A stretch of 64,000 nt of DNA. Source: Candidatus Methanoperedentaceae archaeon. GTDB lineage: Archaea; Halobacteriota; Methanosarcinia; Methanosarcinales; Methanoperedenaceae. The stretch lies in contig PQAS01000050.1 in NCBI GenBank assembly GCA_003104905.1, positions 62,001-126,000 on the forward strand, in the 5' to 3' direction. Made by a program: the position numbers and the translations under genes. The notes beneath the pieces are model-generated. The model ran no database searches and was not told the origin of the DNA. It was given only the letters and a program-made list of their open reading frames with translations. Positions within the stretch are counted from its first letter, which is position 1, and the number at the start of each line of letters is the position of its first letter. This document shows, piece by piece, positions 1-64,000 of this stretch.

Positions 1-1293
1 TTTTTCCATATGCAGAAATCCATTTCCTATCCAATATGATGCCAGGTTTGGTGCAATGATTGTTATATTTTCATCTGAAATATTATTTTTAATACGATAA
101 TTTGCAGCATATTGCGAGAGCTGTATATCATCTTTTGTCAGTATTGGTTGTGAAATAATTGGTTATGTGGCTAAAGTATATGTTGAAATGAAAATAATAA
201 TCAATAGACTTCCAAACAAAGTAATTTCCGAAAATATTTTTTTGTATTTGAAATCGTGATTATCCATATGTTTAATTATGTGAGCTATAGGGATGGCAAT
301 GAAAGATGATGATAGTAAAACCTGTAAAAAGAAAATTTTATAGGCAAAATATTTTGCAATTAATCCATATATATTTATAATTAAAAAAAGGGTATATGTA
401 AAAATTATTCCAAAACATAATATAAAATAAAAGTTGATCCAGGCCTTTTCTTTGTTTTCAATTTTTAAAAGGGTAAAAAGTGTCCCAATAACCAGTAATT
501 CGCCAAATATCATAGAATAATAAAAATTATCATTCAAGTATTGTCCAAAAAAGTATGTTGGAACTGAAAACAACATGAATGGACTTGCAAGAGACAAAAT
601 TTCTTCATACCCTGTCGGAAGATTATATTCATTCAAGAGTTCTTTGGCGATAAGGTATACAAGAACAGCTAATAAACCTGCTGCAGCAAAAACCAATATC
701 TGCATTGTTTCTACAAGTTCAATCCCAAAAATTTTTGAAATATATACTGTAAATAAACTCGGCCCATAAGGATAATGTACCATTTCCTGCATATAATACG
801 AATTATTCAAATTTGGCAAAGATTCATGATTGTATAAATAATCCATCAGTACATAATGATGTACCGCATCTACACTATAACTGATGGGCAAAAAAGCTGG
901 AGAAAAATACAGAGAATAGATGAATACTATTGCAAAAATTATCAGACAATAAATTATTGACTTTCTATAAGAAGTCAATTTTATTTTAAAAAACAATATA
1001 AACAGAATAATTTCAACGGCCATGACAAATGTAATATTAATTACATTCAAATGAAAGTGGAAATAATCTAAGAAATATCCATTTATTACAACCAACGAAT
1101 ATAATACTAAGATTATTATAATCAATAATTCAATGGGATTCTTAAAATTTAGAATCGTTTTCCCTGTTTTTATTCCTGCCAAGAATTGCGCCTTCCACAT
1201 TAGAAATAGAACGCAAAGGATATAAAATCGTCCGGGCATATTTCGGATATCTTGTGGAATTATAGCTGAGACATCATTGTTAGATCGCAGCAA
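1..1293 (-). pseudogene. polytopic membrane protein (GT-C glycosyltransferase-like), interrupted by an in-frame stop
   Basis: The first 376 codons, from a TTG at 1293 or an ATG at 1239, encode about eight to ten hydrophobic segments. An acidic/His patch (VDAVHHY) lies in a loop after the fourth, as in GT-C-type membrane glycosyltransferases. The frame then meets TAA at 163-165. It continues open in the same frame for 54 more codons to the window edge, and that stretch reads like an ordinary soluble domain (DENITIIAPNLASYWIGNG). I therefore read this as one longer gene cut by a nonsense codon, or by a base error, and truncated by the window. The start is uncertain because neither TTG 1293 nor ATG 1239 has a good ribosome binding site. 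The gene is divergent from ilvE. The GT-C assignment rests only on topology and the acidic/His loop. Confidence 0.6.
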
Positions 1294-1335
1294 AACGCAT
1301 ATATCCAGGCTTTTCCTTATGTGAAAGGGATTCTC

Positions 1336-2208
1336 ATGGATTTAGTAATTTATTTCAATGGAAAATTTGTGCCTAAACAGGAGGCAAGAACCTCCATATA
1401 TGATCACGGTTTCTTATATGGGGACGGAGTTTTTGAAGGAATAAGGGCATACAACGGCCGGGTATTCAGGCTTGATGAGCATCTTGACAGGATGTACGAT
1501 TCAGCAAAGGCAATAGACCTGACTATCCCAATTTCAAAGGATGAAATGAAAAAAGCCATCATTGAAACACTGAAGAGAAATAATCTGAAAGACGCTTATA
1601 TACGCCCCATAGTTTCACGTGGTGATGGCGACCTGGGTCTTGATCCAAGAAAATGCCCCAAACCCAATATATTCATAATAACACAGGAATGGGGCGCTAT
1701 GTACGGAGACCTCTATGAAAAAGGACTTACCGCTATTACCGTAGGTGTCAGGAGAAATGCTCCTGAGGCAATGCCGCCAAATATCAAATCCCTGAATTAT
1801 CTGAACAACATACTTGCCAAGATCGAAGCAAATGCTAAAGGCGGCGATGAAGCGATTATGTTTGATGTTAATGGTAATCTTTCGGAAGGTTCGGGTGACA
1901 ATATTTTTGTTGTGAAGAACGGCCAGATTATCACTCCACCTGCTCTAAATAACCTTCGTGGAATAACAAGGGCTGCTGCGATAGAAATTGCGACAAGGCA
2001 AGGTATTAAGGTAGCGGAAATAAACATGGGTCTATTCGATATTTATACGGCAGATGAGGTTTTTGTGACGGGGACGGCGGCAGAGATAGCTCCTATCTCT
2101 AAAATCGATGGGCGATTAATAGCTGATGGGAAGCCCGGAAAGATCACAAAAATGCTTATGTCGGCTTTTAAGGAACTGACTACAAAAGAAGGAACCCTGA
2201 TTGCGTGA
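1336..2208 (+). CDS. ilvE: branched-chain amino acid aminotransferase
   Basis: This is a fold-type IV PLP aminotransferase that makes or degrades leucine, isoleucine and valine with 2-oxoglutarate/glutamate. The N-terminus has the family signature ([18 protein letters not shown]), followed by [15 protein letters not shown]. The PLP lysine is in [10 protein letters not shown] near residue 155, and the phosphate-binding segment is EGSGDNIF. The GTG at 1321 would add five residues, but ATG 1336 gives the usual archaeal N-terminus ([13 protein letters not shown]). At 290 residues the length is normal for the family. It is transcribed divergently from the broken membrane gene and converges on a small hypothetical gene. 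D-amino acid aminotransferase or aminodeoxychorismate lyase are relatives, but IlvE fits best. Confidence 0.93.
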
Positions 2209-2223
2209 ATAGAAAAAAAAATA

Positions 2224-2430
2224 TTATAATTCCCTGACAATGTGAATATTTGAGAAAGGAATATAGTGCTTCTTTCCTGCATGTTCTCCTTCAAGCGGGA
2301 AAAATACAAGGTATTCCTCATTATGTTTTATTTCAATTACATTCGAGCTTGTTATCCATTTGTCAAATGTCCGATTCCCGTCGTCATCTACGTATCTTCT
2401 GGATTCTATGATATACTTTCTTTCGGTCAT
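2224..2430 (-). CDS. small hypothetical protein
   Basis: This 68-residue charged protein has no signal peptide and no membrane segment. It has alternating beta-like stretches (KYIIESRRYVDDDGN, EYLVFFPLEGEHAG, HYIPFSNIHIV) and looks like a small beta-sheet domain. A ribosome binding site (AGAGGA) lies seven bases before ATG 2430, which supports real translation. It sits alone between convergent ilvE and the cobalt/nickel transporter genes, and its stop is 16 bases from the ilvE stop. I do not recognise the family. Confidence 0.65.
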   Translation of the reverse strand: MTERKYIIESRRYVDDDGNRTFDKWITSSNVIEIKHNEEYLVFFPLEGEHAGKKHYIPFSNIHIVREL

Positions 2431-2509
2431 ATTTTATCCTCTGTTATGCCAACTCTGATATTATTCTATTTCAATCTTACTGTGGTAGTTTGAGGATGCC
2501 TGATTTTTT

Positions 2510-3319
2510 TTAAAATACCCGCATCTGGACGACAATTATAATTCCCAGAGTAACAGCCAATAAGGCGAAATCTGTGATCTGTAAATTTTTTTTATTCACA
2601 TATACATTGGCATCTGCACTATATCCCCTGCAAAGCATGCTCTGGTAGGTCCTCTCCCCCTGCTCGTATGAACGAATAAAAAGTAAGCTGATAGTATATC
2701 CTATTTGTTCGAGCGTCCACTTTCTCGGTACTTTCCTGTTCCATATCTCAAAACAGCGGGTTTTCTGCGCTGTTCTTATCCTTCCAAGCATATTCCAGAA
2801 AACAAAGAGGTAGCGCACCATCATTGTAAAAAGCATGGCCATCTCTTTAGGAAGGCCAAGTCGCCTTGACGATGCGACAAGTTCGCTCATGGATGTGGTT
2901 GTGGAAAGAAGTATGACGGAAGTTATACAGACAAGGAATTTTGTAAAAATGATCGCGCCATATAACACACCTTCGCGCGTGATCTCAAGCCCCATGGGAA
3001 GCGAGGATATGATGGTAAAATCATTTACGAACGGTTGTTTAATGAATGGCTGGAGGGTGGAGATGCCAAGACCGAAAGGTAGAGCTATAGCAAATCGTGC
3101 GATAATGTGTGATAACTCGGTTCTTGAAAAAAACATGAGGACAAAAAGATATGCTTCCAGTATACCAAGTTTTGTGAAATTAAGAGTCTCCATGCGCGGG
3201 AGAGATACCACAAAAACCGTAATACCAAGTGTCATGAGGATCTTGATCCTCCCGTCTATTCCATGGATAGGGGATTTCTTATATGTCTCACGCTCCATTT
3301 CCGTAATGGAAACATGCAT
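2510..3319 (-). CDS. cbiQ: energy-coupling factor transporter transmembrane protein CbiQ/NikQ
   Basis: This is the EcfT-type membrane subunit that couples ATP hydrolysis by CbiO to metal uptake by CbiM. It has about five hydrophobic segments between residues 25 and 260. The cytoplasmic coupling-helix motifs are ASSRRLGLPKE and RIRTAQKTRC, the two Ala/Arg-rich signatures that dock on the ATPase. At 269 residues the length is normal. It is the last gene of the cbiM-cbiO-cbiQ operon and starts directly after the cbiO stop, so translation is probably coupled. Confidence 0.9.
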   Translation of the reverse strand: MHVSITEMERETYKKSPIHGIDGRIKILMTLGITVFVVSLPRMETLNFTKLGILEAYLFVLMFFSRTELSHIIARFAIALPFGLGISTLQPFIKQPFVNDFTIISSLPMGLEITREGVLYGAIIFTKFLVCITSVILLSTTTSMSELVASSRRLGLPKEMAMLFTMMVRYLFVFWNMLGRIRTAQKTRCFEIWNRKVPRKWTLEQIGYTISLLFIRSYEQGERTYQSMLCRGYSADANVYVNKKNLQITDFALLAVTLGIIIVVQMRVF

Positions 3320-4144
3320 TTATTTCACAACCTTTAAGAGTTCATCCCTTGCTTCCTCAAGAGTGAATTTCACTTCCACAGGCACACCTTCTTCCTGAAG
3401 CATCTCCATAAGCTGTGCAACCATTGGGAGGCGAAGATGGGTTTTCTTTATCAGGTCGGGGGATGAAAACATTTCAAGGGGTGAGCCATCCCCGATTATC
3501 TTACCCTTTGACATGATGCAGACCCTGTCGGCCAGCATGGGTACTATATCAACTTCATGTGTTGAGACAATGGTCGTTATGCCAAGATACCTGTTCATTC
3601 CATTGATAAGTTTGATCAGGCGTATAGCTCCACCCGGGTCAAGCCCTGCCGTGGGCTCATCGAGAACAAGAACCTGAGGCTGCATCGCAAGTATGCCGGC
3701 AATTGCGACTTTCTTTTTCTCGCCTGTGCTGAGATGGTGCGGCGCTCGATCTTCAAAGCCGGTCAATCTCACGGTTTCAAGTGACTCACGGACACGTTTT
3801 TCAATTTCCTCAATTCCTAAACCAAGGTTCATTGGACCAAATGCCACGTCCTGTTTTACGGTAGGAGCAAAAATCTGGTCATCAGGGTCCTGGAAAACAA
3901 CACCGACTGTTTTCCTGACATCAAGGATATTCTCACTGCTTATTGATTTGCCTTTAATCAGGATATCCCCGCTTGTGGGTTTTAGTATTCCGTTGAAATG
4001 TTTGAAAAGCGTTGATTTCCCTGCGCCATTGGCTCCTATTATTGCAATTCTTTCACCGGGTTTAGCAGTGAAATTGATCGCATCAAGGGCAGTTATCTTT
4101 CCGCGGTAAACATGTGTGAGATTGCGTGTTTCGATAATGTTCAT
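3320..4144 (-). CDS. cbiO: cobalt/nickel ABC transporter ATP-binding protein CbiO/NikO
   Basis: This is the ATPase of the group I ECF transporter for cobalt or nickel. The Walker A motif is GANGAGKST near residue 37, the Q-loop is in VVFQDPDDQIFAPTV, the ABC signature is LSTGEKKKVAIAG, and Walker B is VLVLDEPTAGLD, followed by the switch His in VSTHEVD. The C-terminal 50 residues form the helical extension typical of CbiO. It sits between cbiM (1-nt gap) and cbiQ (no gap). A single ATPase gene implies a homodimer. Confidence 0.94.
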   Translation of the reverse strand: MNIIETRNLTHVYRGKITALDAINFTAKPGERIAIIGANGAGKSTLFKHFNGILKPTSGDILIKGKSISSENILDVRKTVGVVFQDPDDQIFAPTVKQDVAFGPMNLGLGIEEIEKRVRESLETVRLTGFEDRAPHHLSTGEKKKVAIAGILAMQPQVLVLDEPTAGLDPGGAIRLIKLINGMNRYLGITTIVSTHEVDIVPMLADRVCIMSKGKIIGDGSPLEMFSSPDLIKKTHLRLPMVAQLMEMLQEEGVPVEVKFTLEEARDELLKVVK

Positions 4145-4145
4145 A

Positions 4146-5072
4146 TTATACCTTTTTCATAATTCTTGAGATACCTGTCCAGATCAACAATATTGCAGCC
4201 AGGCCGATTATGATTGCTGCTACTTCTCCTGCTCTACCCATTCCGGGTATGGCATAATCCGAAAAAAGAAGTGTTATCCTGCTGCCAATTTCATTTTTTA
4301 GAACCAGACTTGCAGTCTGCTCTAGCCCGTCCGGATTATTTGAAGCAAGAAACGGCGCTGCAACAGCAAGTCCTAACAATGCAGCAATTCCCACAGCAGC
4401 AACCTTTGTTGTGCTTTCTTTTGTGAGTGTCTCTTCATTAACGATATCCGGTCTTGCTTTCAATATTGCGCCAAATACGATCACAGTTATGAACCCTTCG
4501 CCAATTCCGGCAACTCCCTGGAATATTCCCATGAGAAGAACACCCTGTTTGAGCGGGAAAGTGCCTGCCAGCCATAATTCGAACGCAAGGGCAATTCCAG
4601 GTAATAACATACTCAGGAATGCCCCTGTAAACATTGCAAAAGATCGTTTTACGGAAAGTTTGCTCAAACCGATGAATGTGTAATACCCCATGAAGCCACC
4701 AATTACCCCCATGTTCAATATGTTCGCTCCCATTACTGTGATACCGCCGTCCCCGAAAAGAGACTGTATGGCAAGCACCATTGCCATGAGAAGCACTGCC
4801 GCCCAGGGGCTTGCGAAAATTATTGCAGCAAGCGCGGATCCCACTATATGCCAGCTGACGCCCGTGAGCATTGGGATGGGGACTATGAGGCTCGCAGCGA
4901 TGTTAATTGTCTGGAGAACAAAAATACCAGCGGCAAGTACACCAAAAAGGGGTATCATGTTCTCTTTCATATCATTTCGTGCCCATTTTACTGCCCGTGC
5001 AATAAAAAAGATGGATATTATCCAGTAAATCGCCGCCTGCCCCAGGGGAATGAATGTATCCGGTATGTGCAT
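4146..5072 (-). CDS. cbiM: cobalt/nickel transporter substrate-binding membrane protein CbiM/NikM with fused PDGLE (CbiN/NikN-like) domain
   Basis: This is the substrate-capture subunit of the metal uptake system. The mature N-terminus begins MHIPD, where Met1 and His2 ligate the metal in this family, and further His residues lie in GVSWHIVGSALAAI. About seven membrane helices fill residues 10-225. The C-terminal 80 residues carry the NPDGLE motif, an extracellular segment and a last helix. This is the PDGLE domain that replaces separate CbiN/NikN, and such fusions are more typical of nickel systems. A strong GAGGAGG site precedes ATG 5072. The NikR-like palindrome upstream and the need for nickel in F430 and hydrogenases favour nickel, but the sequence alone does not exclude cobalt. 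Confidence 0.9.
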   Translation of the reverse strand: MHIPDTFIPLGQAAIYWIISIFFIARAVKWARNDMKENMIPLFGVLAAGIFVLQTINIAASLIVPIPMLTGVSWHIVGSALAAIIFASPWAAVLLMAMVLAIQSLFGDGGITVMGANILNMGVIGGFMGYYTFIGLSKLSVKRSFAMFTGAFLSMLLPGIALAFELWLAGTFPLKQGVLLMGIFQGVAGIGEGFITVIVFGAILKARPDIVNEETLTKESTTKVAAVGIAALLGLAVAAPFLASNNPDGLEQTASLVLKNEIGSRITLLFSDYAIPGMGRAGEVAAIIIGLAAILLIWTGISRIMKKV

Positions 5073-5128
5073 TTTTATGTCCTCCTCAAATAATATTTGT
5101 TAATAATTGGCTATTTCGAACATATATC

Positions 5129-5156
5129 GTATTACAATTATGAATATTCGTAATAC
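5129..5156. promoter_or_regulatory. NikR-like operator palindrome upstream of cbiM
   Basis: This is a perfect inverted repeat, GTATTAC-N14-GTAATAC, 28 bp in total. It lies 56 bp upstream of the cbiM start and 118 bp from the likely dut/dcd start on the other strand. The half-site and spacing (GTATTA-N16-TAATAC) match the 6-N16-6 layout of the known NikR operator GTATGA-N16-TCATAC. Its place in front of a nickel/cobalt transporter suggests nickel-responsive repression. No nikR gene is in the window, so the regulator is inferred. Confidence 0.65.
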
Positions 5157-5274
5157 TGATTGAATAATCGTTATAGTATATGGGAGTATATTTAGGTTAT
5201 GGTTGGGATGGTCAAGAGGTTTAAACGATTCTGATGCAGGAATGTTTATCAATTCTCCGCCTAATTTTGAACCT

Positions 5275-5781
5275 ATGTTATCCCATGACGAATTGATTTC
5301 ACTCATTAATGAAAAGCCGCAACTTGTCGAAAAAATGATCGATCCGGATATCCAGGTACAGCCTAACGGAGTCGAATTGACCCTGCAGCGTGTGGAATCT
5401 CATGAGGGATCAGGATCAATAGCTTTTGATAATTCCGAACGAAAACTTCCGTCCACAAAAAACCTTGATTTTGATGATGAGGGATGGCTGGATTTGCCAA
5501 AAGGAAGTTATAAGATCGTATTCAATGAAATTGTTAACATTCCCAACAATATCGCTGCGATAGCAAAGCCGCGCTCAAGCCTTCTGCGATGTGGAGCGAC
5601 TGTTGAGACGGCTGTTTGGGATGCTGGTTATAGCGGCAGGAGCGAGAGTCTCCTTGTGGTATATAATGAGAACGGATTCAGGATAAAGAAAGATGCGCGT
5701 GTGCTGCAGCTATTGTTTTTCAGGCTTGCGAAAGAAGTCAGGAAAGGTTATTCCGGAGTATATCAGAACGAGAATGTTTGA
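5275..5781 (+). CDS. dUTP diphosphatase / dCTP deaminase family protein
   Basis: This protein has the trimeric dUTPase fold and keeps dUTP out of DNA by hydrolysing dUTP or deaminating dCTP. The N-terminal helix MLSHDELISLIN is followed by IDPDIQVQPNGVELTLQRV, the archaeal DCD-DUT signature. AIAKPRSSLLRCGATVETAVWDAGYSGRSES holds the Ser/Arg triphosphate loop and the catalytic region, and the C-terminus is QLLFFRL. An upstream TTG (5203) and ATG (5242) are in frame, but ATG 5275 gives the family's N-terminus. At 168 residues it is slightly short. Which of the two activities it has cannot be settled by eye. Confidence 0.85.
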   Translation: MLSHDELISLINEKPQLVEKMIDPDIQVQPNGVELTLQRVESHEGSGSIAFDNSERKLPSTKNLDFDDEGWLDLPKGSYKIVFNEIVNIPNNIAAIAKPRSSLLRCGATVETAVWDAGYSGRSESLLVVYNENGFRIKKDARVLQLLFFRLAKEVRKGYSGVYQNENV

Positions 5782-6028
5782 ATAATTCTCCTGGAAATAA
5801 GAGTTCTGGCAAAAAACTCCTGTACCTCTGTCTATTCTGATTTTTCCCTAATGGATTTTTGCCGCGGGGTATAAAGCTGTTATTCAGCAAACTGGATAAA
5901 GAATCCCAGTTCTTTACTCCTTTTTTCCCGGCAAATCTTAGAACATGATTATAATAACTAATATTATAAGCATATTTCTAATATATTTTTGCCAATAATT
6001 ATTTAAGTATAATAGAAGAAGTATAGTT

Positions 6029-6211
6029 CGTAATCTCTAAAATATAGGGAATTACGACGGGATTATGCTGCACACATAGTGCATTCGGACAAGGTCAGAC
6101 GCTGAACCAGATGAATATAGGTGTGAGTAGAATACCGAATGATACTGATCCTGCAGATGCAGGGCAAATCACAAAAATGATACCGGGTGATAGTTGTGAA
6201 TCAATCGGTCC
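6029..6211 (+). promoter_or_regulatory. structured leader upstream of the tubulin-like operon
   Basis: The 450-bp gap from 5782 to 6231 holds no convincing gene, but its last 200 bases are rich in inverted repeats. Stem 1 is CGTAAT...ATTACG (6029-6056) with an inner 5-bp stem. Stem 2 is TGCAC/GTGCA (6069-6083). GGAC (6087) can close with GTCC (6208) around GGTCAG-ACG-CTGAACC, GGTGT/ATACC and CCTGCA-GA-TGCAGG (6150-6163). The array ends about 20 bases before the GGAG site of the first operon gene. It could be a cis-regulatory RNA, an sRNA or a set of operators. It matches no riboswitch class I know. Confidence 0.4.
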
Positions 6212-6231
6212 AGACGCAAAGGAGTAATAAA

Positions 6232-6993
6232 ATGGATAAAAATAAAATAGGATATGTTGTCGCTGCTATGATACTAGTAATTGTAATGGGTAATATATCC
6301 ACTGCGGCTACAGTAGAGTTAGTTAATCCTGGGGAACTGCCTGCGCAATTACCCGAAAATAAACCAGTAAATTTTACAATAAAAATCGAAAACTATGCAG
6401 CTGCAAAGAATGTTACAATTGACACAAGTTTGGTGATGGAAGGTAATAATCCAGTATATGATTTCGGAGATTTGAATCCTGCATTGAGTGAGTACAGGTA
6501 CAAGCAAACAATAACTCTTGATACGGCTCTGTTGCCATCTAAAGAGTTCAAGGTGACAATTTCAGGAAAAGCTCCGTTAGTCGAGACTGAAAGGATCAAA
6601 GACACCGACATTGTCATCACAAGATTTGGTGAGGAAAAAAAGAATTATTATGATGTTAGTGTGGATAATAAGTTTGTGACTAGCGATTCATTTGAACTCA
6701 TCATCAAAACAAAGGAGGAATTTACAGAAACTATCAAAAAAATATCCTGGAAAGAACTTGACGAACTCAAACAAGACCTTAATAAAATATTCGATAGTGG
6801 TTTAACTATGGAAGCGCAGAAAATGGCTGATGGGATGGTAAACATCAGAGCACCTGATAATCTTCTACTTTTTGGATTGATTAAAATAGAAAATAATCTC
6901 TGGCTAAATATTGCCGTTATAGTTTTTGCATTAATTGGTGGTATCATTGGCTTTAGATTTGGAAGAGATAAAGGAAGCAATCCTGATGATTAG
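6232..6993 (+). CDS. secreted membrane-anchored protein of the tubulin-like operon
   Basis: This 253-residue protein has an N-terminal signal segment (residues 7-25, ending STAA), an Ig/CARDB-like beta domain (about 28-125: VNFTIKIENYAAAKNVTID), a helical stretch (about 170-215) and one C-terminal membrane helix (about 226-245). The helix is followed by a short charged tail (FRFGRDKGSNPDD). The bulk is therefore predicted outside the cell with a tiny cytoplasmic tail. ATG 6232 is preceded by AAAGGAG; an upstream in-frame GTG at 6187 lacks such a site. It is the first gene of the operon, 22 bases before the tubulin-like gene. I do not recognise the family. It may link the cytoplasmic GTPases to the envelope. 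Confidence 0.75.
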   Translation: MDKNKIGYVVAAMILVIVMGNISTAATVELVNPGELPAQLPENKPVNFTIKIENYAAAKNVTIDTSLVMEGNNPVYDFGDLNPALSEYRYKQTITLDTALLPSKEFKVTISGKAPLVETERIKDTDIVITRFGEEKKNYYDVSVDNKFVTSDSFELIIKTKEEFTETIKKISWKELDELKQDLNKIFDSGLTMEAQKMADGMVNIRAPDNLLLFGLIKIENNLWLNIAVIVFALIGGIIGFRFGRDKGSNPDD

Positions 6994-7015
6994 ATCAAAA
7001 AAGGAGGAATAAGAA

Positions 7016-10000
7016 ATGAAATTTCCAAAATATATATTTGCAGTAGGTGGTGCTGGTAAAGATATTGTATATAATATGCTTGAGAAAGATTGGATTCTCA
7101 GGGATATCATCAAACCAAAAAATGGGCATACGGAAGTAAATATCACTATAATAGACACTGCACTGGATGAAGCAAATGAAAGAGGCCCGGAGGATGTCGG
7201 AGATATTATAAAAATAAAGCAATTCGAGAAGAAAATAAAGGATTTACAGAATGAATATCGCCAGAACATCGAAAGTGCCCAAATGAGCATAGGAACTATT
7301 GACATTAAATATGAATTGTTGACAAGCAGGATGGTTCTAAACACTCCACACGCTCTCATTGGAATGGGAGACACCATAAAAAGGTCAACTGGCACAGAGG
7401 TATGGTGGATGAACGATCCAAAACTCGATGACATAAATCTTGGACTATGGTCTGAAAGAGTTATGGATCACGAGAACCTAAGGCAGCAAAACTTTGCAAT
7501 GGGTGTTTACAGAAAAAGAGCCATCGCAAAAGCAATATATTATAAAGCGATAGCAGAAGGCCACTTCAGACCAAATATAGGCGACAATGAAGATGTTGCC
7601 ATCCTGGCTGGTCTTGGCGGTGGAACTGGCAGCGGTATGACAATAGACCTGGCAAAAAGACTTAAAGCCATACAGCCGATGTCAAATATTGTTTTGTTCG
7701 GATTGCTTTCAACTCTCAAAGAAAGTGGTGATGAAAAAGCAAATAGTTTCGCAATGCTAAGTGAACTGGAATACACCTGTGTGAACAAAGATAAGAATAT
7801 TTTCAAGAACATAATTCTCTGTCCAATTGAACAAACGCAGTGCAGGGGAAGACAGACAAGCAGGAATGAGGATAAGAAGCTTCTTGAAGAATATGACGAT
7901 GTGTTTCCACAAATGTTCATATCGTATTATAACAGAGGACAATCTGCACGTGATGTGTTTGATACGCTGCCCGGATATGCACCTTTTGTAATTGCAACGG
8001 CACAGCTTGTTCGCTACAACATCAATGAAATAAAGAAGTTCAGAGAGAATGTCATCGAAATTCTTCAGAAGAAACAGGCATCGATGATCGATGAAACTAA
8101 GATATACACTGATATTCAAAAGTTCATTGACGAATTCTACAGAGTTAATGACGGTGTGAAAGCGGCATTTTCAGATGAAGACAAGCTGCTAATTGAAAAT
8201 AGATTGTCCAAGTTCAAGAGCATACTGCAAAATGAGTTCTTCAGTAAACAACTTCAGTACAATAGTGTAATATTTCTAAACGATGCAATGCAGGCTGGAA
8301 TAAAACTCACCAAGACGAATAATGTTGACGACCAGATTCCAAACATAAATTCGCAGATAGAAGCGATTGCAATTCCAGCGTTTAAGGATACTGTAGACGA
8401 AACACTGTTTGAAGTCTTAAAAAAAGATGCTTTGATGATAAATGAATTGAGAATTACATTGTCATCTGTCAACAAGATTCAAGACATAGCAATAAGAAAT
8501 GCCCTTAAAGCTGTCATCACAAATGATAAAGGAAGTGTCGGAAGAGAGATAAATAATATTAAGAATGATGCTGAAGATCTAAAAACAGACAGAGCTACAG
8601 TTGAACAAGCACTTGAAGGTCTTTTGAATAAAATGGCAATTCTTGATAAGGACCTGAATGCAAGCATAGAAACTATGTTAAAAGAATGGAAAGAAAGAGA
8701 ATACAAGAATTTTGTGCTTCTATCATCCATTGATGAATTTAACATAGAGTTGAATAAGGACATCATTTATCTCAAGAGTGAACTGAAGGAATATGCTGAT
8801 AAGCTAAACAATACTTCTAAGCTTAGCGAACTCAAGAAACTTGACTTTGAAAAGTCTATAGAAAACATCGAAGAAGTTTTGGACAAAATATATAAAGAAC
8901 TTCTCAGCAAAATAGAGTTCAACTTTACCGACAAAGGCCTGATACGTGAGTGTCTGAGAAATCTTCTCGAATACAGGAAGAATTGCATCAAATATAAAAA
9001 AGGTGTTGGTTTTTTTGATAAATTGTTCAAAACCCGTGAAGGGGAGAATTACAAAAAGTTGAAAAGTGAGATCGAGAGTTTAGAGACAAGAATAAATCGT
9101 ACCGGTATATTCAAAGTCGAAAAAGGCTTAGCTGTAAATACATACAAAACAAATGTTGATACGATTGTACAGACAAAAAAGACAGAGACAGTCAAGTCAA
9201 TGATAGATGATATCAGAAACATGTTCCAATCGGCTTCAGATGAGACACTTTTACATATTAAAGACGTTCTACTTGACCCTGTAAGCAGAAAGGAAATGGA
9301 TCAGAATATTATCGCCCTTATTAAGGAACACAAAAACTATGCGGCAGAAAGCACTAAGATAAGATCAGAAATATCAGATACGCAAAAAAATCTGAATGCA
9401 ATTCTGGAAAGGCTGAAGATACTGGATTCACTTTCACCCAGATTGACGGCAATGCCAACGATTCTTGCGAGATATTCTGGTCTTCTTGATAAATATCACT
9501 CGTATGTCGAGAATATAAAAGACCATGCAGCTGCAATCTACGACCAACACAGAAAACCGATTTACGTTACGGATATACAGCCTTCAAACGTGCTTCAGTT
9601 CATGACATTGCAAAATGACATAAATGGTATGTTGAGGGACAACGGTGAGATCTCAAATCTGAAAACTAAATTAGAGCAGGGATTGTCTCGCACGATGGAC
9701 ACAAAATATAATGTGATGGTAAAGAACGACATCTCTTCAAGAGATGGACAACATAAATGGAGAAACATTAAAGCGGCAAATTCCATTGTCACAATAGCAA
9801 AAATTGTTGAGCCTTCTCTGATAGGTACAGAAATGCGTGTCAGAAGTTCATTCGGTCTGCAGGAAATAACAAGCTACTCAGATTGGGTATGCCAGGTAGG
9901 AGATCCATGGGAAATTGGAATAGTGATGTTTGTAGGCGGTGTACCTCTTGACAACATCGTTAATGTTGTTGATTCAGGTGAAGGATTCCGCACACATTAC

Positions 10001-10189
10001 CTGCGATCAGAGCCTAAGGTATTGTTCCATCACGCATACATGCTTGAAGAAGGAAAACTTGTCAAGAGAAAGAAGGTTCTGAATATTGAAGTTGAGAGCG
10101 ATAAGGCAACACTCTTACAGGATGATTCATCAGTTGGACAATGGTTTGCTCAAAACTATGACATCTTGGAGATTAAAAAATGCCTCTAA
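7016..10189 (+). CDS. giant tubulin/FtsZ-superfamily GTPase (tubulin-like, Tubulin_2/FtsZl-1 type)
   Basis: This 1057-residue cytoplasmic protein has an N-terminal tubulin-superfamily GTPase domain. The T1 loop is AVGGAGKD (residues 9-16), a T3-like IIDTALDEANE follows near 45, and the diagnostic T4 loop GGGTGSG is at residues 201-207. FtsZ has this loop near residue 105, so about 100 residues are inserted. LLSTLKESGDEKANSFAMLSELE follows, as in the Tubulin_2 family. Residues 340-870 are mostly charged helices and likely coiled coil. A distinct C-terminal domain (about 870-1057, WVCQVGDPWEIGIVMFVGGVP) follows. GGAGG precedes ATG 7016. The last 10 bases overlap the membrane GTPase gene, implying coupled synthesis. 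By family it should bind GTP and may form filaments; its cellular job is unknown. Confidence 0.85.
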   Translation: MKFPKYIFAVGGAGKDIVYNMLEKDWILRDIIKPKNGHTEVNITIIDTALDEANERGPEDVGDIIKIKQFEKKIKDLQNEYRQNIESAQMSIGTIDIKYELLTSRMVLNTPHALIGMGDTIKRSTGTEVWWMNDPKLDDINLGLWSERVMDHENLRQQNFAMGVYRKRAIAKAIYYKAIAEGHFRPNIGDNEDVAILAGLGGGTGSGMTIDLAKRLKAIQPMSNIVLFGLLSTLKESGDEKANSFAMLSELEYTCVNKDKNIFKNIILCPIEQTQCRGRQTSRNEDKKLLEEYDDVFPQMFISYYNRGQSARDVFDTLPGYAPFVIATAQLVRYNINEIKKFRENVIEILQKKQASMIDETKIYTDIQKFIDEFYRVNDGVKAAFSDEDKLLIENRLSKFKSILQNEFFSKQLQYNSVIFLNDAMQAGIKLTKTNNVDDQIPNINSQIEAIAIPAFKDTVDETLFEVLKKDALMINELRITLSSVNKIQDIAIRNALKAVITNDKGSVGREINNIKNDAEDLKTDRATVEQALEGLLNKMAILDKDLNASIETMLKEWKEREYKNFVLLSSIDEFNIELNKDIIYLKSELKEYADKLNNTSKLSELKKLDFEKSIENIEEVLDKIYKELLSKIEFNFTDKGLIRECLRNLLEYRKNCIKYKKGVGFFDKLFKTREGENYKKLKSEIESLETRINRTGIFKVEKGLAVNTYKTNVDTIVQTKKTETVKSMIDDIRNMFQSASDETLLHIKDVLLDPVSRKEMDQNIIALIKEHKNYAAESTKIRSEISDTQKNLNAILERLKILDSLSPRLTAMPTILARYSGLLDKYHSYVENIKDHAAAIYDQHRKPIYVTDIQPSNVLQFMTLQNDINGMLRDNGEISNLKTKLEQGLSRTMDTKYNVMVKNDISSRDGQHKWRNIKAANSIVTIAKIVEPSLIGTEMRVRSSFGLQEITSYSDWVCQVGDPWEIGIVMFVGGVPLDNIVNVVDSGEGFRTHYLRSEPKVLFHHAYMLEEGKLVKRKKVLNIEVESDKATLLQDDSSVGQWFAQNYDILEIKKCL

Positions 10190-11613
10190 ATGAAGAAGAC
10201 AATAAGAACGAGTATAAAAAAATATTGACAGATGCAGATACAATTCTATTCTGCATCTTTCTTGTTGTAATAGTTATACTGACTCCATTTGTAATGGACA
10301 TGGTTTCAAGATCCTGGAAAACTGAATTGATGGGACAGATTAAAGAAGCTATAGAGTCCATAGATTCGTCAAGTATTTCGATTTTTATATCTGTTACAAT
10401 AGGATTTTACGTTGGTTCTTTATTACTGTTAGGATTGGATAAATATAAAAAAGTGCAGGCAGTCATAATATCCATAGGTCTTATTTTGACCATCAAATAC
10501 TTGATCGACAATTATGCAACTGATTGGAATATTTATGCATTCCTAATTGGAGCTGGAGTAGGTATTGCACTTGGATCGATTAACAACAGCAAGCCAAAAG
10601 GAGATTATGAACGAGCAGCTAAGAACATAGTAATGGTCTCTACCGGATATCTTGTTATCACATACATAATTCTCTATGCTTCATTGAATGTTGAAAGTGG
10701 CAAGTTCCTTATTGATAGTGGGTCTGTACTTGGATTCTCTGCGTTAATGACCAATTTATTATTATACAAAGGAAAAGGTCCGAGAGTATTTGTAATAGGA
10801 CCGGCGAAATCCGGTAAGACCGTATTTTTAGTCGGATGTTACATTCAACTCGTGAAATTATCACAGGATCAGCCAATCAATCCGAGTAAATCCCTATACA
10901 ATGCTTATAACGAACTAAAGGGAAGTACAAAAACTCAATCTGAAATAGAAGCACAACATTTAGCTGAAAGAAATTTGGTTGATCCGAAAATAAATCCATC
11001 ATGGATTGAAAGAACTGAAGATACAGTGGAATATAGTTTTACTTATGTAATAGGAAAATTGTTTCCAAAAGAAGTAACTGTGAGGTCAGTCGATTTTCCA
11101 GGTTCTTACATAGTAAATATACCAGATTATATGTTTGCTAAACGCACAATTGAAAAGGGAGAAGAGGAATATGTTAAGACAGCCAAATATGTTGAAGAAT
11201 CTGACAAATTGATACTTGTAATAGATAGCAATAACTTTCCTAATTATTCCGAGGAAATTGGTCAATACATAGCAGTCGCAAGACAAATGCGTGAAAATAG
11301 GAAGAATGTCAAATATTATATAGTGATCACAAAGAGTGATATATTCATAGATGATTTTAAGAAAAACAAAGGATATGAACAGTTTTATTCATTTGGCAAC
11401 AAAGATTATGATAACTTTAGAAGTTTCATGACAGAAAAATTCTCAAAAAATGGAGATATTATGACTTTGCTGCCTGAGATCTATGGTGCGCCGATGTATC
11501 CAGTATTCTATGAAACAGAAAAATATCACGGCGCAAGATTGCCCTTGATAAATGATAACGGAAATGTGTATGTGTGTGGATTCAGCGAATTCATGAAAGA
11601 TTTATTCGAATAA
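10180..11613 (+). CDS. multi-pass membrane protein with C-terminal GTPase domain
   Basis: This is a 477-residue protein. Residues 22-195 hold about six membrane helices. The cytoplasmic remainder is a P-loop GTPase: G1 GPAKSGKT (207-214), G3 DFPGS (from Asp305), G4 TKSD (384-387). Hydrophobic beta strands precede each motif (RVFVIG, LILVIDS, KYYIVI). The layout resembles SRP-receptor-beta or dynamin-like membrane GTPases, but I cannot place it in either. It begins inside the last codons of the tubulin-like gene (10-nt overlap), so the two GTPases are probably made together and may interact. A distinct GTPase next to a tubulin-like protein was the hallmark of the FtsZl-1 systems predicted to remodel membranes. 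Confidence 0.85.
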   Translation: MPLNEEDNKNEYKKILTDADTILFCIFLVVIVILTPFVMDMVSRSWKTELMGQIKEAIESIDSSSISIFISVTIGFYVGSLLLLGLDKYKKVQAVIISIGLILTIKYLIDNYATDWNIYAFLIGAGVGIALGSINNSKPKGDYERAAKNIVMVSTGYLVITYIILYASLNVESGKFLIDSGSVLGFSALMTNLLLYKGKGPRVFVIGPAKSGKTVFLVGCYIQLVKLSQDQPINPSKSLYNAYNELKGSTKTQSEIEAQHLAERNLVDPKINPSWIERTEDTVEYSFTYVIGKLFPKEVTVRSVDFPGSYIVNIPDYMFAKRTIEKGEEEYVKTAKYVEESDKLILVIDSNNFPNYSEEIGQYIAVARQMRENRKNVKYYIVITKSDIFIDDFKKNKGYEQFYSFGNKDYDNFRSFMTEKFSKNGDIMTLLPEIYGAPMYPVFYETEKYHGARLPLINDNGNVYVCGFSEFMKDLFE

Positions 11614-11666
11614 CTTATCTGAAAATTGAAATCAAAAACTAAAGAAAAGTAGAAACTGAGGACAAA

Positions 11667-12902
11667 ATGTCAAATTTTGAGATATATGATGATCAACACG
11701 GAAAAATGATACATCCAGTCATTGGAACTACAATAAATGAGAAGATGAAATCTTTTTTCATTAAAAAGATTCGTCTTTATATTGAAAAGGCAGAAAATGG
11801 CCAACTGAACATAATATGCAACATAAGCGCGCATGAAAAGATGGAGAGAATAGAAGGGTATTATCTGTCATATAGAGATACTTACACCGAAAATTCATTT
11901 ACAAAATTCAAGAAAGATTCTGAACGTTCACTGACAAGTCTTGGATTTCACCTGAAAAGTGGATTACCTGCAGATAATATAATTTTCAATAATATTGAGA
12001 AATTTGATTTGGGGGTGACAATTTATGACAAAAAAATACCAGAAGATTATTTACCAATAATTCAGGCGCTGAATGATGGAAATGTGTTGACATTTAAGGG
12101 AGGAAGAATTGATGACATCGCAGATTTTTGTAGGATTATTTTGCAAAATACAAAAGCTGTAAAGATAGTTCTCTCATCAAGAGAAGAGAAATCTGAGGAA
12201 GGGGACATTGACATATTCCTGGACAAGAAATTTGAGGAAAATATCGCAAAAACAATAGAAACTGAAAAGATACTACAACAAAAGCACAGAGAAATGGAAG
12301 AGGAAAGAGCTAGAGAAGAAAATGAAAAAAGAAATAGTCTCATAGATAAAGAACGGATAAATATAGAAAGTTCTATCATTCCAGTAAAAGAATGCCTCGA
12401 ACACCTGAAAGATATAGGATGCGATATATCATACGCCAAAAAAGATTTATCGAGATTTGAAAAAGATATTATAATGATCAAGTATGATCCGTTTTATGCA
12501 TCAAAACGAGAAAAAGGAAGAGAAAAGAGCTATGAAGAAAAAAGAGAAGAAAGTCTGAAAAAATACGAAGGTCAAGGTAACTCCGAAAAAAGACCACAAA
12601 CTCAATACAATCCACAGAATTATGATAATCTATTTGTTGATAATCCTTTCAGAGATATTTTGAAAATTATTGCTATCATTGTGTCAGTAGCTGCAATATT
12701 AGCAGTAATAGTGTTTTTGATCATGCCTCAATTTGAGCAAAAAAATTTCGAAAATGACACTGCCAAAGATCCAGGGAAGGGAGTTACGGGATTGAATTCG
12801 AGTACAGATGCAAGTAATATATCAAAAACAGACCCACAAATAAAAGTCAGTGCAAATACGACACCAACGATGACAAAAAAATCCGAATCAATGAAAAGCT
12901 GA
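11667..12902 (+). CDS. coiled-coil protein with single C-terminal membrane anchor, tubulin-like operon
   Basis: This is a 411-residue protein of unknown family. Residues 1-180 form a mixed alpha/beta domain. Residues 184-233 are a highly charged coiled coil (EEERAREENEKRN). Residues 285-325 are a low-complexity Lys/Glu/Gln linker, 330-353 a single membrane helix, and 355-411 a Ser/Thr/Asn-rich tail expected outside the cell. The gene lies 53 bases after the GTPase gene, with GAGGA before ATG 11667. A cytoplasmic head plus coiled coil plus anchor is a reasonable shape for a receptor or tether of the tubulin-like polymer, but that role is inference. Confidence 0.75.
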   Translation: MSNFEIYDDQHGKMIHPVIGTTINEKMKSFFIKKIRLYIEKAENGQLNIICNISAHEKMERIEGYYLSYRDTYTENSFTKFKKDSERSLTSLGFHLKSGLPADNIIFNNIEKFDLGVTIYDKKIPEDYLPIIQALNDGNVLTFKGGRIDDIADFCRIILQNTKAVKIVLSSREEKSEEGDIDIFLDKKFEENIAKTIETEKILQQKHREMEEERAREENEKRNSLIDKERINIESSIIPVKECLEHLKDIGCDISYAKKDLSRFEKDIIMIKYDPFYASKREKGREKSYEEKREESLKKYEGQGNSEKRPQTQYNPQNYDNLFVDNPFRDILKIIAIIVSVAAILAVIVFLIMPQFEQKNFENDTAKDPGKGVTGLNSSTDASNISKTDPQIKVSANTTPTMTKKSESMKS

Positions 12903-12924
12903 AATCGATAAGGGTGAAGTGAAT

Positions 12925-13536
12925 ATGAAGTGGAAACTCCCAGAGAACGCGGATTCAATAAATGTTATTTTCAGCATTTTAATGATCGAATATGTAATCA
13001 TCTTTATATTGTTCAGTTTTATTGTCCTGCCAGTGAAAGCTGAAACCGGGTCAACTACATATACTACATATATGGACAGCAAATTCGGATTCTACAAAGT
13101 GCGAGATATTACGTCAAACAGTATATTTTCATACGACGAACATACTCTGACAATCAACCAGGGTGACACTATGATCTGGAAAAACGATGACGATAGGGAT
13201 AAAGCCATCAGTATAGTCAGCGATGAAAAGTTGTGGAGTGATAATATTGGACATCTGGGAAGATATAATGCAGAATTCAAATATACATTTACAGCACCTG
13301 GTGAATATACATTCCGAATATCACAATTTCAAGGGCAGCAGATAATCATTGTAAGATCATCACCTCAAACTTTTACTCCTGTACCGACAAATCCAGTTCC
13401 GACTACGTATCCAGCTATAACGCAAACACCCACTTCTGGGACAGGGCTGCCTGATATTCCAATAAAGATAACACCAATTACAATGTTAAGTGCATTGATA
13501 TCGCTGATCGCAATGCATATAACAACTAAGCAATAG
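12925..13536 (+). CDS. membrane-anchored cupredoxin-like protein, tubulin-like operon
   Basis: This is a 203-residue protein. A hydrophobic segment (about 14-37) serves as signal or anchor. A plastocyanin-like beta domain follows (about 45-145: LTINQGDTMIWKNDDDRDKAISIVSDEKLW ... FTAPGEYTFRI, quoted in parts), then a Pro/Thr-rich linker (TPVPTNPVPTTYP) and a second helix at the C-terminus (about 180-198). The Cys and Met copper ligands expected near the end of a blue-copper domain are missing, so the fold may be structural only. GTG 12919 is possible, but GGTGA seven bases before ATG 12925 decides the start. It is the last operon gene, 22 bases after the coiled-coil gene. Confidence 0.7.
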   Translation: MKWKLPENADSINVIFSILMIEYVIIFILFSFIVLPVKAETGSTTYTTYMDSKFGFYKVRDITSNSIFSYDEHTLTINQGDTMIWKNDDDRDKAISIVSDEKLWSDNIGHLGRYNAEFKYTFTAPGEYTFRISQFQGQQIIIVRSSPQTFTPVPTNPVPTTYPAITQTPTSGTGLPDIPIKITPITMLSALISLIAMHITTKQ

Positions 13537-13631
13537 ATCGAGGAGCAATGTTGCGGTTTCCTGCCCTACTCTTGGGAACACCTGAGAAAATTTAGTGCTG
13601 TGGATAATTGAAGAATTAATTATATATTGAT

Positions 13632-13715
13632 GCGGAGGATGGGATTTGAACCCACGAATTCCTTCGAAACCAGCCCCTCAAGCTGGCGCCTTTGACCTGT
13701 CTGGGCAACCTCCGC
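13632..13715 (-). tRNA. tRNA-Leu (GAG)
   Basis: Read on the minus strand, the acceptor arms GCGGAGG and CCTCCGC pair, and the T arm holds GGTTCAAATCC. The anticodon stem CCAGC/GCTGG encloses TTGAGGG, giving anticodon GAG. The long variable arm (TTCGAAGGAATTC region) is class II, as expected for leucine. CCA is not encoded and there is no intron. Confidence 0.93.
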
Positions 13716-13782
13716 AAATGAATGCTTTGATTTCAAAGCATTATGAAATATTCATATAATAAAAGAGAACGTTTCTCTTCTA

Positions 13783-14568
13783 TCAGAGGACATCAACTAT
13801 TTCACTCAATTGTTCCGCTCTATTCTTAATACTACCTGCCGCTTCAAGAGCAATTTCCCTGGCGGTCATAGCGCCTGTTGTTTCGAAGGTCATGACAAAG
13901 GATTCCGGTTTACTGGTCACCTTAATTGAATCCATTTCGCATTTCTCTTCGCATAACCGGCACATGGAACATTCAATTACATTAACTACCTTGAGTTTGT
14001 TCCCTTCCATTTTCAGGATATTCCTTGGACAAACTTCCACGCAGTTTCCACAATAATCACATTCTCCGATAGTCACAATCGGCATATTCTTGAATCCTGC
14101 TGCGACACCGGCCTGCCATTTACTGTGTTTCCTGCCTGTTCCAAGCCTTGCTATTGCTTCTACTACGACTTTATGCTTATCCTTAAGTTCCACAATCGGC
14201 ACCGTTTTATCTGCCGGTTCTACCAGGGGATCCGTTGAAACCAGGTCTCCCGAATATACAACTTTCGGGCCTTCTGCGCTGAGAGTAAGTGATACCTTGC
14301 ACAAAGTGCATCCTTCACCCTTGCAGTTACATTCTTCTGGAAGCACATAGGATTTATTGTCTGTCTTTAATGGGATCAATCCCATCCTTAAGGCAAACTG
14401 TTCATCAAACAATACAGAAGTATTTTCATAAATATTAACATCATCAATAGCCATTACCGGAACTTCCGCAAGTATGCTTCTTCTTAAAGCATTTGCAAAC
14501 GATGCAGAAACATCGGATATAATGAACCTCGCCTTACGCTCGGATAATTCGATTATGTCAATATCCAT
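13783..14568 (-). CDS. rpoD: DNA-directed RNA polymerase subunit D (Rpo3) with ferredoxin-like domain
   Basis: This is the archaeal equivalent of the bacterial alpha subunit and eukaryotic RPB3; it nucleates polymerase assembly with subunit L. The N-terminal alpha-like domain contains ALRRSILAEVPVMAIDDV and a zinc-type loop CNCKGEGCTLC. The inserted domain carries two Cys sets, CDYCGNCVEVCP and CSMCRLCEEKC, enough for two 4Fe-4S clusters, as in Methanosarcina-type D subunits. At 261 residues the length is normal. It is the last gene of the S13-S4-S11-D operon, adjacent to rps11. The symbol rpoD here is the archaeal subunit, not sigma-70. Confidence 0.96.
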   Translation of the reverse strand: MDIDIIELSERKARFIISDVSASFANALRRSILAEVPVMAIDDVNIYENTSVLFDEQFALRMGLIPLKTDNKSYVLPEECNCKGEGCTLCKVSLTLSAEGPKVVYSGDLVSTDPLVEPADKTVPIVELKDKHKVVVEAIARLGTGRKHSKWQAGVAAGFKNMPIVTIGECDYCGNCVEVCPRNILKMEGNKLKVVNVIECSMCRLCEEKCEMDSIKVTSKPESFVMTFETTGAMTAREIALEAAGSIKNRAEQLSEIVDVL

Positions 14569-14949
14569 TTACACACGCCTGCCCTTCTTAGGTTTTGTTC
14601 CATCATGAGGTATCGGGGTCACATCCTCGATCCTTCCAATCTTTATTCCGGCACGTGCGAACGCTCTGATGGCAGCCTGCGCCCCTCCGCCGGGACTTCT
14701 CTGCATGTTGCCGCCAGGGGCTCTTACTTTGATATGTATGCCTATTATTCCTTTATCACGTATCTTATCAGCAAGCTGGTTAGCCATCTGCATGGCAGTA
14801 TAAGGAGAACTTTCTTCCCTGTCAGCCTTTGTAACCATACCGCCGCTTATTTTGGCTATAGTTTCAGCCCCGGTTAAATCAGTTACTGTAATCAGGGTAT
14901 TGTTGAACGAGGAATATATATGAGCCACGGCCCATTTATCGGTTGCCAT
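14569..14949 (-). CDS. rps11: 30S ribosomal protein S11 (uS11)
   Basis: This is a small-subunit platform protein contacting 16S rRNA near the decoding region. Signatures are [34 protein letters not shown] and the basic C-terminus [10 protein letters not shown]. Its 126 residues are normal for archaea. It starts one base inside the rps4 stop and is followed without a gap by rpoD. This is the conserved archaeal order and implies one transcript. Confidence 0.97.
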
Positions 14950-15551
14950 TATTTAATCTCCCTCCCGGGTACATTTTTTGTTTCATTTGATGGAGCTGCA
15001 TCCTGCACATTGTTCTTGACTACCTGTCCCGGTCTTGAGGGATGCGATTCTTTCGATAATTCGGAACCTGTATAGTAACCCAATGATAATTCCTCATTGG
15101 CAGGCACAAGATAGCCGGGAACAGTGATCTTCCGCCCCGCAACAGCAATGTGTCCATGGACTATAAATTGCCTGGCCTGTTTCTGGGTGTTCGCAAGTCC
15201 CTGCTTGTGCACCTGTGTCTGGAGTCTTCTCTCAAGGAAATTATTTACATCAAGGGACAATATGTCGTCAAGCACGGCATCAGTTTTCAATAACCCATAC
15301 CTTTTAAGGCGGTTAAGAATATTTTCTCCGTCTGTTTTTACATGACCTTCAAGTTTTCCTTTTATGCTTTCAGCAAGCAGTTTTCTGGCAAGTTCCCTGT
15401 ATTTCTTAAGTTCACTGTGGGCTCTCCAGACTTCTCTCTTATTCCTGAGACCATATCTTTTCACAAGTTCGACCTCAGGTTCGATCCTTGCAGCCTGCCA
15501 TGGATGCTTGGGCGTGTTATATGATTTCTTGTTTTTTCCCGGGTAGCCCAT
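14949..15551 (-). CDS. rps4: 30S ribosomal protein S4 (uS4)
   Basis: This is a 16S rRNA-binding assembly protein. The N-terminus [17 protein letters not shown] is archaeal/eukaryal type, and the S4 RNA-binding domain is at about 105-165 ([32 protein letters not shown]). Its length of 200 exceeds the usual archaeal length by some 15-20 residues because of a polar tail ([19 protein letters not shown]). Stop and start overlap by one base with rps13 and rps11. Confidence 0.97.
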
Positions 15552-16261
15552 TATTTACCAGCTCCTTTTGTTTCTTCTTTCTTTTCCGCTTCTTTGGGTT
15601 TTGCCATAAGGGCTGTGCGTGAGACACCAACTGTCCTTCCTCTTCTGCCCGAGGATCTTGTGCGCTGGCCGCGTACTCTCAGACCTCGGTCGTGTCTTAA
15701 TCCTTTATATGAACGCATCTTTTTCATGGTGTTTAAATCTTCATTAAGACCCAGTAATACATCCGTACCTATAAGATGCCTGTCTTCACCCGACATAATC
15801 TCGTTTTGTTTGTTAACCATCCACACCGGAAGAATAGATGATATGCTATCTACTGATGATTGTAATCTCTCAATATCCGGATCTGCAATATAACCTAATG
15901 TCGCTTTAGGATCAACATTTGAATTAACGATCAGTATTTTTGCCGTCCGCCTGCTTATTCCTTTTATTCCTATCAGGCCATACTGAACGCTTTTCTTTCC
16001 GTCAAGGTCAGTATTCGCGATGCGCACAAAATGTTTGATTTCCGGCCCGGCTTCCTTGGCAATAGCAGTGTCTTTCTTTCCTTTCGGAGCACCTTTACGA
16101 TCTTTCTTTTCGTGTTCCTTTCCTTCCCCTTTTCCCTCGTGTTTCTTTTCTTGCTTCTTCTCTTTCTTTGGCTCAGGGATAGCTTCCTGTTTAGGAGCCT
16201 CTTTTTTAGGAGCTTCTTTCTTTGTTTCTTTTACTTCTTTAATTTCTTCTTTTTTAGCCAT
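15551..16261 (-). CDS. rps13: 30S ribosomal protein S13 (uS13) with long Lys/Glu-rich N-terminal extension
   Basis: Residues 75-236 are a normal archaeal S13 ([49 protein letters not shown]). The first 72 residues are a highly charged repeat of Lys, Glu, Pro and Ala ([14 protein letters not shown]), so the protein is about 80 residues longer than usual. The extended start is well supported: AGGAGGA lies seven bases before ATG 16261 and no good site precedes the core. The tail ([13 protein letters not shown]) is also charged. It is the first gene of the operon and is preceded by a hairpin-rich leader. Confidence 0.95.
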
Positions 16262-16274
16262 ATTTTCCTCCTGT

Positions 16275-16317
16275 GGCTTTAGCCCCGGAATTTTCCGGCG
16301 CAGCCCTCACATTGGGC
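16275..16317 (-). promoter_or_regulatory. hairpin-rich 5' leader of the S13-S4-S11-RpoD operon
   Basis: On the minus-strand RNA three short stems follow each other just before the ribosome binding site: GCCC/GGGC (16303-16317, 7-nt loop), CCGGAA/TTCCGG (16285-16298, 2-nt loop) and GGCT/AGCC (16275-16284). The last ends three bases before AGGAGG. The bacterial alpha operon, with the same leading genes, is autoregulated by S4 at its S13 leader, so a translational control element is plausible here. This is inference from structure and context. Confidence 0.4.
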
Positions 16318-16422
16318 AGCCCTTATACATTTGCATAGCATTTATATTTTATGTAGCAAACGAGGAGATTTGTGTTCTGAATGGAAACTATTATTTCACA
16401 CTGCGCCCTATGGTCGGGTAAT

Positions 16423-17145
16423 ATGTTCAAAGTAATCCCGGCGATCGATATCAGGAATAGTAAATGTGTTTCCCTTATCCAGGGTATTCCGGGTACCGAA
16501 AGGATATCCATTGACGACCCTTTAGGCGTCGCTTTGCGCTGGGTAAGGGGAGGCGCTAAAATAATCCATCTCATCGACCTTGACGGCGCAATAGAAGGAC
16601 ACCGTACCAATAGTCCCATAATTGAATCAATAATCAGGAATTCCAGGGTGGAAACGCAGGTAGGCGGGGGAATAAGGTCAAAAAAAGATGCACAGGATCT
16701 TCTATCATTGGGTGTTGACAGGATAATTCTGGGTACTGCTGCAATAAAACAGCCATCTCTGGTTAAAGAACTTGCAGATGAATTCGGAGGCAACAGGATA
16801 ATGGTGGCCCTCGATTCAAAAAATGGCAGGGTCACAACACATGGCTGGGCTGAAAAATCCGCTTTTACAGCCGTTGAACTTGGCAGGACGTTCGAGAAAC
16901 TCGGAGCTGGAAGCATACTTTTTACGGATATTAATACTGAGGGGCTGCTGAAAGGAGTAAATCCGTTGCCAACACAGGAACTTGTAGATGCATTGGAGAT
17001 CCCTGTTATAGCATCGGGTGGAATTACCACCTTATCAGATATAGAACTGATCAAGGAAACAGGGGCCAGTGGTATTGTAATTGGGGCTGCCCTTTATGTA
17101 GGTAATTTTACTTTGAATGAAGCCATGGAATTCGAGGATAATTAA
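16423..17145 (+). CDS. hisA: phosphoribosylformimino-5-aminoimidazole carboxamide ribotide isomerase (HisA)
   Basis: This is a histidine biosynthesis enzyme with a (beta/alpha)8 barrel; it performs the Amadori isomerisation of ProFAR to PRFAR. The catalytic Asp is in FKVIPAIDIRN (Asp8) and the second in LFTDINTEG. Phosphate-binding loops are VGGGIRSKKD and IASGGITTLSD. ATG 16381 would add 14 residues, but ATG 16423 matches the family start. The 240-residue length is typical. It stands alone, divergent from rps13. Confidence 0.95.
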   Translation: MFKVIPAIDIRNSKCVSLIQGIPGTERISIDDPLGVALRWVRGGAKIIHLIDLDGAIEGHRTNSPIIESIIRNSRVETQVGGGIRSKKDAQDLLSLGVDRIILGTAAIKQPSLVKELADEFGGNRIMVALDSKNGRVTTHGWAEKSAFTAVELGRTFEKLGAGSILFTDINTEGLLKGVNPLPTQELVDALEIPVIASGGITTLSDIELIKETGASGIVIGAALYVGNFTLNEAMEFEDN

Positions 17146-17206
17146 TTTGTGTTGCTTTCAAAAGACATTATTATCACTTATAACGATTAGCTGGAGAAAT
17201 TAGCAC

Positions 17207-17758
17207 CTATCTCTTTGCCAGATCGAAATAATACTTCATTTTACAGCTCTGCTCGATTAGTGCCGTAACAAAATAAGCTTCTTCAAGTGTTTTTCCAATA
17301 GCAAATGTCCCATGTCCAAAAACAATAGCTCCTTTGTGGTCAGCAAGTGCTTTTGCAGTGCATTCTGCGAGTTCTAAGGTACCTGCAGCGCCTTTTACTA
17401 CAGGGATGTCATGAAGGAAATATTCACCTTCGATGTTTATTGGAACAATAGTTTCTTTTTCAAGAAGCATAGACTCAATAACCGCAAACATCGGATGTGC
17501 ATGGATAATCGCAAGCGCCGGAGTATTCCTGTATATATTCCTGTGGACTATGGTTTCTGATGAAGCAATTCGATCAAGGTCCGAAGGTTCATCAATACCG
17601 ACCTCAACAATGCTGTTCTTTTTCAACTCATCAAGAGGAACTCCACTTTTCGTGATAAACATTTTATCACCCTTTCGGATGCTGATATTTCCGAATTGTG
17701 ATTCCACAAGTCTGTGCTCCATAAGTTTTTTTCCGAATTTTGCGATTCTTTGCCACAT
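17207..17758 (-). CDS. class II aldolase/adducin family protein (fuculose-1-phosphate aldolase-like)
   Basis: This is a zinc aldolase of the FucA/AraD fold. Catalytic features are FGNISIRKGDKMFITKSG (substrate phosphate loop), the zinc ligands in IIHAHP and HGTFAIGKTLEEAY, and a Glu in NIEGEY. Homologues in methanogens (MJ1418 type) make or cleave lactaldehyde-yielding sugar phosphates and are linked to F420 precursor supply. That role is possible here but unproven. GTG 17782 would overlap nth, so ATG 17758 is the likelier start, giving 183 residues. It lies directly downstream of nth. Confidence 0.85.
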   Translation of the reverse strand: MWQRIAKFGKKLMEHRLVESQFGNISIRKGDKMFITKSGVPLDELKKNSIVEVGIDEPSDLDRIASSETIVHRNIYRNTPALAIIHAHPMFAVIESMLLEKETIVPINIEGEYFLHDIPVVKGAAGTLELAECTAKALADHKGAIVFGHGTFAIGKTLEEAYFVTALIEQSCKMKYYFDLAKR

Positions 17759-17762
17759 GATG

Positions 17763-18398
17763 TCAGCCGAATTTAAAAGCACTTGGGCAGAGTTTATTCA
17801 GAACGCATTCCTTGCACAGCGGTTTCCTGGCGTAACAGATTTTTCTTCCATGGTTGATAAGGAGAAGTGAAAAAAGATCCCAGATATCCCTGGGGATGAT
17901 CTTCATAAGGTCTTTTTCGATTTTTTCAGGATTTGTATTGTTGGACAATCCCAGCCTGCCGGAGAGCCTTTTCACATGAGTGTCAACTGCCATACCTTCA
18001 ATTTTACCGAACGCTCCTGATAATACGATATTTGCGGTTTTCCGTGCAACACCCGGGAGCTTAAGAAGGTCTTCCATGGTATCAGGGACTTTTGAATCAA
18101 AATCATTAACGAGAATTTCAGATAACCCCTTTATATTTTTGGCCTTGTTCCTATAGAATCCTGTAGAATATATATCCTTTTCAAGCTCTTCCTGGGGGGT
18201 ATTGATATAATCCTGAATCGTCCTGTATTTCTTAAACAGGCTTTTTGTAACTGCATTGACCTGCTTATCCGTGCATTGGGCTGAGAGGATTGTTGCTATT
18301 AGCAGCTCCAGGGGATCTGAATAAGAAAGCGCGATCTTTATTCCTGGATATTCGTTTTTCAATAATGAGATTATTTTGTTAACCTTGTCATCCGCCAT
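17763..18398 (-). CDS. nth: endonuclease III (DNA glycosylase/AP lyase)
   Basis: This is a base-excision repair enzyme for oxidised pyrimidines. The helix-hairpin-helix is LPGVARKTANIVL with the catalytic Lys, and the catalytic Asp is in AVDTHVKRL. The C-terminal 4Fe-4S motif is CYARKPLCKECVLNKLC (C-x6-C-x2-C-x5-C). ATG 18398 (MADDKVNK) has AGGAAG before it and is preferred over the ATG at 18419. At 211 residues it is typical. It is followed four bases later by the aldolase gene, with which it is probably cotranscribed. Confidence 0.95.
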   Translation of the reverse strand: MADDKVNKIISLLKNEYPGIKIALSYSDPLELLIATILSAQCTDKQVNAVTKSLFKKYRTIQDYINTPQEELEKDIYSTGFYRNKAKNIKGLSEILVNDFDSKVPDTMEDLLKLPGVARKTANIVLSGAFGKIEGMAVDTHVKRLSGRLGLSNNTNPEKIEKDLMKIIPRDIWDLFSLLLINHGRKICYARKPLCKECVLNKLCPSAFKFG

Positions 18399-18497
18399 AC
18401 TTCCTGATATTTGATGCAAGATAGTTAAGAGTTTTGAATGACCGATATTTATAAATGAGAGTAGTGTTAAATTTATAATTGTGGAGGTAGAAATTTT

Positions 18498-18731
18498 ATG
18501 GCCAATGTATCAAAATCCACTACATCTTCTTCGTGGTGGAAAGAAAGAGGTAAAATAACGGCAAAATCCGAAACTACTAAACCAAAAAAGAAAGTGAAGA
18601 CAAAGAAAGCCAGCAAAGCAGAAACAGGTCTAACATATATTTGCGAGGTTTGCGGATGTGAAATGGTGTGTGCTTCAGATAGTTCCGGTGAAGTTGTGTG
18701 CTGCGGGGAACCTATGTGTGTTGTGCTTTAA
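18498..18731 (+). CDS. small protein with C-terminal desulforedoxin-like metal site
   Basis: This is a 77-residue protein. The first 42 residues are a Lys/Ser/Thr-rich tail (TKPKKKVKTKKASK). Residues 46-77 are a desulforedoxin-type domain: CEVCGCEM, then CCGEPM. This is the Cys4 rubredoxin-like iron site found at the N-terminus of desulfoferrodoxin, with an extra Cys in the first pair and another further on. Here it is not fused to a superoxide reductase domain. GGAGGT precedes ATG 18498. A redox or metal-binding role is likely, and the basic tail may bind nucleic acid. An oligo-T run follows the stop. Confidence 0.8.
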   Translation: MANVSKSTTSSSWWKERGKITAKSETTKPKKKVKTKKASKAETGLTYICEVCGCEMVCASDSSGEVVCCGEPMCVVL

Positions 18732-18747
18732 TTTCACATCTTTTTTT

Positions 18748-19839
18748 TCATTTCATGGATTGGAACGTCAAACCTGATAATTCAGCATGTTCAATTCCTT
18801 TTTTCTGTATCATGACTTTAAAGGTTCCTCCCATGTCCATTATCAGCGATTTTATGGGAAGCATTTTCTTAAAATAGTCTTTCGGGCTTTTTTCCTGCAA
18901 ATTCTTCAGGTAATCGTCAATCCCCATGCCCATTAGAAAATGCGCTTGATCTGTGAATCCGCAAAGATCAAGCCCATTTTTCCGTCCCCAGTGATCCAGT
19001 GCCGAGAAATTCACATGTGATGTCATATCCTGCTCCCCTATATGCTCAAATGGTGACTCGTTCACAGTGTGGTTATAATAGCACATAAGTGTGCCCCGAT
19101 TCCTGTATTCCTGATACAGTTCATTGGACGGATATCCATAGTCTATTGATATTACAAATCCTTTTTCCAGTGAAGAAGCGATCTGTTCAATCCACTTTAT
19201 CGCTTCAAGGTTAATTTCCGTGCGATATCCGTAAGGTAATGTTACTTCCAGTTCTTTCAGGTAATGTCCCAATTGATCAGAAGCAGGTTTTAAGATCTCG
19301 ATGAAACCATTTTCATAACCCACAAAGACCTCCCTAAGTTCATTTTCCATTTCTACCAGATGTACGGGAAATGCATCGGGGAGTTCATTCGAAAAAATAC
19401 AGCCTTCCATGCCCCGAAGCTTGCTTATGGAATCGTACCATTTGACATTTTCATTTTTCAATCGATCTTGTTGTTCTTTTTGAAGGTAAGAGCTTTTTTC
19501 CACGATGCAGTAATTTAGATCACGGGAAAGATTCTTATTTGTCTTAAGATATTTGATTACATCCTCCGAAAGGAGTCCGGTCCCTGCACCCATTTCAACT
19601 ACCATCATCTCTTTTTTGCCAAGAATATGCCACATTTCTTCGATCTGCTTTCCCAGCATTTCGCCAAAAACAGACGTCAGGTTTGAACTTGTATAATAAT
19701 CCCCCTGTTTTCCTATCTTTTTTTTCTCGGATGTGTAATATCCAAACCCCGGATAATACAATGCCATTTCCATAAATTCACGAAAAGAGATTGGACCTTC
19801 CTGCTTGATTTTTTGAATTATTATGCCGGATAATTTCAT
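18748..19839 (-). CDS. SAM-dependent methyltransferase, MidA/NDUFAF7 family
   Basis: This is a class I methyltransferase (DUF185). The N-terminus ISFREFMEMALYYPGFGYYTS and GDYYTSSNLTSVFGEMLG are family signatures. The SAM motif is VVEMGAGTGLLSEDV near residue 82, and FSNELPDAFPVHLVE and ISIDYGYPSNE follow. Eukaryotic NDUFAF7 dimethylates an arginine of complex I, and bacterial members are uncharacterised. At 363 residues the length is normal. Its start overlaps the thrC stop by four bases, so the two are coupled. The target in an archaeon is unknown, but Fpo-type complex I is a natural guess. Confidence 0.9.
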   Translation of the reverse strand: MKLSGIIIQKIKQEGPISFREFMEMALYYPGFGYYTSEKKKIGKQGDYYTSSNLTSVFGEMLGKQIEEMWHILGKKEMMVVEMGAGTGLLSEDVIKYLKTNKNLSRDLNYCIVEKSSYLQKEQQDRLKNENVKWYDSISKLRGMEGCIFSNELPDAFPVHLVEMENELREVFVGYENGFIEILKPASDQLGHYLKELEVTLPYGYRTEINLEAIKWIEQIASSLEKGFVISIDYGYPSNELYQEYRNRGTLMCYYNHTVNESPFEHIGEQDMTSHVNFSALDHWGRKNGLDLCGFTDQAHFLMGMGIDDYLKNLQEKSPKDYFKKMLPIKSLIMDMGGTFKVMIQKKGIEHAELSGLTFQSMK

Positions 19840-21041
19840 TTTGAAAATACAGCTTTCCTTACGGCTTCGATCGTAGCATCGATTTCAATAGGTTTGGGAC
19901 AAACAGAGAGTACATGCTCTGAATCTTTCAGTAAATGTCCTGTTGTAACACATGCAATAATCTCATCATTTCCTATCACACCGATCTCCACAAGTTTCCT
20001 GAGTCCTGCGATCGAGGAAGCGCTTGCAGGTTCTACTCCGATGCCTTCCATATATGCAAGTTCATGCTGTGCCCGGATTATTTCCTCATCAGTCACTGTC
20101 TCAGCAGTTCCTCCGGATTCCCGTATGGCTTTCAAGGCTTTTATTGAATTAACCGGATTTCCTATCCTTATAGCTGTAGCAACTGTTTCCGGATGCTTTT
20201 CAGGCGTTATTGCGGGATTATTATTCTTTATTGCCGCTACTACGGGACTTGCGCCTTGGGCCTGGATGCCTGTCATTTTCGGTACTCTTTCTATAAGACC
20301 AAGATTCTTTAATTCTTTAAATCCTTTATAAATGGCTGTGATATTTCCCGCATTTCCCACGGGAAGAATTATCCTGTCAGGCGCATTCCATCCAAGCTTG
20401 TCGGCAATTTCAAAAGCGATCGTTTTCTGTCCTTCAAGACGATAGGGATTGACAGAATTCAATAGATAGAATCCTTCCCTATCACACAGGTCCCGCACAA
20501 GTTTTAGTGCGTCATCAAAATTTCCCCTGATACTCAGTACTTTTGCACCATGCATCAACGCCTGGGCAAGTTTTCCGAGAGCGACTTTTCCTGAGGGAAG
20601 AAGAACAACGGCAGGAACTCCCGCCCTTGCACCATAAACCGCCAGCGATGCTGATGTATTTCCTGTAGATGCACACGCAACGGTTTTCATTCCAAGTTCA
20701 AGTGCTTTTGTAACCCCAACTGTCATTCCCCTGTCCTTGAATGAACCCGTGGGATTCATGCCTTCATGTTTGACATAAACATCTTTAAGACCTAGATTCT
20801 TTGCTATCCTGTCAATCCTGTAAAGCGGCGTTCCACCTTCCTGGAGTGAGATCGGTTCCCTGCTAATGGGTAAAAGTGCGCGGTATTTCCAGACAGAAAG
20901 CGGGCCTGTCAGATCTTTCTTTGTGATATGTATCCTGGAATAATCGTATATTACGTCAAGAAGACCACCGCATGTGCAGGTGTAGATGACTTCTGTTTCA
21001 GGATACTTCTTATGACATTCAATGCACTCAAGGTGGTACAT
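19836..21041 (-). CDS. thrC: threonine synthase
   Basis: This is a PLP enzyme converting O-phosphohomoserine to threonine. An N-terminal zinc-ribbon (CIECHKKYP ... CTCGG) precedes the fold-type II core. The PLP lysine is in PTGSFKDRGMTVG near residue 110, the phosphate cup is GNAGNITAIYKG, and the C-terminal segment is CVTTGHLLKD. Its length of 401 is typical of archaeal ThrC. It is the first gene of a pair with midA. Confidence 0.94.
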   Translation of the reverse strand: MYHLECIECHKKYPETEVIYTCTCGGLLDVIYDYSRIHITKKDLTGPLSVWKYRALLPISREPISLQEGGTPLYRIDRIAKNLGLKDVYVKHEGMNPTGSFKDRGMTVGVTKALELGMKTVACASTGNTSASLAVYGARAGVPAVVLLPSGKVALGKLAQALMHGAKVLSIRGNFDDALKLVRDLCDREGFYLLNSVNPYRLEGQKTIAFEIADKLGWNAPDRIILPVGNAGNITAIYKGFKELKNLGLIERVPKMTGIQAQGASPVVAAIKNNNPAITPEKHPETVATAIRIGNPVNSIKALKAIRESGGTAETVTDEEIIRAQHELAYMEGIGVEPASASSIAGLRKLVEIGVIGNDEIIACVTTGHLLKDSEHVLSVCPKPIEIDATIEAVRKAVFSK

Positions 21042-21068
21042 AGGGTACTCAATAGAATTTAAAGACTT

Positions 21069-21118
21069 ATAGATTGCTCTCTGATGATGTCATATAGATA
21101 GCTCTCTGATGATGCCAT
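21069..21118. repeat. tandem duplication of a 25-bp unit between thrC and a secreted-protein gene
   Basis: Two copies (21069-21093 and 21094-21118) differ at two positions and share the core GCTCTCTGATGATG. Each copy contains CTGATGA, which resembles overlapping C and D boxes of guide RNAs. It lies 27 bp upstream of the thrC start and 16 bp downstream of the neighbouring stop. It could be replication slippage or a duplicated regulator site. Confidence 0.7.
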
Positions 21119-21134
21119 AGCCAACTCTACACAT

Positions 21135-21755
21135 CTATCCCACGTTATAAAAAAAATAATATCTAATGTTTCCATTATCCGGGAGCATAAACTGGAAATT
21201 GCTGCTGGTATTCCGGAGGTCTTCAATCGGAACGGCAAATACCGGATTTCCACTACTATCTGAAAATAACGCTTCCCTGAAATAATGGTTCATGCTGTCA
21301 AATATGTAAATTGATGGTACATCTGTAAGAATAGCATTTGAATAAGGTATCCGGTAGTTAGAGGGATGTGTGAATGTATTTGAACCCGAGTCATCCCCCC
21401 AACCTGTTATTTCATCAACTGATGCGATGTTGCCGGCCTGCAATACAGAGGGAGGTGAGGGCGAAGTTGTTATCAAAAGGTAATCACCCGCTTGCGGGGA
21501 GATACTCGTAAAAACAGCACTCTCGTTTTTTGCATCAGAATTCCTTATGATCATAGTATTATTGTTAATAACACCATAAAATCCAAGCCAGTGCTCAGTA
21601 TTGGAATTACCTGCAATATCTATACGTGCTATATATCCCCCATCGGCCTGGACATCTGCCTGTCCAGCCGCAATTGATACAAAGAAAGCGATTAATAGTG
21701 TTTTAATTAATAAATTGCTTATTATTTTTATGGGCGGACTATTTATCAATGTCAC
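21135..21755 (-). CDS. secreted surface protein with archaeal 'GFYG' module
   Basis: This is a 206-residue protein. The N-terminal hydrophobic segment (residues 13-31, ending SIAAGQA) is a signal peptide. The rest is a beta-rich, Ser/Asn-rich domain starting GGYIARIDIAGNSNTEHW, then LGFYG, and ending NIRYYFFYNVG. The same start and end occur in the protein at 23717-24439 and, in weaker form, at the C-terminus of the 1288-residue protein at 24659-28525, so the three share one module. It has no cysteine pair or catalytic motif. The function is unknown; envelope or S-layer associated. Confidence 0.7.
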   Translation of the reverse strand: MTLINSPPIKIISNLLIKTLLIAFFVSIAAGQADVQADGGYIARIDIAGNSNTEHWLGFYGVINNNTMIIRNSDAKNESAVFTSISPQAGDYLLITTSPSPPSVLQAGNIASVDEITGWGDDSGSNTFTHPSNYRIPYSNAILTDVPSIYIFDSMNHYFREALFSDSSGNPVFAVPIEDLRNTSSNFQFMLPDNGNIRYYFFYNVG

Positions 21756-21900
21756 TCCTTACGTATATTTGCACACACACAAACTTATTTTTCTAACTCT
21801 ATATTCTATGACAGAGTCATATTAATAAAATGAGTACAAGATATTTAATATTATTTATCGACAATTATATAAGTATCATAGTTATTATGATTTACATATT

Positions 21901-23637
21901 TCATGTATCTTTCGAATTATCATCCGATATATCTTTGGACTCAGTTTCAGCTGCGCTTTCTTCCACTGATTTTTTTGGAACTTTGATCCGTTTTTTTCTG
22001 TATTGGATACGGATTGTATTCCCTATTATAATTACTATAACGGCAACTACGGATGCTGTGGCATAATCAAATGATATAATGAGGGGATAACTTCCTTCAA
22101 GGACTTTTATCAGGACAGATTCCCTTTCACCATAATTTATATGGACCGTGACATCGGGATTTTCTTCAATATTAGTATCGCTCAAGGTCGTAATAAAAAC
22201 AGCATCCTTCGATTCGCCGGGTTCAATAAGCATTGCCTTATCCTGGACCATAATTCTTTCTTCGCCATATATAACGAGTCTTATCTGTGTCTTAGCGTAG
22301 GTTTTGACTTCGCCGATATTCCGAATCCCCACCTTTATTTTATGGGCTGGCTTGTCATAGGAAACCTTTGAAATATTAAGAGACGAAACATCATTCACTT
22401 CAATCATCTCAATTTTCATATCCTTATAAATGACCCGTTCAAATGATCCCGGAATTTCTCCGAACATTGTTGTGAATTTTGCAGTCAGGTTTTGCTCGTT
22501 CAATTCTGATGTATAGGCGACAGCCAGCGTGCTGCCACTATCCATATATACAGAATCCTTGTCTCCAAGGGTGGTAATTCTAACGCCAGAGGACAATACT
22601 TCGATAGATGAACTCAAATATACTCCCATATTTCCCTTATTTTCATAGATCACTTCAAGTTCCCTGGTTGCACGATTATATTTAACCGAATTAATATCAA
22701 GTGCAAGCTCATACTTCGGGAGGGGGAACATATCCAGTGCCCTGACTTCAGAGGAACCCCCTTCTGCAAAACCCTGGCCAAATTTCAAAAAAACATTCAT
22801 ATTTGTAGCTTGTTTTAACTGATGAGCTACACCTGCAAGTTCATTTCCGATGACTACGCCTGTTTTTATTCCACTACTCTTTATATATTCAACCACCTGG
22901 TTGGGAACTCTTTCTCTTCCCGGGAAAAGTATGGGTTCTTTTCCTGACATGATTCCCTCTTCGATAAATTCTCCATTTGTAAGGAATACCTGCTGGATGT
23001 CCTTGTATCTTTTTAATATTTCAATATTATTATCGAACCTTGAACCGTTTTTGATAAGTGTGGGGTTGAATTCAGCCAATCTGTTCCTGACCTCGATATC
23101 CGAAAACCCATATATTATGATACTGCCAACTCCATTAGCTTTCAGGAAGGAGTATAATTCTTCAATGTTGTCTTTATTCGCAAAAAGTACAAAAAATTTT
23201 TCCCGGGCAGCATATGGTGCAACGGATATGGCATTATAGCCGTAAGAATCATCAACAATGATGAAATCACTTGTATTCGCTCTTTTTGCAAGCTCTATAT
23301 TCAGGGATGTCCCGGATGAAATTATTTCATCAACGGTAAAACCGGCGCCTTCAAGAACGTTTTTGTACCTGAAAGCAAATGGCGCTTTATCCGATTCAAC
23401 AAGGAGTATGTTTACCTTGCTAGTATCAAGGGTTTGAAGGAGGACCGGGGCATGTTCACTGCTTATGAGAAAATTTGATTTGATATTGTTATAGCCTGCA
23501 TAATGCGAGCCAAGGTAAACATCCTGCCAATCAGCGGAATTAATGACCACCTGGTCAGGGGCAGCAGAGGCGCCCAATATTGGTAATCCTGCGAGTAAAA
23601 ATAATAATAATAATAACTTGAGCAATGAACCCATCAT
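21901..23637 (-). CDS. secreted membrane-anchored protein with cell-wall-binding-repeat-like N-terminal half
   Basis: This is a 578-residue protein with a signal peptide (residues 5-24) and a single C-terminal helix (about 525-545) followed by a charged cytoplasmic tail. The N-terminal 270 residues look like repeated alpha/beta units (INSADWQDVYLGSHYAGY, FIIVDDSYGYNAISVAPYA, GVGSIIIYG), reminiscent of cell wall-binding repeat 2 domains. The middle has two Ig/CARDB-like beta domains (VIYENKGNMGVYLSS, VGIRNIGEVKTYAKT). The type I topology places almost all of it outside. The role is probably structural or adhesive; the repeat assignment is tentative. Confidence 0.65.
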   Translation of the reverse strand: MMGSLLKLLLLLFLLAGLPILGASAAPDQVVINSADWQDVYLGSHYAGYNNIKSNFLISSEHAPVLLQTLDTSKVNILLVESDKAPFAFRYKNVLEGAGFTVDEIISSGTSLNIELAKRANTSDFIIVDDSYGYNAISVAPYAAREKFFVLFANKDNIEELYSFLKANGVGSIIIYGFSDIEVRNRLAEFNPTLIKNGSRFDNNIEILKRYKDIQQVFLTNGEFIEEGIMSGKEPILFPGRERVPNQVVEYIKSSGIKTGVVIGNELAGVAHQLKQATNMNVFLKFGQGFAEGGSSEVRALDMFPLPKYELALDINSVKYNRATRELEVIYENKGNMGVYLSSSIEVLSSGVRITTLGDKDSVYMDSGSTLAVAYTSELNEQNLTAKFTTMFGEIPGSFERVIYKDMKIEMIEVNDVSSLNISKVSYDKPAHKIKVGIRNIGEVKTYAKTQIRLVIYGEERIMVQDKAMLIEPGESKDAVFITTLSDTNIEENPDVTVHINYGERESVLIKVLEGSYPLIISFDYATASVVAVIVIIIGNTIRIQYRKKRIKVPKKSVEESAAETESKDISDDNSKDT

Positions 23638-23680
23638 TACTATGATTATGTATATGCTTCTATATTAAACCTTTCATTCG

Positions 23681-23712
23681 AAAAAAAAAAGAAGTTGGAT
23701 CATTGATCCAAC
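23681..23712 (-). terminator. intrinsic-type terminator downstream of the 23717-24439 gene
   Basis: On the minus strand a perfect 9-bp stem (GTTGGATCA / TGATCCAAC, 1-nt loop) is followed after a few bases by ten consecutive T. It sits five bases after the stop of the upstream gene and before the next gene's start, so it probably separates the two transcripts. Confidence 0.7.
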
Positions 23713-23716
23713 ATGT

Positions 23717-24439
23717 TTATGGGATTTCTATATAGAAATAGTACGTATCTCCCTGCGTATCTCCGAACCCGGTACCGTTATTAGTTACTGGAACTAACAA
23801 TTCATAGTTAGAATATTCGGATTTGTAGTTAAGCTTGGGTTCAGTAACAACGGCTGCCCAGAGTGTATCATTCTTAGTTCCAACACCGGAAACAGATTGG
23901 ATCACATAATCTACAAAACCTGCCAGGGTATGTACATGGTACGCATCTAATGAGGTATTTACAAATGTTCTGGCTCCATCGCCCGTCTTATAGGTATTGG
24001 CGACAGTGTCTGCCATTATCTCACTGTTAAACCAGAGTTTGTCAAGGTTGCTGATATTGGCGTTATATAAAGTCGACCAATTGGTAAAAACACTATCTGT
24101 TGTTGCATAAATAGAAGTGTTTGTTAGGTTGATGGACCAATTATACATTTCTTTTTCGTTATTGCCTTTCAATGATATAATCCCTGATACGTTACCGTAG
24201 AAGCCCTGCCAGTTTTTGGTCTGGTTGAATTGCGGATATATGTCGATTTGTGTGATGTAGCCGCCTGCCGATACATTGGATGTTGAGCCGTTCCTGGGGA
24301 AAACCGTTTCGGTTGTTCCATTAATAATGATGGCCCGGTCCAGGTTATTATTAACCGCAGATGCGGTTCCTGCTATCAGCAACAAAGCTTGTAAAAGGAT
24401 AACCGCCGATAGCAGCATGTTTATTTTAGTTATTTTCAT
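23717..24439 (-). CDS. secreted surface protein with archaeal 'GFYG' module
   Basis: This is a 240-residue protein with a signal peptide (residues 8-28, TASA cleavage region). The mature part is rich in Asn-x-Ser/Thr sequons (NQTKNW, NWSINLTNTS), suggesting heavy N-glycosylation. It contains GGYITQIDIYPQFNQTKNW followed by QGFYGNVSG and ends YELLVPV ... YYFYIEIP. This module recurs at 21135-21755 and at the end of the 1288-residue neighbour. GGAGG precedes ATG 24439. The gene is divergent from the large surface protein, with a 219-bp intergenic region. The function is unknown. Confidence 0.72.
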   Translation of the reverse strand: MKITKINMLLSAVILLQALLLIAGTASAVNNNLDRAIIINGTTETVFPRNGSTSNVSAGGYITQIDIYPQFNQTKNWQGFYGNVSGIISLKGNNEKEMYNWSINLTNTSIYATTDSVFTNWSTLYNANISNLDKLWFNSEIMADTVANTYKTGDGARTFVNTSLDAYHVHTLAGFVDYVIQSVSGVGTKNDTLWAAVVTEPKLNYKSEYSNYELLVPVTNNGTGFGDTQGDTYYFYIEIP

Positions 24440-24658
24440 ATTTTCCTCCGATTTTCTTCATAGCGACGAAACTATCTGCAAGTCGACATTTCGCTTGATT
24501 TTTCATCATTATGCTTATCATAATATTATATCATCACTTTATTTAAAGCTTTTGGGAGAAAAACATATATATTATAATGAGCATTATTATGAAATAAATA
24601 TTATTATGTAATAATCTCGGAAAATGAATTTAGAAAGAGGAAAAAAGAAAAGAACGAC

Positions 24659-27600
24659 ATGAAAAAAATAATGGTGTTCTTGATATTGGTAGCTTTATCG
24701 ATGGAAGAAGCATCTGCGGCAACTACTACGTATTATTTCAGCAATAACCCAACTTCAATTGATTTTGGATTTGACGGAACTACAGACAATCTTGCAAGCG
24801 GTTCAACGATAACGCCCCCTTACAGGCAAGTTTATACCACATCAACCTCAGGAACGGAAGGTAATTTAAGATACACACCCACATCAACAACAACAGTATA
24901 TAATGTGTTTAGATTTTATCCTGTATCAAACGTAACTGCATATACTCAAATAGGCGCAGATATTGCAGGTCGTGTCAGTTACGGAGGAACTTCAACAACA
25001 GGCAGAATAAATGTATCGATATGGGATTACAATCCGGTAGATGGCACCAGAATAAAATACGGCGAAAGCACAAACGTAACTACAGGAGGTACCATTGCAA
25101 CTGATTATGATTTCCAGATAAACAATCCGGCTTTTAATATTTCTGCCGGTCATAAAGTAGTAGTCTATGTGAATGTTACAACTACTGTAACTAATGTACA
25201 ATCCATATTATATTTCGGCAGTACCGCAAGCTACATTATTCTCTCTGAAACACCTTTGCCGATTGCAATTATCGACAACGGTAACAATGTTACTGGTAAC
25301 AATGTGATATCGATATCCGTAAATCAGGATACAAATGCACGTTTCAATCTTACGGCCAACCTGAATATTGACTCTATGACAATAACTGATAGTTCAAATG
25401 CTACGCTTCTCGGCAACGACACACCCGGAAAAACAACGATGTGGAGTGATTTCTTATTTTCGAACTATGGGATATTATTTGTAAATATGACTGTCTTTAA
25501 TACAACCACTTCTGCCTCTGAGAACTGGACAATAACCGTGAATGACGTCATCCCGCCCGACCAGGTTACCAACCTGACAAATATTACTATCCCAACTCAC
25601 AATGCAATTTATCTCGGATGGGATGCGGGCACTGATAATAATGGAGGTTCAGGCATTAAGGATTACCTGATTGATATATTGAACAGCAGTATCAATTGGT
25701 TTACATTCGAAAGGCCAACGATCAATGCAACAGATATCATGAATGGATACGAAAATGACGCTTATTGGTATACATTCAAGAACAACGCGCCTGTTACCTG
25801 CGGTCAACCAGGTCCCTGTCATGGTTCGGGCACAACAAAGAATCCTGCTTTAGGCAACTTCTGGATTAAGTTTAACTCTACACAATTATTTGTCATGGCT
25901 CATGTCCAGGATAACGATAATGCATCGGATGATGATCTTGTTGAAATTGCTTTTGATGTAGATAAAAATGGAGGAACTTTACCCCAAACAGACGACAGAG
26001 CTTATGAACTTCATGAGAACGGCACATTAATTGCCCGGAACGGGACCGGAACAGATTGGGGACTTACAGCAAGCAATGCTTCTTATGCAGTTGCAGGAGC
26101 AGGAACAAATGGTCTTCGTTTTGAATTCGCTATTCCCCTATCTGAAATAGGAAATCCCACAAATAATAGTTCAGTCAAGTTCATGTTCAAATCAGAATGC
26201 CGGAACGGAACAGGCGGTGGAAGCGAATTTAAAACGCGGTCAACTTATTTCCCTGTAGAAGCGCTTACAGATACCGATCCGTCAAAGTGGATTTTATTAA
26301 CATACCGTAATGTTCCTCAATGGGATAACATCGGAACTTCAAATACAACCAATTATTATGGTATGGATTTTATATCAAACTATAGATATGAATTTACTAC
26401 AAGGGCAAGAGATAATGCAGATAATATTGGTACACGTTCAGAATCGTACACAGGTCAGACTGAAAATATAACAGGATATAACATAACAGGTTTTGTTACG
26501 GGCTCAGGAGTTCCGTTATCAGGCGCTCATGTCTGGACTGGTGGATATATGGTATTGACGGAAGCTGACGGATCATACAGCTTAACGGACCTGGTTAACG
26601 GAACTTATACAGTATGGGCAAATGCCTCCGAAATGATTGAGAATTCAACAATCATTACGATAAATGAGGCTGACCAGACCATAAATTTTAGTCTTGTTGA
26701 TAATGTTACACCTTCTGTAATTTCTAACACAAATAATGTTTATTTGGCAAATGATACTTTCATACCCTTAAGTTCAACAATTACAGATGCAGGTACCGGT
26801 GTCAGGAATGCAACGGTCAATGTCTCGGCGCTAAATTCCACAATTAACGAATCTATCCTCATCCTGCAGGGAGGCTCCTGGATCAACTCAAGCATAAAAG
26901 CGGATAAAGGGGAAACAGGAGGTTTAGTGGGACTTGTGATCACAGCTTATGATAACGCGGGCAATTCAAATAACAACGTCAATATGACTGCAGGTATTGA
27001 TGACAGTTCTCCTCTTGTTGCTTCTAATGCCAATAATGTATATGTGTCAAATGGCAGCTTTTTAGCCATTAACGCCAGTATTACCGATGCCTTATCAGGA
27101 GTAAAAAATGCAACCGTAAATGTCTCTGAGGCAAGTTCAAACATGAACGAAGTGATCCTTGATTTTTCGGGAGGATATTGGATCAATAACACCATAATTG
27201 CGGACAAAGGTGAGAACTCCGGATTTAAAAACCTCACGATAACAACATATGATAATGCAGGCAACGTCAATAATAGTGTTAATATGACAGTATGGGTAAA
27301 TCCTGTGCTTGAAATCTCCAATTGGGGCAATAACATGACTAATGACGAGAGCATTTATCTTACGGTTTTTATGTATGACAGTGTAAGGTTCAATGTTACT
27401 GCAAACCAGAATGTAACAAATAATTGGTCTTATGATGATATGGACCAGTTAATTAATGCCAGCAATTTTTCAAAACAATTTTCAGAATCCGGATTGCATT
27501 ACATTGATGCGACTGTGACCAACAGCGATAGCACGTTTATTATGGGGTGGGTAATAAATGTCCTTTATAAACCTGACCTTGTTATGAACCTTGAAAATAT

Positions 27601-28525
27601 TTCATTCTCATATGTTCCATCTGAAGTTGAAAATGGCGAGGTAAAAGAAAATGTCAATGTAACCATAAATGCTACTGTTTACAATAGCGGTCTGGGAGAA
27701 GCCAGTAATATTAATGTGAGTTTCTATGATGGTTCCCGGGGCCTGAGTAATAATATTGTAAATATCACGATAACAAATATAAGTGCTGGGGGAACTCAGA
27801 ATGCCACTATTAATTGGACTTCTATCATAGGTACTCATGATATTTATATAATAGTAGATCCTGAAAATTCAATTGCGGAGACAGATGATGGGAATAACAA
27901 TGCTTCAAAAACCATTAATGTTTCAGGATGGCAGAAATATTATGGAAATGTTTCCGGGAACCTGATGCTTGGAGACAATGCGGGTAATTCTTTCAGCAAC
28001 TGGAGCGGTGAGATCCCAAGGGGAAATGTTTTTATTTCTGATATCCCATCCCTTAATTTCAATAATCTCCAGGCACTGGGGAGGAATAAGAACGGTGAAC
28101 TTGCCCAGAACAATTTCTCAAGAGCTGATGAGTTCCTCAATATGACACCGGGAAGCAATAATGCCACAGGTTTTCTTAATAATAATATAACTGTGCTTTT
28201 TGGCCTGAATAGCACATACCCAAGGAATTATACTAATTTCACAGTTTATGGACGCAAAATTGAATATGTAGCACTCGTCAATAGTACAGATACTACTAAT
28301 TTCAACTCGGTAGAAACTTCTCCCTTCATAACCGGAATATTATGGGACACAACCAAAGATACCGGTGATGGTATTTATGGTGATGACGGTGAAGATCTTG
28401 TATTTATAACAAGGATCAATTTTAATCAAACCGGCCTTGGAAATTCATCTCACAATTATGAAACTGTAATACCTTCGATAATCAGGAACGAAGGAAACGT
28501 TTATTTCTTTGTTGAATTAAAGTGA
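24659..28525 (+). CDS. large multidomain surface protein (FN3, CBM9/DOMON-like, carboxypeptidase-regulatory-like, CARDB, GFYG module)
   Basis: This is a 1288-residue secreted protein with a signal peptide (residues 5-20). Beta domains fill residues 25-290. Residues 298-340 begin a fibronectin type III domain (DQVTNLTN ... GSGIKDYLI) that resumes at about 552-605 (IGTSNTTNYYG ... TTRARDNADNIG). Between them lies a carbohydrate/haem-binding CBM9-like domain with TCGQPGPCHG. Then come a carboxypeptidase-regulatory-like domain (GFVTGSGVPLSGAHVW), two tandem copies of a 100-residue domain (SNTNNVYLANDTF / SNANNVYVSNGSF), a CARDB domain (about 985-1090) and a final GFYG module. More than 50 glycosylation sequons are visible. 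It has no C-terminal anchor. It is probably an S-layer-associated or adhesive protein. Confidence 0.75.
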   Translation: MKKIMVFLILVALSMEEASAATTTYYFSNNPTSIDFGFDGTTDNLASGSTITPPYRQVYTTSTSGTEGNLRYTPTSTTTVYNVFRFYPVSNVTAYTQIGADIAGRVSYGGTSTTGRINVSIWDYNPVDGTRIKYGESTNVTTGGTIATDYDFQINNPAFNISAGHKVVVYVNVTTTVTNVQSILYFGSTASYIILSETPLPIAIIDNGNNVTGNNVISISVNQDTNARFNLTANLNIDSMTITDSSNATLLGNDTPGKTTMWSDFLFSNYGILFVNMTVFNTTTSASENWTITVNDVIPPDQVTNLTNITIPTHNAIYLGWDAGTDNNGGSGIKDYLIDILNSSINWFTFERPTINATDIMNGYENDAYWYTFKNNAPVTCGQPGPCHGSGTTKNPALGNFWIKFNSTQLFVMAHVQDNDNASDDDLVEIAFDVDKNGGTLPQTDDRAYELHENGTLIARNGTGTDWGLTASNASYAVAGAGTNGLRFEFAIPLSEIGNPTNNSSVKFMFKSECRNGTGGGSEFKTRSTYFPVEALTDTDPSKWILLTYRNVPQWDNIGTSNTTNYYGMDFISNYRYEFTTRARDNADNIGTRSESYTGQTENITGYNITGFVTGSGVPLSGAHVWTGGYMVLTEADGSYSLTDLVNGTYTVWANASEMIENSTIITINEADQTINFSLVDNVTPSVISNTNNVYLANDTFIPLSSTITDAGTGVRNATVNVSALNSTINESILILQGGSWINSSIKADKGETGGLVGLVITAYDNAGNSNNNVNMTAGIDDSSPLVASNANNVYVSNGSFLAINASITDALSGVKNATVNVSEASSNMNEVILDFSGGYWINNTIIADKGENSGFKNLTITTYDNAGNVNNSVNMTVWVNPVLEISNWGNNMTNDESIYLTVFMYDSVRFNVTANQNVTNNWSYDDMDQLINASNFSKQFSESGLHYIDATVTNSDSTFIMGWVINVLYKPDLVMNLENISFSYVPSEVENGEVKENVNVTINATVYNSGLGEASNINVSFYDGSRGLSNNIVNITITNISAGGTQNATINWTSIIGTHDIYIIVDPENSIAETDDGNNNASKTINVSGWQKYYGNVSGNLMLGDNAGNSFSNWSGEIPRGNVFISDIPSLNFNNLQALGRNKNGELAQNNFSRADEFLNMTPGSNNATGFLNNNITVLFGLNSTYPRNYTNFTVYGRKIEYVALVNSTDTTNFNSVETSPFITGILWDTTKDTGDGIYGDDGEDLVFITRINFNQTGLGNSSHNYETVIPSIIRNEGNVYFFVELK

Positions 28526-28553
28526 AGTACCGGACCTGAAGTGCTGCGGTACT
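28526..28553 (+). terminator. possible terminator hairpin after the large surface protein
   Basis: The inverted repeat AGTACCG / CGGTACT (7 bp, 14-nt loop) starts immediately after the stop codon and is followed by an A/T-rich but not T-pure tract. It is either a weak terminator or an mRNA 3' stabiliser. Confidence 0.4.
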
Positions 28554-28632
28554 ATTAGATCTTATTAATATAGTTTAAACTTTAATACAGCATTGTACTA
28601 TCCTGAATAATTAAAATGTAGGAGTTTTTACT

Positions 28633-29925
28633 ATCGCTACAGATATTACGATTGGCATCGGTCTTTATTACACAAAAACCCCGGGTATCGGGGGGAATAT
28701 ACGGCAGGAAATCCAGGATTTCTGCGTCGAGGAACTGACCAACAGGATTGAGACAACAAACGGGCAATACCTTATTGCAGAGCTCACAAAGACAAACTGG
28801 GATATCCATCATCTTGTGCGCGACCTTGCAAGGATATTAAGGATCAGCCAGACACGATTCGGCTGGGCAGGTACAAAGGATAAGCGCGCTATTACGAAAC
28901 AGAAGATAAGTATATGGGATATCACCCAGGATGAGCTTGCACGCGTGCATTTGAAGGATATCGAATTTAAGGCGATAGGGCGCTCAAACAAGAAAGTCAG
29001 TCTTGGCGACCTGTGGGGAAATCGCTTTAAGATAACGATTCGGAATATCGAACTTTCACTTTTTGAGACCGGACAACGAGTACAGGCTATATCAGGTGAA
29101 CTGGAAAATGGAGTACCTAATTTCTTCGGGGTACAGAGATTCGGGGAGAACAGGCCCGTGACGCATGTGGTTGGCGAAGCGATGCTTCGTGGAGATATTA
29201 AGGAAGCAGCTATGACATATATTGCGAAAGCATATCCTGAAGAAAATGAGGACATTAGAAAAGCGCGGCAGTTCGTATATGATACGGGAGATTTCAAGGA
29301 AGGAGTGAAAATATATCCTCTTCATCTGCAATTCGAAAGAGCTATGATGAGCCATCTGATAGCCCATCCGGATGATCATGCCGGGGCTTTCAGAGCATTA
29401 TCGCCAAAATTGATGGCAATGTTCCTGCATGCATACCAGTCATATATTTTCAACATTATATTGAGCCGCCGCATCGAATCCGGCATGTCGATACATGAGG
29501 CTTATGACGGGGATATCGTGTGTTTCAAGAACGAGATGGGATTGCCCGATTCTTCAAGGCTCCAGAAAGTAAACCCGGACAACCTTGACGGTATCAATAA
29601 TCTCGTAAACAGGGGCCGGGCATTTGTGACAGCACCTCTTGTGGGATATGAAACCCAATTTGCACAAGGACTGACCGGGGAAATAGAACGAGCTGTTGTT
29701 AAAGAATTGAAGATTGACCTTGAAGGTTTCAGGGTTCCGGCCATGCCTGAATTAGCATCGAAGGGGCTTCGGAGGGAAATAATACTACCATTTAAGCCGG
29801 AATTCAGTGTTGGAGAGGATGAGAAAAATGAAGGGAAGATAAAAGTGTCGCTTTGTTTTTCGCTGCAAAAGGGAAGTTATGCAACAACCGTATTGAGGGA
29901 GTATATGAAGATAACAAAATCTTAA
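28633..29925 (+). CDS. truD: tRNA pseudouridine synthase D (TruD) without a canonical start codon
   Basis: This enzyme makes pseudouridine 13 in tRNA. The catalytic Asp is in AGTKDKRAITKQ. Other family blocks are GIGGNIRQEIQDFCVEEL, TKTNWDIHHLVRDLARIL, NFFGVQRFGENRPVTHVVG and AYQSYIFNIILSRR. The family's N-terminal blocks are encoded from about 28640. Between the in-frame TAA at 28612 and those blocks there is no ATG, GTG or TTG. GTG 28816 would delete the first 60 conserved residues. I place the start at ATC 28633, eight bases after GGAG, as a guess. Alternatively one base was lost after the ATG at 28616, in which case the gene is frameshifted at codon 2. Confidence 0.85.
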   Translation: MATDITIGIGLYYTKTPGIGGNIRQEIQDFCVEELTNRIETTNGQYLIAELTKTNWDIHHLVRDLARILRISQTRFGWAGTKDKRAITKQKISIWDITQDELARVHLKDIEFKAIGRSNKKVSLGDLWGNRFKITIRNIELSLFETGQRVQAISGELENGVPNFFGVQRFGENRPVTHVVGEAMLRGDIKEAAMTYIAKAYPEENEDIRKARQFVYDTGDFKEGVKIYPLHLQFERAMMSHLIAHPDDHAGAFRALSPKLMAMFLHAYQSYIFNIILSRRIESGMSIHEAYDGDIVCFKNEMGLPDSSRLQKVNPDNLDGINNLVNRGRAFVTAPLVGYETQFAQGLTGEIERAVVKELKIDLEGFRVPAMPELASKGLRREIILPFKPEFSVGEDEKNEGKIKVSLCFSLQKGSYATTVLREYMKITKS

Positions 29926-29964
29926 GGTATCGATAACATCTTGATATTCCCACATTTTTTTGTT

Positions 29965-30726
29965 TCATTGTGCATTATTTTCAATGAGAGCCTCATGAAC
30001 CGCTTCCCTGACAATATATCCTGCTTTATGCAGTATGGTATCTTTTATTTCGGCATCTCTTTCCATGCTTGCAGTGCAGGGATATGCGTGATGCGTATTT
30101 GAGATGACCTCATCAAGTTTGCTGTCCACAGGAACGTTCTTAAGTTTCTGTGCGATATAATAAGCGCAGCCGCATGGCTGGCTGGATATGATTTGTACTG
30201 TGGCAATATTGTTATTCAGGACTCCTATTTTAAATACAGGGAAGCCTATTTTAAAATGCTCTATAAAATTATCTATTAATGGATCTTCATATTTCTTAAG
30301 AGAGCAGAATGGTTTTGGAGCTGCAAAAACAATACCGGCTTTTTCGCATTTTTCTTTGATCTGGTTTCTTAATCCTGCTGGCAGCCAGTTTGGCTCTTCA
30401 ATGGGGGCTATGATCAAACGTGTGCCTGCATCTTTTGCCAGGGCGGGGAGTTCGGCGATTATATCAGGATGCAAATTTATAGCTAACAATACATCGTTTT
30501 TCGGCAGGCTGGGAGGTAGATATTTCATTGGCTCTTCTATGTACACCGGCATATCCGGAGGTTGTGTGTAGATACCGGTAATGTTATTCGCAAAATCAAG
30601 TTTTTTATCGTCCCTGCAAAAAATGCATAATTTATCACAGGAAATACAGAAATTCCTGAAATTTAATAGGTTCCCAATAACGCGTTCTCCGAATTTTCCA
30701 TTATAAGCAATATAAATTCGCATCAT
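29965..30726 (-). CDS. DUF166 family protein
   Basis: This is a 253-residue cytoplasmic protein of the archaeal DUF166 family, found mainly in methanogens and sometimes mislabelled thymidylate synthase. Signatures are RIYIAYNGKFGERVIGNL, LLAINLHPDI, IIAPIEEPNWLPAGL, SSQPCGCAYYIAQKL and YPCTASM. Conserved cysteines (SCDKLCIFC, PCGC, PC) suggest a metal or cluster site. ATG 30738 is upstream, but AAGGA before ATG 30726 favours the shorter form. It is convergent with truD. The biochemical function is unknown. Confidence 0.85.
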   Translation of the reverse strand: MMRIYIAYNGKFGERVIGNLLNFRNFCISCDKLCIFCRDDKKLDFANNITGIYTQPPDMPVYIEEPMKYLPPSLPKNDVLLAINLHPDIIAELPALAKDAGTRLIIAPIEEPNWLPAGLRNQIKEKCEKAGIVFAAPKPFCSLKKYEDPLIDNFIEHFKIGFPVFKIGVLNNNIATVQIISSQPCGCAYYIAQKLKNVPVDSKLDEVISNTHHAYPCTASMERDAEIKDTILHKAGYIVREAVHEALIENNAQ

Positions 30727-30898
30727 TTTTTCCTTCATATATTATTTTCTTGTTCATAGCATCACACTCCAGTATATATTCATGTGAGTTTATATTGGCA
30801 TTGAGGTCTTTTGAAAAATTATATTTTCTACTTGAAAAAATTATGAAAAAAAGTCCGAATTGCATAGATGAAAGACAGGTAAAACAGGTGGAAAGAGC

Positions 30899-33475
30899 AT
30901 GAATCCATTATTTAAGCTTTTGGCGATAATAGTGTCGGTTTTCCTGATGGGATTTCTTCTAGAGGAGGCTACAGATTTATCAGGAATAAATAATCCGGAA
31001 TCGCTGGAAGATACATTTGAATTATTATCTGAATTATTCTCTGTTTTTGTTGCTCTTTCGATTTTTGGCATAACGTGGTATGCTTATGATAAAAGCAGGG
31101 ATAATCATTCTCTTTTTTTGGGTGCAACTTTTCTTATTACCGGACTTTTGATCCTTTTTCATTTACTTTCCTATCCTTTCATGCCTGATTTTATCACCCC
31201 CAATTCATCTCATAAGGCAGCCATTTTTTTTCTTGAATCCCGATTCATCATGGCCTTTTTACTGCTTACAAGTGTTTATGTGCAAAAAGATTCACTTCCT
31301 AAATTGATAAACAAATCTGCCCTGTTATTGTTTGTAATAGCAATATTATCAATCCCCCTTTTCTTTGTGTTTTTTCAAGAAGATTGTCCTTTTTGTGCAT
31401 TTGACCTTAATAGTTATTCCACAGCGACTATATCCATATTATTTGTAATTTCAATTTTTATTTTTGTTGCAGGCTATCTTTATACAGAAAGAGCTAAAGG
31501 AATAGGGCAAAACAACTTAAGTTATTTAGCACAAGGCTCATGCATCATACTTTTTAGTAATCTGGTCTACTTTTCATTTGAATTCTCAGGGCATTTCCTC
31601 ATAATCACCGGTTTTTTCTATTTTTATCTTGGCCTGTATAAATCGTCTGTAGAACTACCCTACGTAAAGCTGGCCGTAGTAGAGGAAAAACTTCGTAAAG
31701 GGGTGGAGAATAAGTACCGTACTCTATTTGATAACGCAAATGATGCAATAATAACAACGGATCTTGAATATCTTGTTACTTCATGGAACCGCAGCGCTGC
31801 GAAACTTTTTGGATGGGAAGCGGATGAGGTGATGGGAAAGAAGCTTTCAAACCTTATAGTTCCGTTATATCTGCAGACCCAGGGAGAAGAAATCATCCGT
31901 GATACCATTGATGGCAAATCTGCGTTCGGGATTGAAACAGTGAATGCCCGTAAGGATGGCAGCATGATTTTTGTGAGTTTGACAACATCCCAATTGTTGG
32001 ACTCATATCATAATTTAGCGGGTCTATCATTCATTATCCGTGATATCACCGAACGCAAAAAGGCAGAGGATTTACTTAAGAAATCAAAGGAATTCTCTGA
32101 AACTGTTATTAACAGCATGAATGACGCTATGGGCGTCATTGATGTCAATAATTTCACTATAACCGATGTAAATTCAGTTTTCCTGAAAAATCTTGGGATG
32201 ACAAAAGAAGAAGTGATAGGAAAACCCTGTTACGAGATTACTCATAAACGTACCCAACCGTGTCCTGGTGATATTTGCCCTCTTCTGAATACTTTGGATA
32301 CCGGCAAATATTCAATAGTCGAGCATGAACATTATATCAATAATTGGGAAAAGCAATATGTTGAAGTCTCTACATCACCCATAATAGATGAAAATGGAAA
32401 AGTCGTTAATGTCATTTATGTTGCAAGGGACATTACCGAACGAAAGCGAGCTGAAAAAACAATCGAAGGAAGTTTGAAACAGCTTGAAGAGGAAAAAGCC
32501 AAAACGGAAAGTATTATTGCTGCAATCGGAGATGCGATCAGCATTCAGGACACTGATTTTAGGGTATTGTACCAAAATAAAATCCATCAGGATATTATGG
32601 GCGACCAAAAAGGCGAGTATTGTTACAGAAAATATGAGCACAGAGATCACATTTGTGAGGGATGTCCCGTGAACCTGTCTTTTAAGGATGGTAAGATTCA
32701 TACAGAAGAAAGGTGTATGATTAGGGGGGAAGAGAAAATTTTCTTTGAAATTACAGCGTCTCCGTTAAGGGATTCAACAGGTAATATCATTGCAGGTATT
32801 GAAGTTGCGAGGAATATCACTGAACGCAAAAAGACTGAAGATCAAATTGCAGGTTCTCTTCATGAGAAAGAAACGCTACTGAAAGAAATACACCATCGTG
32901 TAAAGAACAATATGCAAATCGTTTCCAGTCTCCTTGATTATCAAACCCAGTTCATCAAAGATAAAAACGTGATCGATATATTTATAGAAAGCCAGAACAG
33001 GATAGCATCTATGGCTCTTGTGCATGAAAAACTTTATCAATCAAAAGACCTGGCAAGAATCGATTTCTATGATTACATGAGTGATCTCGTAGCTAACGTT
33101 TTTCAGTCTTATGTGAAAAATTCCGGGAAAATCAAACTTAATATGAATATCGAAAACATTCAACTGGATATTGATCTTGCCATTCCGTGCGGATTAATAA
33201 TCAATGAACTGTTAACAAATTCTTTAAAATACGCATTTCCAGCAGGTAGAGAAGGTGAAATTAAGGTAGCGTTTCACAAAACAGATGAAAATATGCTTCA
33301 ACTTATGATAAGTGATAATGGGATTGGCATTCCTAATGATATGGATATCAGAAAAACCGGGTCATTGGGTTTACACCTTGTTTCAATACTGGCAGAAAAC
33401 CAGCTTCATGGCAAAATCAATATTAATCGGAATGAAGGAACAGAATTTACAATTGAATTTAAAGGGATAAAATGA
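30899..33475 (+). CDS. membrane sensor histidine kinase with three PAS domains (HisKA_2 type)
   Basis: This is an 858-residue protein. Residues 1-255 hold seven or eight membrane helices, a MASE-like sensory region. Three PAS domains follow (about 271-394, 398-520 and 534-650), the first two ending in DITERK. PAS2 has CYEITHKRTQPCPGDICP and PAS3 has CYRKYEHRDHICEGCP, Cys/His-rich loops that may bind a cofactor. The HisKA_2 phosphoacceptor motif is EIHHRVKNNMQ (His 665/666). The HATPase domain (about 745-858) has LIINELLTNSLKYA and SDNGIGIP. AGGTGG precedes ATG 30899. Its stop overlaps the response regulator start by four bases. Confidence 0.92.
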   Translation: MNPLFKLLAIIVSVFLMGFLLEEATDLSGINNPESLEDTFELLSELFSVFVALSIFGITWYAYDKSRDNHSLFLGATFLITGLLILFHLLSYPFMPDFITPNSSHKAAIFFLESRFIMAFLLLTSVYVQKDSLPKLINKSALLLFVIAILSIPLFFVFFQEDCPFCAFDLNSYSTATISILFVISIFIFVAGYLYTERAKGIGQNNLSYLAQGSCIILFSNLVYFSFEFSGHFLIITGFFYFYLGLYKSSVELPYVKLAVVEEKLRKGVENKYRTLFDNANDAIITTDLEYLVTSWNRSAAKLFGWEADEVMGKKLSNLIVPLYLQTQGEEIIRDTIDGKSAFGIETVNARKDGSMIFVSLTTSQLLDSYHNLAGLSFIIRDITERKKAEDLLKKSKEFSETVINSMNDAMGVIDVNNFTITDVNSVFLKNLGMTKEEVIGKPCYEITHKRTQPCPGDICPLLNTLDTGKYSIVEHEHYINNWEKQYVEVSTSPIIDENGKVVNVIYVARDITERKRAEKTIEGSLKQLEEEKAKTESIIAAIGDAISIQDTDFRVLYQNKIHQDIMGDQKGEYCYRKYEHRDHICEGCPVNLSFKDGKIHTEERCMIRGEEKIFFEITASPLRDSTGNIIAGIEVARNITERKKTEDQIAGSLHEKETLLKEIHHRVKNNMQIVSSLLDYQTQFIKDKNVIDIFIESQNRIASMALVHEKLYQSKDLARIDFYDYMSDLVANVFQSYVKNSGKIKLNMNIENIQLDIDLAIPCGLIINELLTNSLKYAFPAGREGEIKVAFHKTDENMLQLMISDNGIGIPNDMDIRKTGSLGLHLVSILAENQLHGKININRNEGTEFTIEFKGIK

Positions 33476-34293
33476 CGCAGGATAAGACTTTGAAACAGAT
33501 ATTGATAGTTGAAGACGAAATTATTATTGCTGAAGGTTTACAAAGGAAATTGAAGAAGATGGGTTATGATGTTCCGGCAATAGTATCTTCAGGAGAAGAA
33601 ACTATTAAAATGGTAAAAGAAAATAATCCTGATCTCGTGCTGATGGATATTGTAATCCATGGCAAGATGGACGGAATTGAAACCGCAGGACAAATACATA
33701 ATCTTTTTGACATTCCGGTTGTGTACCTTACCGCTTTTGCTGATGAAAAAACACTCGAACGAGCAAAAATTACAGAACCGTTCGGATATTTGATTAAGCC
33801 ATTCAAAGAAAGAGAATTACAAATAACTATTGAGATCGCTCTCTATAAACATGAAATGGAAGAAAAGTTAAAACAGAGTGAAAGAAGTCTGCGGGAAAAG
33901 AACCAATGGCTTGCAGCAGTGATTGAAAGCATAGGCGATGCTGTGATTGCCACTGATCCGGAAGGAACAATAAGACTTATGAACCCGATAGCTGAGGCAA
34001 TGACAGGATGGAAACAGAATGAGGCTTTAGGGAAACCACTAACAGGTATATTCAATGTTATTAGCGAAGATACGGGCAAAAAAATCGAAAATCCTGTAAC
34101 AAAGGCAATTAGAGAAGAAAAATTCTATGGTCTTGCTGATCATACAATATTGGTGACAAAGGAAGGTATAAAAATTCCCGTTGATATTATCGGTTCAACA
34201 ATCAAGATGGACGGAGATGGTATCATTGGTATTGTATTGATTTTCTGTGATATCTTTGAACGCAAAAGAATTTATGAGGCGTTGAAAAATTGA
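33472..34293 (+). CDS. response regulator with receiver and PAS domains
   Basis: This is a 273-residue protein. The receiver domain (residues 8-125) has acidic residues in IVEDE, the phospho-acceptor Asp59 in LVLMDI, Thr in YLTAFAD and Lys in YLIKPFK. A PAS domain (about 150-270, SIGDAVIATDPEGTIRLMN) ends in DIFERKR. It has no DNA-binding output domain, so signalling is by protein contact. It is translationally coupled to the kinase upstream (4-nt overlap) and nine bases before the KaiC-like gene. Confidence 0.92.
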   Translation: MTQDKTLKQILIVEDEIIIAEGLQRKLKKMGYDVPAIVSSGEETIKMVKENNPDLVLMDIVIHGKMDGIETAGQIHNLFDIPVVYLTAFADEKTLERAKITEPFGYLIKPFKERELQITIEIALYKHEMEEKLKQSERSLREKNQWLAAVIESIGDAVIATDPEGTIRLMNPIAEAMTGWKQNEALGKPLTGIFNVISEDTGKKIENPVTKAIREEKFYGLADHTILVTKEGIKIPVDIIGSTIKMDGDGIIGIVLIFCDIFERKRIYEALKN

Positions 34294-34302
34294 GGAATAA
34301 CG

Positions 34303-35007
34303 ATGAATGACTACTTACTTGGAATCAAAGAACTGGATAATGAAATCGAGGGAATAAGAAAAGGTTCGAATATTATGTTGATCGGCCCTCCCATGAGTGG
34401 AAAGGAGTTGATCCTTAATTTCATTATGTATCATGGTGCAGCCATAAATGGGAATGCAGTAATATCTGTGACGACACGGGAATCAGCCCCTCATATTCTG
34501 GAATGGTTCAAAGAAAATAAATTGAATTTGCCTCTGGACCGTATCGGCATAATAGACTGCGTAAGCAAAACCCTTGGCGGTACACTCAAAGAGGATGAAA
34601 ATATTAGAATAGCAAGCAGTCCGGTTGATCTGACAGGAATTGGAGTGAAAATCAGTTATTACTTCGAAGAATTCATAACTAAAAAGAATATTCCGAAAAA
34701 CCAGCTCCATATAAATTCACTTTCAACCATTTTAATGTATTCAAATATCCAGACAGTTTTCAGGTTCCTCCATGTATTTACAGGCCGCATAAAATCAACC
34801 GGAGGTCTGGGGATATATATGATCGAAAGCGGCATACATGACGAACAGGCGATAGCGACATTAAAACAACTTTTTGACGGCATAATAGAAATCAGGACAG
34901 AAAGTGATAAGAATCTTATACGAGTAGTTGGTCTGTCATCAAAACCTACTTCCTGGTTTGAATATGAGATAGAAGATGCAAAACTGAAGATAGTGGGGAG
35001 AAAATAG
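34303..35007 (+). CDS. KaiC/RecA-superfamily protein with degenerate nucleotide-binding motifs
   Basis: This is a 234-residue single-domain KaiC-like protein (GIKELDNEIEGIRKGSNIMLIG). The Walker A position reads GPPMSGKE, with Glu in place of the usual Thr/Ser. The Walker B Asp is replaced by Asn (HINSLSTILMYS, where IDSLS is normal). These changes suggest weak or absent ATPase activity and a binding or scaffold role. It follows the kinase and response regulator in the same operon. In archaea such proteins often accompany signalling genes. The partner is unknown. Confidence 0.85.
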   Translation: MNDYLLGIKELDNEIEGIRKGSNIMLIGPPMSGKELILNFIMYHGAAINGNAVISVTTRESAPHILEWFKENKLNLPLDRIGIIDCVSKTLGGTLKEDENIRIASSPVDLTGIGVKISYYFEEFITKKNIPKNQLHINSLSTILMYSNIQTVFRFLHVFTGRIKSTGGLGIYMIESGIHDEQAIATLKQLFDGIIEIRTESDKNLIRVVGLSSKPTSWFEYEIEDAKLKIVGRK

Positions 35008-35053
35008 CATGAAGATTTTCTTCAAGTCGAAAATGATGTGAATTTTATTAATT

Positions 35054-36415
35054 TCATGGAATTATAAACTTCATAACATTGTGCGCAGACCGCAGCGAAC
35101 CTTCCATGAATCCCTGGAAGTCAGAAAAAGCTTCTCCGCATATATGTAAATTTTGATTCCCATTTTCATGTATTGAAAATGCTTCAAGTTTCGGGCTTAC
35201 TTCCCATGATCGTATTCCAGGTCTCCAGATATGGCAGGCCGCACCATACGGATCCCTTCCCCAATCTCGAATTCCATACATTATAATTCTATCGGGATCT
35301 ACTTGCATTTGCTTTGCAAAAATCAAGGGCAATTCTTTATTAAGGCAAATTTCAGATCTTTCATGATATTCATTAATAACATAGTTGCTCCAGAAGTTTA
35401 TGTATGGCCGATCGCAGTATACCATGATACTGCCCTTATCTCCTTTCTTGAAATAATGCAGCTCCCTTGCGGGGAAATTGGCCATTCCTTCATTTGGGAT
35501 ATTTTCTTTCCACCAGGGATTTTCTATTATGAAAAAGCATTTCAATAGAGGAATTTCCATTACTGAAGTTAACAATTTCTTAATGTGTTCCGGTATACCA
35601 TTTATGGATCTGATTGAACGGGGGGGAATAGCCAAAATAACATGTTTGGCACTGCATATCCTGCCATTGTCAAAGACAAGTTCGATCTTATCTCTTTCGG
35701 AAGACGTGATGGTTCGAAGTGTGTGCTCTTTATAAATTCCCACAGCTTTTTCATTTACTTTCTCAAGCATACTATCTGTAATTTTTTGCATACCATTCTT
35801 GATCCCCACAAGGTGTTCACTCATCTGGAACATCTTGATCATTGTAGTTATCCACTCCGCAGCATTAGGATTCTCATGCACAAGATGGTAAAAGCTGCCA
35901 TTTAATATCAGGAACTTGATCGCATCAAAACTTATCGTGTCACAAAAGACATTCCAGAGGCCCTGGTTCCACAAAAATTTACCGTTATGTTTCCCTTCGC
36001 GCCTGATGTATTCCATTTCCTCTTCTTTCATATTGAGGATATCCACATCGGATTTATGTATTATCCGCCGTATCGCTAATCGGATCAACTCCAGAATAGT
36101 CAATCCTTTTTCATTGTTGTCAAGATCATATGTCAGCGGCAGATTATTAGAAGAGGGGCCGGAATACTCATGAAAATGTTCTGTTTCAAGACCAAGGTCC
36201 TCAATAAGTTTTTTCATAAGGGTCTGTTTTGTTGGGTCAAATCTCATAGCTCCAAACTCAGAATTGAATCCTTCCATCTGGACGGTCTCAATTCTTCCCC
36301 CGATCCTGTGGGTTGCCTCAAAAAGAGCAATTTTTTTATCCGGAGCAGCTTTCATGCAGCAGTAAAGGCCGGCGATCCCGCCTCCAATAATTGCTATATC
36401 AAAATTATCTTCCAT
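35054..36415 (-). CDS. FAD-dependent amine oxidase family protein
   Basis: This is a 453-residue flavoprotein. The dinucleotide fold is IAIIGGGIAGLYCC (Gly11-13), followed by FEATHRIGGRIET and GFNSEFGAMRFDP. The C-terminal FAD segment is LHICGEAFSDFQGFMEGSLRSA. The arrangement matches monoamine/polyamine oxidases and protoporphyrinogen-oxidase-like desaturases, and the substrate is not evident. There is no signal peptide. It overlaps the stop of the upstream zinc-finger gene by one base (TAATG), so the pair is co-translated. Confidence 0.87.
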   Translation of the reverse strand: MEDNFDIAIIGGGIAGLYCCMKAAPDKKIALFEATHRIGGRIETVQMEGFNSEFGAMRFDPTKQTLMKKLIEDLGLETEHFHEYSGPSSNNLPLTYDLDNNEKGLTILELIRLAIRRIIHKSDVDILNMKEEEMEYIRREGKHNGKFLWNQGLWNVFCDTISFDAIKFLILNGSFYHLVHENPNAAEWITTMIKMFQMSEHLVGIKNGMQKITDSMLEKVNEKAVGIYKEHTLRTITSSERDKIELVFDNGRICSAKHVILAIPPRSIRSINGIPEHIKKLLTSVMEIPLLKCFFIIENPWWKENIPNEGMANFPARELHYFKKGDKGSIMVYCDRPYINFWSNYVINEYHERSEICLNKELPLIFAKQMQVDPDRIIMYGIRDWGRDPYGAACHIWRPGIRSWEVSPKLEAFSIHENGNQNLHICGEAFSDFQGFMEGSLRSAHNVMKFIIP

Positions 36416-36927
36416 TATTCCAGCATTTTTTTGAACATCTTCCTGACAATCATCCTTTTCAGTATGAAATAATCCTGGGTGGCAGCAATTACAGCCTGTT
36501 TTTCCATCATCTTTCTATCTTCGGGCCATCCTGCCATTACTTTCTTTAAGGTTCCCATCAGGATTTCCTTTTTTTGTTTTGGTAAACTTGTAATGATATC
36601 TGTTCTTGTTTTTGTGATCTTTATCCTGTCTTCTTCACAGAGTTCTGCAATTGAATCGAGCATATCATCAATTGCGATAATTCTTTTTTCTTCAGGCATG
36701 GTTGAGAACTGCTCCATTCGGGCACCCAATATCTTTCGCCTTTCATCCTCAGGCTTTGATGCAAACATGTGTACAGCTTCCATCATCTGATAGATCTTTT
36801 CAGATTTGCGCTTATATTCCTGGCATACAGGACACCTTTCAAGATGTTCATCCAGTGATGCTATATCTTTACCCCAGCACTCTTCACATGCTTTTGCCAA
36901 CTTCTCCAACTCTTCTCTATGGCTCAT
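36415..36927 (-). CDS. zf-HC2-like zinc-binding protein
   Basis: This is a 170-residue cytoplasmic protein. The N-terminal motif is CEEC ... H-x3-C-x2-C (Cys14, Cys17, His28, Cys32, Cys35), the layout of zf-HC2 anti-sigma zinc fingers. Residues 50-165 are charged helices with repeated patterns (RMEQFSTMPEEKR, DIITSLPKQKKE). It has no membrane anchor. Archaea lack sigma factors, so it must bind another target. It is coupled to the amine oxidase gene downstream and may control or chaperone that enzyme. Confidence 0.7.
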   Translation of the reverse strand: MSHREELEKLAKACEECWGKDIASLDEHLERCPVCQEYKRKSEKIYQMMEAVHMFASKPEDERRKILGARMEQFSTMPEEKRIIAIDDMLDSIAELCEEDRIKITKTRTDIITSLPKQKKEILMGTLKKVMAGWPEDRKMMEKQAVIAATQDYFILKRMIVRKMFKKMLE

Positions 36928-36940
36928 AAAAAAAAAATCA

Positions 36941-36958
36941 CCTATTAAAAATAATAGG
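36941..36958. promoter_or_regulatory. perfect palindrome between divergent genes
   Basis: CCTATTA-AAAA-TAATAGG lies 14 bp before the zf-HC2-like start and about 95 bp before the bestrophin-like start. A 7-bp perfect dyad in a divergent promoter region suggests an operator. Confidence 0.4.
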
Positions 36959-37052
36959 CATTTACTCAGATAAATAGTTACTTGAGAACATGATCAAAAG
37001 CCAAATCAAAAGCATAATATCTAACCACCATAATTCAGGAAAGGAGAAAATT

Positions 37053-37853
37053 ATGCAAATTAAACGATTTCAAAAATGGCATTTAACGTTCAAAGTTTTT
37101 CCCGTCGTATTATTAATTATCATATTCAAACTTCTTGCCCACCAATTCAACCTGGAGTTTATTTCCTTAAATCCGCTATTCTCCGGCATTGTAACTGCCA
37201 ACATATTCCTGCTTGGATTTCTTATCGCAGGTGTTTTGTCAGATTATAAAGAGAGTGAAAAATTACCTGGAGATCTGGCAAACAGCATTGAAACAATTAT
37301 CGATGAATGCTTGATAATCCACAAGAACAAGAAAGCAATACAGGCGTTCGAATGTTTGGGGCATACTCTGGAAATCACAAACTCCATAATAAATTGGTTC
37401 CACAAAAAAGAACGTACAAGAGCCTTATTGGATAAACTTTCCAACTTCAATGATTTTTTCCTTAGTTTTGAGTCTTTAACGCAGGCGAATTTTATTGCCA
37501 GGTTGAAACAGGAACAGAGCGCCATCCGCCGTATTTTGATACGAATTCATGCCATCCGTGAAACTTCTTTTGTTACAAGCGGGTATGCGATTGCAGAAGC
37601 AATTGCCATCATTCTTGCCGTGGGGCTAATTTTTGTCAGGATAGACCCTTTTTATGAGGCACTCTTTTTTGTAAGTGCTATCACGTTTTTGCAGATATAT
37701 ATGATCCTCCTGATCAAAGATCTTGACAATCCATTCGAATATTTTGGCGGGGGACCGGATGAGATCTCTTTAAAACCCCTGGAAGACCTGAGACTCCGGA
37801 TCGAAGAAAAGATCAGGTCAACAAAGATTGAAAATGTGTCAGGGATTTTTTAA
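37053..37853 (+). CDS. bestrophin-like membrane protein
   Basis: This is a 266-residue protein with two N-terminal helices (about 15-60, NPLFSGIVTANIFLLGFLIAG), a cytoplasmic helical region (about 70-180) and two C-terminal helices (about 183-240) ending LLIKDLDNPFEYFGG. The pattern recalls DUF4239/bestrophin-like anion channels. ATG 36990 is in frame upstream, but AAAGGAG before ATG 37053 fixes the start. It stands alone. The family call rests on topology and the DLDNPFEY segment. Confidence 0.6.
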   Translation: MQIKRFQKWHLTFKVFPVVLLIIIFKLLAHQFNLEFISLNPLFSGIVTANIFLLGFLIAGVLSDYKESEKLPGDLANSIETIIDECLIIHKNKKAIQAFECLGHTLEITNSIINWFHKKERTRALLDKLSNFNDFFLSFESLTQANFIARLKQEQSAIRRILIRIHAIRETSFVTSGYAIAEAIAIILAVGLIFVRIDPFYEALFFVSAITFLQIYMILLIKDLDNPFEYFGGGPDEISLKPLEDLRLRIEEKIRSTKIENVSGIF

Positions 37854-37889
37854 TTTATTATTGAGAAATGGCTCATCGCATGGAAAATC

Positions 37890-37958
37890 AACCACAGAGT
37901 CCACAGAGAGCACAGAGCGTAGACGCTTTTCTCTGTGTACTCCGTGAACTCTGTGGTT
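37890..37958. repeat. CACAGAG inverted-repeat element
   Basis: Outer arms AACCACAGAGT and ACTCTGTGGTT (11 bp, perfect) and inner arms CACAGAG/CTCTGTG form a 69-bp hairpin. A single related arm is at 62437-62455. Such elements are scattered in many environmental genomes. It has no coding potential and lies downstream of the bestrophin-like gene. Confidence 0.8.
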
Positions 37959-38057
37959 TTTCAAACCTGATGATATTAGGAAGTCTCAGCGTTATTACCG
38001 AAAGGTTAAATAAACAATGATTATCTATATATCGCTTGAATCATTATTGAGCATGAC

Positions 38058-38163
38058 GCGGTTGTGGTCTAGTGGCTATGACAGGGGCTTCCCAACAATT
38101 TTTGCATGTATGGCAAAAATCAGGAAACAGCCTCTAACCCGGGTTCGAATCCCGGCAGCCGCA
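38058..38163 (+). tRNA. tRNA-Gly (CCC) with a 34-nt intron
   Basis: Acceptor arms GCGGTTG and CAGCCGC pair (one G-U), and the T arm holds GGTTCGAATCC. The anticodon stem is GGGGC/GCCTC. The loop begins TTCCCA and is interrupted at position 37/38 by an intron at 38095-38128. The intron folds with an 8-bp ATTTTTGC/GCAAAAAT hairpin, and TTCC/GGAA forms the 4-bp central helix with CAA and ACA as 3-nt bulges: a bulge-helix-bulge site for the archaeal splicing endonuclease. The mature length is 72 nt with A as discriminator. CCA is not encoded. Confidence 0.92.
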
Positions 38164-38313
38164 TCTAATTATATGGGGGGTATACCGGGAATAAGACCGT
38201 TGTTAATAAAAGTAAATTTTATTATAAAAATGCATTACTTTTTCATAGAAATGAATAAATAGTATCAGGCAGTTAATATTACTTATTATACTAATAATAA
38301 TGATGGCGATAAC

Positions 38314-38877
38314 TTGATAAAAAGATTATTACTGATTTTTATAATAATTGGAATTGCAACATCAGGATGTTTAAATCAAAGTACGCCTGAGACAATAAGC
38401 AATGAAACACAAATAAAATCTGAGACCGTAAATCCGACATCCACTCCAATTGAGGATCAATCAATTCAATTTGAAGAGATGAAAAATAGAATGAACAAAC
38501 TTGAAGATAATATCTCAATCCTGCAGGAAAAAGTAAATAGCATAGGAATATTAACTCCAAGTAAGAAACAATTAATCCCACAGGTTCCATTTAAAATTGA
38601 AGTAAAATTCGCAGATTGGCAACCAGCAACTGTATATAGATTTAATGAAAACGGATTTGTCGATATAGGTTCTGATTTGGATGCTGCAACATATAAAATA
38701 TTCAAAAATAATAACACTATAAAGATTGAATCCCAGAAATATGACTATTATGGATTAGTTATTTATGATGATTATGTAGCTTCAATTTATAAAAGTGGAT
38801 GGCCTGATTGGGTTGCTAAATATACAATAATTCCACCAAGATTTAATCCCGAAACTCAAAAATATGAATTGAATTAG
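38314..38877 (+). CDS. hypothetical lipoprotein
   Basis: This is a 187-residue protein with a signal peptide and lipobox (ATSGC, Cys19), so it is membrane-tethered outside. A Ser/Thr linker follows, then a short coiled coil (about 45-72) and a beta-rich C-terminal domain (about 88-187, KFADWQPATVYRFNENGF). The only usable start is TTG 38314, with no strong ribosome binding site. It lies in a low-GC accessory segment just downstream of tRNA-Gly. I do not recognise the family. Confidence 0.65.
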   Translation: MIKRLLLIFIIIGIATSGCLNQSTPETISNETQIKSETVNPTSTPIEDQSIQFEEMKNRMNKLEDNISILQEKVNSIGILTPSKKQLIPQVPFKIEVKFADWQPATVYRFNENGFVDIGSDLDAATYKIFKNNNTIKIESQKYDYYGLVIYDDYVASIYKSGWPDWVAKYTIIPPRFNPETQKYELN

Positions 38878-38909
38878 GAGTATTTCAGGAAGTTTATTCA
38901 AGTTAAAAC

Positions 38910-39071
38910 TTAAAAGTCCTTGAAGAATTTATGCGTGGAAACTTGCGTATCAACATATTTTAAAGTCATATTTACGCTTCTTTCGATAATAGCCACTACG
39001 TCCTTTTCTTCCGTATTGTTCTTCACACTATCAAGTATTTCTATTTTTAATTTTTGTATATATTTATTCAT
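38910..39071 (-). CDS. small hypothetical protein (53 aa)
   Basis: ATG 39071 is preceded by AGAGGT at good spacing, and 53 codons follow (MNKYIQKLKIEILDSV ... VDTQVSTHKFFKDF). The protein is charged and amphipathic and looks helical. The opposite-strand frame across the same bases is hydrophobic and Cys/Ser-rich, as expected of an antisense shadow. No family is recognised. It lies in the same accessory segment as the lipoprotein. Confidence 0.5.
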   Translation of the reverse strand: MNKYIQKLKIEILDSVKNNTEEKDVVAIIERSVNMTLKYVDTQVSTHKFFKDF

Positions 39072-39173
39072 TTTAACCTCTTTTCTATCCCCTATTAGAT
39101 ACTCCCATAAAGTCGGCTTTGATGATATAATCTCCCATCTTGAAAGGCAACAGATAAAACATCCTGTTTACCC

Positions 39174-39186
39174 CCGCATCTAATTA
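39174..39186. repeat. 13-bp copy of the tRNA-Gly 3' end and flank
   Basis: CCGCATCTAATTA is identical to 38159-38171, the last four acceptor bases, the discriminator base and eight following bases of tRNA-Gly. The two copies bound a 1-kb segment with the lipoprotein and the 53-residue gene. This is compatible with the scar of a small element that inserted at the tRNA, but the repeat is short and there is no integrase. Confidence 0.35.
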
Positions 39187-39210
39187 CAAGTTCTTCACCT
39201 TATAACAATA

Positions 39211-41145
39211 TTATTTCTTCCCTTCAATTCTTTCAATTGCCAGAGCCCCCAGCCGGGAAATGGTATCAATAACAATCTTATTCTCAGGGGTAAGGGTCTG
39301 CCCGGGATTATCGAAATGAAATCCTACAACACCAATTAAGGCATCGTTTGTTTTCATGGGAAGATAGTATGCCCATGCTTCGGGAAGTGTATCCGTACCC
39401 ACACCGGCAGGCTCACCATTGTTCCAGACCCAGGTCGCTATGCCAAGTTCTTTCGGGTTTATCTGAAACCTGTCCGTAGAAGCCTTTACTGAAAGCTGTC
39501 CGTTTTCGGGAAGAAAAATAGCCATTTCGCATGGCAAAATTTGTCTTGTATGATGGATCATAAGATGCAAAACCTGATCAATGTTCCGGGAAGTTACCAG
39601 GTCCAGGCTTAATTCATATAAAGTTGTATTCCGGGACTCACTTTGCTGAAGCTGCTGTACTTTGTATTGAAGATCGGATGCAAGATTGCTGATTATAAAG
39701 GCAAATACAATAAACATGAGATACGATAAAAAATATTTCACATCTGCAATGGCAAAGGTGAAATATGGTGGAATAAACAAAAAATCAAAAATGAGAACGC
39801 TTAAGACCGCAGCAAAGATAGATGGCCCCCGCCCCTTGAAAATAGCGATCAATACAACGGGTAGAAGCATTAAGAATAATAAGTTAATCTGACCCAGTAT
39901 ATCCCTAAAAAGAAAACCGATTAAAGAACCAATAATAACAGCAAGTGCGCTTATGACAAAATTTAGCGGACTGGTCATACCAATTTTTTTCTCAGGTATT
40001 TTTTGCTCGCTCTTACCTGCAAAGAGGAAAACATCGATATCTCTTGTATGAACCATGATCTTCCGGGCAAGAGATGGGAACAATCCGAAGCGCCTGGGTT
40101 TGCCCATTACGATCTTTGTTACATTATGGCTCTTGGCATAACGGGCTATCTCTTCGGCAATATCATCCCCTTTGATCCAGACCACACGCGTGCCCAGCTT
40201 TTCAGCAATATTGAGAGCATTTTTAAGCCATTCCCGTTCTTTATCGGATAATTGCGTATGTTTGGCAGTTTCCACATATATTGCTATACATTCCGCATCC
40301 ATTTCAGAGGCCAAGCGAAAAGCTGAGCGAACCAGCTGCTCTGCATAAGGACTGGCTAATACTCCTACCAGGATTCGCTCAGTAGCAGACCAGGGGCCTG
40401 CAATTGCATGTACCCTCATGTATTGAAGCATTTTTTCATCTACATTACCTGCCACAAGCCGCAGTGACATTTCACGGAGTGCAAGCAAATTCCCGGGCTT
40501 AAAGAAACGCTTTACAGCATTTTCTGCCATATCCTTTGCATAAACCTTTCCTTCTTTCAATCTCTTGAGCAGTTCCTCAAAGGGAAGATCTACAAGCTTG
40601 ATCTCATCAGCTAACTGGAAAAAAGTGTCCGGGATAGTTTCACTGACACGGACTCCTGTTATACGAAAGACGATGTCATTTAAACTTTCCAGATGCTGTA
40701 CGTTCAGGGTTGAGTATACATCAATTCCTGCATTCAGTAGTTCCTCTACGTCCTGATAACGCTTAACATGGCGGGAATTGGGCGCATTTGTATGGGCCAA
40801 TTCATCAACCAGTACAAGCCTGGGCTGACGCGCCAGAATCCCATCCAGATCCATCTCCGCAAGCCGTACGCCTTTATATTCGGTAATAATGGGGGGAATA
40901 GTTTCCAGACCTTTAAGGAGTGTTTCGGTCTCTGCCCTGCCGTGTGTTTCAACGTAACCAACAATAACATCTATTCCATCCTGTTTACGCATTCTGGAAT
41001 CAGATAGCATGGAATAGGTCTTCCCGACACCAGGTGCAGCGCCAAAATATATTGTCAATTTCCCGCGTTTTTTGGCTGTTTCTTCCTGTTGGGCAATTTC
41101 CAGAAGAGATTCCGGTTCCGGTCTTTTATGTTCTGTATCTATCAT
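39211..41145 (-). CDS. kdpD: KdpD-like sensor protein lacking the histidine kinase domain
   Basis: This is a 644-residue protein. The KdpD N-terminal domain (about 25-235) has Walker A GAAPGVGKT (35-43) and LVLVDELAHTN. A universal-stress domain (about 252-375, RILVGVLASPYAEQLVRSA) and four membrane helices (about 395-490) follow. A GAF domain (about 515-640) ends at the stop. Bacterial KdpD continues with HisKA and HATPase domains, which are absent here, and no kinase follows in any frame nearby. It should sense potassium, turgor or c-di-AMP through the USP/KdpD parts without phosphorylating a regulator, perhaps acting on KdpFABC directly. It lies 172 bp after kdpC, across a hairpin repeat. 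Confidence 0.9.
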   Translation of the reverse strand: MIDTEHKRPEPESLLEIAQQEETAKKRGKLTIYFGAAPGVGKTYSMLSDSRMRKQDGIDVIVGYVETHGRAETETLLKGLETIPPIITEYKGVRLAEMDLDGILARQPRLVLVDELAHTNAPNSRHVKRYQDVEELLNAGIDVYSTLNVQHLESLNDIVFRITGVRVSETIPDTFFQLADEIKLVDLPFEELLKRLKEGKVYAKDMAENAVKRFFKPGNLLALREMSLRLVAGNVDEKMLQYMRVHAIAGPWSATERILVGVLASPYAEQLVRSAFRLASEMDAECIAIYVETAKHTQLSDKEREWLKNALNIAEKLGTRVVWIKGDDIAEEIARYAKSHNVTKIVMGKPRRFGLFPSLARKIMVHTRDIDVFLFAGKSEQKIPEKKIGMTSPLNFVISALAVIIGSLIGFLFRDILGQINLLFLMLLPVVLIAIFKGRGPSIFAAVLSVLIFDFLFIPPYFTFAIADVKYFLSYLMFIVFAFIISNLASDLQYKVQQLQQSESRNTTLYELSLDLVTSRNIDQVLHLMIHHTRQILPCEMAIFLPENGQLSVKASTDRFQINPKELGIATWVWNNGEPAGVGTDTLPEAWAYYLPMKTNDALIGVVGFHFDNPGQTLTPENKIVIDTISRLGALAIERIEGKK

Positions 41146-41190
41146 TGAAATTCCATTGGATGGCCTGATATGTCCAATTTAATTTAGATC

Positions 41191-41273
41191 GAACACAAAT
41201 GACACGGATTGCACAGATGTACACGGATTACTATTATCCGTGAAAATCCGCGTCATCCGTGCAATCCGTGTTC
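41191..41273. repeat. CACGGAT inverted-repeat element between kdpC and kdpD
   Basis: Arms ACACGGATTGCAC (41202-41214) and GTGCAATCCGTGT (41259-41271) pair perfectly. An inner stem CACGGAT/ATCCGTG and outer GAACAC/GTGTTC extend the hairpin to 83 bp. It resembles dispersed environmental repeats. Its position inside the kdp operon may lower read-through into kdpD. Confidence 0.8.
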
Positions 41274-41317
41274 TATTACATATATCACTCTTATCCGATA
41301 ATGCATGATTGAAATTT

Positions 41318-41884
41318 CTATTTCACATTTTCAAGAGCAAGATTTAATTTTAAGACATTTATACGTTGCTCTCCTAAAAATCCGAACTGCCTCTCCTCAA
41401 CGTGTTCAAGCACCAGTTTACGTAATGTTTCTTCGTCGAGATTGCGTGCTTTAGCAACACGGGATATTTGTACGAGACCTGATTCCAGACTGATATGAGG
41501 ATCCAAACCACTTGCTGAAGCCTCCACAAGGTCTGAAGGTACTGGAGCCCGGATGCCGGATGATTTTAAAATCTCTGTCCTATTGGAAATTTGTCCTATC
41601 AAATCTTTATTCGTTGGTCCGAGATTTGAGCCTCCGGAAGCCAGGGGATTATATGGATAACCTGAAGTTGCTGAAGGTCGCGACCAGAAGTATTTCGGGT
41701 CTGAAAAAGGCTGCCCTATCAGGGCTGAACCTGTGAGATCTCCGCTAGAATCGTATAGGAGGCTTCCCCCTGCTTCTTCCGGGAAGAATAACTGCGCCAG
41801 TACGGTTACTGCGACGGGGTAGATAAAACCGACAACCACCATAAGGAGCGCAAAGAGTTTTAGTGTTGTAGTTATGTGCTTCAT
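41318..41884 (-). CDS. kdpC: potassium-transporting ATPase subunit KdpC
   Basis: This is the accessory subunit of the high-affinity potassium pump. It has one N-terminal membrane helix (about 8-30, LFALLMVVVGFIYPVAVT), then the conserved GSALIGQPFSDPKYFWSRPSA and ASGSNLGPTNKDL-like block (LASGGSNLGPTNKDL), and DPHISLESGLVQISRVAKAR near 130. At 188 residues the length is normal. It starts 16 bases after kdpB. Confidence 0.96.
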   Translation of the reverse strand: MKHITTTLKLFALLMVVVGFIYPVAVTVLAQLFFPEEAGGSLLYDSSGDLTGSALIGQPFSDPKYFWSRPSATSGYPYNPLASGGSNLGPTNKDLIGQISNRTEILKSSGIRAPVPSDLVEASASGLDPHISLESGLVQISRVAKARNLDEETLRKLVLEHVEERQFGFLGEQRINVLKLNLALENVK

Positions 41885-41900
41885 TACCTGTCCTCCATAA

Positions 41901-43964
41901 TTAGATAAACATACTTATCACAATATCAATAATTTTTATTCCAATGAACGGCGCTATCATTCCGCCGAGTCCATAGACCAGAAGGTTGTACATCAACAGC
42001 TTTTCAGCTGGCATAGGGCGGTATTTGACGCCTTTCAATGCAAGTGGGATCAGCATAGGGATAATGATCGCATTAAAAATAACAGCCGACAGGACCGCAC
42101 TGTAGGGATTGGCAAGATGCATGATATTAAGTATATCCAGTTGAGGGTAGATTGTGATCATGGTTGCGGGTATGATTGCAAAATATTTTGCCACGTCGTT
42201 GGCAATGCTAAAAGTCGTCAGGGTCCCACGTGTAATCAGTATTTGCTTGCCGATCTCGACAATATCCATTAACTTTGTGGGATTACTATCAAGGTCTATT
42301 ATATTTGCTGCTTCTCTTGCCGGTTGTGTTCCTGTGTTCATTGCCACAGCAACATCTGCCTGCGCCAGCGCAGGGGCGTCGTTCGTTCCGTCCCCTGTCA
42401 TGGCTACCATATGACCCTGTTGCTGCTTCTCACGAATTAAACGAAGCTTATCCTCAGGTTTTGCCTCAGAAAGAAAATCATCAACACCCGCTTCTGCGGC
42501 AATGGCTGCTGCTGTAAGATAGTTATCGCCTGTGATCATGACAGTCTTGATCCCCATTTTCCTCAATTGAACAAATCGTTCACGTATGCCGCCTTTTAAG
42601 ATATCCTTCAGGTGTATCACGCCCAGAATTTGCGCGTTATGGCATACAACAAGTGGTGTCCCGCCCGACTTTGCAATACTTTTCACTATCTCTTCAAGCT
42701 CAGATGGTACGTTTCCTCCCTTGTTTTTGACATACTCCGTGATTGCAGTAATTGCGCCTTTTCGATACGAATCCATGTCAATATCAACTCCGCTCAATCG
42801 TGTCTGGGCGGTAAAAGGAAATGATTTTGCACTGTGGGGAAGGGCGGTCAACCGCATCTGGTATTTCTTTTTTGCAAGTACCACAATGCTTCTTCCTTCA
42901 GGCGTCTCATCTGTCAGTGATGCAAATAGTGCTGCATTGGCAACTTCCTGCTCGGAACTTCCCGGCAGCGGAATAAATTCCACTGCCTGCCTGTCACCCA
43001 GTGTAATTGTTCCTGTTTTATCAAGGAGAAGGATATCTACATCTCCGGAGGCTTCAATGGCTCTTCCCGATAGGGCTATTACGTTTTTCGCAAAAAGCCT
43101 GTCCATGCCCGCAATTCCAATCGCAGGCAGGAGCGCTGCAATAGTTGTGGGTGCCAGACAAACAAAAAGTGCTATAAGCATCGTAATTGAGACTGGCACA
43201 CCCTGTCCGGCAGCCTTTACGCTATACGTGATCAGGGAGTTGAAATTGATAACCACGAGCATAAAGACCGCTGTTAACGATATCAGCAGTACTTCCAGTG
43301 CGATCTCGTTCGGGGTTTTGCGGCGTTTGGCACCTTCTACCATGGTAATCATTCTATCCAAGAATGCTTCCCCTGGATTTGCGGTTATGCGAACGATGAT
43401 CTGGTTGGAAATGACTTTTGTCCCGCCTGTTACAGCACTTCGGTCTCCGCCCGATTCCCTCACAACAGGAGCCGACTCACCAGTAACAGATGATTCATTC
43501 ACGAGGGCTGCGCCTTCAACCACCTCACCATCGCCGGGGATTATCCCTCCTGCTTCCACAAGGACGCGATCCCCTTTACGGAGATTTTCAGAAGAAATAA
43601 GCTCGAATTTTTCCTTTGACTCAGGATTTACAAGCTTCTTTGCCATTACTTCCGTGCGTGTTTTACGAAGAGACTCTGCGCGTGCCTTTCCCCGGCCTTC
43701 TGCAAGAGATTCTGCAAAGGTTGAAAAAATCACCGTCAGCCAGAGCCATAAGGATACAGCTCCTGTGAACCAGGAGGGTTCACCTGTTTTAAAAAACAAG
43801 CCTGCGAGGAAGCCCAGAGTTGTAATAATACTTCCGATTTCTACAAGGAACATGACAGGATTTCGCCAGATGCAGAGGGGGTTAAGCTTTTTAAACGAGT
43901 CCAGTAAAGCCTGGCTTAAGAGTTCAGGTTTAAAGATAGTGTTTTCTTTTGTTATATCGCCCAT
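41901..43964 (-). CDS. kdpB: potassium-transporting P-type ATPase subunit KdpB
   Basis: This is the ATP-hydrolysing subunit. The phosphorylation site is DKTGTITLG, the A-domain motif is VTGESAPV, the hinge is [21 protein letters not shown], and the P-domain also has [15 protein letters not shown]. Six to seven membrane helices are present. ATG 43979 is in frame inside kdpA, but AGGT before ATG 43964 gives the usual N-terminus, 687 residues. Its start overlaps the kdpA end by a few bases. Confidence 0.97.
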
Positions 43965-43965
43965 A

Positions 43966-45702
43966 TTATTGACCTGCATTCATAATCATATGCTCAACAA
44001 TCGGTCCCAGTGACATGGCGGGAAAGAACGTCAGGGCTCCCACGATCAGAATAACAACTGCAAGCCATAAGACGAATGTGATCTGATGCGTTGGAAGCGT
44101 ACCGATGCCTGGCGGGATATATTTTTTCTTCGCAAGGGACCCTGCCATGGCAAGAGCGGCCACTCCAGGAACAAATCTTCCGATAAGCATTGCAATGGCT
44201 GTCAAAATATTATAAAAAAGAGTATCGGCATTAAGCCCTGCAAACGCACTGCCGTTGTTATTGGATGCAGAGGCAAAAGCATAAAGCAGTTCACTTAAAC
44301 CGTGTTGACCGGGGTTCAAAATCGAGGAAATTCCAGCATATGTCACCAGTGCAATAGAAACAAAAATGAGAACAAGAATACCCGAAGTGAGGACAATCAA
44401 CACCGACATCCGCATCTCAAAGACCTCTATTTTTTTGCCAAGATATTCCGGTGTCCTTCCTATCATAAGACCTGCAATGAAAACCGCTACGATCGCAAAG
44501 GCAAGAATAGTGTAGAGTCCTGACCCTACACCGCCTGGAACAACTTCTCCCAACAATATAAGCAGCATCGCGATCATTCCACCTATGGGCGTCAATGAGT
44601 CGTGCATCGAGTTCACTGCGCCTGAGGAAGTGCCTGTTGTGCTGACTGCAAAAAGAACCGAGCCGCCGATCCCGAACCTGACCTCTTTACCTTCCATATA
44701 AGAACCGGTGACACCCAGCTTCTGTACAATAGGGTTGCCATTATATTCAGACCAGTACATCACTCCGAGGAATATTGTGAAAAGCATCATAATCGTTGCG
44801 TATAAAGCCCATCCCTGCCTGGTATTTCCTGTGAAGCGTCCGAACGTGTAAGTAAGGGAAAAAGGGATAAGAAGGATAAGAAGTATTTCCAGATAATTTG
44901 TCAAAGGAGTGGGATTTTCAAAAGGATGCGCGGAATTGGCATTGAAAAAACCGCCGCCGTTTGTCCCAAACTCTTTTATTGCTTCCTGGGATGCAACCGG
45001 CCCCATGGGAAGAATCTGATTGTTAATGCTTTGTCCATCCTGTGTTTGAAATGATTGGAGTAATGAACTATTTGCATAAGGATCAAAATTCTGGATAACG
45101 CCCTGGGAAACCAGTAGCAGGGCTGCTATGATAGAAATGGGTATGAGAATGTATAATACACTCTTAGTCACATCCTGCCAGAAGTTTCCAATGGTCTGGG
45201 AAGTACGTCTCGTAAAGCCGCGGATTAAGGCGATCGCTATACACATACCTGTGGCAGCGGAAAGAAAGTTCTGTACCGACAGTCCTGACATCTGGGTGAG
45301 GTAACTTGCTGTTGTTTCACCGCTGTATGCCTGCCAGTTGGTATTTGTAACAAAGCTTACGGCAGTATTAAATGCGAGATCCGGAGGAAATCCCGGAAAT
45401 CCCCGGGGATTAAGAGGAAGTATGCCCTGGAACAGCAGTATCAGGAAGAGAACGATTAATCCCAGACTGTTAAATAAGAGCAATGCCTTTGCATAATCTT
45501 TCCAGTCCATCTCTTCATCCTGCTTTATGCCTGAGGCTTTGTAGATTAGATTTTCAAGAGGCACGAGGATAGGACTTAAAAAAGTACGCTTGCCCTGATA
45601 AACATATGTCATATACGTTCCTAAAGGTTTAATAAGCAGGGTTAAGACTATCAGGAAAAATAACATCACACCGATATCAAAAAAAATTTCCATAGCTGTC
45701 AT
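43966..45702 (-). CDS. kdpA: potassium-transporting ATPase subunit KdpA
   Basis: This is the potassium-channel-like subunit with four M1-P-M2 repeats. Pore segments include [51 protein letters not shown] and [13 protein letters not shown]. At 578 residues the length is normal. GAGGAG lies six bases before ATG 45702. It is the first gene of kdpABC-D. No KdpF gene was seen. The operon is bacterial in type and probably acquired. Confidence 0.97.
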
Positions 45703-45901
45703 AACATACTCCTCTATAGCCTAATTATAACTCCAACTTTATACTACTATGTCGCTTTGTGTTCCCAATATGGCCACCAGTGATGTGTATACTTTACTGT
45801 ATATATACTTTGGGTGGAAAAAAATAATATCCTGACTCTACATGGAAAAAATATCAAGGATTCTACATTTAGGGAATATGCCCAAAGATATATTAAGCCA
45901 A

Positions 45902-45967
45902 GGAAACATCTTGACAGGCGCAACAATCGAACTAGCGGCGGGATGCTGCCCAAGATTTGTGGTTTCC
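45902..45967 (+). promoter_or_regulatory. structured element in the 318-bp kdpA-rpl15e gap
   Basis: Between the divergent kdpA and rpl15e starts, GGAAACATCTTG (45902-45913) pairs with CAAGAT-TTGTG-GTTTCC (45951-45967), a 12-bp stem with one 5-nt bulge. Inside it GCGGC/GCTGC forms another hairpin. GCCT-GATA-AGGC (45980-45991) follows before the GGAG site of rpl15e. A GTG frame at 45814-46008 covers the same bases but looks like translated structured RNA. The element is possibly a leader controlling L15e or a small RNA. Confidence 0.4.
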
Positions 45968-46020
45968 CGCAGGGATGTGGCCTGATAAGGCTGAACCGTA
46001 AAACATAATTGGAGAAAACA

Positions 46021-46608
46021 ATGAAATCAATGTACGCGTACATAAGGGACGCATGGAAAAAACCTGACGAATCAGATGTCGGTGAACTTTTATGGGAAAG
46101 GATGCAGGAATGGAGACGAGAACCGGCTGTAACAAGACTGGACCATCCCACAAGACTTGACAGGGCAAGAGCCCTGGGTTTTAAGGCAAAACAGGGTATC
46201 GCTGTGGCACGAGTAAGAATAAGACGTGGCGGCAGAAGAAAATCCAGATGGCAGCGCGGAAGACGAACCAAGCACATGGGCGTAAACAAGATTACTCCGG
46301 GAAAGAGTATCCAGAGCATTGGTGAAGAACGTGTTCAACGCAGATTCCCTAATATGGTAGTATTGAACAGCTATTGGGTAGGGCAGGATGGAAAACACAA
46401 ATGGTATGAGGTAATTGTCGTTGATCCCAACCACCCATCAATAAAGAGTGATAAAAACCTCAATTGGACGTGTAATAATACCCAGAAAGGCCGGGTATTC
46501 AGAGGAAAGACAAGTGCAGGCAGAAAGGGGAGGGGCCAGAGACGAAAGGGCAAAGGAACGGAGAAAACAAGACCCAGCCTGAGATCACACCACAATACTG
46601 GCAAATGA
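46021..46608 (+). CDS. rpl15e: 50S ribosomal protein L15e (eL15)
   Basis: This is an archaeal/eukaryal large-subunit protein with no bacterial counterpart. Signatures are [41 protein letters not shown] and a basic C-terminus ([13 protein letters not shown]). GGAG lies six bases before ATG 46021, giving 195 residues. A TTG at 46009 and an ATG at 46030 are less likely starts. Its stop overlaps the next gene's start (ATGA). Confidence 0.97.
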
Positions 46609-47024
46609 ATGTACATTATATCACTTTTCGGGCAAGCGCTCATGCGACCGAAAGTGATGACAGGGTGAAAACCGCCCTGTCGCTTTTTCTTTTCGATAAT
46701 GAAATCAATGAAACAAAGACCGAAGGTCATTTTGGAAATCCGATCACATTACTACAGGGACAAATCAAAGGAAAAGACTGTATCCGTTGTATCGATCTGA
46801 TAAAATCAGGCCTTTCTGAACAAGAACTTGAAAGGCTTAGAAATGAATGCTGTGAAAGAATTGATGATGAATGCTGCCTGCACATAAGGTTCGATAAGCA
46901 GGCGGCTTTTGAAGGAAAGGTCAGGCTTGCAAAGACTGCGGATGCTATCACAGCAAAAATAAAGCTTAAAGCATATCCGGCTCATTATGAAAAAGCGCTT
47001 GAAGCTGCTAACAGGCTTTTTTGA
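46605..47024 (+). CDS. RNA-binding protein, COG1325 / predicted exosome subunit family
   Basis: This is a 139-residue archaeal protein of PF01877 type ([24 protein letters not shown], quoted as start and ASAHATE motif). It has the conserved segment [13 protein letters not shown] and a C-terminal [16 protein letters not shown]. Neighbours in other archaea suggest a link to the RNA exosome or ribosome assembly. It is translationally coupled to rpl15e by a 4-nt overlap, a common archaeal arrangement. Five cysteines lie in the middle ([14 protein letters not shown]). Confidence 0.9.
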
Positions 47025-47091
47025 CATCGAACAAAACCTTTATCTTTAACTGATACATTTACGGGGATACCCCCCATCAATTAAACAAGGT

Positions 47092-47164
47092 GCCTGGGTG
47101 GGGTAGCTGGTTATCCTATGGGACTGTGGATCCTACGACTCGGGTTCGAATCCCGACCCGGGCC
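47092..47164 (+). tRNA. tRNA-His (GTG)
   Basis: Acceptor arms GCCTGGG and CCCGGGC pair, and the T arm holds GGTTCGAATCC. The anticodon stem TGGGA/TCCTA encloses CTGTGGA, giving anticodon GTG. The discriminator is C73, as in histidine tRNAs. The base before position 1 is T, so G-1 would be added after transcription. No intron or CCA is present. Confidence 0.93.
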
Positions 47165-47192
47165 CCAAATTTTCTGTTAAGAGCCCTATAAA

Positions 47193-47223
47193 CGGTGAAT
47201 ATTCTTAATGCGCATTTTCACCG
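47193..47223 (+). terminator. hairpin downstream of tRNA-His
   Basis: CGGTGAA/TTCACCG encloses the palindrome AATGCGCATT. The 234 bases from 47165 to 47398 contain no gene; this hairpin is the only structure I see there. It could end the tRNA transcript, but it lacks a T tract. Confidence 0.3.
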
Positions 47224-47398
47224 CTTTCATATGACTTTGCCTATGGCCTGATAGGAAAGTATAAACATATCATTATCGTCTGGCTGATTTTTAACCACGA
47301 TTTTTGAACTCCGACACGGTTAAATAATAGGGGAATCTAATTAATCTGTACTGGTTTTCAACTGGAGTAAACAAAACTTGAGTAGGAGGTTAAAGAAT

Positions 47399-47701
47399 AT
47401 GCCGGAATTAAAAGCTATAAAGCAAACTATACAGGAGCTTAAACCACTGTTGGAAAATGAACGAGTGAGACTATTAGACTTCAAGCTTCAACCTGGTAAG
47501 AAAACGGTACAGCATTCTCATCCTGATACTATAGTATATGCTTTAAATGACCATAAGTTAAGATTTATTTTGCCAGATGATGAAGAAAAAGTGGTTGAAT
47601 TTAAATTAGGTCAGGCCATATGGATAAATGCAGAAACTCACATGGTTGAGAATATAGGCAAAACTGAAGCCCGTAGTGTAGTAATTGAATTGAAAAAATA
47701 A
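47399..47701 (+). CDS. cupin-domain protein
   Basis: This is a 100-residue single cupin. The first metal motif is KKTVQHSHPDTIVYALND, with two His. A second region (GQAIWINAETHMVENIG) supplies another His. AGGAGGT lies eight bases before ATG 47399, so the upstream TTG at 47378 is unlikely. Small cupins of this kind are metal-binding proteins or isomerases, and the substrate is not predictable. It stands alone, followed by 179 bp before the next gene. Confidence 0.82.
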   Translation: MPELKAIKQTIQELKPLLENERVRLLDFKLQPGKKTVQHSHPDTIVYALNDHKLRFILPDDEEKVVEFKLGQAIWINAETHMVENIGKTEARSVVIELKK

Positions 47702-47880
47702 GAAAAATAATTTTTTTTAATTTCTGCTACTTTTATTTATTTATCAATTTATTACCTTAGAACCTAGCTAAGGCGTGGAAGAGGATGATCCCGAATATGC
47801 TATAACATCTGATATTTCCATTAAACGGCGAAAAACCTTATATCATGGAACACATAATTTCTTATTATTGGGGGAATTTG

Positions 47881-48297
47881 ATGAATCCTGTCGTACATTT
47901 TGAAATGCCGGCGAAAGATAAGAGCCGTATGAGGAAATTTTATGAAACGGCCTTCGGCTGGCAGACTGAACAGCTTGGTAAAGAGATGGAAGAGTATGTT
48001 GTGGTCACCACCATCGAACCAGATGAAAAAACGGGTCTTCCCAAAAGGCCCGGCGCCATCAATGGGGGCTTTTACCAGAGGACCGATGATCCTCAGTGCC
48101 CATCAGTCGTCATTGCAGTTGACGATATTAAAGAGGCAATGAAAATGGTGGAAAAAGGAGGTGGAAAAGTGCTGGCAGGTCAGGTACCCGGAAAACCTGA
48201 TGAAATTCCCGGTATAGGACTGTATGCATCATTCATAGACACCGAAGGCAACCGCGTGAGCATGCTCGAACCAGTGCCTATGCGATCGAAGAAATAG
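47881..48297 (+). CDS. VOC (glyoxalase/bleomycin-resistance) family protein
   Basis: This is a 138-residue VOC-fold protein (VHFEMPAKDKSRMRKFYETAFGW, a typical first motif; AINGGFYQR; FIDTEGNRVSMLEP at the end). Members are metal-dependent lyases, dioxygenases or binding proteins. ATG 47881 after GGGGGAA is preferred to the upstream ATG 47845. It is the first of four closely spaced bacterial-type genes. Confidence 0.85.
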   Translation: MNPVVHFEMPAKDKSRMRKFYETAFGWQTEQLGKEMEEYVVVTTIEPDEKTGLPKRPGAINGGFYQRTDDPQCPSVVIAVDDIKEAMKMVEKGGGKVLAGQVPGKPDEIPGIGLYASFIDTEGNRVSMLEPVPMRSKK

Positions 48298-48316
48298 AAT
48301 TAAGGAGAAAAACATT

Positions 48317-48985
48317 ATGAGAAAACTCATTATAAACACATTTGTAACGCTTGATGGCGTTATGCAAGCACCTGGGGGGCCAGAGGAAGATCCGACAGGT
48401 GGATTTGTCTGGGGCGGATGGTCGTTCAATTACTGGGACGACATGATGGGGCAAGTCATGGGCGAATCTATGGCAAAGCCGTTCGAGTTGTTATTGGGCA
48501 GGAAAACATATGAGATTTTTGCGGCTCACTGGCCATACATTAAAGATGATCCGGTTGCCGACAAATTGAATAGTGTCATGAAGCATGTTATCTCCAGAAC
48601 CCTTAATGAAGCAAGCTGGAATAATTCAATGCTAGTAAAGGGGAACGTGGTACAGGCGATCCGAGCTCTAAAGGAACAAAAAGGTCCCGATATCCAGGTG
48701 CATGGCAGCAGTAATCTTATTCAAACACTGCTTAAACATGATCTTATTGATGAGTTTCGGTTATGGATTTACCCGGTTACAATAGGGAAGGGAAAAAGGC
48801 TATTTGGCGAAGGAACACTACCATCAAGTTTCAAGTTAATCAATAGTAAGATTTCAACCACTGGTGTCATCATCGCTACCTATGAAACCGCAGGAGAGCT
48901 CAAGACGGGATCGTTTGCACTTGATAATCCGAACGAAGCGGAAATTGAAAGACGCAAACGACTTGCGGATGAAAACAAAGAGTAG
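48317..48985 (+). CDS. dihydrofolate reductase-family (RibD C-terminal-like) protein
   Basis: This is a 222-residue protein of the RibD_C/DHFR fold. Signatures are FVTLDGVMQAPGGPEEDP, LLLGRKTYEIFAAHWP, HVISRTL and VHGSSNLIQTLLKHDLIDEF, and YPVTIGKGKRLF follows. These enzymes use NAD(P)H, and many paralogues have unknown substrates. It lies 19 bases after the VOC gene and 21 before the next, in one operon. Confidence 0.88.
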   Translation: MRKLIINTFVTLDGVMQAPGGPEEDPTGGFVWGGWSFNYWDDMMGQVMGESMAKPFELLLGRKTYEIFAAHWPYIKDDPVADKLNSVMKHVISRTLNEASWNNSMLVKGNVVQAIRALKEQKGPDIQVHGSSNLIQTLLKHDLIDEFRLWIYPVTIGKGKRLFGEGTLPSSFKLINSKISTTGVIIATYETAGELKTGSFALDNPNEAEIERRKRLADENKE

Positions 48986-49006
48986 AAAACGAATCGGAGT
49001 ATAATC

Positions 49007-49927
49007 ATGGCAACAATAAAGAATAAAATCATACCGAATCTATGGTTTGACCGCCAGGCCGAAGAGGCGGCGAAATTTTACACGTCTGTCTTTAAAAATT
49101 CCAGGATCGGTAGAATAACCCGCGCCAGTAAAGCAGGTTTTGAAATTCACGGCCTGCCTGAGGGCACGGTAATGACCGTTGAGTTTGAGATCGAGGGGCA
49201 AAAATTCATTGCGATCAATGGCGGACCTCTATTCAAATTCAATCCATCTATATCATTTCTTGTCGCGTGTAATACGAAGAAGGAAGTCGATACGATATGG
49301 GAAATACTGTCTGAAGGAGGTACAGCGCTTATGGAACTTGGCGAATATCCATTTAGCGAAAAATATGGATGGACTCAAGATAGGTACGGTCTTTCCTGGC
49401 AGGTGATGTTCATGGGCGGACACACAATGAAGCAGAAAATCACCCCCACTCTTATGTTTGTGGGGGAACAGTGCGGAAAAGCAGAAACTGCGATCAAATT
49501 CTACACATCAGTGTTCAACAATGCGGAAATTGGTGAGATCCTCCTATACGGCAAAGGCGAGGAACCGGACAAAGAAGGAACAATAAAACATGCTGCTTTC
49601 ACGCTTGAGAATCAGGGATTTGCCGCTATGGATAGCGCTCTTAAACACGACTTTACCTTCAATGAGGCCATTTCTCTTATGGTTGAATGCAAGACCCAGA
49701 AAGAAATTGACGACTACTGGGAGAAACTTATCTCACATGGAGGGCAAGAAAGTATGTGCGGCTGGCTCAAAGATCAATTCGGCGTATCATGGCAGGTCTC
49801 CCCCACAATCCTGGGTGAGATGCTGCAAGATCACGATAAAGAGAAGGTGGAACGCGTTACCAATGCGTTCCTGAAAATGAAAAAGTTTGACATAGTAGAA
49901 TTAAAGAAAGCATACGAGGGCCGATAA
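49007..49927 (+). CDS. tandem VOC/PhnB-like (3-dmu-9_3-mt) protein
   Basis: This is a 306-residue protein made of two copies of the PhnB-like domain. Copy 1 (about 5-138) has IPNLWFDRQAEEAAKFYTSVF and GLSWQVMF. Copy 2 (about 142-270) has TPTLMFVGEQCGKAETAIKFY and GVSWQVSP. Single-domain homologues are common, and the duplicated form builds the dimer in one chain. It is often called 3-demethylubiquinone methyltransferase, which is misleading. The function is unknown. Confidence 0.87.
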   Translation: MATIKNKIIPNLWFDRQAEEAAKFYTSVFKNSRIGRITRASKAGFEIHGLPEGTVMTVEFEIEGQKFIAINGGPLFKFNPSISFLVACNTKKEVDTIWEILSEGGTALMELGEYPFSEKYGWTQDRYGLSWQVMFMGGHTMKQKITPTLMFVGEQCGKAETAIKFYTSVFNNAEIGEILLYGKGEEPDKEGTIKHAAFTLENQGFAAMDSALKHDFTFNEAISLMVECKTQKEIDDYWEKLISHGGQESMCGWLKDQFGVSWQVSPTILGEMLQDHDKEKVERVTNAFLKMKKFDIVELKKAYEGR

Positions 49928-49959
49928 ATAGAATTTTCAAAATCAGACGAAAACAAAAT

Positions 49960-50325
49960 ATGACAACATCCAAAAAACAATTCGGAACAATAGATGAATA
50001 CATCAAAACCTTTCCGATCGATGTTCAAAACATTCTTGAAAAAATGAGAGAGACCATAAAAAAGGCGGCTCCTGAAGCTGTAGAAACGATCAGCTATCAA
50101 ATGCCCGCATTCAAACAAAATGGCAGAAATTTAGTATATTTCGCAGCCTGGGAAAATCATATCGGATTTTATCCATTACCCTCAGGCTCTGAAGCATTCA
50201 AAAAAGAGTTATCCTCTTATAAACAGGGAAAAGGTTCCGTCCAATTCCCGATAGATAAGCCGATCCCATACGACCTGGTAGAAAAAATTGTAAAGTATAG
50301 AGATAAGGAAAATTTAGAAAAATGA
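49960..50325 (+). CDS. DUF1801 (YdhG-like) protein
   Basis: This is a 121-residue protein. Family motifs are IDEYIKTFPIDVQNILEKMR, APEAVETISYQMPAFKQNG, FAAWENHIGFYPLP, GSVQFPIDKPIPYDLVEKI. Related proteins are described as iron-chaperone-like (frataxin fold). It is the last intact gene of the four-gene set, 32 bases after the PhnB-like gene. Confidence 0.88.
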   Translation: MTTSKKQFGTIDEYIKTFPIDVQNILEKMRETIKKAAPEAVETISYQMPAFKQNGRNLVYFAAWENHIGFYPLPSGSEAFKKELSSYKQGKGSVQFPIDKPIPYDLVEKIVKYRDKENLEK

Positions 50326-50340
50326 AAAATTCGGGATTAG

Positions 50341-50463
50341 GCACAACATATAGGGATCAGCGAGGAAGGCAACACTATCACAGGTGGATGGCACCGAATG
50401 AGGGATAAAATTCCCCATTCTGGCCGCAGGATTGCAGTATCGCCGCTCAAAATATTTTTTTAG
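50341..50463 (+). pseudogene. possible remnant of a DUF1579-like gene
   Basis: A 40-codon frame without a start reads HIGISEEGNTITGGWHR followed by basic residues and a stop. The SEEGNTITGGW string is typical of the end of small bacterial proteins that often accompany VOC/DHFR/DUF1801 genes. It probably marks a fifth cassette gene that has decayed. The match is short and from memory. Confidence 0.3.
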
Positions 50464-50487
50464 TAGTGTTTTGTGGTATTTTTTTAA

Positions 50488-51561
50488 TTATCCCATTTTA
50501 GGATAATCGCTGTAACCCTTCTCCTCGCCCATATAAAATGTGGCAACGTCTGCTTGATTTAATGGTGTATTCTTCCTGAATCGTTCCGGGAGATCAGGAT
50601 TGGCCAGGAACAGAACTCCGAATGAGATAAGGTCAGCATCACCTTTTTCAATAGCTTCATTTCCACTACGAAAGTCATAGCCTCCATTGAGGATGAGCGT
50701 CCCTTCGAATATGTCTTGAATGATCGAAGCAAATTTCTCAGCCGGCGCTATTGTTCCCAACCTGCCCCCAACGGGCTCCACCAAATGAATATACCCTAGC
50801 CCAATCTCATTGAGTTTTTCTGCGAAATGTGAAAAAGTCTGGTGTGGATTCGAATCAGACATTGAATATGATGAAAAGTGAGGCGAAATCCTGTATCCGA
50901 CTCTCTCAACACCCCATACGCCAACCACCGCCTCTGTGACTTCAAGAGGAAGACGTAAGCGATTCTCAAGACTTCCACCATATTTATCTGTTCTCTGGTT
51001 TGAGCCATCTCTCAGGAATTGGTCAAGGAGGTATCCGTTGGCACCGTGGATCTCAACCCCATCAAAGCCCGCAGCTTTTGCGTTCTGCGCACCTTCTCGG
51101 AATTGTTCAATTATGCCAGGTATCTCTTTTAGTTCGAGAGCTCTTGGAATCACAAATTTCTTTTTGCCCTTTGGTGTATGTACTTCGCCCTCTACAGGAA
51201 GTGCACAAGGTGCAACAGGAAGTTCACCTTCGAAGAAATCGGGATGCGATACTCGTCCGACATGCCAGAGTTGAAGGAATATTTTTCCTCCTGCCTTATG
51301 GACTGCTTCTGTCACTTTCTTCCAGCCTGCAACCTGAGGAGGTGAGTAGATTCCCGGTGTACGGACATAGCCAACTCCATATTTGCTCACCTGCGAACCC
51401 TCCGTGATTATCAAACCTGCCGAGGCTCTTTGCATGTAATAAATAGCGGCTAATGGATTTGGAACATTGCCCTCGATTGCGCGACATCGTGTCATAGGCG
51501 CCATAACCATGCGGTTTGAGAGTTCAAGATCGCCCAATTTATATTTAGATAAAATATTCAT
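50488..51561 (-). CDS. old yellow enzyme family alkene reductase
   Basis: This is a 357-residue FMN (beta/alpha)8 oxidoreductase. Features are MVMAPMTRCRA, QLWHVGRVSHPDF, the catalytic block GFDGVEIHGANGYLLDQFLRD, RTDKYGGSLENRLR, and a C-terminal FMN phosphate loop near LILNGGYDFRSGNEAI. The His-Gly-Ala-Asn and Tyr positions are those that reduce activated alkenes such as enones and nitro compounds. It is bacterial or plant type, unusual in archaea, and probably acquired. It is monocistronic or paired with the downstream-strand neighbour. Confidence 0.93.
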   Translation of the reverse strand: MNILSKYKLGDLELSNRMVMAPMTRCRAIEGNVPNPLAAIYYMQRASAGLIITEGSQVSKYGVGYVRTPGIYSPPQVAGWKKVTEAVHKAGGKIFLQLWHVGRVSHPDFFEGELPVAPCALPVEGEVHTPKGKKKFVIPRALELKEIPGIIEQFREGAQNAKAAGFDGVEIHGANGYLLDQFLRDGSNQRTDKYGGSLENRLRLPLEVTEAVVGVWGVERVGYRISPHFSSYSMSDSNPHQTFSHFAEKLNEIGLGYIHLVEPVGGRLGTIAPAEKFASIIQDIFEGTLILNGGYDFRSGNEAIEKGDADLISFGVLFLANPDLPERFRKNTPLNQADVATFYMGEEKGYSDYPKMG

Positions 51562-51593
51562 ATCTACTCCTTCTACCTGTAATTATATGTCTA

Positions 51594-52241
51594 TTATTGT
51601 TCATATGGAGGCCCTCCAAAATCACCCTTATTGTTGTATCCTCTGCTCTCCCAATAACCTTTGTAGGATGAATTCACAAGTTCTATATGGTCTATCCATT
51701 TTGCCCACTTATATCCATATTTGCCTTCAGCCACAAGCTGCAGGGGAAATCCCCTGTCCGGAGGAAGAGTTATGTCATTTATCCTGTAAGCCAACATGAT
51801 GTTATTGTCGATTAGATAATCAAGATGATGAGATGTTGAATAGCCATCTGTACTGTAGAAAATAACATTAGTGGCGTTTTCTTTTATTCCGGTTATATCA
51901 AGCAGTGTTTTTAAAGTGACCCCTGTCCACTTTGCGGTGAAACCCCATCCCTCTACGCAATTAAGGTTTACGACTTTAGACACCGGAGTATAGGTCGTTA
52001 TCTGATTATACGTGAAGTTTGCAGGTCTTTCTACCATACCCTCGATTTTCAGCCTGTAGGCATCTTTATCGATAAATTGGGTGCCTTTAATTGCATTATT
52101 GCCCTGTTCGCTTATGGGCGTGAGCTTTATGCCCATGTATTCTGCAGCTTCGGTCTCATTTCCAAGGTTCTGCTTTGAAAGGCACCCCGAAATCAGGATC
52201 AATACAAAAAGGTACAGCAGGATAAACCAGATTCTTTTCAT
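51594..52241 (-). CDS. molybdopterin-dependent oxidoreductase domain lipoprotein
   Basis: This is a 215-residue protein with a lipobox signal peptide (LISGC, Cys20). The remainder is a sulfite-oxidase/MsrP-type molybdopterin domain: the Mo-ligating Cys is in VVNLNCVEGWGFTAKW, then GVTLKTLLDITG, FYSTDGYSTSH, GFPLQLVAEGKYGYKWAKW. It should sit on the outer face of the membrane. It starts 33 bases upstream of the old yellow enzyme gene, so the two may share a promoter. No cytochrome partner is adjacent. Confidence 0.88.
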   Translation of the reverse strand: MKRIWFILLYLFVLILISGCLSKQNLGNETEAAEYMGIKLTPISEQGNNAIKGTQFIDKDAYRLKIEGMVERPANFTYNQITTYTPVSKVVNLNCVEGWGFTAKWTGVTLKTLLDITGIKENATNVIFYSTDGYSTSHHLDYLIDNNIMLAYRINDITLPPDRGFPLQLVAEGKYGYKWAKWIDHIELVNSSYKGYWESRGYNNKGDFGGPPYEQ

Positions 52242-52799
52242 GAAATTTCTTCTCCCCGTTAAGAGACTTTATCTTTAATGCATATTAAAACTTTATGGGA
52301 AAAATCCATGCCCGGAAACATTCGAATATTTACATTGCCCTCAACTTTTTCCAAAAATAGATTCATTATATTGCCATCCCAAAAAATGGCTGAGGAAGCA
52401 AAAAAAGTCAATCTTTTTGGTGGATAGGGTGAAAAATGCTTCCTCATTTACATTATAGAATTCAAATCATTATAAATATTCTGACAATTATTTGAGTTTA
52501 TTTTCCATTTTAAAGGTACGGTAAAGCATATTTTGGTTTTTAGTTGTTTTTACATAGACATGATTTGATGAAAAATATATTTTTCCATTGAACTCTAAAA
52601 CAAAAACAAATCAATATTATACAATTAAAAACGTAAAAAAATTATATTGTATGTTTTAATTAGATTTAGGACTTTAATAAGTTCAAAAACCATCAAAATA
52701 CTTATATTTAATCGTATTTTTTCATACATTGTGATTTTCTGGATATATCAAAAATATACCCTTCAGATATTACAGAAAATTAGAAAATGGAGAGAAAAA
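52242..52799. other. 558-bp A/T-rich gap without a convincing gene
   Basis: Genes diverge here (lipoprotein leftward, dihaem protein rightward). A 62-codon frame on the minus strand (52259-52447) has no ribosome binding site and an odd composition, so I do not call it. The right half is very A/T-rich with several TATA-like tracts and probably holds the promoter of the dihaem gene. No strong repeat or RNA structure was seen. Confidence 0.5.
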
Positions 52800-53537
52800 A
52801 TGAATAAAAAATATATATTAGGACTGGTGCTAATAGTAGGTCTATTAGCATTACCAGGAGTATCAGCACAGGGACATCCAGGTGGTACTATGCCAGCACC
52901 TACTTCAAATACAGGAGTGAATGGCTGTAATACTTGTCATGCAATTACTACGTTCTGTAAAACATGTCATGCATTCCCAACATTTACCACGGAAGTGGTA
53001 GCTAACCCAACCACGGTAACAGCAGGCACGCCGACTCCAGTGACCTTCACTGTGTACGGATCTAATAACATCGTGGGGAGAAAAGCAGTATTAAGTGGTT
53101 CAACAGTCACCCTTACCGGCGTAGCTTCAGGGATCGGGACAACTTCATCTGACGGGACCACCGCAATAAGCGTAAATGCAAGTTCACAAGGCGCGATTAC
53201 TGCAACAGCAACTGCGACAGGGTTCAACAGCGGAACAACAACAGTGACTGCGAATGCAGCACAAACAACCGGTTCAGCGTCAGTGACCTTTGTTGTAACT
53301 GACAAAGTTACTGGTAAGCCAGTACATGATGCAAAAGTTTCAATGGATGGAGTTAACAAAGAGACTAATGATAATGGAATAGCAATTTTCACAAAAGTCT
53401 CACTCAAAACACATTATTATAAAGTGTATGAAGAACACCATGCCAAATTTAAAGGAAGCATAAAAGTAACTGGAAACATGCAAGTACCGGTAAAATTAGT
53501 ACCCCTTGTTCACAAGGAAGAAAGAAGGGGACACTAA
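52800..53537 (+). CDS. secreted dihaem c-type cytochrome-like protein with Ig-like and carboxypeptidase-regulatory-like domains
   Basis: This is a 245-residue protein. The signal peptide spans residues 1-23 (LALPGVSA). Two CxxCH haem motifs stand close together, CNTCH (43-47) and CKTCH (53-57). A bacterial Ig-like domain (about 65-160, VVANPTTVTAGTPTPVTF) and a carboxypeptidase-regulatory-like domain (about 165-240, VTDKVTGKPVHDAKVSMDG) follow, with a His/Arg-rich tail. GGAG precedes ATG 52800. The haem pair at the N-terminus of a beta scaffold suggests extracellular electron transfer or a cytochrome-bearing surface protein. A terminator follows. Confidence 0.85.
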   Translation: MNKKYILGLVLIVGLLALPGVSAQGHPGGTMPAPTSNTGVNGCNTCHAITTFCKTCHAFPTFTTEVVANPTTVTAGTPTPVTFTVYGSNNIVGRKAVLSGSTVTLTGVASGIGTTSSDGTTAISVNASSQGAITATATATGFNSGTTTVTANAAQTTGSASVTFVVTDKVTGKPVHDAKVSMDGVNKETNDNGIAIFTKVSLKTHYYKVYEEHHAKFKGSIKVTGNMQVPVKLVPLVHKEERRGH

Positions 53538-53559
53538 GAATAAGTGCGGAAATAGTGCA

Positions 53560-53592
53560 GGAAAGGTTGAATAAACCTTTCCTTATTTTTTT
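53560..53592 (+). terminator. intrinsic-type terminator after the dihaem protein gene
   Basis: A perfect 9-bp stem GGAAAGGTT/AACCTTTCC (5-nt loop) is followed by TTATTTTTTT. It lies 23 bases after the stop codon and faces the end of dinB on the other strand. Confidence 0.8.
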
Positions 53593-53639
53593 ATTATTTG
53601 AAGATTTTATAAGGATAAAAGTTCTCAATGAACTGGATA

Positions 53640-54734
53640 TCAATAATCTCCCAGCGTCTTCTGTCCTTTCTGTTCCACCAGATTCGAAACCCTGATTCCC
53701 ACTCTTCGAAGGGGTATTGGATTTTCCAAAAGAAATGATTTCACAAGTTCATGGATTTTAGCTCTAATGGTTTCAACGTCTCTTGCGGGCACTCCCAAAG
53801 TCAGGCTTTTAGTGTGGTTTTTAATATCAGTGGAAATAGCGATAAATGAGATCGATTTAAACTCGATATTCCTGCTTTGCAGTTTCATGTAAACATCCTC
53901 TGAAAGCTGATCGATAGCTTCAAGGATGATTTGCAGCTCCTTTGTATCTTCTTTCAGTGTAATTATCCTGCTTATCTGCCCGGTTCCCTGGCGTTCCTCA
54001 ACAGGCGAATCATCGATTCCCTGCGAAGCCTGTTTTAACCATAAGCCCTTCGCTTGTCCGAAATCCCGAATAAGTTTGTCTGTCGAGAGCTTCGACATAT
54101 CTGCGATAATCTTTACCCCAAGTTCATTCAGTCTTTCTCCTGTCTTTTTACCCACACCTATAAGGTCAGTGATTTTGAGGGGGGCTAGAAAATGTAAGAC
54201 TTCTTCTGACCTGACAACTGTCAGGCCATCAGGTTTTTTGTAATCAGAAGCTACCTTTGCAATCAGTTTATTTGGCCCGATCCCGATAGAACACGTCAGC
54301 CCCACAAGTTGTCTTATCTCATTTTTTAATTTCAGGGCCAGCATTCTTGCCTCTTCAAAACCAGTAACTTTTTCCGTAAGATCACAATATGCTTCATCTA
54401 TACTCTCCTGCTCGATTTTGTCAGAATATTCTTTTAATATCTCCATCATCTGACCGGACATGTAGTGGTAGAGTTCCATATTTACTGGCAAGAATACCGC
54501 ATTTGGAGCCAGTTTCTTTGCACGGCTGATAGATATTCCTGCTTTCACCCCTAATTTTCTTGCTTCATAATTACTGGTACTTACCGCACCTGTGTCCCCA
54601 CCGCGCCCCGAATAGACGCAGATAACAACAGCTTTTCCTTTTAATTCCGGATGCTCTCTCTCTTCGCACTGGGCGAAGAAATAATCCATATCAATATGGA
54701 GTATGATTCTGGTTTTTCTTGCATTGTCTGACAT
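53640..54734 (-). CDS. dinB: DNA polymerase IV (Y-family translesion polymerase)
   Basis: This is a 364-residue archaeal DinB/Dpo4-type polymerase. Catalytic acidic residues are in ILHIDMDYFFAQCEE and QESIDEAYCDL. The palm/finger signature is TSNYEARKLGVKAGIS, the thumb is IGIGPNKLIAKVASDYKKPDG, the HhH is LIGVGKKTGERLNELG, and the little finger occupies about 245-345. The length is typical. It synthesises past DNA lesions. It is monocistronic. Confidence 0.95.
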   Translation of the reverse strand: MSDNARKTRIILHIDMDYFFAQCEEREHPELKGKAVVICVYSGRGGDTGAVSTSNYEARKLGVKAGISISRAKKLAPNAVFLPVNMELYHYMSGQMMEILKEYSDKIEQESIDEAYCDLTEKVTGFEEARMLALKLKNEIRQLVGLTCSIGIGPNKLIAKVASDYKKPDGLTVVRSEEVLHFLAPLKITDLIGVGKKTGERLNELGVKIIADMSKLSTDKLIRDFGQAKGLWLKQASQGIDDSPVEERQGTGQISRIITLKEDTKELQIILEAIDQLSEDVYMKLQSRNIEFKSISFIAISTDIKNHTKSLTLGVPARDVETIRAKIHELVKSFLLENPIPLRRVGIRVSNLVEQKGQKTLGDY

Positions 54735-54890
54735 ATGATAGCATTTATGTATATCAATGTATAGTTTTTTTTATCATATCAATTTTTCTTGATATTGGAG
54801 TTGCAGATTTATCCATTTAACGGACAAATTTAAAGTGTAAAGACATTGAAAACACAGGCTCATAGCAGCTTTTAACAATGAATATCGAAA

Positions 54891-55181
54891 ATGTTCGTAG
54901 AACGCATAGAAGCAGTACTTCCCTGCTTTGCTGATTCATGGAAAATCCGTATGATAGCACATCTAAATAGCCCGCCGAATCTTAGAGAGCTTTCAGAAAA
55001 CGTGGATGCACGTTACTCCGAAAGCCTCGGCGTTGTGATTGTACGTCTTGGGAGGCGCGAAGTAAATTTTTTCGCGAGCGGAAAAGTAACTATCAGAATG
55101 GTAAACGATATTGAAGAGGGAAAGAAACTTGTTAATTCCATACTTGCTATGGCAGCACAAAAACAGCTACTAAAGGAATAA
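54891..55181 (+). CDS. small protein resembling a single TATA-binding-protein repeat
   Basis: This is a 96-residue protein. Residues 18-90 (IRMIAHLNSPPNLREL; YSESLGVVIVRLGRREVNFF; ASGKVTIRMVNDIEEGKKLVNSIL) follow the strand order and key positions of one TBP half-domain: Tyr-x-Pro/Ser-Glu, Gly-Val-x-x-Arg, a Ser/Gly-Lys-Val strand and a closing helix. Normal archaeal TBP has two such repeats in about 180 residues. It lies 11 bases upstream of the ArsR-type regulator in an arsenic operon. A regulatory or metal-handling role is possible. The TBP likeness is by eye. Confidence 0.6.
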   Translation: MFVERIEAVLPCFADSWKIRMIAHLNSPPNLRELSENVDARYSESLGVVIVRLGRREVNFFASGKVTIRMVNDIEEGKKLVNSILAMAAQKQLLKE

Positions 55182-55192
55182 GTTCATGAAAT

Positions 55193-55567
55193 ATGAATAA
55201 TCAATGTCAATGTGAATCCAAAACAACAGAAATATGCTGTCCGGTTGATGAAAAACTTCGTAAAGTTTGGCTTCTGGATCTGGAAAAAGACCATAAGCCT
55301 GTAAGGCATGCCTCAAAAGAAATTGTCATGAAATTAAAACTTCTATCAAATTCCCATCGCATTGAGATACTTTTGATGCTTGAGCAACGAGAACATTGTA
55401 TGGACGAGATTGCACGAAAGCTTAAGGCTAAAAAGTCTGCTGTTTCATATCATCTGGGATTGTTAAAAAAACACGGTTTGATATGCAAAATAAGACGCTC
55501 TCGATTTGCATTTTATTCACTTTCTCAAGAAGGGACGAGAAAGATTTCGATTTTTCGAAATCTATAG
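55193..55567 (+). CDS. ArsR-family transcriptional regulator with Cys-rich N-terminus
   Basis: This is a 124-residue winged-helix repressor. The DNA-binding region is HRIEILLMLEQREHCMDEIARKL followed by SAVSYHLGLLKKHGLI and a wing RRSRFAFYSLS. Candidate As(III)/metal ligands are CQC (residues 5-7), CC (15-16) and a Cys in the recognition region (EHCMDE). The position of the N-terminal cysteines differs from the classical ELCVCDL motif. It precedes acr3 by 115 bp and is expected to repress it. Confidence 0.85.
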   Translation: MNNQCQCESKTTEICCPVDEKLRKVWLLDLEKDHKPVRHASKEIVMKLKLLSNSHRIEILLMLEQREHCMDEIARKLKAKKSAVSYHLGLLKKHGLICKIRRSRFAFYSLSQEGTRKISIFRNL

Positions 55568-55682
55568 TTCAAATTTTTTTGAAATTCCTTATAGGATTTT
55601 ATTATCCGTACGCTCATATAAAGAATAACAATATGGAAGACAGGTTTGGAATGAAGAATACAAACAACATAAAGGTGATGTC

Positions 55683-56807
55683 TTGAAAAGTGGAGAAACA
55701 AATCCAGGTAGTCTTGGCATAATAAGCAGATACCTGACCCTCTGGATACTTCTTGCCATGGCAGGCGGGATAATCCTGGGAGCTATTTATCCACAGGTAG
55801 CCACTATGCTTGATGCTGTCAAGATCGAACAGGTTTCACTTCCCATTGCAATAGGTCTTATCTGGATGATGTACCCGCCGCTTGCAGGTGTAAAATACGA
55901 GGAACTCCATAAAATGAAGCAGCAGGGAAAAGCCCTGAGTGCATCCATTGTCCAGAACTGGGTGATTGGACCTGTTCTTATGTTTGCCCTTGCCTGGATA
56001 TTCCTTCCTGACCTTCCGGAGTACAGGATAGGTTTGATCATGATAGGTCTTGCACGATGCATTGCCATGGTTCTTGTCTGGAATCAGCTCGCTGGTGGGG
56101 ATAATGAACTGTGTGCGGTTCTTGTGGCTGTGAACTCAATCTTCCAGGTAGCCCTGTATTCGGTCTTAGCCTATATTTTTATAACAGTATTATCAGCATG
56201 GATAGGCGGTGCAGGAGCAGGCGCCGTTGTGGACATTTCCATATGGGAAGTCGCCAAAGCGGTACTCATCTTTCTGGGAATTCCTTTTATTGCCGGGATA
56301 ATAACACGGTCTCTTCTTATGAAAAAAAGAGGAAAGGATTGGTACGATAATGTATTCATGAAAAAGCTTGGTCCCACCGCGTTAATCGGATTGATATTTA
56401 CCATAATTGTGATGTTTTCCTTAAAGGGAGAGTATATCGTAAAACTCCCCATGGATGTATTCAGGATAGCAGTCCCGCTGCTTGCCTATTTCATCATAAT
56501 GTTCGGTATATCTTTTTTCATGTCATACAGACTGGGTTTTTCATATGATCAATCCACAACCCTGGCATTCACCGCGGCAAGCAATAATTTTGAACTTGCA
56601 ATTGCAGTAGCGGTTGCAGTGTTCGGGATAGGTTCAGGTGTAGCTTTTGCGGCTGTGGTAGGGCCGCTTATAGAAGTCCCTGTTATGCTGGGACTGGTAC
56701 ATGTGGCAAGGAAGGCGAGTGTGATGTGGTATGAACAAACTGGTCTGCCGATAAACAGAAGAATTACTGCTGCTGTTACAGGAAATAAAAATAAATTGGA
56801 GGAATAA
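55683..56807 (+). CDS. acr3: arsenite efflux transporter, ACR3 family
   Basis: This is a 374-residue transporter with about ten membrane helices. The family hallmark with its catalytic Cys is [21 protein letters not shown], and the conserved ALAF-type helix is [21 protein letters not shown]. It exports As(OH)3 driven by the membrane potential. The start is a TTG at 55683 set five bases after an excellent GGTGATG site, and no ATG fits. It lies between the ArsR-type regulator and an AhpD-like gene. Confidence 0.95.
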
Positions 56808-56810
56808 AAT

Positions 56811-57104
56811 ATGTCATGGTTCAATGAAAAAACACCGGATGCTGCAAAAGCATTCTCTGAGCTGAGAAATTCAGTATATAAAGAAGGTGCACTTGACCTT
56901 CGCACAAAAGAACTTATCTCTATATCCGCTTCAGTGCTTATGAGATGCGAGCGCTGCACGGAAATCCATGCACGTCGCGCAAAAAAACTTGGCGCAACTG
57001 ATGAGATGATAGCTGAAGCTGTAAACTGTGCCATGTTTGTGGCTGCTGGTTCCCAGTTATCATGGAGCGATGTATATGAAAAGATCATGGAAAAAAAGGA
57101 ATAG
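56811..57104 (+). CDS. carboxymuconolactone decarboxylase / AhpD-like protein
   Basis: This is a 97-residue helical protein with the redox motif CERCTEIHARRAKKLGA (Cys-x2-Cys ... His). The segments FSELRNSVYKEGALDLRTKELIS and EAVNCAMFVAAGS are typical of the family. It starts three bases after acr3. In arsenic operons such proteins may act on arsenic species or as a thiol oxidoreductase, and arsenate reductase-like ArsC is not present nearby. The operon thus handles As(III) export plus a redox step. Confidence 0.88.
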   Translation: MSWFNEKTPDAAKAFSELRNSVYKEGALDLRTKELISISASVLMRCERCTEIHARRAKKLGATDEMIAEAVNCAMFVAAGSQLSWSDVYEKIMEKKE

Positions 57105-57448
57105 ATGGAAAAAATAGATTCTTTGGAAGAGAGAATTAATGTTGATATGCTCGGACGCAATCTTAGCCTATAAGGACAGATCCTTCATTCGTGACTTTGA
57201 TGAAACGTTTGGAAACCTCTACTTTTTGACCAAAGCTTGAATTTTCCAATATTTGATTCTGATATGCATGATATTCTCTGTAAAATTCCATTTCATGAAT
57301 CGTTTCATCTGCCAGACAATTGGCTTCTTTCGGGATATCCGAAATCCTTTTATAGAACTATAAACATGAAACAACCCAACGTCCAGGGAAATCCATTACT
57401 GGAAAAACCGGGATGTATTTCATTTAATTCTGATACAGGAGAATATCT
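57105..57448 (+). promoter_or_regulatory. thermosome promoter region
   Basis: The 344-bp gap before the thermosome has no convincing gene; a TTG frame at 57237 runs into the thermosome in another register. A good archaeal promoter core is at 57340-57354: purine-rich BRE-like bases (CGAAATCC) followed by TTTTATA. It would start transcription near 57380, giving a leader of about 70 nt with GGAG ahead of ATG 57449. Confidence 0.55.
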
Positions 57449-59065
57449 ATGCAAGGCCAAACAGGCGGACAGCCAATCATTATTTTACGACAGGGAACAG
57501 AAGAAACAAGAGGAGACGAAGCAAAAAGAAGCAATATCATGGCGGCTCGGGCAGTATCCGAAGCCGTACGAACAACACTTGGCCCAAGGGGACTGGATAA
57601 AATGATCACAGATCCTGCAGGGCTCGTTATAATCACGAACGATGGGGCAACTATTCTTGATGAAATGAAAATTAAACATCCGGCAGCAAAACTTGTTGCT
57701 GAAGTTGCAAAGACCCAGGATGATGAAGTAGGCGATGGTACTACGACCGCGGCTGTTTTGACAGGTGAATTCTTAAAAGGCGCCCAGGAACTCATGGAAC
57801 TTGGAGTTCATCCTACAACTATTATCCATGGATATAACCTTGCGGCTATGAAATCAAAGGAACTTCTCTTTGCTATTGCAGTTCATTCCACTGATGAACA
57901 ATTGCGAAAAATCGCACAAACTGCACTTACGGGAAAAGGCGTTGAATTCTCACGAGAGAAATTAGCGGACCTTGTGGTCAGGGCAATAAAATCAATTGTT
58001 AAAGAGGAAAATAACAAAAGGACCGTTAACATAAAGGATATTTCTATTGAGCGGCGCGGGGAAGGAAGCGTTGAAGACAGCGAGCTGATTGAGGGTATAA
58101 TCCTTGATAAGACAAAGACCCACCAGAGCATGCCTTCAATCATAAAGAACCCAAAGATCGCGATTCTTGCAACACCTATCGAAGTTAGGAAAACCGAAAC
58201 AAAATCCGAAATATCCATTGAGTCGATAGGGCAGACCAGGATGTACCTGGAACAGGAAGAGAGATTGATCCGCGATGCTGCCGACAAAGTAATAAAAAGC
58301 GGCGCCAACGTGGTTTTCTGCCAGAAAGGTGTTGATGATATGGCAAGGTATTTCCTTGCAAAAGCCGGCATATTTGTAACACACAGGGTAAAGAAGAACG
58401 ACCTTGTCAAATTATCACGCGCAACGGGGGGAAAGATCATAACTAGCCTCGATGAAATAAAACCCGATACCCTTGGTGAAGCAGGACTTGTTGAAGAAAA
58501 AATGGTAGGCAATGGCGAAATGATATTTGTTACAGGCTGCAAGAACCCGGACACATATTCAATATTATTGCGCGGAGGTTCGGAACATGTTGTGACAAGC
58601 CTTGCCAGGGCTATGCATGATGCCCTGAGGGTCGTGGGCGTAGCAATCGAAGATGAAAAAATACTGGCCGGGGGCGGTTCACCTGAGATAGAACTTGCGC
58701 TTCGCCTGAGAGAATATGCTTCAACACTTGAAGGCAGGGAACAGCTTGCCGTCAGTAAATTTGCCCAGGCTCTTGAGATAATACCCAAGACTCTTGCCGA
58801 AAATGCAGGGCTTGATGCCATTGATATGCTTGTGGAACTGCGAAGCTCGCATGAACATGGAAATAAAACAGTAGGTCTTGATGTTTATGAAGGTAAACCG
58901 GTGGATATGCTGGAGATTGGCGTTATCGAACCGCTTCGTGTTAAAACCCAGGCTATAAGTTCTGCGACTGAAGCAGCTTCTATGATATTGCGCATAGACG
59001 ATGTGATAGCATCTGCAAAGGACGCGAACCCAAAGAAAAAACCTGACCTTAGCGACCTGGACTAA
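57449..59065 (+). CDS. thsA: thermosome subunit (group II chaperonin)
   Basis: This is a 538-residue ATP-driven protein-folding chaperonin. Motifs are [21 protein letters not shown], the catalytic [12 protein letters not shown], and the C-terminal equatorial block [19 protein letters not shown] and [15 protein letters not shown]. The helical protrusion region lies near 235-270. It ends [10 protein letters not shown] and lacks the Gly/Met-rich tail of many thermosomes. Which paralogue (alpha, beta or gamma) cannot be told. It is monocistronic with its own promoter. Confidence 0.96.
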
Positions 59066-59139
59066 TATAAAAGTCGGGAGTGTAATCAATTTTGCTGAAA
59101 CTTGCCCTCTTACAATAACCAGAACAAGAAAAGTAGTTT

Positions 59140-59466
59140 CTATTTCATTCCAGTTTTTATTTCTTTCAATTTCTTTTCTATCGCCTCATAATCTCCCAAA
59201 TAAGCAGTCATCAGGATTTTCCAGAGTTTACCGTGATTTGGAACATTGAAATGTAATAGTTCATGTACAATTACATAATCGCCAATTTCTTTATCCATAT
59301 CCAAGAGTTCTTTATTGAAATTCAAGTTACCGTCAGTCGAACATGAAGCCCATTTGTTTGTCATGGGTCGGACAGCCAGCGCTTTTATTTCAATATCCAT
59401 TTTTTTGGCAAACTCTTTTACTCTTGCCTTGAATTCTGATTTATCGTTCCATTTACTCATAATCAT
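59140..59466 (-). CDS. YgjP-like (DUF45/M48-type) zinc metallopeptidase, short form
   Basis: This is a 108-residue protein with the zinc motif VIVHELLHFNVPNHG (HExxH-type: HELLH, then His downstream) and KWASCSTDGNLNFNKELL, the YgjP family signature. Full-length YgjP is over twice as long; the N-terminal beta region is absent. Its ATG overlaps the hsdR stop by four bases, so it is made together with the restriction subunit. YgjP-like genes are frequent companions of type I restriction loci, and the role there is unknown. Confidence 0.85.
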   Translation of the reverse strand: MIMSKWNDKSEFKARVKEFAKKMDIEIKALAVRPMTNKWASCSTDGNLNFNKELLDMDKEIGDYVIVHELLHFNVPNHGKLWKILMTAYLGDYEAIEKKLKEIKTGMK

Positions 59467-62393
59467 AAATTGTAGGCTATGAATAAATGATGAAATAAGT
59501 CTTCTACGATGGTGGTAGCTTTGTCAATATCCTCTTCTTCGCTGAGCACTGCGAAAGTTACTCCTTTTCTCAAATCCCTTAATTCCTTTTCGCTTGTTTT
59601 CCAATTCGGATTATTAACAAACTCTTTTTTAATCTGTCTGGTTATTTCATCTGCATTTTTGAAATCTTTGTCAAGTAATGTTCGATAAATAAAGAACGTT
59701 AAGCCATCAAAGCCCTTCTCAACCTGTTCCTTTTTTCGTTTTATGTCATCTTCACAAATCGCTTTGATTTCATTTAATGCTTCCTGCGTGCTGATTTGTC
59801 TATCTTCATAGTGTTCTTCTACCTGTGCAGCCCTTTCCTGTAAACCAATCAAAAACGGGTCGTCGGATTCTTCTTCTGCTATTTTTTCTATACTCTTTAC
59901 AAGGTTGATTACCCGTGTATTGTCATTGTCCTGTGTATCCTGTATTTTTTTAATCGTCTCTTCGTTGATCTCAAAGAATTCATTGACCTGCTGTAAATTG
60001 GTCATGCCGATTTTTTGTTGAATCAGCTCATATGTTTTTCTCTGGAACTCCCTGTCAACCTGCACTCCTCTCGTATATGCATTTCTTACGATCTGGTAAA
60101 TGGCAGAAAGTGTAGAATAATTGTCAATATATGGTCGTAAGAATTTATCCGGTGAAATGATTTCATATAGCATTTCCACCTCTTTGTACAATTTGAAAAA
60201 TTCTTTTCTTCTGGATTTATCCCTGAAATACGCAATAAGATTATCAGTGTCTTTATCATTAAAACCAAATTTGATCAGTTGTATATAAGGAGGAACATTT
60301 TCTTCCATTTTTACCTTGAACAGGTGTTTCAGCAGTTGAATATCCTTTATTATCGAATTTATTTCCTTGCTATCAAATGCAAGGGCTTTTTCAAGTTTAT
60401 CAAATATGCCTACAAAGTCCAGGACAAAACCATGAGGCTTTTTCATGTCTTTTTCTTCGTTCTCATATGGTCTGTTTACTCTTGCAATGGCTTGAAGAAG
60501 GGTATGATCGCGCATTGGTTTGTCCAGGTACATGGCGTATAAAATCGGCGCATCAAAGCCTGTCAAAAGCTTTTCTGTAACAATCAGTATCTTGGGCAGT
60601 TCTCCTATTTTTGTGAACTTTTTTCTAATTTCCTTTTCTTTTTTAGAGTCAATGTGGTATTTCTTTAAGTCTTCTGTATCGTTATTATTGCCTGTGTAAA
60701 CTACTTCCGAATATTCCGGGGGCAGGAACTTATCAAGCGCCTTTTTATACATAGCGCATGCAGGACGGTCAACTCCGACCAGAAATGCCTTATAGCCCAT
60801 AGGTTCCACATTTTCTGTGTAATGCTTTGCCACATATTCAGCTACCTTCTCTACCCGTTCTTTTCCTTTCAAAAAATTGCGGGTATTTACAGCACGTTCC
60901 AGGATTTTATTCAATTCTTCGATGTCGCTTACTCCATAAGCTTCAGCCAGGTTCAAGAACTCTTTTTCTAGAATTTCCCTTGGAACTAATAGCTCGTTTG
61001 GAGCCATGCCATAAAAAAGGGGCAATGTTGTATAGTCTTCAATACTTTCTCTGATGGAATATTTATGCAGATAACCAGTTTCGTCTTCAATCCCAAAGGT
61101 TTTGAATGTTCCTTTGCCGTGAACTGTTTTATCAACTGGCGTGCCTGTAAATCCTATTAAGGTAGCGTTGGGGATGGCAGCCATTAGATAGGTTCCTAAA
61201 TCTCCTCCTGTGGTGCGGTGGGCTTCATCGATCAACATATAAATATTTTTGCGAAGATTAATATCAGCAGGCATATCCCTGAATTTATGCATCATGCTGA
61301 CAATTATTCCTCTATAATCGTTTTTCAGTAATTTCTGCAAGTCCCTGATATACTCTGCCTGAACAACATTGTTTATACCAACTGATTTAAGATTATCAAG
61401 CATCTGGCCTTCCAGTTCATTGCGGTCGATCAATAAAAGAATGGTGGGCTTTTCCGCTTCAGGTGCTTTAAACAGCAATTCAGCAATTTTTATCATTGTG
61501 AATGTTTTGCCGCTTCCCTGGGTATGCCAGATTAAGCCCCTTGTCTTTTTCAGATCAATTGCCCGTTCTAATACTTTTTCAACTGCTATTTTCTGGTGCT
61601 GGCGTAAAATGTATTTGTTCAGCTCTTCATTTTGCTCAGCAAAAATAATGAATTTTTTCAGGTAATCAAGTATATTCTGTTTGCTGCAGAAGGATTTTAC
61701 TTTAGCTTCCAGATTGCCGATTTCTTCTTCTTTCCAGTCAAAAATATTTCTTCTATTGATGTTCCATGTTACGCCATACGAAAAACCAATACTTTCGGTT
61801 GCTGTATAAATCTGCTCAGGACTAAAAAATTCAGGTGTTTCACGGTGATAACGTCTGATCTGGTCTATACCAATGGCAATTGCTTCATCTTTGGTGGCGT
61901 TTTTACATTCGATTACAAGAACCGGAATACCATTTATGAGAAATACTACATCCTCCCGATTGGCATATTGGCCGTTGAAGAGATAATATTCTTCGGTTAC
62001 TTCATACACATTTTTGTCAGGCTCATAATAGTTTATCAGCATCAGGTTAAACTCGCGCTTTTCTTCTTTGCTGAAAAAAGTCTTTTCTCCTTGAAGGTGC
62101 TGTAAAAAATCCCGGTTGCCTTCAATGGTGGGCAAAGGTAAATTGAGTTTGCGCAGGAGTTCTTCTTTTGTTTCTTTGAATTTTGGATTGAATTCCTTTA
62201 CTTTCTCAAACAAAGTATCAGTAAAAAAGCGGGAAGCATTTTTGGCTTTCTCTCTGGGTGAAGCGCCTGATGGGTCAAAACCTCTGCTCTCTTCGGCTTC
62301 GCTTTGTGAGACGAAAGTCCAGCCGATTTCTTTTGCATATTTTAGTATGCGGGCTTGGACGCTTTTATGTTCTGTTGGTTTGGGAGTTGCCAT
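59463..62393 (-). CDS. hsdR: type I restriction endonuclease subunit R
   Basis: This is a 976-residue protein. The N-terminal PD-(D/E)xK nuclease domain has EDVVFLINGIPVLVIECKNA near residue 150. The SF2 helicase motor follows: Walker A LIWHTQGSGKTF (about 288-297), DEAH box MLIDEAHRTTGGD, motif III GFTGTPVD, and motif VI QAIARVNRPY. The C-terminal helical part (from about 700) docks the methylase. It cuts and translocates unmethylated DNA in a complex with HsdM and HsdS. The upstream subunit hsdS is interrupted from it by a toxin-antitoxin pair; hsdM is not in the window. Confidence 0.96.
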   Translation of the reverse strand: MATPKPTEHKSVQARILKYAKEIGWTFVSQSEAEESRGFDPSGASPREKAKNASRFFTDTLFEKVKEFNPKFKETKEELLRKLNLPLPTIEGNRDFLQHLQGEKTFFSKEEKREFNLMLINYYEPDKNVYEVTEEYYLFNGQYANREDVVFLINGIPVLVIECKNATKDEAIAIGIDQIRRYHRETPEFFSPEQIYTATESIGFSYGVTWNINRRNIFDWKEEEIGNLEAKVKSFCSKQNILDYLKKFIIFAEQNEELNKYILRQHQKIAVEKVLERAIDLKKTRGLIWHTQGSGKTFTMIKIAELLFKAPEAEKPTILLLIDRNELEGQMLDNLKSVGINNVVQAEYIRDLQKLLKNDYRGIIVSMMHKFRDMPADINLRKNIYMLIDEAHRTTGGDLGTYLMAAIPNATLIGFTGTPVDKTVHGKGTFKTFGIEDETGYLHKYSIRESIEDYTTLPLFYGMAPNELLVPREILEKEFLNLAEAYGVSDIEELNKILERAVNTRNFLKGKERVEKVAEYVAKHYTENVEPMGYKAFLVGVDRPACAMYKKALDKFLPPEYSEVVYTGNNNDTEDLKKYHIDSKKEKEIRKKFTKIGELPKILIVTEKLLTGFDAPILYAMYLDKPMRDHTLLQAIARVNRPYENEEKDMKKPHGFVLDFVGIFDKLEKALAFDSKEINSIIKDIQLLKHLFKVKMEENVPPYIQLIKFGFNDKDTDNLIAYFRDKSRRKEFFKLYKEVEMLYEIISPDKFLRPYIDNYSTLSAIYQIVRNAYTRGVQVDREFQRKTYELIQQKIGMTNLQQVNEFFEINEETIKKIQDTQDNDNTRVINLVKSIEKIAEEESDDPFLIGLQERAAQVEEHYEDRQISTQEALNEIKAICEDDIKRKKEQVEKGFDGLTFFIYRTLLDKDFKNADEITRQIKKEFVNNPNWKTSEKELRDLRKGVTFAVLSEEEDIDKATTIVEDLFHHLFIAYNL

Positions 62394-62436
62394 TTTTTTG
62401 ATCAGATTCTAAATTATATATGATTAATATATATAA

Positions 62437-62455
62437 ACCACAGAGTTCACAGAGT
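62437..62455. repeat. single CACAGAG repeat arm
   Basis: ACCACAGAGTTCACAGAG matches the arm of the hairpin element at 37890-37958. The other arm is missing or decayed. It sits between hsdR and the DUF5615 gene, which suggests an insertion junction. Confidence 0.6.
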
Positions 62456-62506
62456 AAAAACCATGTGCTCTTGGTGTCCTGGGTTGTCGATTATCCTTGT
62501 TTGGAT

Positions 62507-62860
62507 TCATGTCTTTCCCGTTATTCTAACAGTAGTTTCTGTAACAACAATGAAATTTCCATGCAGGGAATTTTCATATTTTTCAAGCAAGCGTTTTAGT
62601 ACAGCTATTTTGTTTGCAGAACGCTCATTTTCAAGACGCAAAAGTACCACACCTTTATGTGGCTTTTTCTCTCGAAAAACAAGCTCACCAAAGTCTTTGT
62701 CATTTGTGATCAGTATGCGATCTTGCTCAAAGGCTTTCTGGATAACATTTCTATCATCCGCTCCCCTGATTTCATCAAATACAGAAACCACATCATGATT
62801 TTGTCGGCCAAGCCACTGTGCAACCGCAGGTCCTGTGCATTCATCCACAAGGAACCGCAT
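62507..62860 (-). CDS. DUF5615 PIN-like toxin
   Basis: This is a 117-residue protein of the Mut7-C/DUF5615 PIN-like family. Acidic residues line up as MRFLVDECTGPAVAQWL (Asp6), VSVFDEIRGADDRNVI, RILITNDKDFGEL and VVLLRLEN. By family it is a probable RNase toxin paired with DUF433. Its ATG abuts the antitoxin stop. The pair lies between hsdR and hsdS. Confidence 0.88.
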   Translation of the reverse strand: MRFLVDECTGPAVAQWLGRQNHDVVSVFDEIRGADDRNVIQKAFEQDRILITNDKDFGELVFREKKPHKGVVLLRLENERSANKIAVLKRLLEKYENSLHGNFIVVTETTVRITGKT

Positions 62861-63109
62861 CTAATAAGCCTCTGCAGTCAAAGGCATAAATGTAGTGTTT
62901 TCAAGGGATTCTGTCGCAAATAGCAAACATGCCTGAATATCTTCCCTGGTTATTCCTTTATATTCTCCAAGAATTTCCTCGACAGAAGCGCCATGCGCTA
63001 ATAACCCAAGGATATACTGAACCGTAAGTCTTGTTCCCCTGATAACAGGTTTTCCTGTCATTACATTGGGATCAAGAATGATGCGTTCAAGCAATTTTTC
63101 CGCTTTCAT
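62861..63109 (-). CDS. DUF433 antitoxin
   Basis: This is an 82-residue protein with the DUF433 helix-turn-helix: RIILDPNVMTGKPVIRGTRL, VQYILGLLAHGASVEEIL, GITREDIQACLLFA. It probably neutralises the DUF5615 PIN-like protein and represses the pair. GGTGA precedes ATG 63109. Confidence 0.9.
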   Translation of the reverse strand: MKAEKLLERIILDPNVMTGKPVIRGTRLTVQYILGLLAHGASVEEILGEYKGITREDIQACLLFATESLENTTFMPLTAEAY

Positions 63110-63181
63110 AGTTTTTCACCGTATCTATTATTTTCTCTTTTGTAATATAAAGACCATTGATTATCTTTATAAATTACTCTA

Positions 63182-64000
63182 TTATTTGAACTCTAACTCA
63201 TGCACCCTGCGCTGCCCGGTCATAAGTTCGTGAAGGAGGGTTTTGAATAAATCTTTTTCTAAATTGTTATGATTTATTAAATTATTTAGCTTTTTATCCA
63301 AAACTGTTAATATGTCTGCAATTTTTTCTTGCTCATCTTTTTTTGGAAGAGCAATACGCATAGCATTGATAGCACTTTTATTAAATTTTGCATTAATCGA
63401 ATATGTCTGCACCTTTTGGTAGTAACCCATCTCTCTCAAATAATTTAAATAATAATATAGAAAAATATTGTTATGGTTGTTATTAACTCGTATTCTCAAA
63501 ATGAATGAAGAGTGTGTATATACTTCGTCTAAATCGAATAGGGCAGTCTTACCAACGTGTTCCTTACTGCCACTCCTCCAATTGAAAAGTAAATCTCCTT
63601 TTTTAAGGACAGTATCAAAGTGTCTCTTGGTTGTTAATTTAAAATAGTTGATCTTTTCCAAATAAATTTTACCATCAAGTGTAATATTTTTATTTGTGAG
63701 AATTTTATTGCCAATTGGTTTTAAATTATTAGCTACGGAAGCCTGAATACCGTAAATAACTTCACCTGTATTTTCAAATGGCTGAACCTCCCAACTATCC
63801 GGCACTAACCCGATTTCAGTTTCCTTTTGTGGTTCGCCTCTGGTGCCTTCAGTAAACAGCTTTTGCATGAGTGCTTTTTTCAATTCGGTGGTGGTGCGTA
63901 TGATCTTGTCCTGCTGCTCGATGGCTTTTTGCACTGTGCTTAATACATGAGCGATTTTGCACTGTTCGGGGAGAGGGGGTTGCGGAATAATAAATTCAGA
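63182..64000 (-). CDS. hsdS: type I restriction specificity subunit S (partial)
   Basis: The coding frame is open from the window edge. It begins IIPQPPLPEQCKIAHVLSTV, the end of the first conserved region, and is followed by a coiled spacer (EQQDKIIRTTTELKKALMQ). The second target recognition domain occupies about 70-200 (GLVPDSWEVQPFENTGEVI to ISINAKFNKSAIN-like YSINAKFNKSAINAMRI), and the second spacer (LPKKDEQEKIADILTVLDKKL) closes it. The N-terminal TRD lies beyond the window. HsdS sets the DNA sequence recognised by the HsdMR complex. Its frame does not stop at 63934; that GTG is an internal codon. Confidence 0.93.
   Translation of the reverse strand, partial: SEFIIPQPPLPEQCKIAHVLSTVQKAIEQQDKIIRTTTELKKALMQKLFTEGTRGEPQKETEIGLVPDSWEVQPFENTGEVIYGIQASVANNLKPIGNKILTNKNITLDGKIYLEKINYFKLTTKRHFDTVLKKGDLLFNWRSGSKEHVGKTALFDLDEVYTHSSFILRIRVNNNHNNIFLYYYLNYLREMGYYQKVQTYSINAKFNKSAINAMRIALPKKDEQEKIADILTVLDKKLNNLINHNNLEKDLFKTLLHELMTGQRRVHELEFK

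Follow-up and report, generated by a model that had tools for sequence, protein, structure and literature searches.

A giant tubulin-like GTPase and a membrane GTPase in an acquired five-gene block beside tRNA-Leu of a Candidatus Methanoperedentaceae archaeon

Genes and features of the block

The window, by which we mean the whole 64,000-nucleotide stretch of Candidatus Methanoperedentaceae DNA analysed here, contains five genes, g1 to g5, in an operon-like row at 6232-13536 (Table 1). The spacings between them are 22, -10, 53 and 16 bp, and Shine-Dalgarno-like sequences precede g1 and g2. The initial annotation described five tightly spaced genes and a 10-base overlap between the GTPase gene and the tubulin-like gene; all the reading frames and the overlap of g2 and g3 are found as it described them. 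The genes are real and, since their order is kept in about 30 other archaeal loci, the five-gene block is far above what chance would give. Upstream, from the left junction of the island to g1 (5791-6231), there are 440 bp without a clear gene, and the stretch directly 5' of g1 resembles the tail of a truncated ORF.

Table 1. Positions of the genes and other features in the window, and sites of an in-frame segment elsewhere in the same genome
Feature	Position	Strand	Description
g1	6232-6993	+	253 aa; in-frame GTG start further upstream at 6187
g2	7016-10189	+	1057 aa; FtsZl1/Tubulin_2 giant tubulin-like GTPase
g3	10180-11613	+	477 aa; predicted polytopic membrane TRAFAC-type GTPase, DO-GTPase2-like
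g4	11667-12902	+	411 aa; predicted cytoplasmic N-terminal alpha/beta domain, helical linker, one TM helix, short outside tail
g5	12919-13536	+	205 aa; cupredoxin-like ectodomain, C-terminal TM helix (predicted)
Acquired island with g1-g5	5791-13623		7.8 kb; BLAST against sister species G004, GC contrast
tRNA-Leu (gag)	13629-13716	-	ARAGORN, run on the window and L090
SWDDVPGNDSGRLKEFL segment sites in the window's genome (G000)	C55:80370, C29:18687, C53:99228, C59:23818, C2:91798		

Against Pfam, g2 reaches 33.4 bits for Tubulin_2 (PF13809), over the cut-off of 27, and it carries a GGGTGSG loop at residue 201. Its match to PF00091 lies under the cut-off of that family, and no FtsZ_C or Tubulin_C domain is recognisable by Pfam. 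An AlphaFold2 model with 27 homologues as input has a mean pLDDT of 85.7. When this model is compared with the PDB by Foldseek the top matches are Odinarchaeota tubulin, TubZ, FtsZ, BtubA and gamma-tubulin, and all but one of the 50 matches listed belong to the tubulin superfamily, with E-values down to 1.3e-4. The alignments have about 340-370 columns at roughly 9-15% identity, and the target-normalised TM-scores are only 0.3-0.47, indicating that the match covers part of the tubulin unit. At the sequence level, too, the family profile of g2 retrieves FtsZ and TubZ, with E about 1e-5.

In the model the N-terminal tubulin fold is followed by a long helical or coiled-coil middle, with one long helix at 505-598, and then by a C-terminal alpha/beta domain. 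This last domain is conserved, with invariant W965, D979, N980, G990, Y995, G1013 and R1018. The layout fits the FtsZl1 architecture of about 1000 residues: as in FtsZl1, there are about 1050 residues with an N-terminal FtsZ-like domain containing GGGTGSG, a coiled-coil middle and a C-terminal domain. We conclude that g2 belongs to the FtsZl1/Tubulin_2 family. It shares the tubulin-type GTPase fold with TubZ, FtsZ and Odin tubulin in its first 340-370 residues or so, but unlike these it has long extra regions and membrane partners in its operon. The earlier reading of g2 as a tubulin-superfamily protein of 1057 residues, with the fold near its N-terminus and a kinship to the FtsZl1 family of Makarova and Koonin (2010), thus agrees with the Pfam score, with the predicted structure and with the tubulin-type proteins that are its best PDB matches.

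The second GTPase, g3, scores 25.6 bits against DO-GTPase2 (PF19993), just under the cut-off of 27. GPAKSGKT is found at residue 207 and TKSD at residue 384, and 16 homologues show no change in the residues of the G1 (GPxxSGKT), G3 (DxxG) and G4 (TKxD) motifs. Compared with canonical archaeal DO-GTPases, hhalign gives 86.6% over 95 columns, on the G4 side only. Judged by its motifs, g3 is predicted to be an intact membrane GTPase. Of the six-helix membrane GTPase in the initial annotation the GTPase motifs and the membrane association hold; a simple hydropathy scan gives five helices here, and close relatives have as many as six.

The other three proteins all have hydrophobic or transmembrane segments in the same scan, as expected if they are membrane-anchored; for all five proteins the topology is a prediction of this kind. 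For g1 the predicted parts are an N-terminal signal-peptide-like segment, an extracellular domain of about 200 residues, a C-terminal transmembrane helix and a short cytoplasmic tail. It has no Pfam match over cut-off and no recognised relative of known structure. Still, it is a conserved family, whose members lie immediately upstream of g2 in Methanosarcinales and in Methanomicrobiales.

In g4 a single transmembrane helix is predicted near residues 334-352. The N-domain (about residues 1-195) is modelled by AlphaFold2 with pLDDT mostly 80-96 and has the order b-b-a-b-b-b-a, which we read, as a hint only, as the order of longin domains. About 10 of the 50 PDB matches listed by Foldseek are longin-containing GTPase regulators (GATOR1, FLCN, Lst4), none of them significant; no match to the PDB reached an E-value of 0.001. 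The outside tail is short here and has N-glycosylation-type sequons, elsewhere it is long and sequon-rich or Ig-like. In relative loci the g4 homologues come after g3. A GAP1 identity for g4 was considered and ruled out, as there is no Pfam GAP1 match and hhalign gives a probability of 0.1.

The fifth protein, g5, has hydrophobic segments at both ends and consists of a signal-peptide-like segment, a cupredoxin-like ectodomain, a Thr/Pro-rich stalk and a C-terminal transmembrane helix. Its profile matches the plastocyanin 1bxu (E=2.7e-4). As g5 has no Cys, binding of type 1 copper is improbable. Iteration of the profile brought in unrelated surface and repeat proteins, and only direct matches were kept; these are found in L023, L024 and L026, so far only in cassettes of the window's genus.

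Neither a MIDAS (DxSxS) motif nor a vWA or OmpA domain is found in the five proteins by Pfam and a motif check, in line with the initial annotation. A vWA identity for g1, g4 or g5 is ruled out, as they have neither the domain nor the motif.

Insertion site and mobility

In the sister species G004 the genes dcd and tRNA-Leu are adjacent, and BLAST finds 17 bp where the window has 7,833 bp. The flanks are 94% and 90% identical between the two genomes, and the neighbouring RNA polymerase subunit is 97% identical as a protein. The block is also missing between dcd and tRNA-Leu in three further genomes (G001, G006 and G022). The GC of the island is 32-39%, compared with 43-46% in the flanks, and its right junction lies about 5 bp from the 3' end of the tRNA gene. 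This genome acquired the block as an AT-rich insertion beside tRNA-Leu, and this insertion, with the empty site in the sister species, is what is new here.

Of the 30 other genomes in the genus only 3 have a full-length g2-type protein. The tree places the window protein away from these copies, though on a long branch. Relatives are also plasmid-borne in Methanohalobium, Halorubrum, Haloplanus and a Natrialbaceae archaeon. Taken together the empty site, the AT-rich island and the plasmid copies indicate that the block is mobile. At the island neither a second copy of the tRNA 3' end nor a clear repeat at the flanks was found that could be an att site, and the block contains no integrase; IMG/VR holds no relatives that would indicate viral carriage. 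Further, adjacency to a tRNA is not a general rule: any tRNA is seen in 2 of the 31 relative loci scanned, about 2 kb past the block end in L025 and about 0.1 kb past it in L033.

Conservation in archaea and comparison with described systems

The order g1-g2-g3-g4 is kept in genomes of the window's genus, which we take to be Ca. Methanoperedens, in Methanosarcinaceae and in genomes of Methanomicrobiales type, and g2-g3-g4 reaches haloarchaea and archaeal plasmids. The genome of L077, which we take to be Methanosarcina acetivorans C2A, carries all four core genes. The alignment of FtsZl1 proteins in Makarova and Koonin 2010 (PMC2875224) also includes M. acetivorans. Relatives of g2 were counted only at E <1e-50, which gives 48 of 394 genomes; many matches at E about 1e-7 are ordinary FtsZ aligned over the GGGTG loop and were left out. 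Most relative cassettes have intergenic overlaps of at least 4 bp. In 19 cassettes the g1-g2, g2-g3 and g3-g4 distances correlate at r = 0.92-0.98, and gene distances more generally at r = 0.87-0.98. Transfer of the genes as one unit would give such correlations, but shared descent alone may also do so.

The proposal that all five genes stay together in related genomes applies to the first four, as the fifth, surface gene is found in some lineages only. In methanogen genomes of Methanomicrobiales (L111-L115 and L118) the fifth slot holds a protein with four PEGA domains. In Halorientalis (L032, 225-2432) the gene directly upstream of the tubulin gene encodes a transmembrane protein kinase whose ectodomain is of the periplasmic-binding, ANF-receptor-like type, a possible receptor for the system; a kinase also precedes the block in L109.

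These features can be compared with the FtsZl1 operons described in 2010 (PMC2875224). In that description membrane association sets the GTPases of archaeal operons apart from those of bacteria, and many of the other genes encode lineage-specific transmembrane proteins. A vWA gene is found in most operons but not in all, and an OmpA-family gene in several genomes only. The window block likewise has a distinct P-loop GTPase, membrane-bound in archaea, and several transmembrane partners. It differs in having no vWA, OmpA or kinase genes, and in having a cupredoxin-like fifth protein and a tRNA-adjacent insertion site. OmpA is not expected in the block, as there is no outer membrane. The block is an ordinary archaeal form of the system described in 2010, and the four-gene core is standard in methanogens. 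The suggestion in the initial annotation of a new archaeal variant with its own envelope components is therefore not upheld: the membrane GTPase and the lineage-specific transmembrane partners were already part of the 2010 description.

Makarova and Koonin proposed that FtsZl1 is a membrane-remodelling system (PMC2875224), and the block could accordingly be a general membrane-remodelling or vesicle-forming machine. It has a protein of the same family, a membrane GTPase and several transmembrane proteins, and there is no clear enrichment of defence genes nearby. However, most genomes of the genus lack it and it was gained on an island, which argues against a general housekeeping role, and the vWA and OmpA components are absent. 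We regard this possibility as unlikely.

A second comparison is with the DO-GTPase systems of Kaur et al. 2020 (PMC7159879), which occur with tubulins, HSP70 and vWA and of which the bacterial ones were proposed to be conflict systems. As in the DO-GTPase/GAP1/tubulin/HSP70 systems, a TRAFAC GTPase probably related to DO-GTPase2 here stands beside a coiled-coil-fused tubulin-domain protein, and extracellular modules occur in the neighbourhood. The block differs from them in lacking GAP1, HSP70, vWA and FNIII, and in having a single GTPase with several transmembrane helices. On a Halorubrum plasmid, p117 (L107, 14-12837), Hsp70 and vWA genes do lie beside a tubulin-like gene, a membrane GTPase gene and a further transmembrane gene in the g4 position; they are on the opposite strand to the block, beyond a transposase. 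This locus touches both published descriptions, the FtsZl1 operon and the DO-GTPase system.

By analogy with the bacterial systems the block could act against invaders, with g3 as a switch, g2 as the effector assembly and the surface proteins sensing attack. Such a conflict role would fit the published systems, the Hsp70 and vWA genes on the haloarchaeal plasmid, the patchy and mobile distribution, and one relative that adjoins a caspase-FGE protein. However, g4 is not GAP1, and canonical GAP1-N2 is rare, occurring in 3 of 295 genomes of the phylum. PADLOC gives no match for the five proteins, and the block contains no nuclease or other toxic effector. Nor do 16 cassette neighbourhoods bear out a location in defence islands: their PADLOC hits show no clear excess over matched regions about 60 kb away, in a coarse comparison of two sets of 129 and 114 proteins. 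A role in conflict thus appears rather improbable.

Proposed role and further observations

The reading that we prefer, to which we give about an even chance, is a mobile, membrane-anchored and GTP-driven scaffold, in which a cytoplasmic tubulin-like assembly would be linked to the cell surface. It is preferred over a conflict role because g4 is not GAP1, GAP1-N2 is rare, PADLOC gives neither a match nor a clear excess, and the surface modules are exchangeable. An envelope-facing role is favoured by these modules, which differ by lineage: cupredoxin, PEGA, sequon-rich or Ig-like g4 tails, and a receptor kinase. In such a scaffold g2 would bind GTP and assemble on the cytoplasmic face of the membrane, with g3 as its GTP-controlled membrane anchor or switch. 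The cytoplasmic alpha/beta domain and single transmembrane helix of g4 could then bridge g2 and g3, and the outside parts of g1, g4 and g5 may hold the S-layer side or sense it. As a whole the scaffold would shape or stabilise the envelope under particular conditions, and be accessory rather than essential.

A more specific form is a trans-envelope tether, where a tubulin-like polymer is coupled through g3 and a longin-like g4 to exchangeable modules on the S-layer side. Spread on islands and plasmids, it would be a design counterpart of the linkers that join the eukaryotic cytoskeleton to the cell surface. We consider this version doubtful.

Assembly itself can be questioned. The T6-H7 elements, which contribute to FtsZ-type polymers, are not identifiable in the FtsZl1 family according to Makarova and Koonin (PMC2875224), and g2 may therefore not polymerise. 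The complex might then be a non-polymerising, GTP-dependent one for signalling or transport, with the tubulin fold as a nucleotide switch only. A reviewer of the 2010 paper favoured transport or signalling, and the strand-helix order of the g4 N-domain is that of longin-type GTPase regulators, with the weak matches mentioned above. On the other hand, the authors replied that all characterised tubulin and FtsZ proteins assemble (PMC2875224), and the long helical middle of g2 suggests assembly, so that we find a pure switch very improbable.

FtsZl1 proteins were predicted in 2010 and are still without an experimental function in the literature searched, where no filament, localisation or phenotype is reported for the archaeal members. 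Here the archaeal form is defined: a four-gene core in fixed order, a variable outside-facing slot, and movement on islands and plasmids. The relatives in Methanosarcina, a genetic model archaeon, make the role of a tubulin-like GTPase at the archaeal envelope tractable.

Other members of the family occur in different settings. In L071 (6016-11588) a lone tubulin-like protein of the family, without a membrane GTPase, follows a caspase and FGE-sulfatase protein, a neighbour close to effector types given in Kaur et al. 2020 (PMC7159879). Methanosarcinales, the order to which the window's genome belongs, also have a second arrangement: in L080 and L081 (about 5.5-14.5 kb) tubulin-like proteins of about 875 and 405 residues are close together, along with several small membrane proteins. 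In the window's own genome, of 2.9 Mb, another eight genes of the FtsZ/tubulin family score over the Pfam cut-off (L001-L008).

Finally, an in-frame segment of about 88 residues, beginning SWDDVPGNDSGRLKEFL, occurs within three proteins of L030 (4657-9886; G025:C186), the tubulin-like one, the GTPase and the g4-like one, and in many other proteins. In the GTPase of this locus it interrupts the GTPase domain. The segment has no Pfam match. There are 5 matches in the window's genome (Table 1), 15 in G021, 9 in G025 and 3 in G005, and it resembles an insertion element that spreads in frame.

Follow-up and report, generated by a model that had tools for sequence, protein, structure and literature searches.

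The closest described relatives of the locus studied here are the FtsZl1 proteins of Makarova and Koonin (2010), now Pfam PF13809 (Tubulin_2). In that description, they combine an FtsZ-like N-terminal domain, with inserts between the T1 and T4 loops, with a coiled coil and a C-terminal domain (PMC2875224). The T6-H7 region could not be identified, and the C-terminal domain was considered globular, mostly alpha-helical, and without similarity to tubulins. A P-loop GTPase gene, membrane-bound in archaea, was frequent in the operons, and a vWA gene was present in most, not all, of them; a vWA/FtsZl1 membrane-remodelling system was predicted. The authors named three options regarding filaments, including that none are formed (PMC2875224). 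Members of PF13809 come up again in part of a 2023 tree study (PMC9871819), and one section of another report records the domain in Borgs (PMC9879509). Kaur et al. (2020) place tubulin-coiled-coil genes in bacterial GTPase-centred conflict systems, in DO-GTPase/tubulin operons (PMC7159879). Synechocystis Sll0445 has a Tubulin_2 domain according to its authors; an excerpt of that work reports impaired phototaxis in the mutant and co-fractionation with pilus and photosystem proteins (PMC9880817). Sll0445, a putative relative of the archaeal protein, comes from a cyanobacterium, and the genes next to it are FtsA-like and DivIC-like. We found no biochemical data for archaeal FtsZl1/Tubulin_2 members in the literature.

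We analysed a window of 64,000 nucleotides (the whole stretch of DNA under study) from a Candidatus Methanoperedentaceae archaeon. It contains a tubulin-family open reading frame of 1057 amino acids at 7016-10189 on the forward strand, with an ATG start in the translation, within the following arrangement.

5791..13623, no strand assigned: 7.8 kb stretch that holds the operon and is missing in the nearest relative, G004 (flank alignment)
6187..6993, +: upstream membrane protein with hydrophobic segments near both ends (hydropathy; 32 of 54 testable loci have an upstream homologue)
7016..10189, +: FtsZl1/Tubulin_2 protein, 1057 aa (open reading frame; PF13809 above cut-off; 54 aligned relatives)
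7040..7063, +: T1 loop AVGGAGKD, residues 9-16 (sequence; alignment)
7616..7636, +: T4 loop GGGTGSG, residues 201-207 (sequence; within Pfam match 192-261)
7931..7984, +: T7/H8 slot, residues 306-323, with D313 and D316, between predicted H7 and S7 (AlphaFold2 model, alignment; assigned by element order)
8051..9730, +: arm of helices as predicted, roughly residues 346-905, between S7/H9 and S8 (two models and structural alignments; ends approximate)
9731..10186, +: residues 906-1057, of which those up to about 1036 are predicted to form the second half of the tubulin C-terminal domain and the rest a tail (model, structural alignment)
10180..11613, +: transmembrane P-loop GTPase, DO-GTPase2-like, with GPAKSGKT, DFPG, and TKSD (Pfam, hydropathy, motifs)
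11667..12902, +: fourth gene, coiled-coil-rich, one hydrophobic segment (hydropathy; in 27 loci a homologue follows the GTPase)
12919..13536, +: fifth gene, protein either exported or in the membrane (cupredoxin-like matches, all sub-threshold; homologues in L035, L036, and L037)
13629..13716, -: tRNA-Leu (gag), right border of the 7.8 kb stretch (ARAGORN)

Judged by its sequence, the 1057-residue protein almost certainly belongs to the FtsZl1/Tubulin_2 (PF13809) family. PF13809 matches residues 192-261 (33.4 bits, E 3.8e-8, cut-off 27), PF00091 (Tubulin) reaches 24.8 bits, below its cut-off of 33, and each model is matched at E<=0.01 by 30/30 aligned relatives. The best sequence match in the PDB is TubZ (E 0.0037). 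The preliminary description of this DNA had reported a tubulin-type GTP-binding domain with T1 at residues 9-16 and T4 at 201-207, about 190 residues apart. Translation bears out both motifs, the T loops and the Pfam match bear out the domain, and the measured spacing is 190. This is the longest value in a range of 168-190 among 53 of 55 distinct relatives with both motifs found, a count that leaves out 30 PF13809 loci of other archaea that were too short. Since the long spacing extends across relatives, the insert is a trait of the family and not a peculiarity of this protein. T1 residues G11, G12, G14, and K15 are identical in all 53 rows that have a residue there, and K15, D47, F160, G163, V164, R166, R168, E236, E240, N243, and T274 are invariant (53 or 54 of the 54 rows). 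Searching the genome contigs with the single protein gave no matches, whereas the alignment-based search did match; a scan of viral contigs found no FtsZl1/Tubulin_2 relatives. The family, and most of the oddities of this protein, are already published (PMC2875224).

The point that we add concerns the fold. An AlphaFold2 model of the protein, made from 30 sequences (mean pLDDT 78.5, pTM 0.61), and a second model, of a Methanosarcina relative that is 21% identical to it (L017; pLDDT 83.5, pTM 0.63), both predict a two-domain tubulin fold; the alignment behind the L017 model omits the clade of the window protein and has 13 of its 27 rows in common with the first. Element names (S1 to S10, H3, H7, and H10) were assigned by order along what we take to be the tubulin fold. 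In the first model, S1 (6-10), S2 (40-47), S3 (94-101), H3 (168-180), S4 (193-199), S5 (224-232), and S6 (265-271) are followed by a helix in the place of H7 (284-305), a loop, and a strand in the place of S7 (324-334), with low confidence for residues 140-165 and for the loop around T3. After S7, the model is mainly helical up to about residue 901, its long helices including 505-598. Three C-terminal strands (919-925, 954-959, and 966-976) then appear, the first and second separated by a helix (938-946), and this order, S8-H10-S9-S10, is that of tubulin. The layout predicted for L017 is the same (H7 270-295, S7 309-319, S8 910-919, S9 953-958, S10 965-975).

At E<=1e-3, all 13 Foldseek matches of the first model in the PDB are tubulins, TubZ, or Odinarchaeota tubulin, and the 8 of the L017 model comprise 7 tubulin-superfamily chains and one 3942-residue doublet-microtubule chain. 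Rad50-like and SMC-like Foldseek matches of the models were set aside as generic coiled-coil. The best structural match of both models is Haloferax CetZ1 (4b46), to which VIA-align 2 aligns 313 of 330 residues of the first (Z 21.6, rmsd 3.9, range 2..1000) and 319 of 330 of the second (Z 21.5, rmsd 3.8, range 11..998), each range giving the first and last aligned residue only. Tubulin 6tiy_A gives Z 19.0 (rmsd 3.9, 348/434 residues, range 5..1036). Identity to CetZ is 13-14%, and CetZ, unlike the window protein, has neither the arm nor the long T1-T3 insert. Because an alignment to nearly the whole of CetZ needs the C-terminal segment, the arm is predicted to be an insertion. We conclude that, as modelled, a helical arm of about 560 residues probably interrupts a complete tubulin/CetZ-like fold between S7/H9 and S8. 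The long charged helical region noticed earlier is thus recovered as a helix-rich middle in both models, although it is placed inside the fold and not as a C-terminal extension. What had been called a separate C-terminal domain is instead predicted, by the two models and the CetZ alignments, to complete the tubulin C-terminal domain (residues ~906-1036).

The protein agrees with FtsZl1 as described in 2010 in its FtsZ-like N-terminal domain, T1-T4 inserts, coiled coil (as judged from the long helices of the model), C-terminal domain, and membrane-bound GTPase neighbour. It differs in that T6-H7 and a tubulin-like C-terminal domain are predicted, this domain being globular and mixed alpha/beta in the models and not mostly alpha-helical, and in that the coil is predicted to be inserted. 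Within titles and abstract openings, we found neither a published structure nor a description of the arm as an insertion.

The slot between predicted H7 and S7 reads NRGQSARDVFDTLPGYAP. D313 and D316 are three residues apart, as in NxDxxD/E, and the Asn is missing. No clear T7 motif had been seen in the preliminary description, which pointed to residues 250-340 as the region in which an acidic residue might be sought. Two such residues are found there, in the predicted slot, contrary to that impression; the absent Asn and the poor conservation of the columns agree with it. Among the 54 relatives, column 313 has D in 21 and N in 19, plus others, and column 316 has D in 26, A in 17, and E in 4, plus others. 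The nearest relatives of the 1057-residue protein vary at the slot and do not retain these acids. In nearly all relatives of the Methanosarcina type, D is retained at column 316, and the alignment made for L017 shows its D302 as nearly invariant. An acid occurs somewhere in columns 313-317 in 51 of the 54 sequences, compared with 63.5% of random five-residue stretches of the same proteins; the three that have none are L035, L037, and L041. The invariant positions from K15 to T274 are better kept than this slot. The slot acids are present but poorly conserved. Set against the random stretches, they are weak evidence either way on catalysis.

The operon at 6187-13536 comprises five genes, all on the forward strand. 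The GTPase has predicted N-terminal transmembrane helices, and its match to DO-GTPase2 (25.6 bits) falls just under the cut-off of 27. In 53 of the 54 testable distinct loci (55 in all), L041 being the exception, the next gene downstream of the tubulin gene is a homologue of this GTPase; the gaps between the two genes range from -143 to 508 bp, with most within 35 bp and many overlapping. Among distinct GTPase copies of at least 300 aa, the P-loop is present in 52/52 and [TNS]KxD in 51/52, and a third motif pattern, tried for G3, fits only 3 of the 52. Neighbour homologues were found with iterated HMMs run on the open reading frames of the same loci, with no outside control set, and copies were collapsed only on identity across residues 51-400, which leaves close strains in the counts. 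The gene at L041:7992-11279 (+) is the sole testable full-length copy with no adjoining GTPase homologue, and G086, the genome that carries it, has another copy elsewhere. The same five-gene layout recurs in the same genus, in Candidatus Methanoperedens nitroreducens Mnv1 (L102, a contig of G009), and this places the window in a species of the methane-eating genus Methanoperedens. A further genome of the genus (G025) carries a second, divergent Tubulin_2 gene with a GTPase-like neighbour (L053:5685-9886, -; 862 aa, 67.4 bits). A haloarchaeal homologue of the fourth gene has CarboxypepD_reg and PEGA matches after its transmembrane helix. In contrast to the vWA/FtsZl1 system predicted in 2010, no vWA-domain gene was found by Pfam in the five window proteins and ten from related loci, and no integrase was recognised among the five operon proteins.

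The site occupied by the operon can be seen empty. In G004, the nearest relative (RNA polymerase subunit 97% identical), the window flanks at 4900-5790 (89%) and 13624-14700 (94.6%) align to neighbouring places, and a dCTP-deaminase-like gene adjoins the tRNA-Leu/RNA polymerase genes without the intervening 7.8 kb. In four further genomes these genes are also neighbours, 187-518 bp apart; in the remaining genomes, the two flank genes sit on separate contigs or at least one of them was not found. Housekeeping genes adjoin the insertion. At 13783-14568 (-), the window encodes an RNA polymerase subunit D of the Rpb3/RpoA type that gives 4Fe-4S ferredoxin-type matches. No convincing terminal repeats and no duplicated tRNA end were found at the insertion, and we therefore claim no integration mechanism. 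A full-length Tubulin_2 copy is present in 4 of the 31 genomes of the genus, a fifth having a weak, divergent match, and 36 of 185 genomes match across the order. Relatives also occur on four plasmid records, where they are annotated as "tubulin-like doman-containing protein." Based on the empty site in G004, the patchy presence, and the plasmid copies, the operon with its membrane-bound GTPase looks horizontally acquired.

Apart from this gene, the host genome encodes eight canonical FtsZ/CetZ proteins, and NxDxxD is intact in seven of the eight; a role in division is therefore unlikely for the 1057-residue protein. PF00091 matches number 7 to 10 per genome in the Methanoperedens genus (all 8 sampled, including G000; loci L093-L100) and 3 to 6 in the 37 genomes sampled from the order's other genera. 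One canonical FtsZ paralogue (L098:3478-4665, -; PF00091 and FtsZ_C) has a Pro-rich tail with a hydrophobic helix at its end, a sequence feature by which it may be membrane-anchored.

The explanation that we favour, and hold to be somewhat more likely than not, is that the FtsZl1 protein would form an accessory cytoskeleton attached to the membrane, acquired and lost through horizontal transfer, and would not be a division FtsZ. Its most serious competitor, which we think unlikely, is the idea of the preliminary description, a GTP-binding scaffold that neither polymerises nor hydrolyses; it would have a degenerate T7, an arm and inserts that prevent head-to-tail stacking, and a tubulin domain serving as a nucleotide sensor. 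A T7 lacking its Asn and the three relatives lacking any acid in the slot are consistent with such a scaffold, as is the earlier failure to identify T6-H7 by authors who allowed for no filaments (PMC2875224); H7, S7, and the C-terminal domain are nevertheless predicted in both models, and the window protein has D313 and D316, with the column 316 D recurring in Methanosarcina-type relatives. The reliability of the models bears on another reading, in which the C-terminal segment folds independently, as the 2010 description had it, AlphaFold2 forced it onto the tubulin sheet, and the helices truly extend the protein. Tubulins are plentiful in what AlphaFold2 has seen, and the pTM values are 0.61 and 0.63. 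In profile-profile comparison with 37 canonical FtsZ/CetZ sequences, only residues 193-253 were matched, the C-terminal part alone reached a probability of 0.1%, and joining the N- and C-terminal profiles without the arm columns did not extend the match; sequence profiles thus yield no C-terminal match, and closure of the fold rests on prediction. Yet proteins only about 21% identical gave the same closure in two models, nearly the whole of CetZ was aligned, and the S8-H10-S9-S10 order of strands and helix was reproduced, and so we regard this reading as improbable.

We give about the same low weight to a GTPase-centred conflict (anti-virus) module, in which the GTPase would be the sensor and the tubulin would assemble as the effector. 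The pairing is the same as in Kaur et al., a tubulin-coiled-coil gene with a diverged TRAFAC-type GTPase (PMC7159879), and patchy presence with horizontal gain would fit. However, the DO-GTPase2 match is below cut-off here, Pfam found no GAP1 or effector domain in 15 operon and neighbour proteins, PADLOC gives nothing credible, the partners are constant and not variable, and housekeeping genes flank the insertion. Far less probable still is a plasmid or element partitioning tubulin like TubZ. The plasmid records, the PF13809 report for Borgs in one section of its source (PMC9879509), and the TubZ match in the PDB would suit it, but it is membrane proteins that recur as partners, and Pfam recognised no DNA-binding partner among the proteins scanned.

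For the accessory cytoskeleton, we infer polymerisation, coupling, and role, and offer a mechanism that is possible but decidedly tentative. The FtsZl1 protein would bind GTP through its T loops. Longitudinal contacts in tubulins are made by both domains, and as both are predicted to be present, its subunits may stack head to tail into protofilaments, each subunit projecting an arm. The arm, or a conserved C-terminal surface, would tie the polymer to the transmembrane P-loop GTPase encoded beside it; we suggest coupling to the membrane because this GTPase adjoins in 53/54 loci and its P-loop (52/52) and [TNS]KxD (51/52) are kept. The GTPase may then switch attachment or assembly of the polymer, and other membrane partners may connect it to the cell surface. 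The impaired phototaxis of the Synechocystis Tubulin_2 mutant and the co-fractionation of that protein with pilus and photosystem proteins (PMC9880817) would be in keeping with such a role. SMC and Rad50 likewise carry a coiled-coil arm within an ATPase head. A bolder picture, which we hold more loosely again, is a filament built as a comb, in which each subunit's inserted coiled-coil arm would couple its GTP state to the membrane GTPase and the cell surface.

The review exchange of the 2010 paper raised the question of whether T6-H7 and the tubulin C-terminal domain exist in FtsZl1 proteins, and with them the capacity to form filaments (PMC2875224). The models favour the first of the options given there, namely, that T6-H7 and the C-terminal elements would be present and strongly diverged. 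What is new, and by prediction only, is that the arm is placed inside a complete tubulin fold, inserted and not appended. With these elements predicted, polymerisation becomes directly testable, and the T7 slot, the arm, and the membrane GTPase would be the points of interest.
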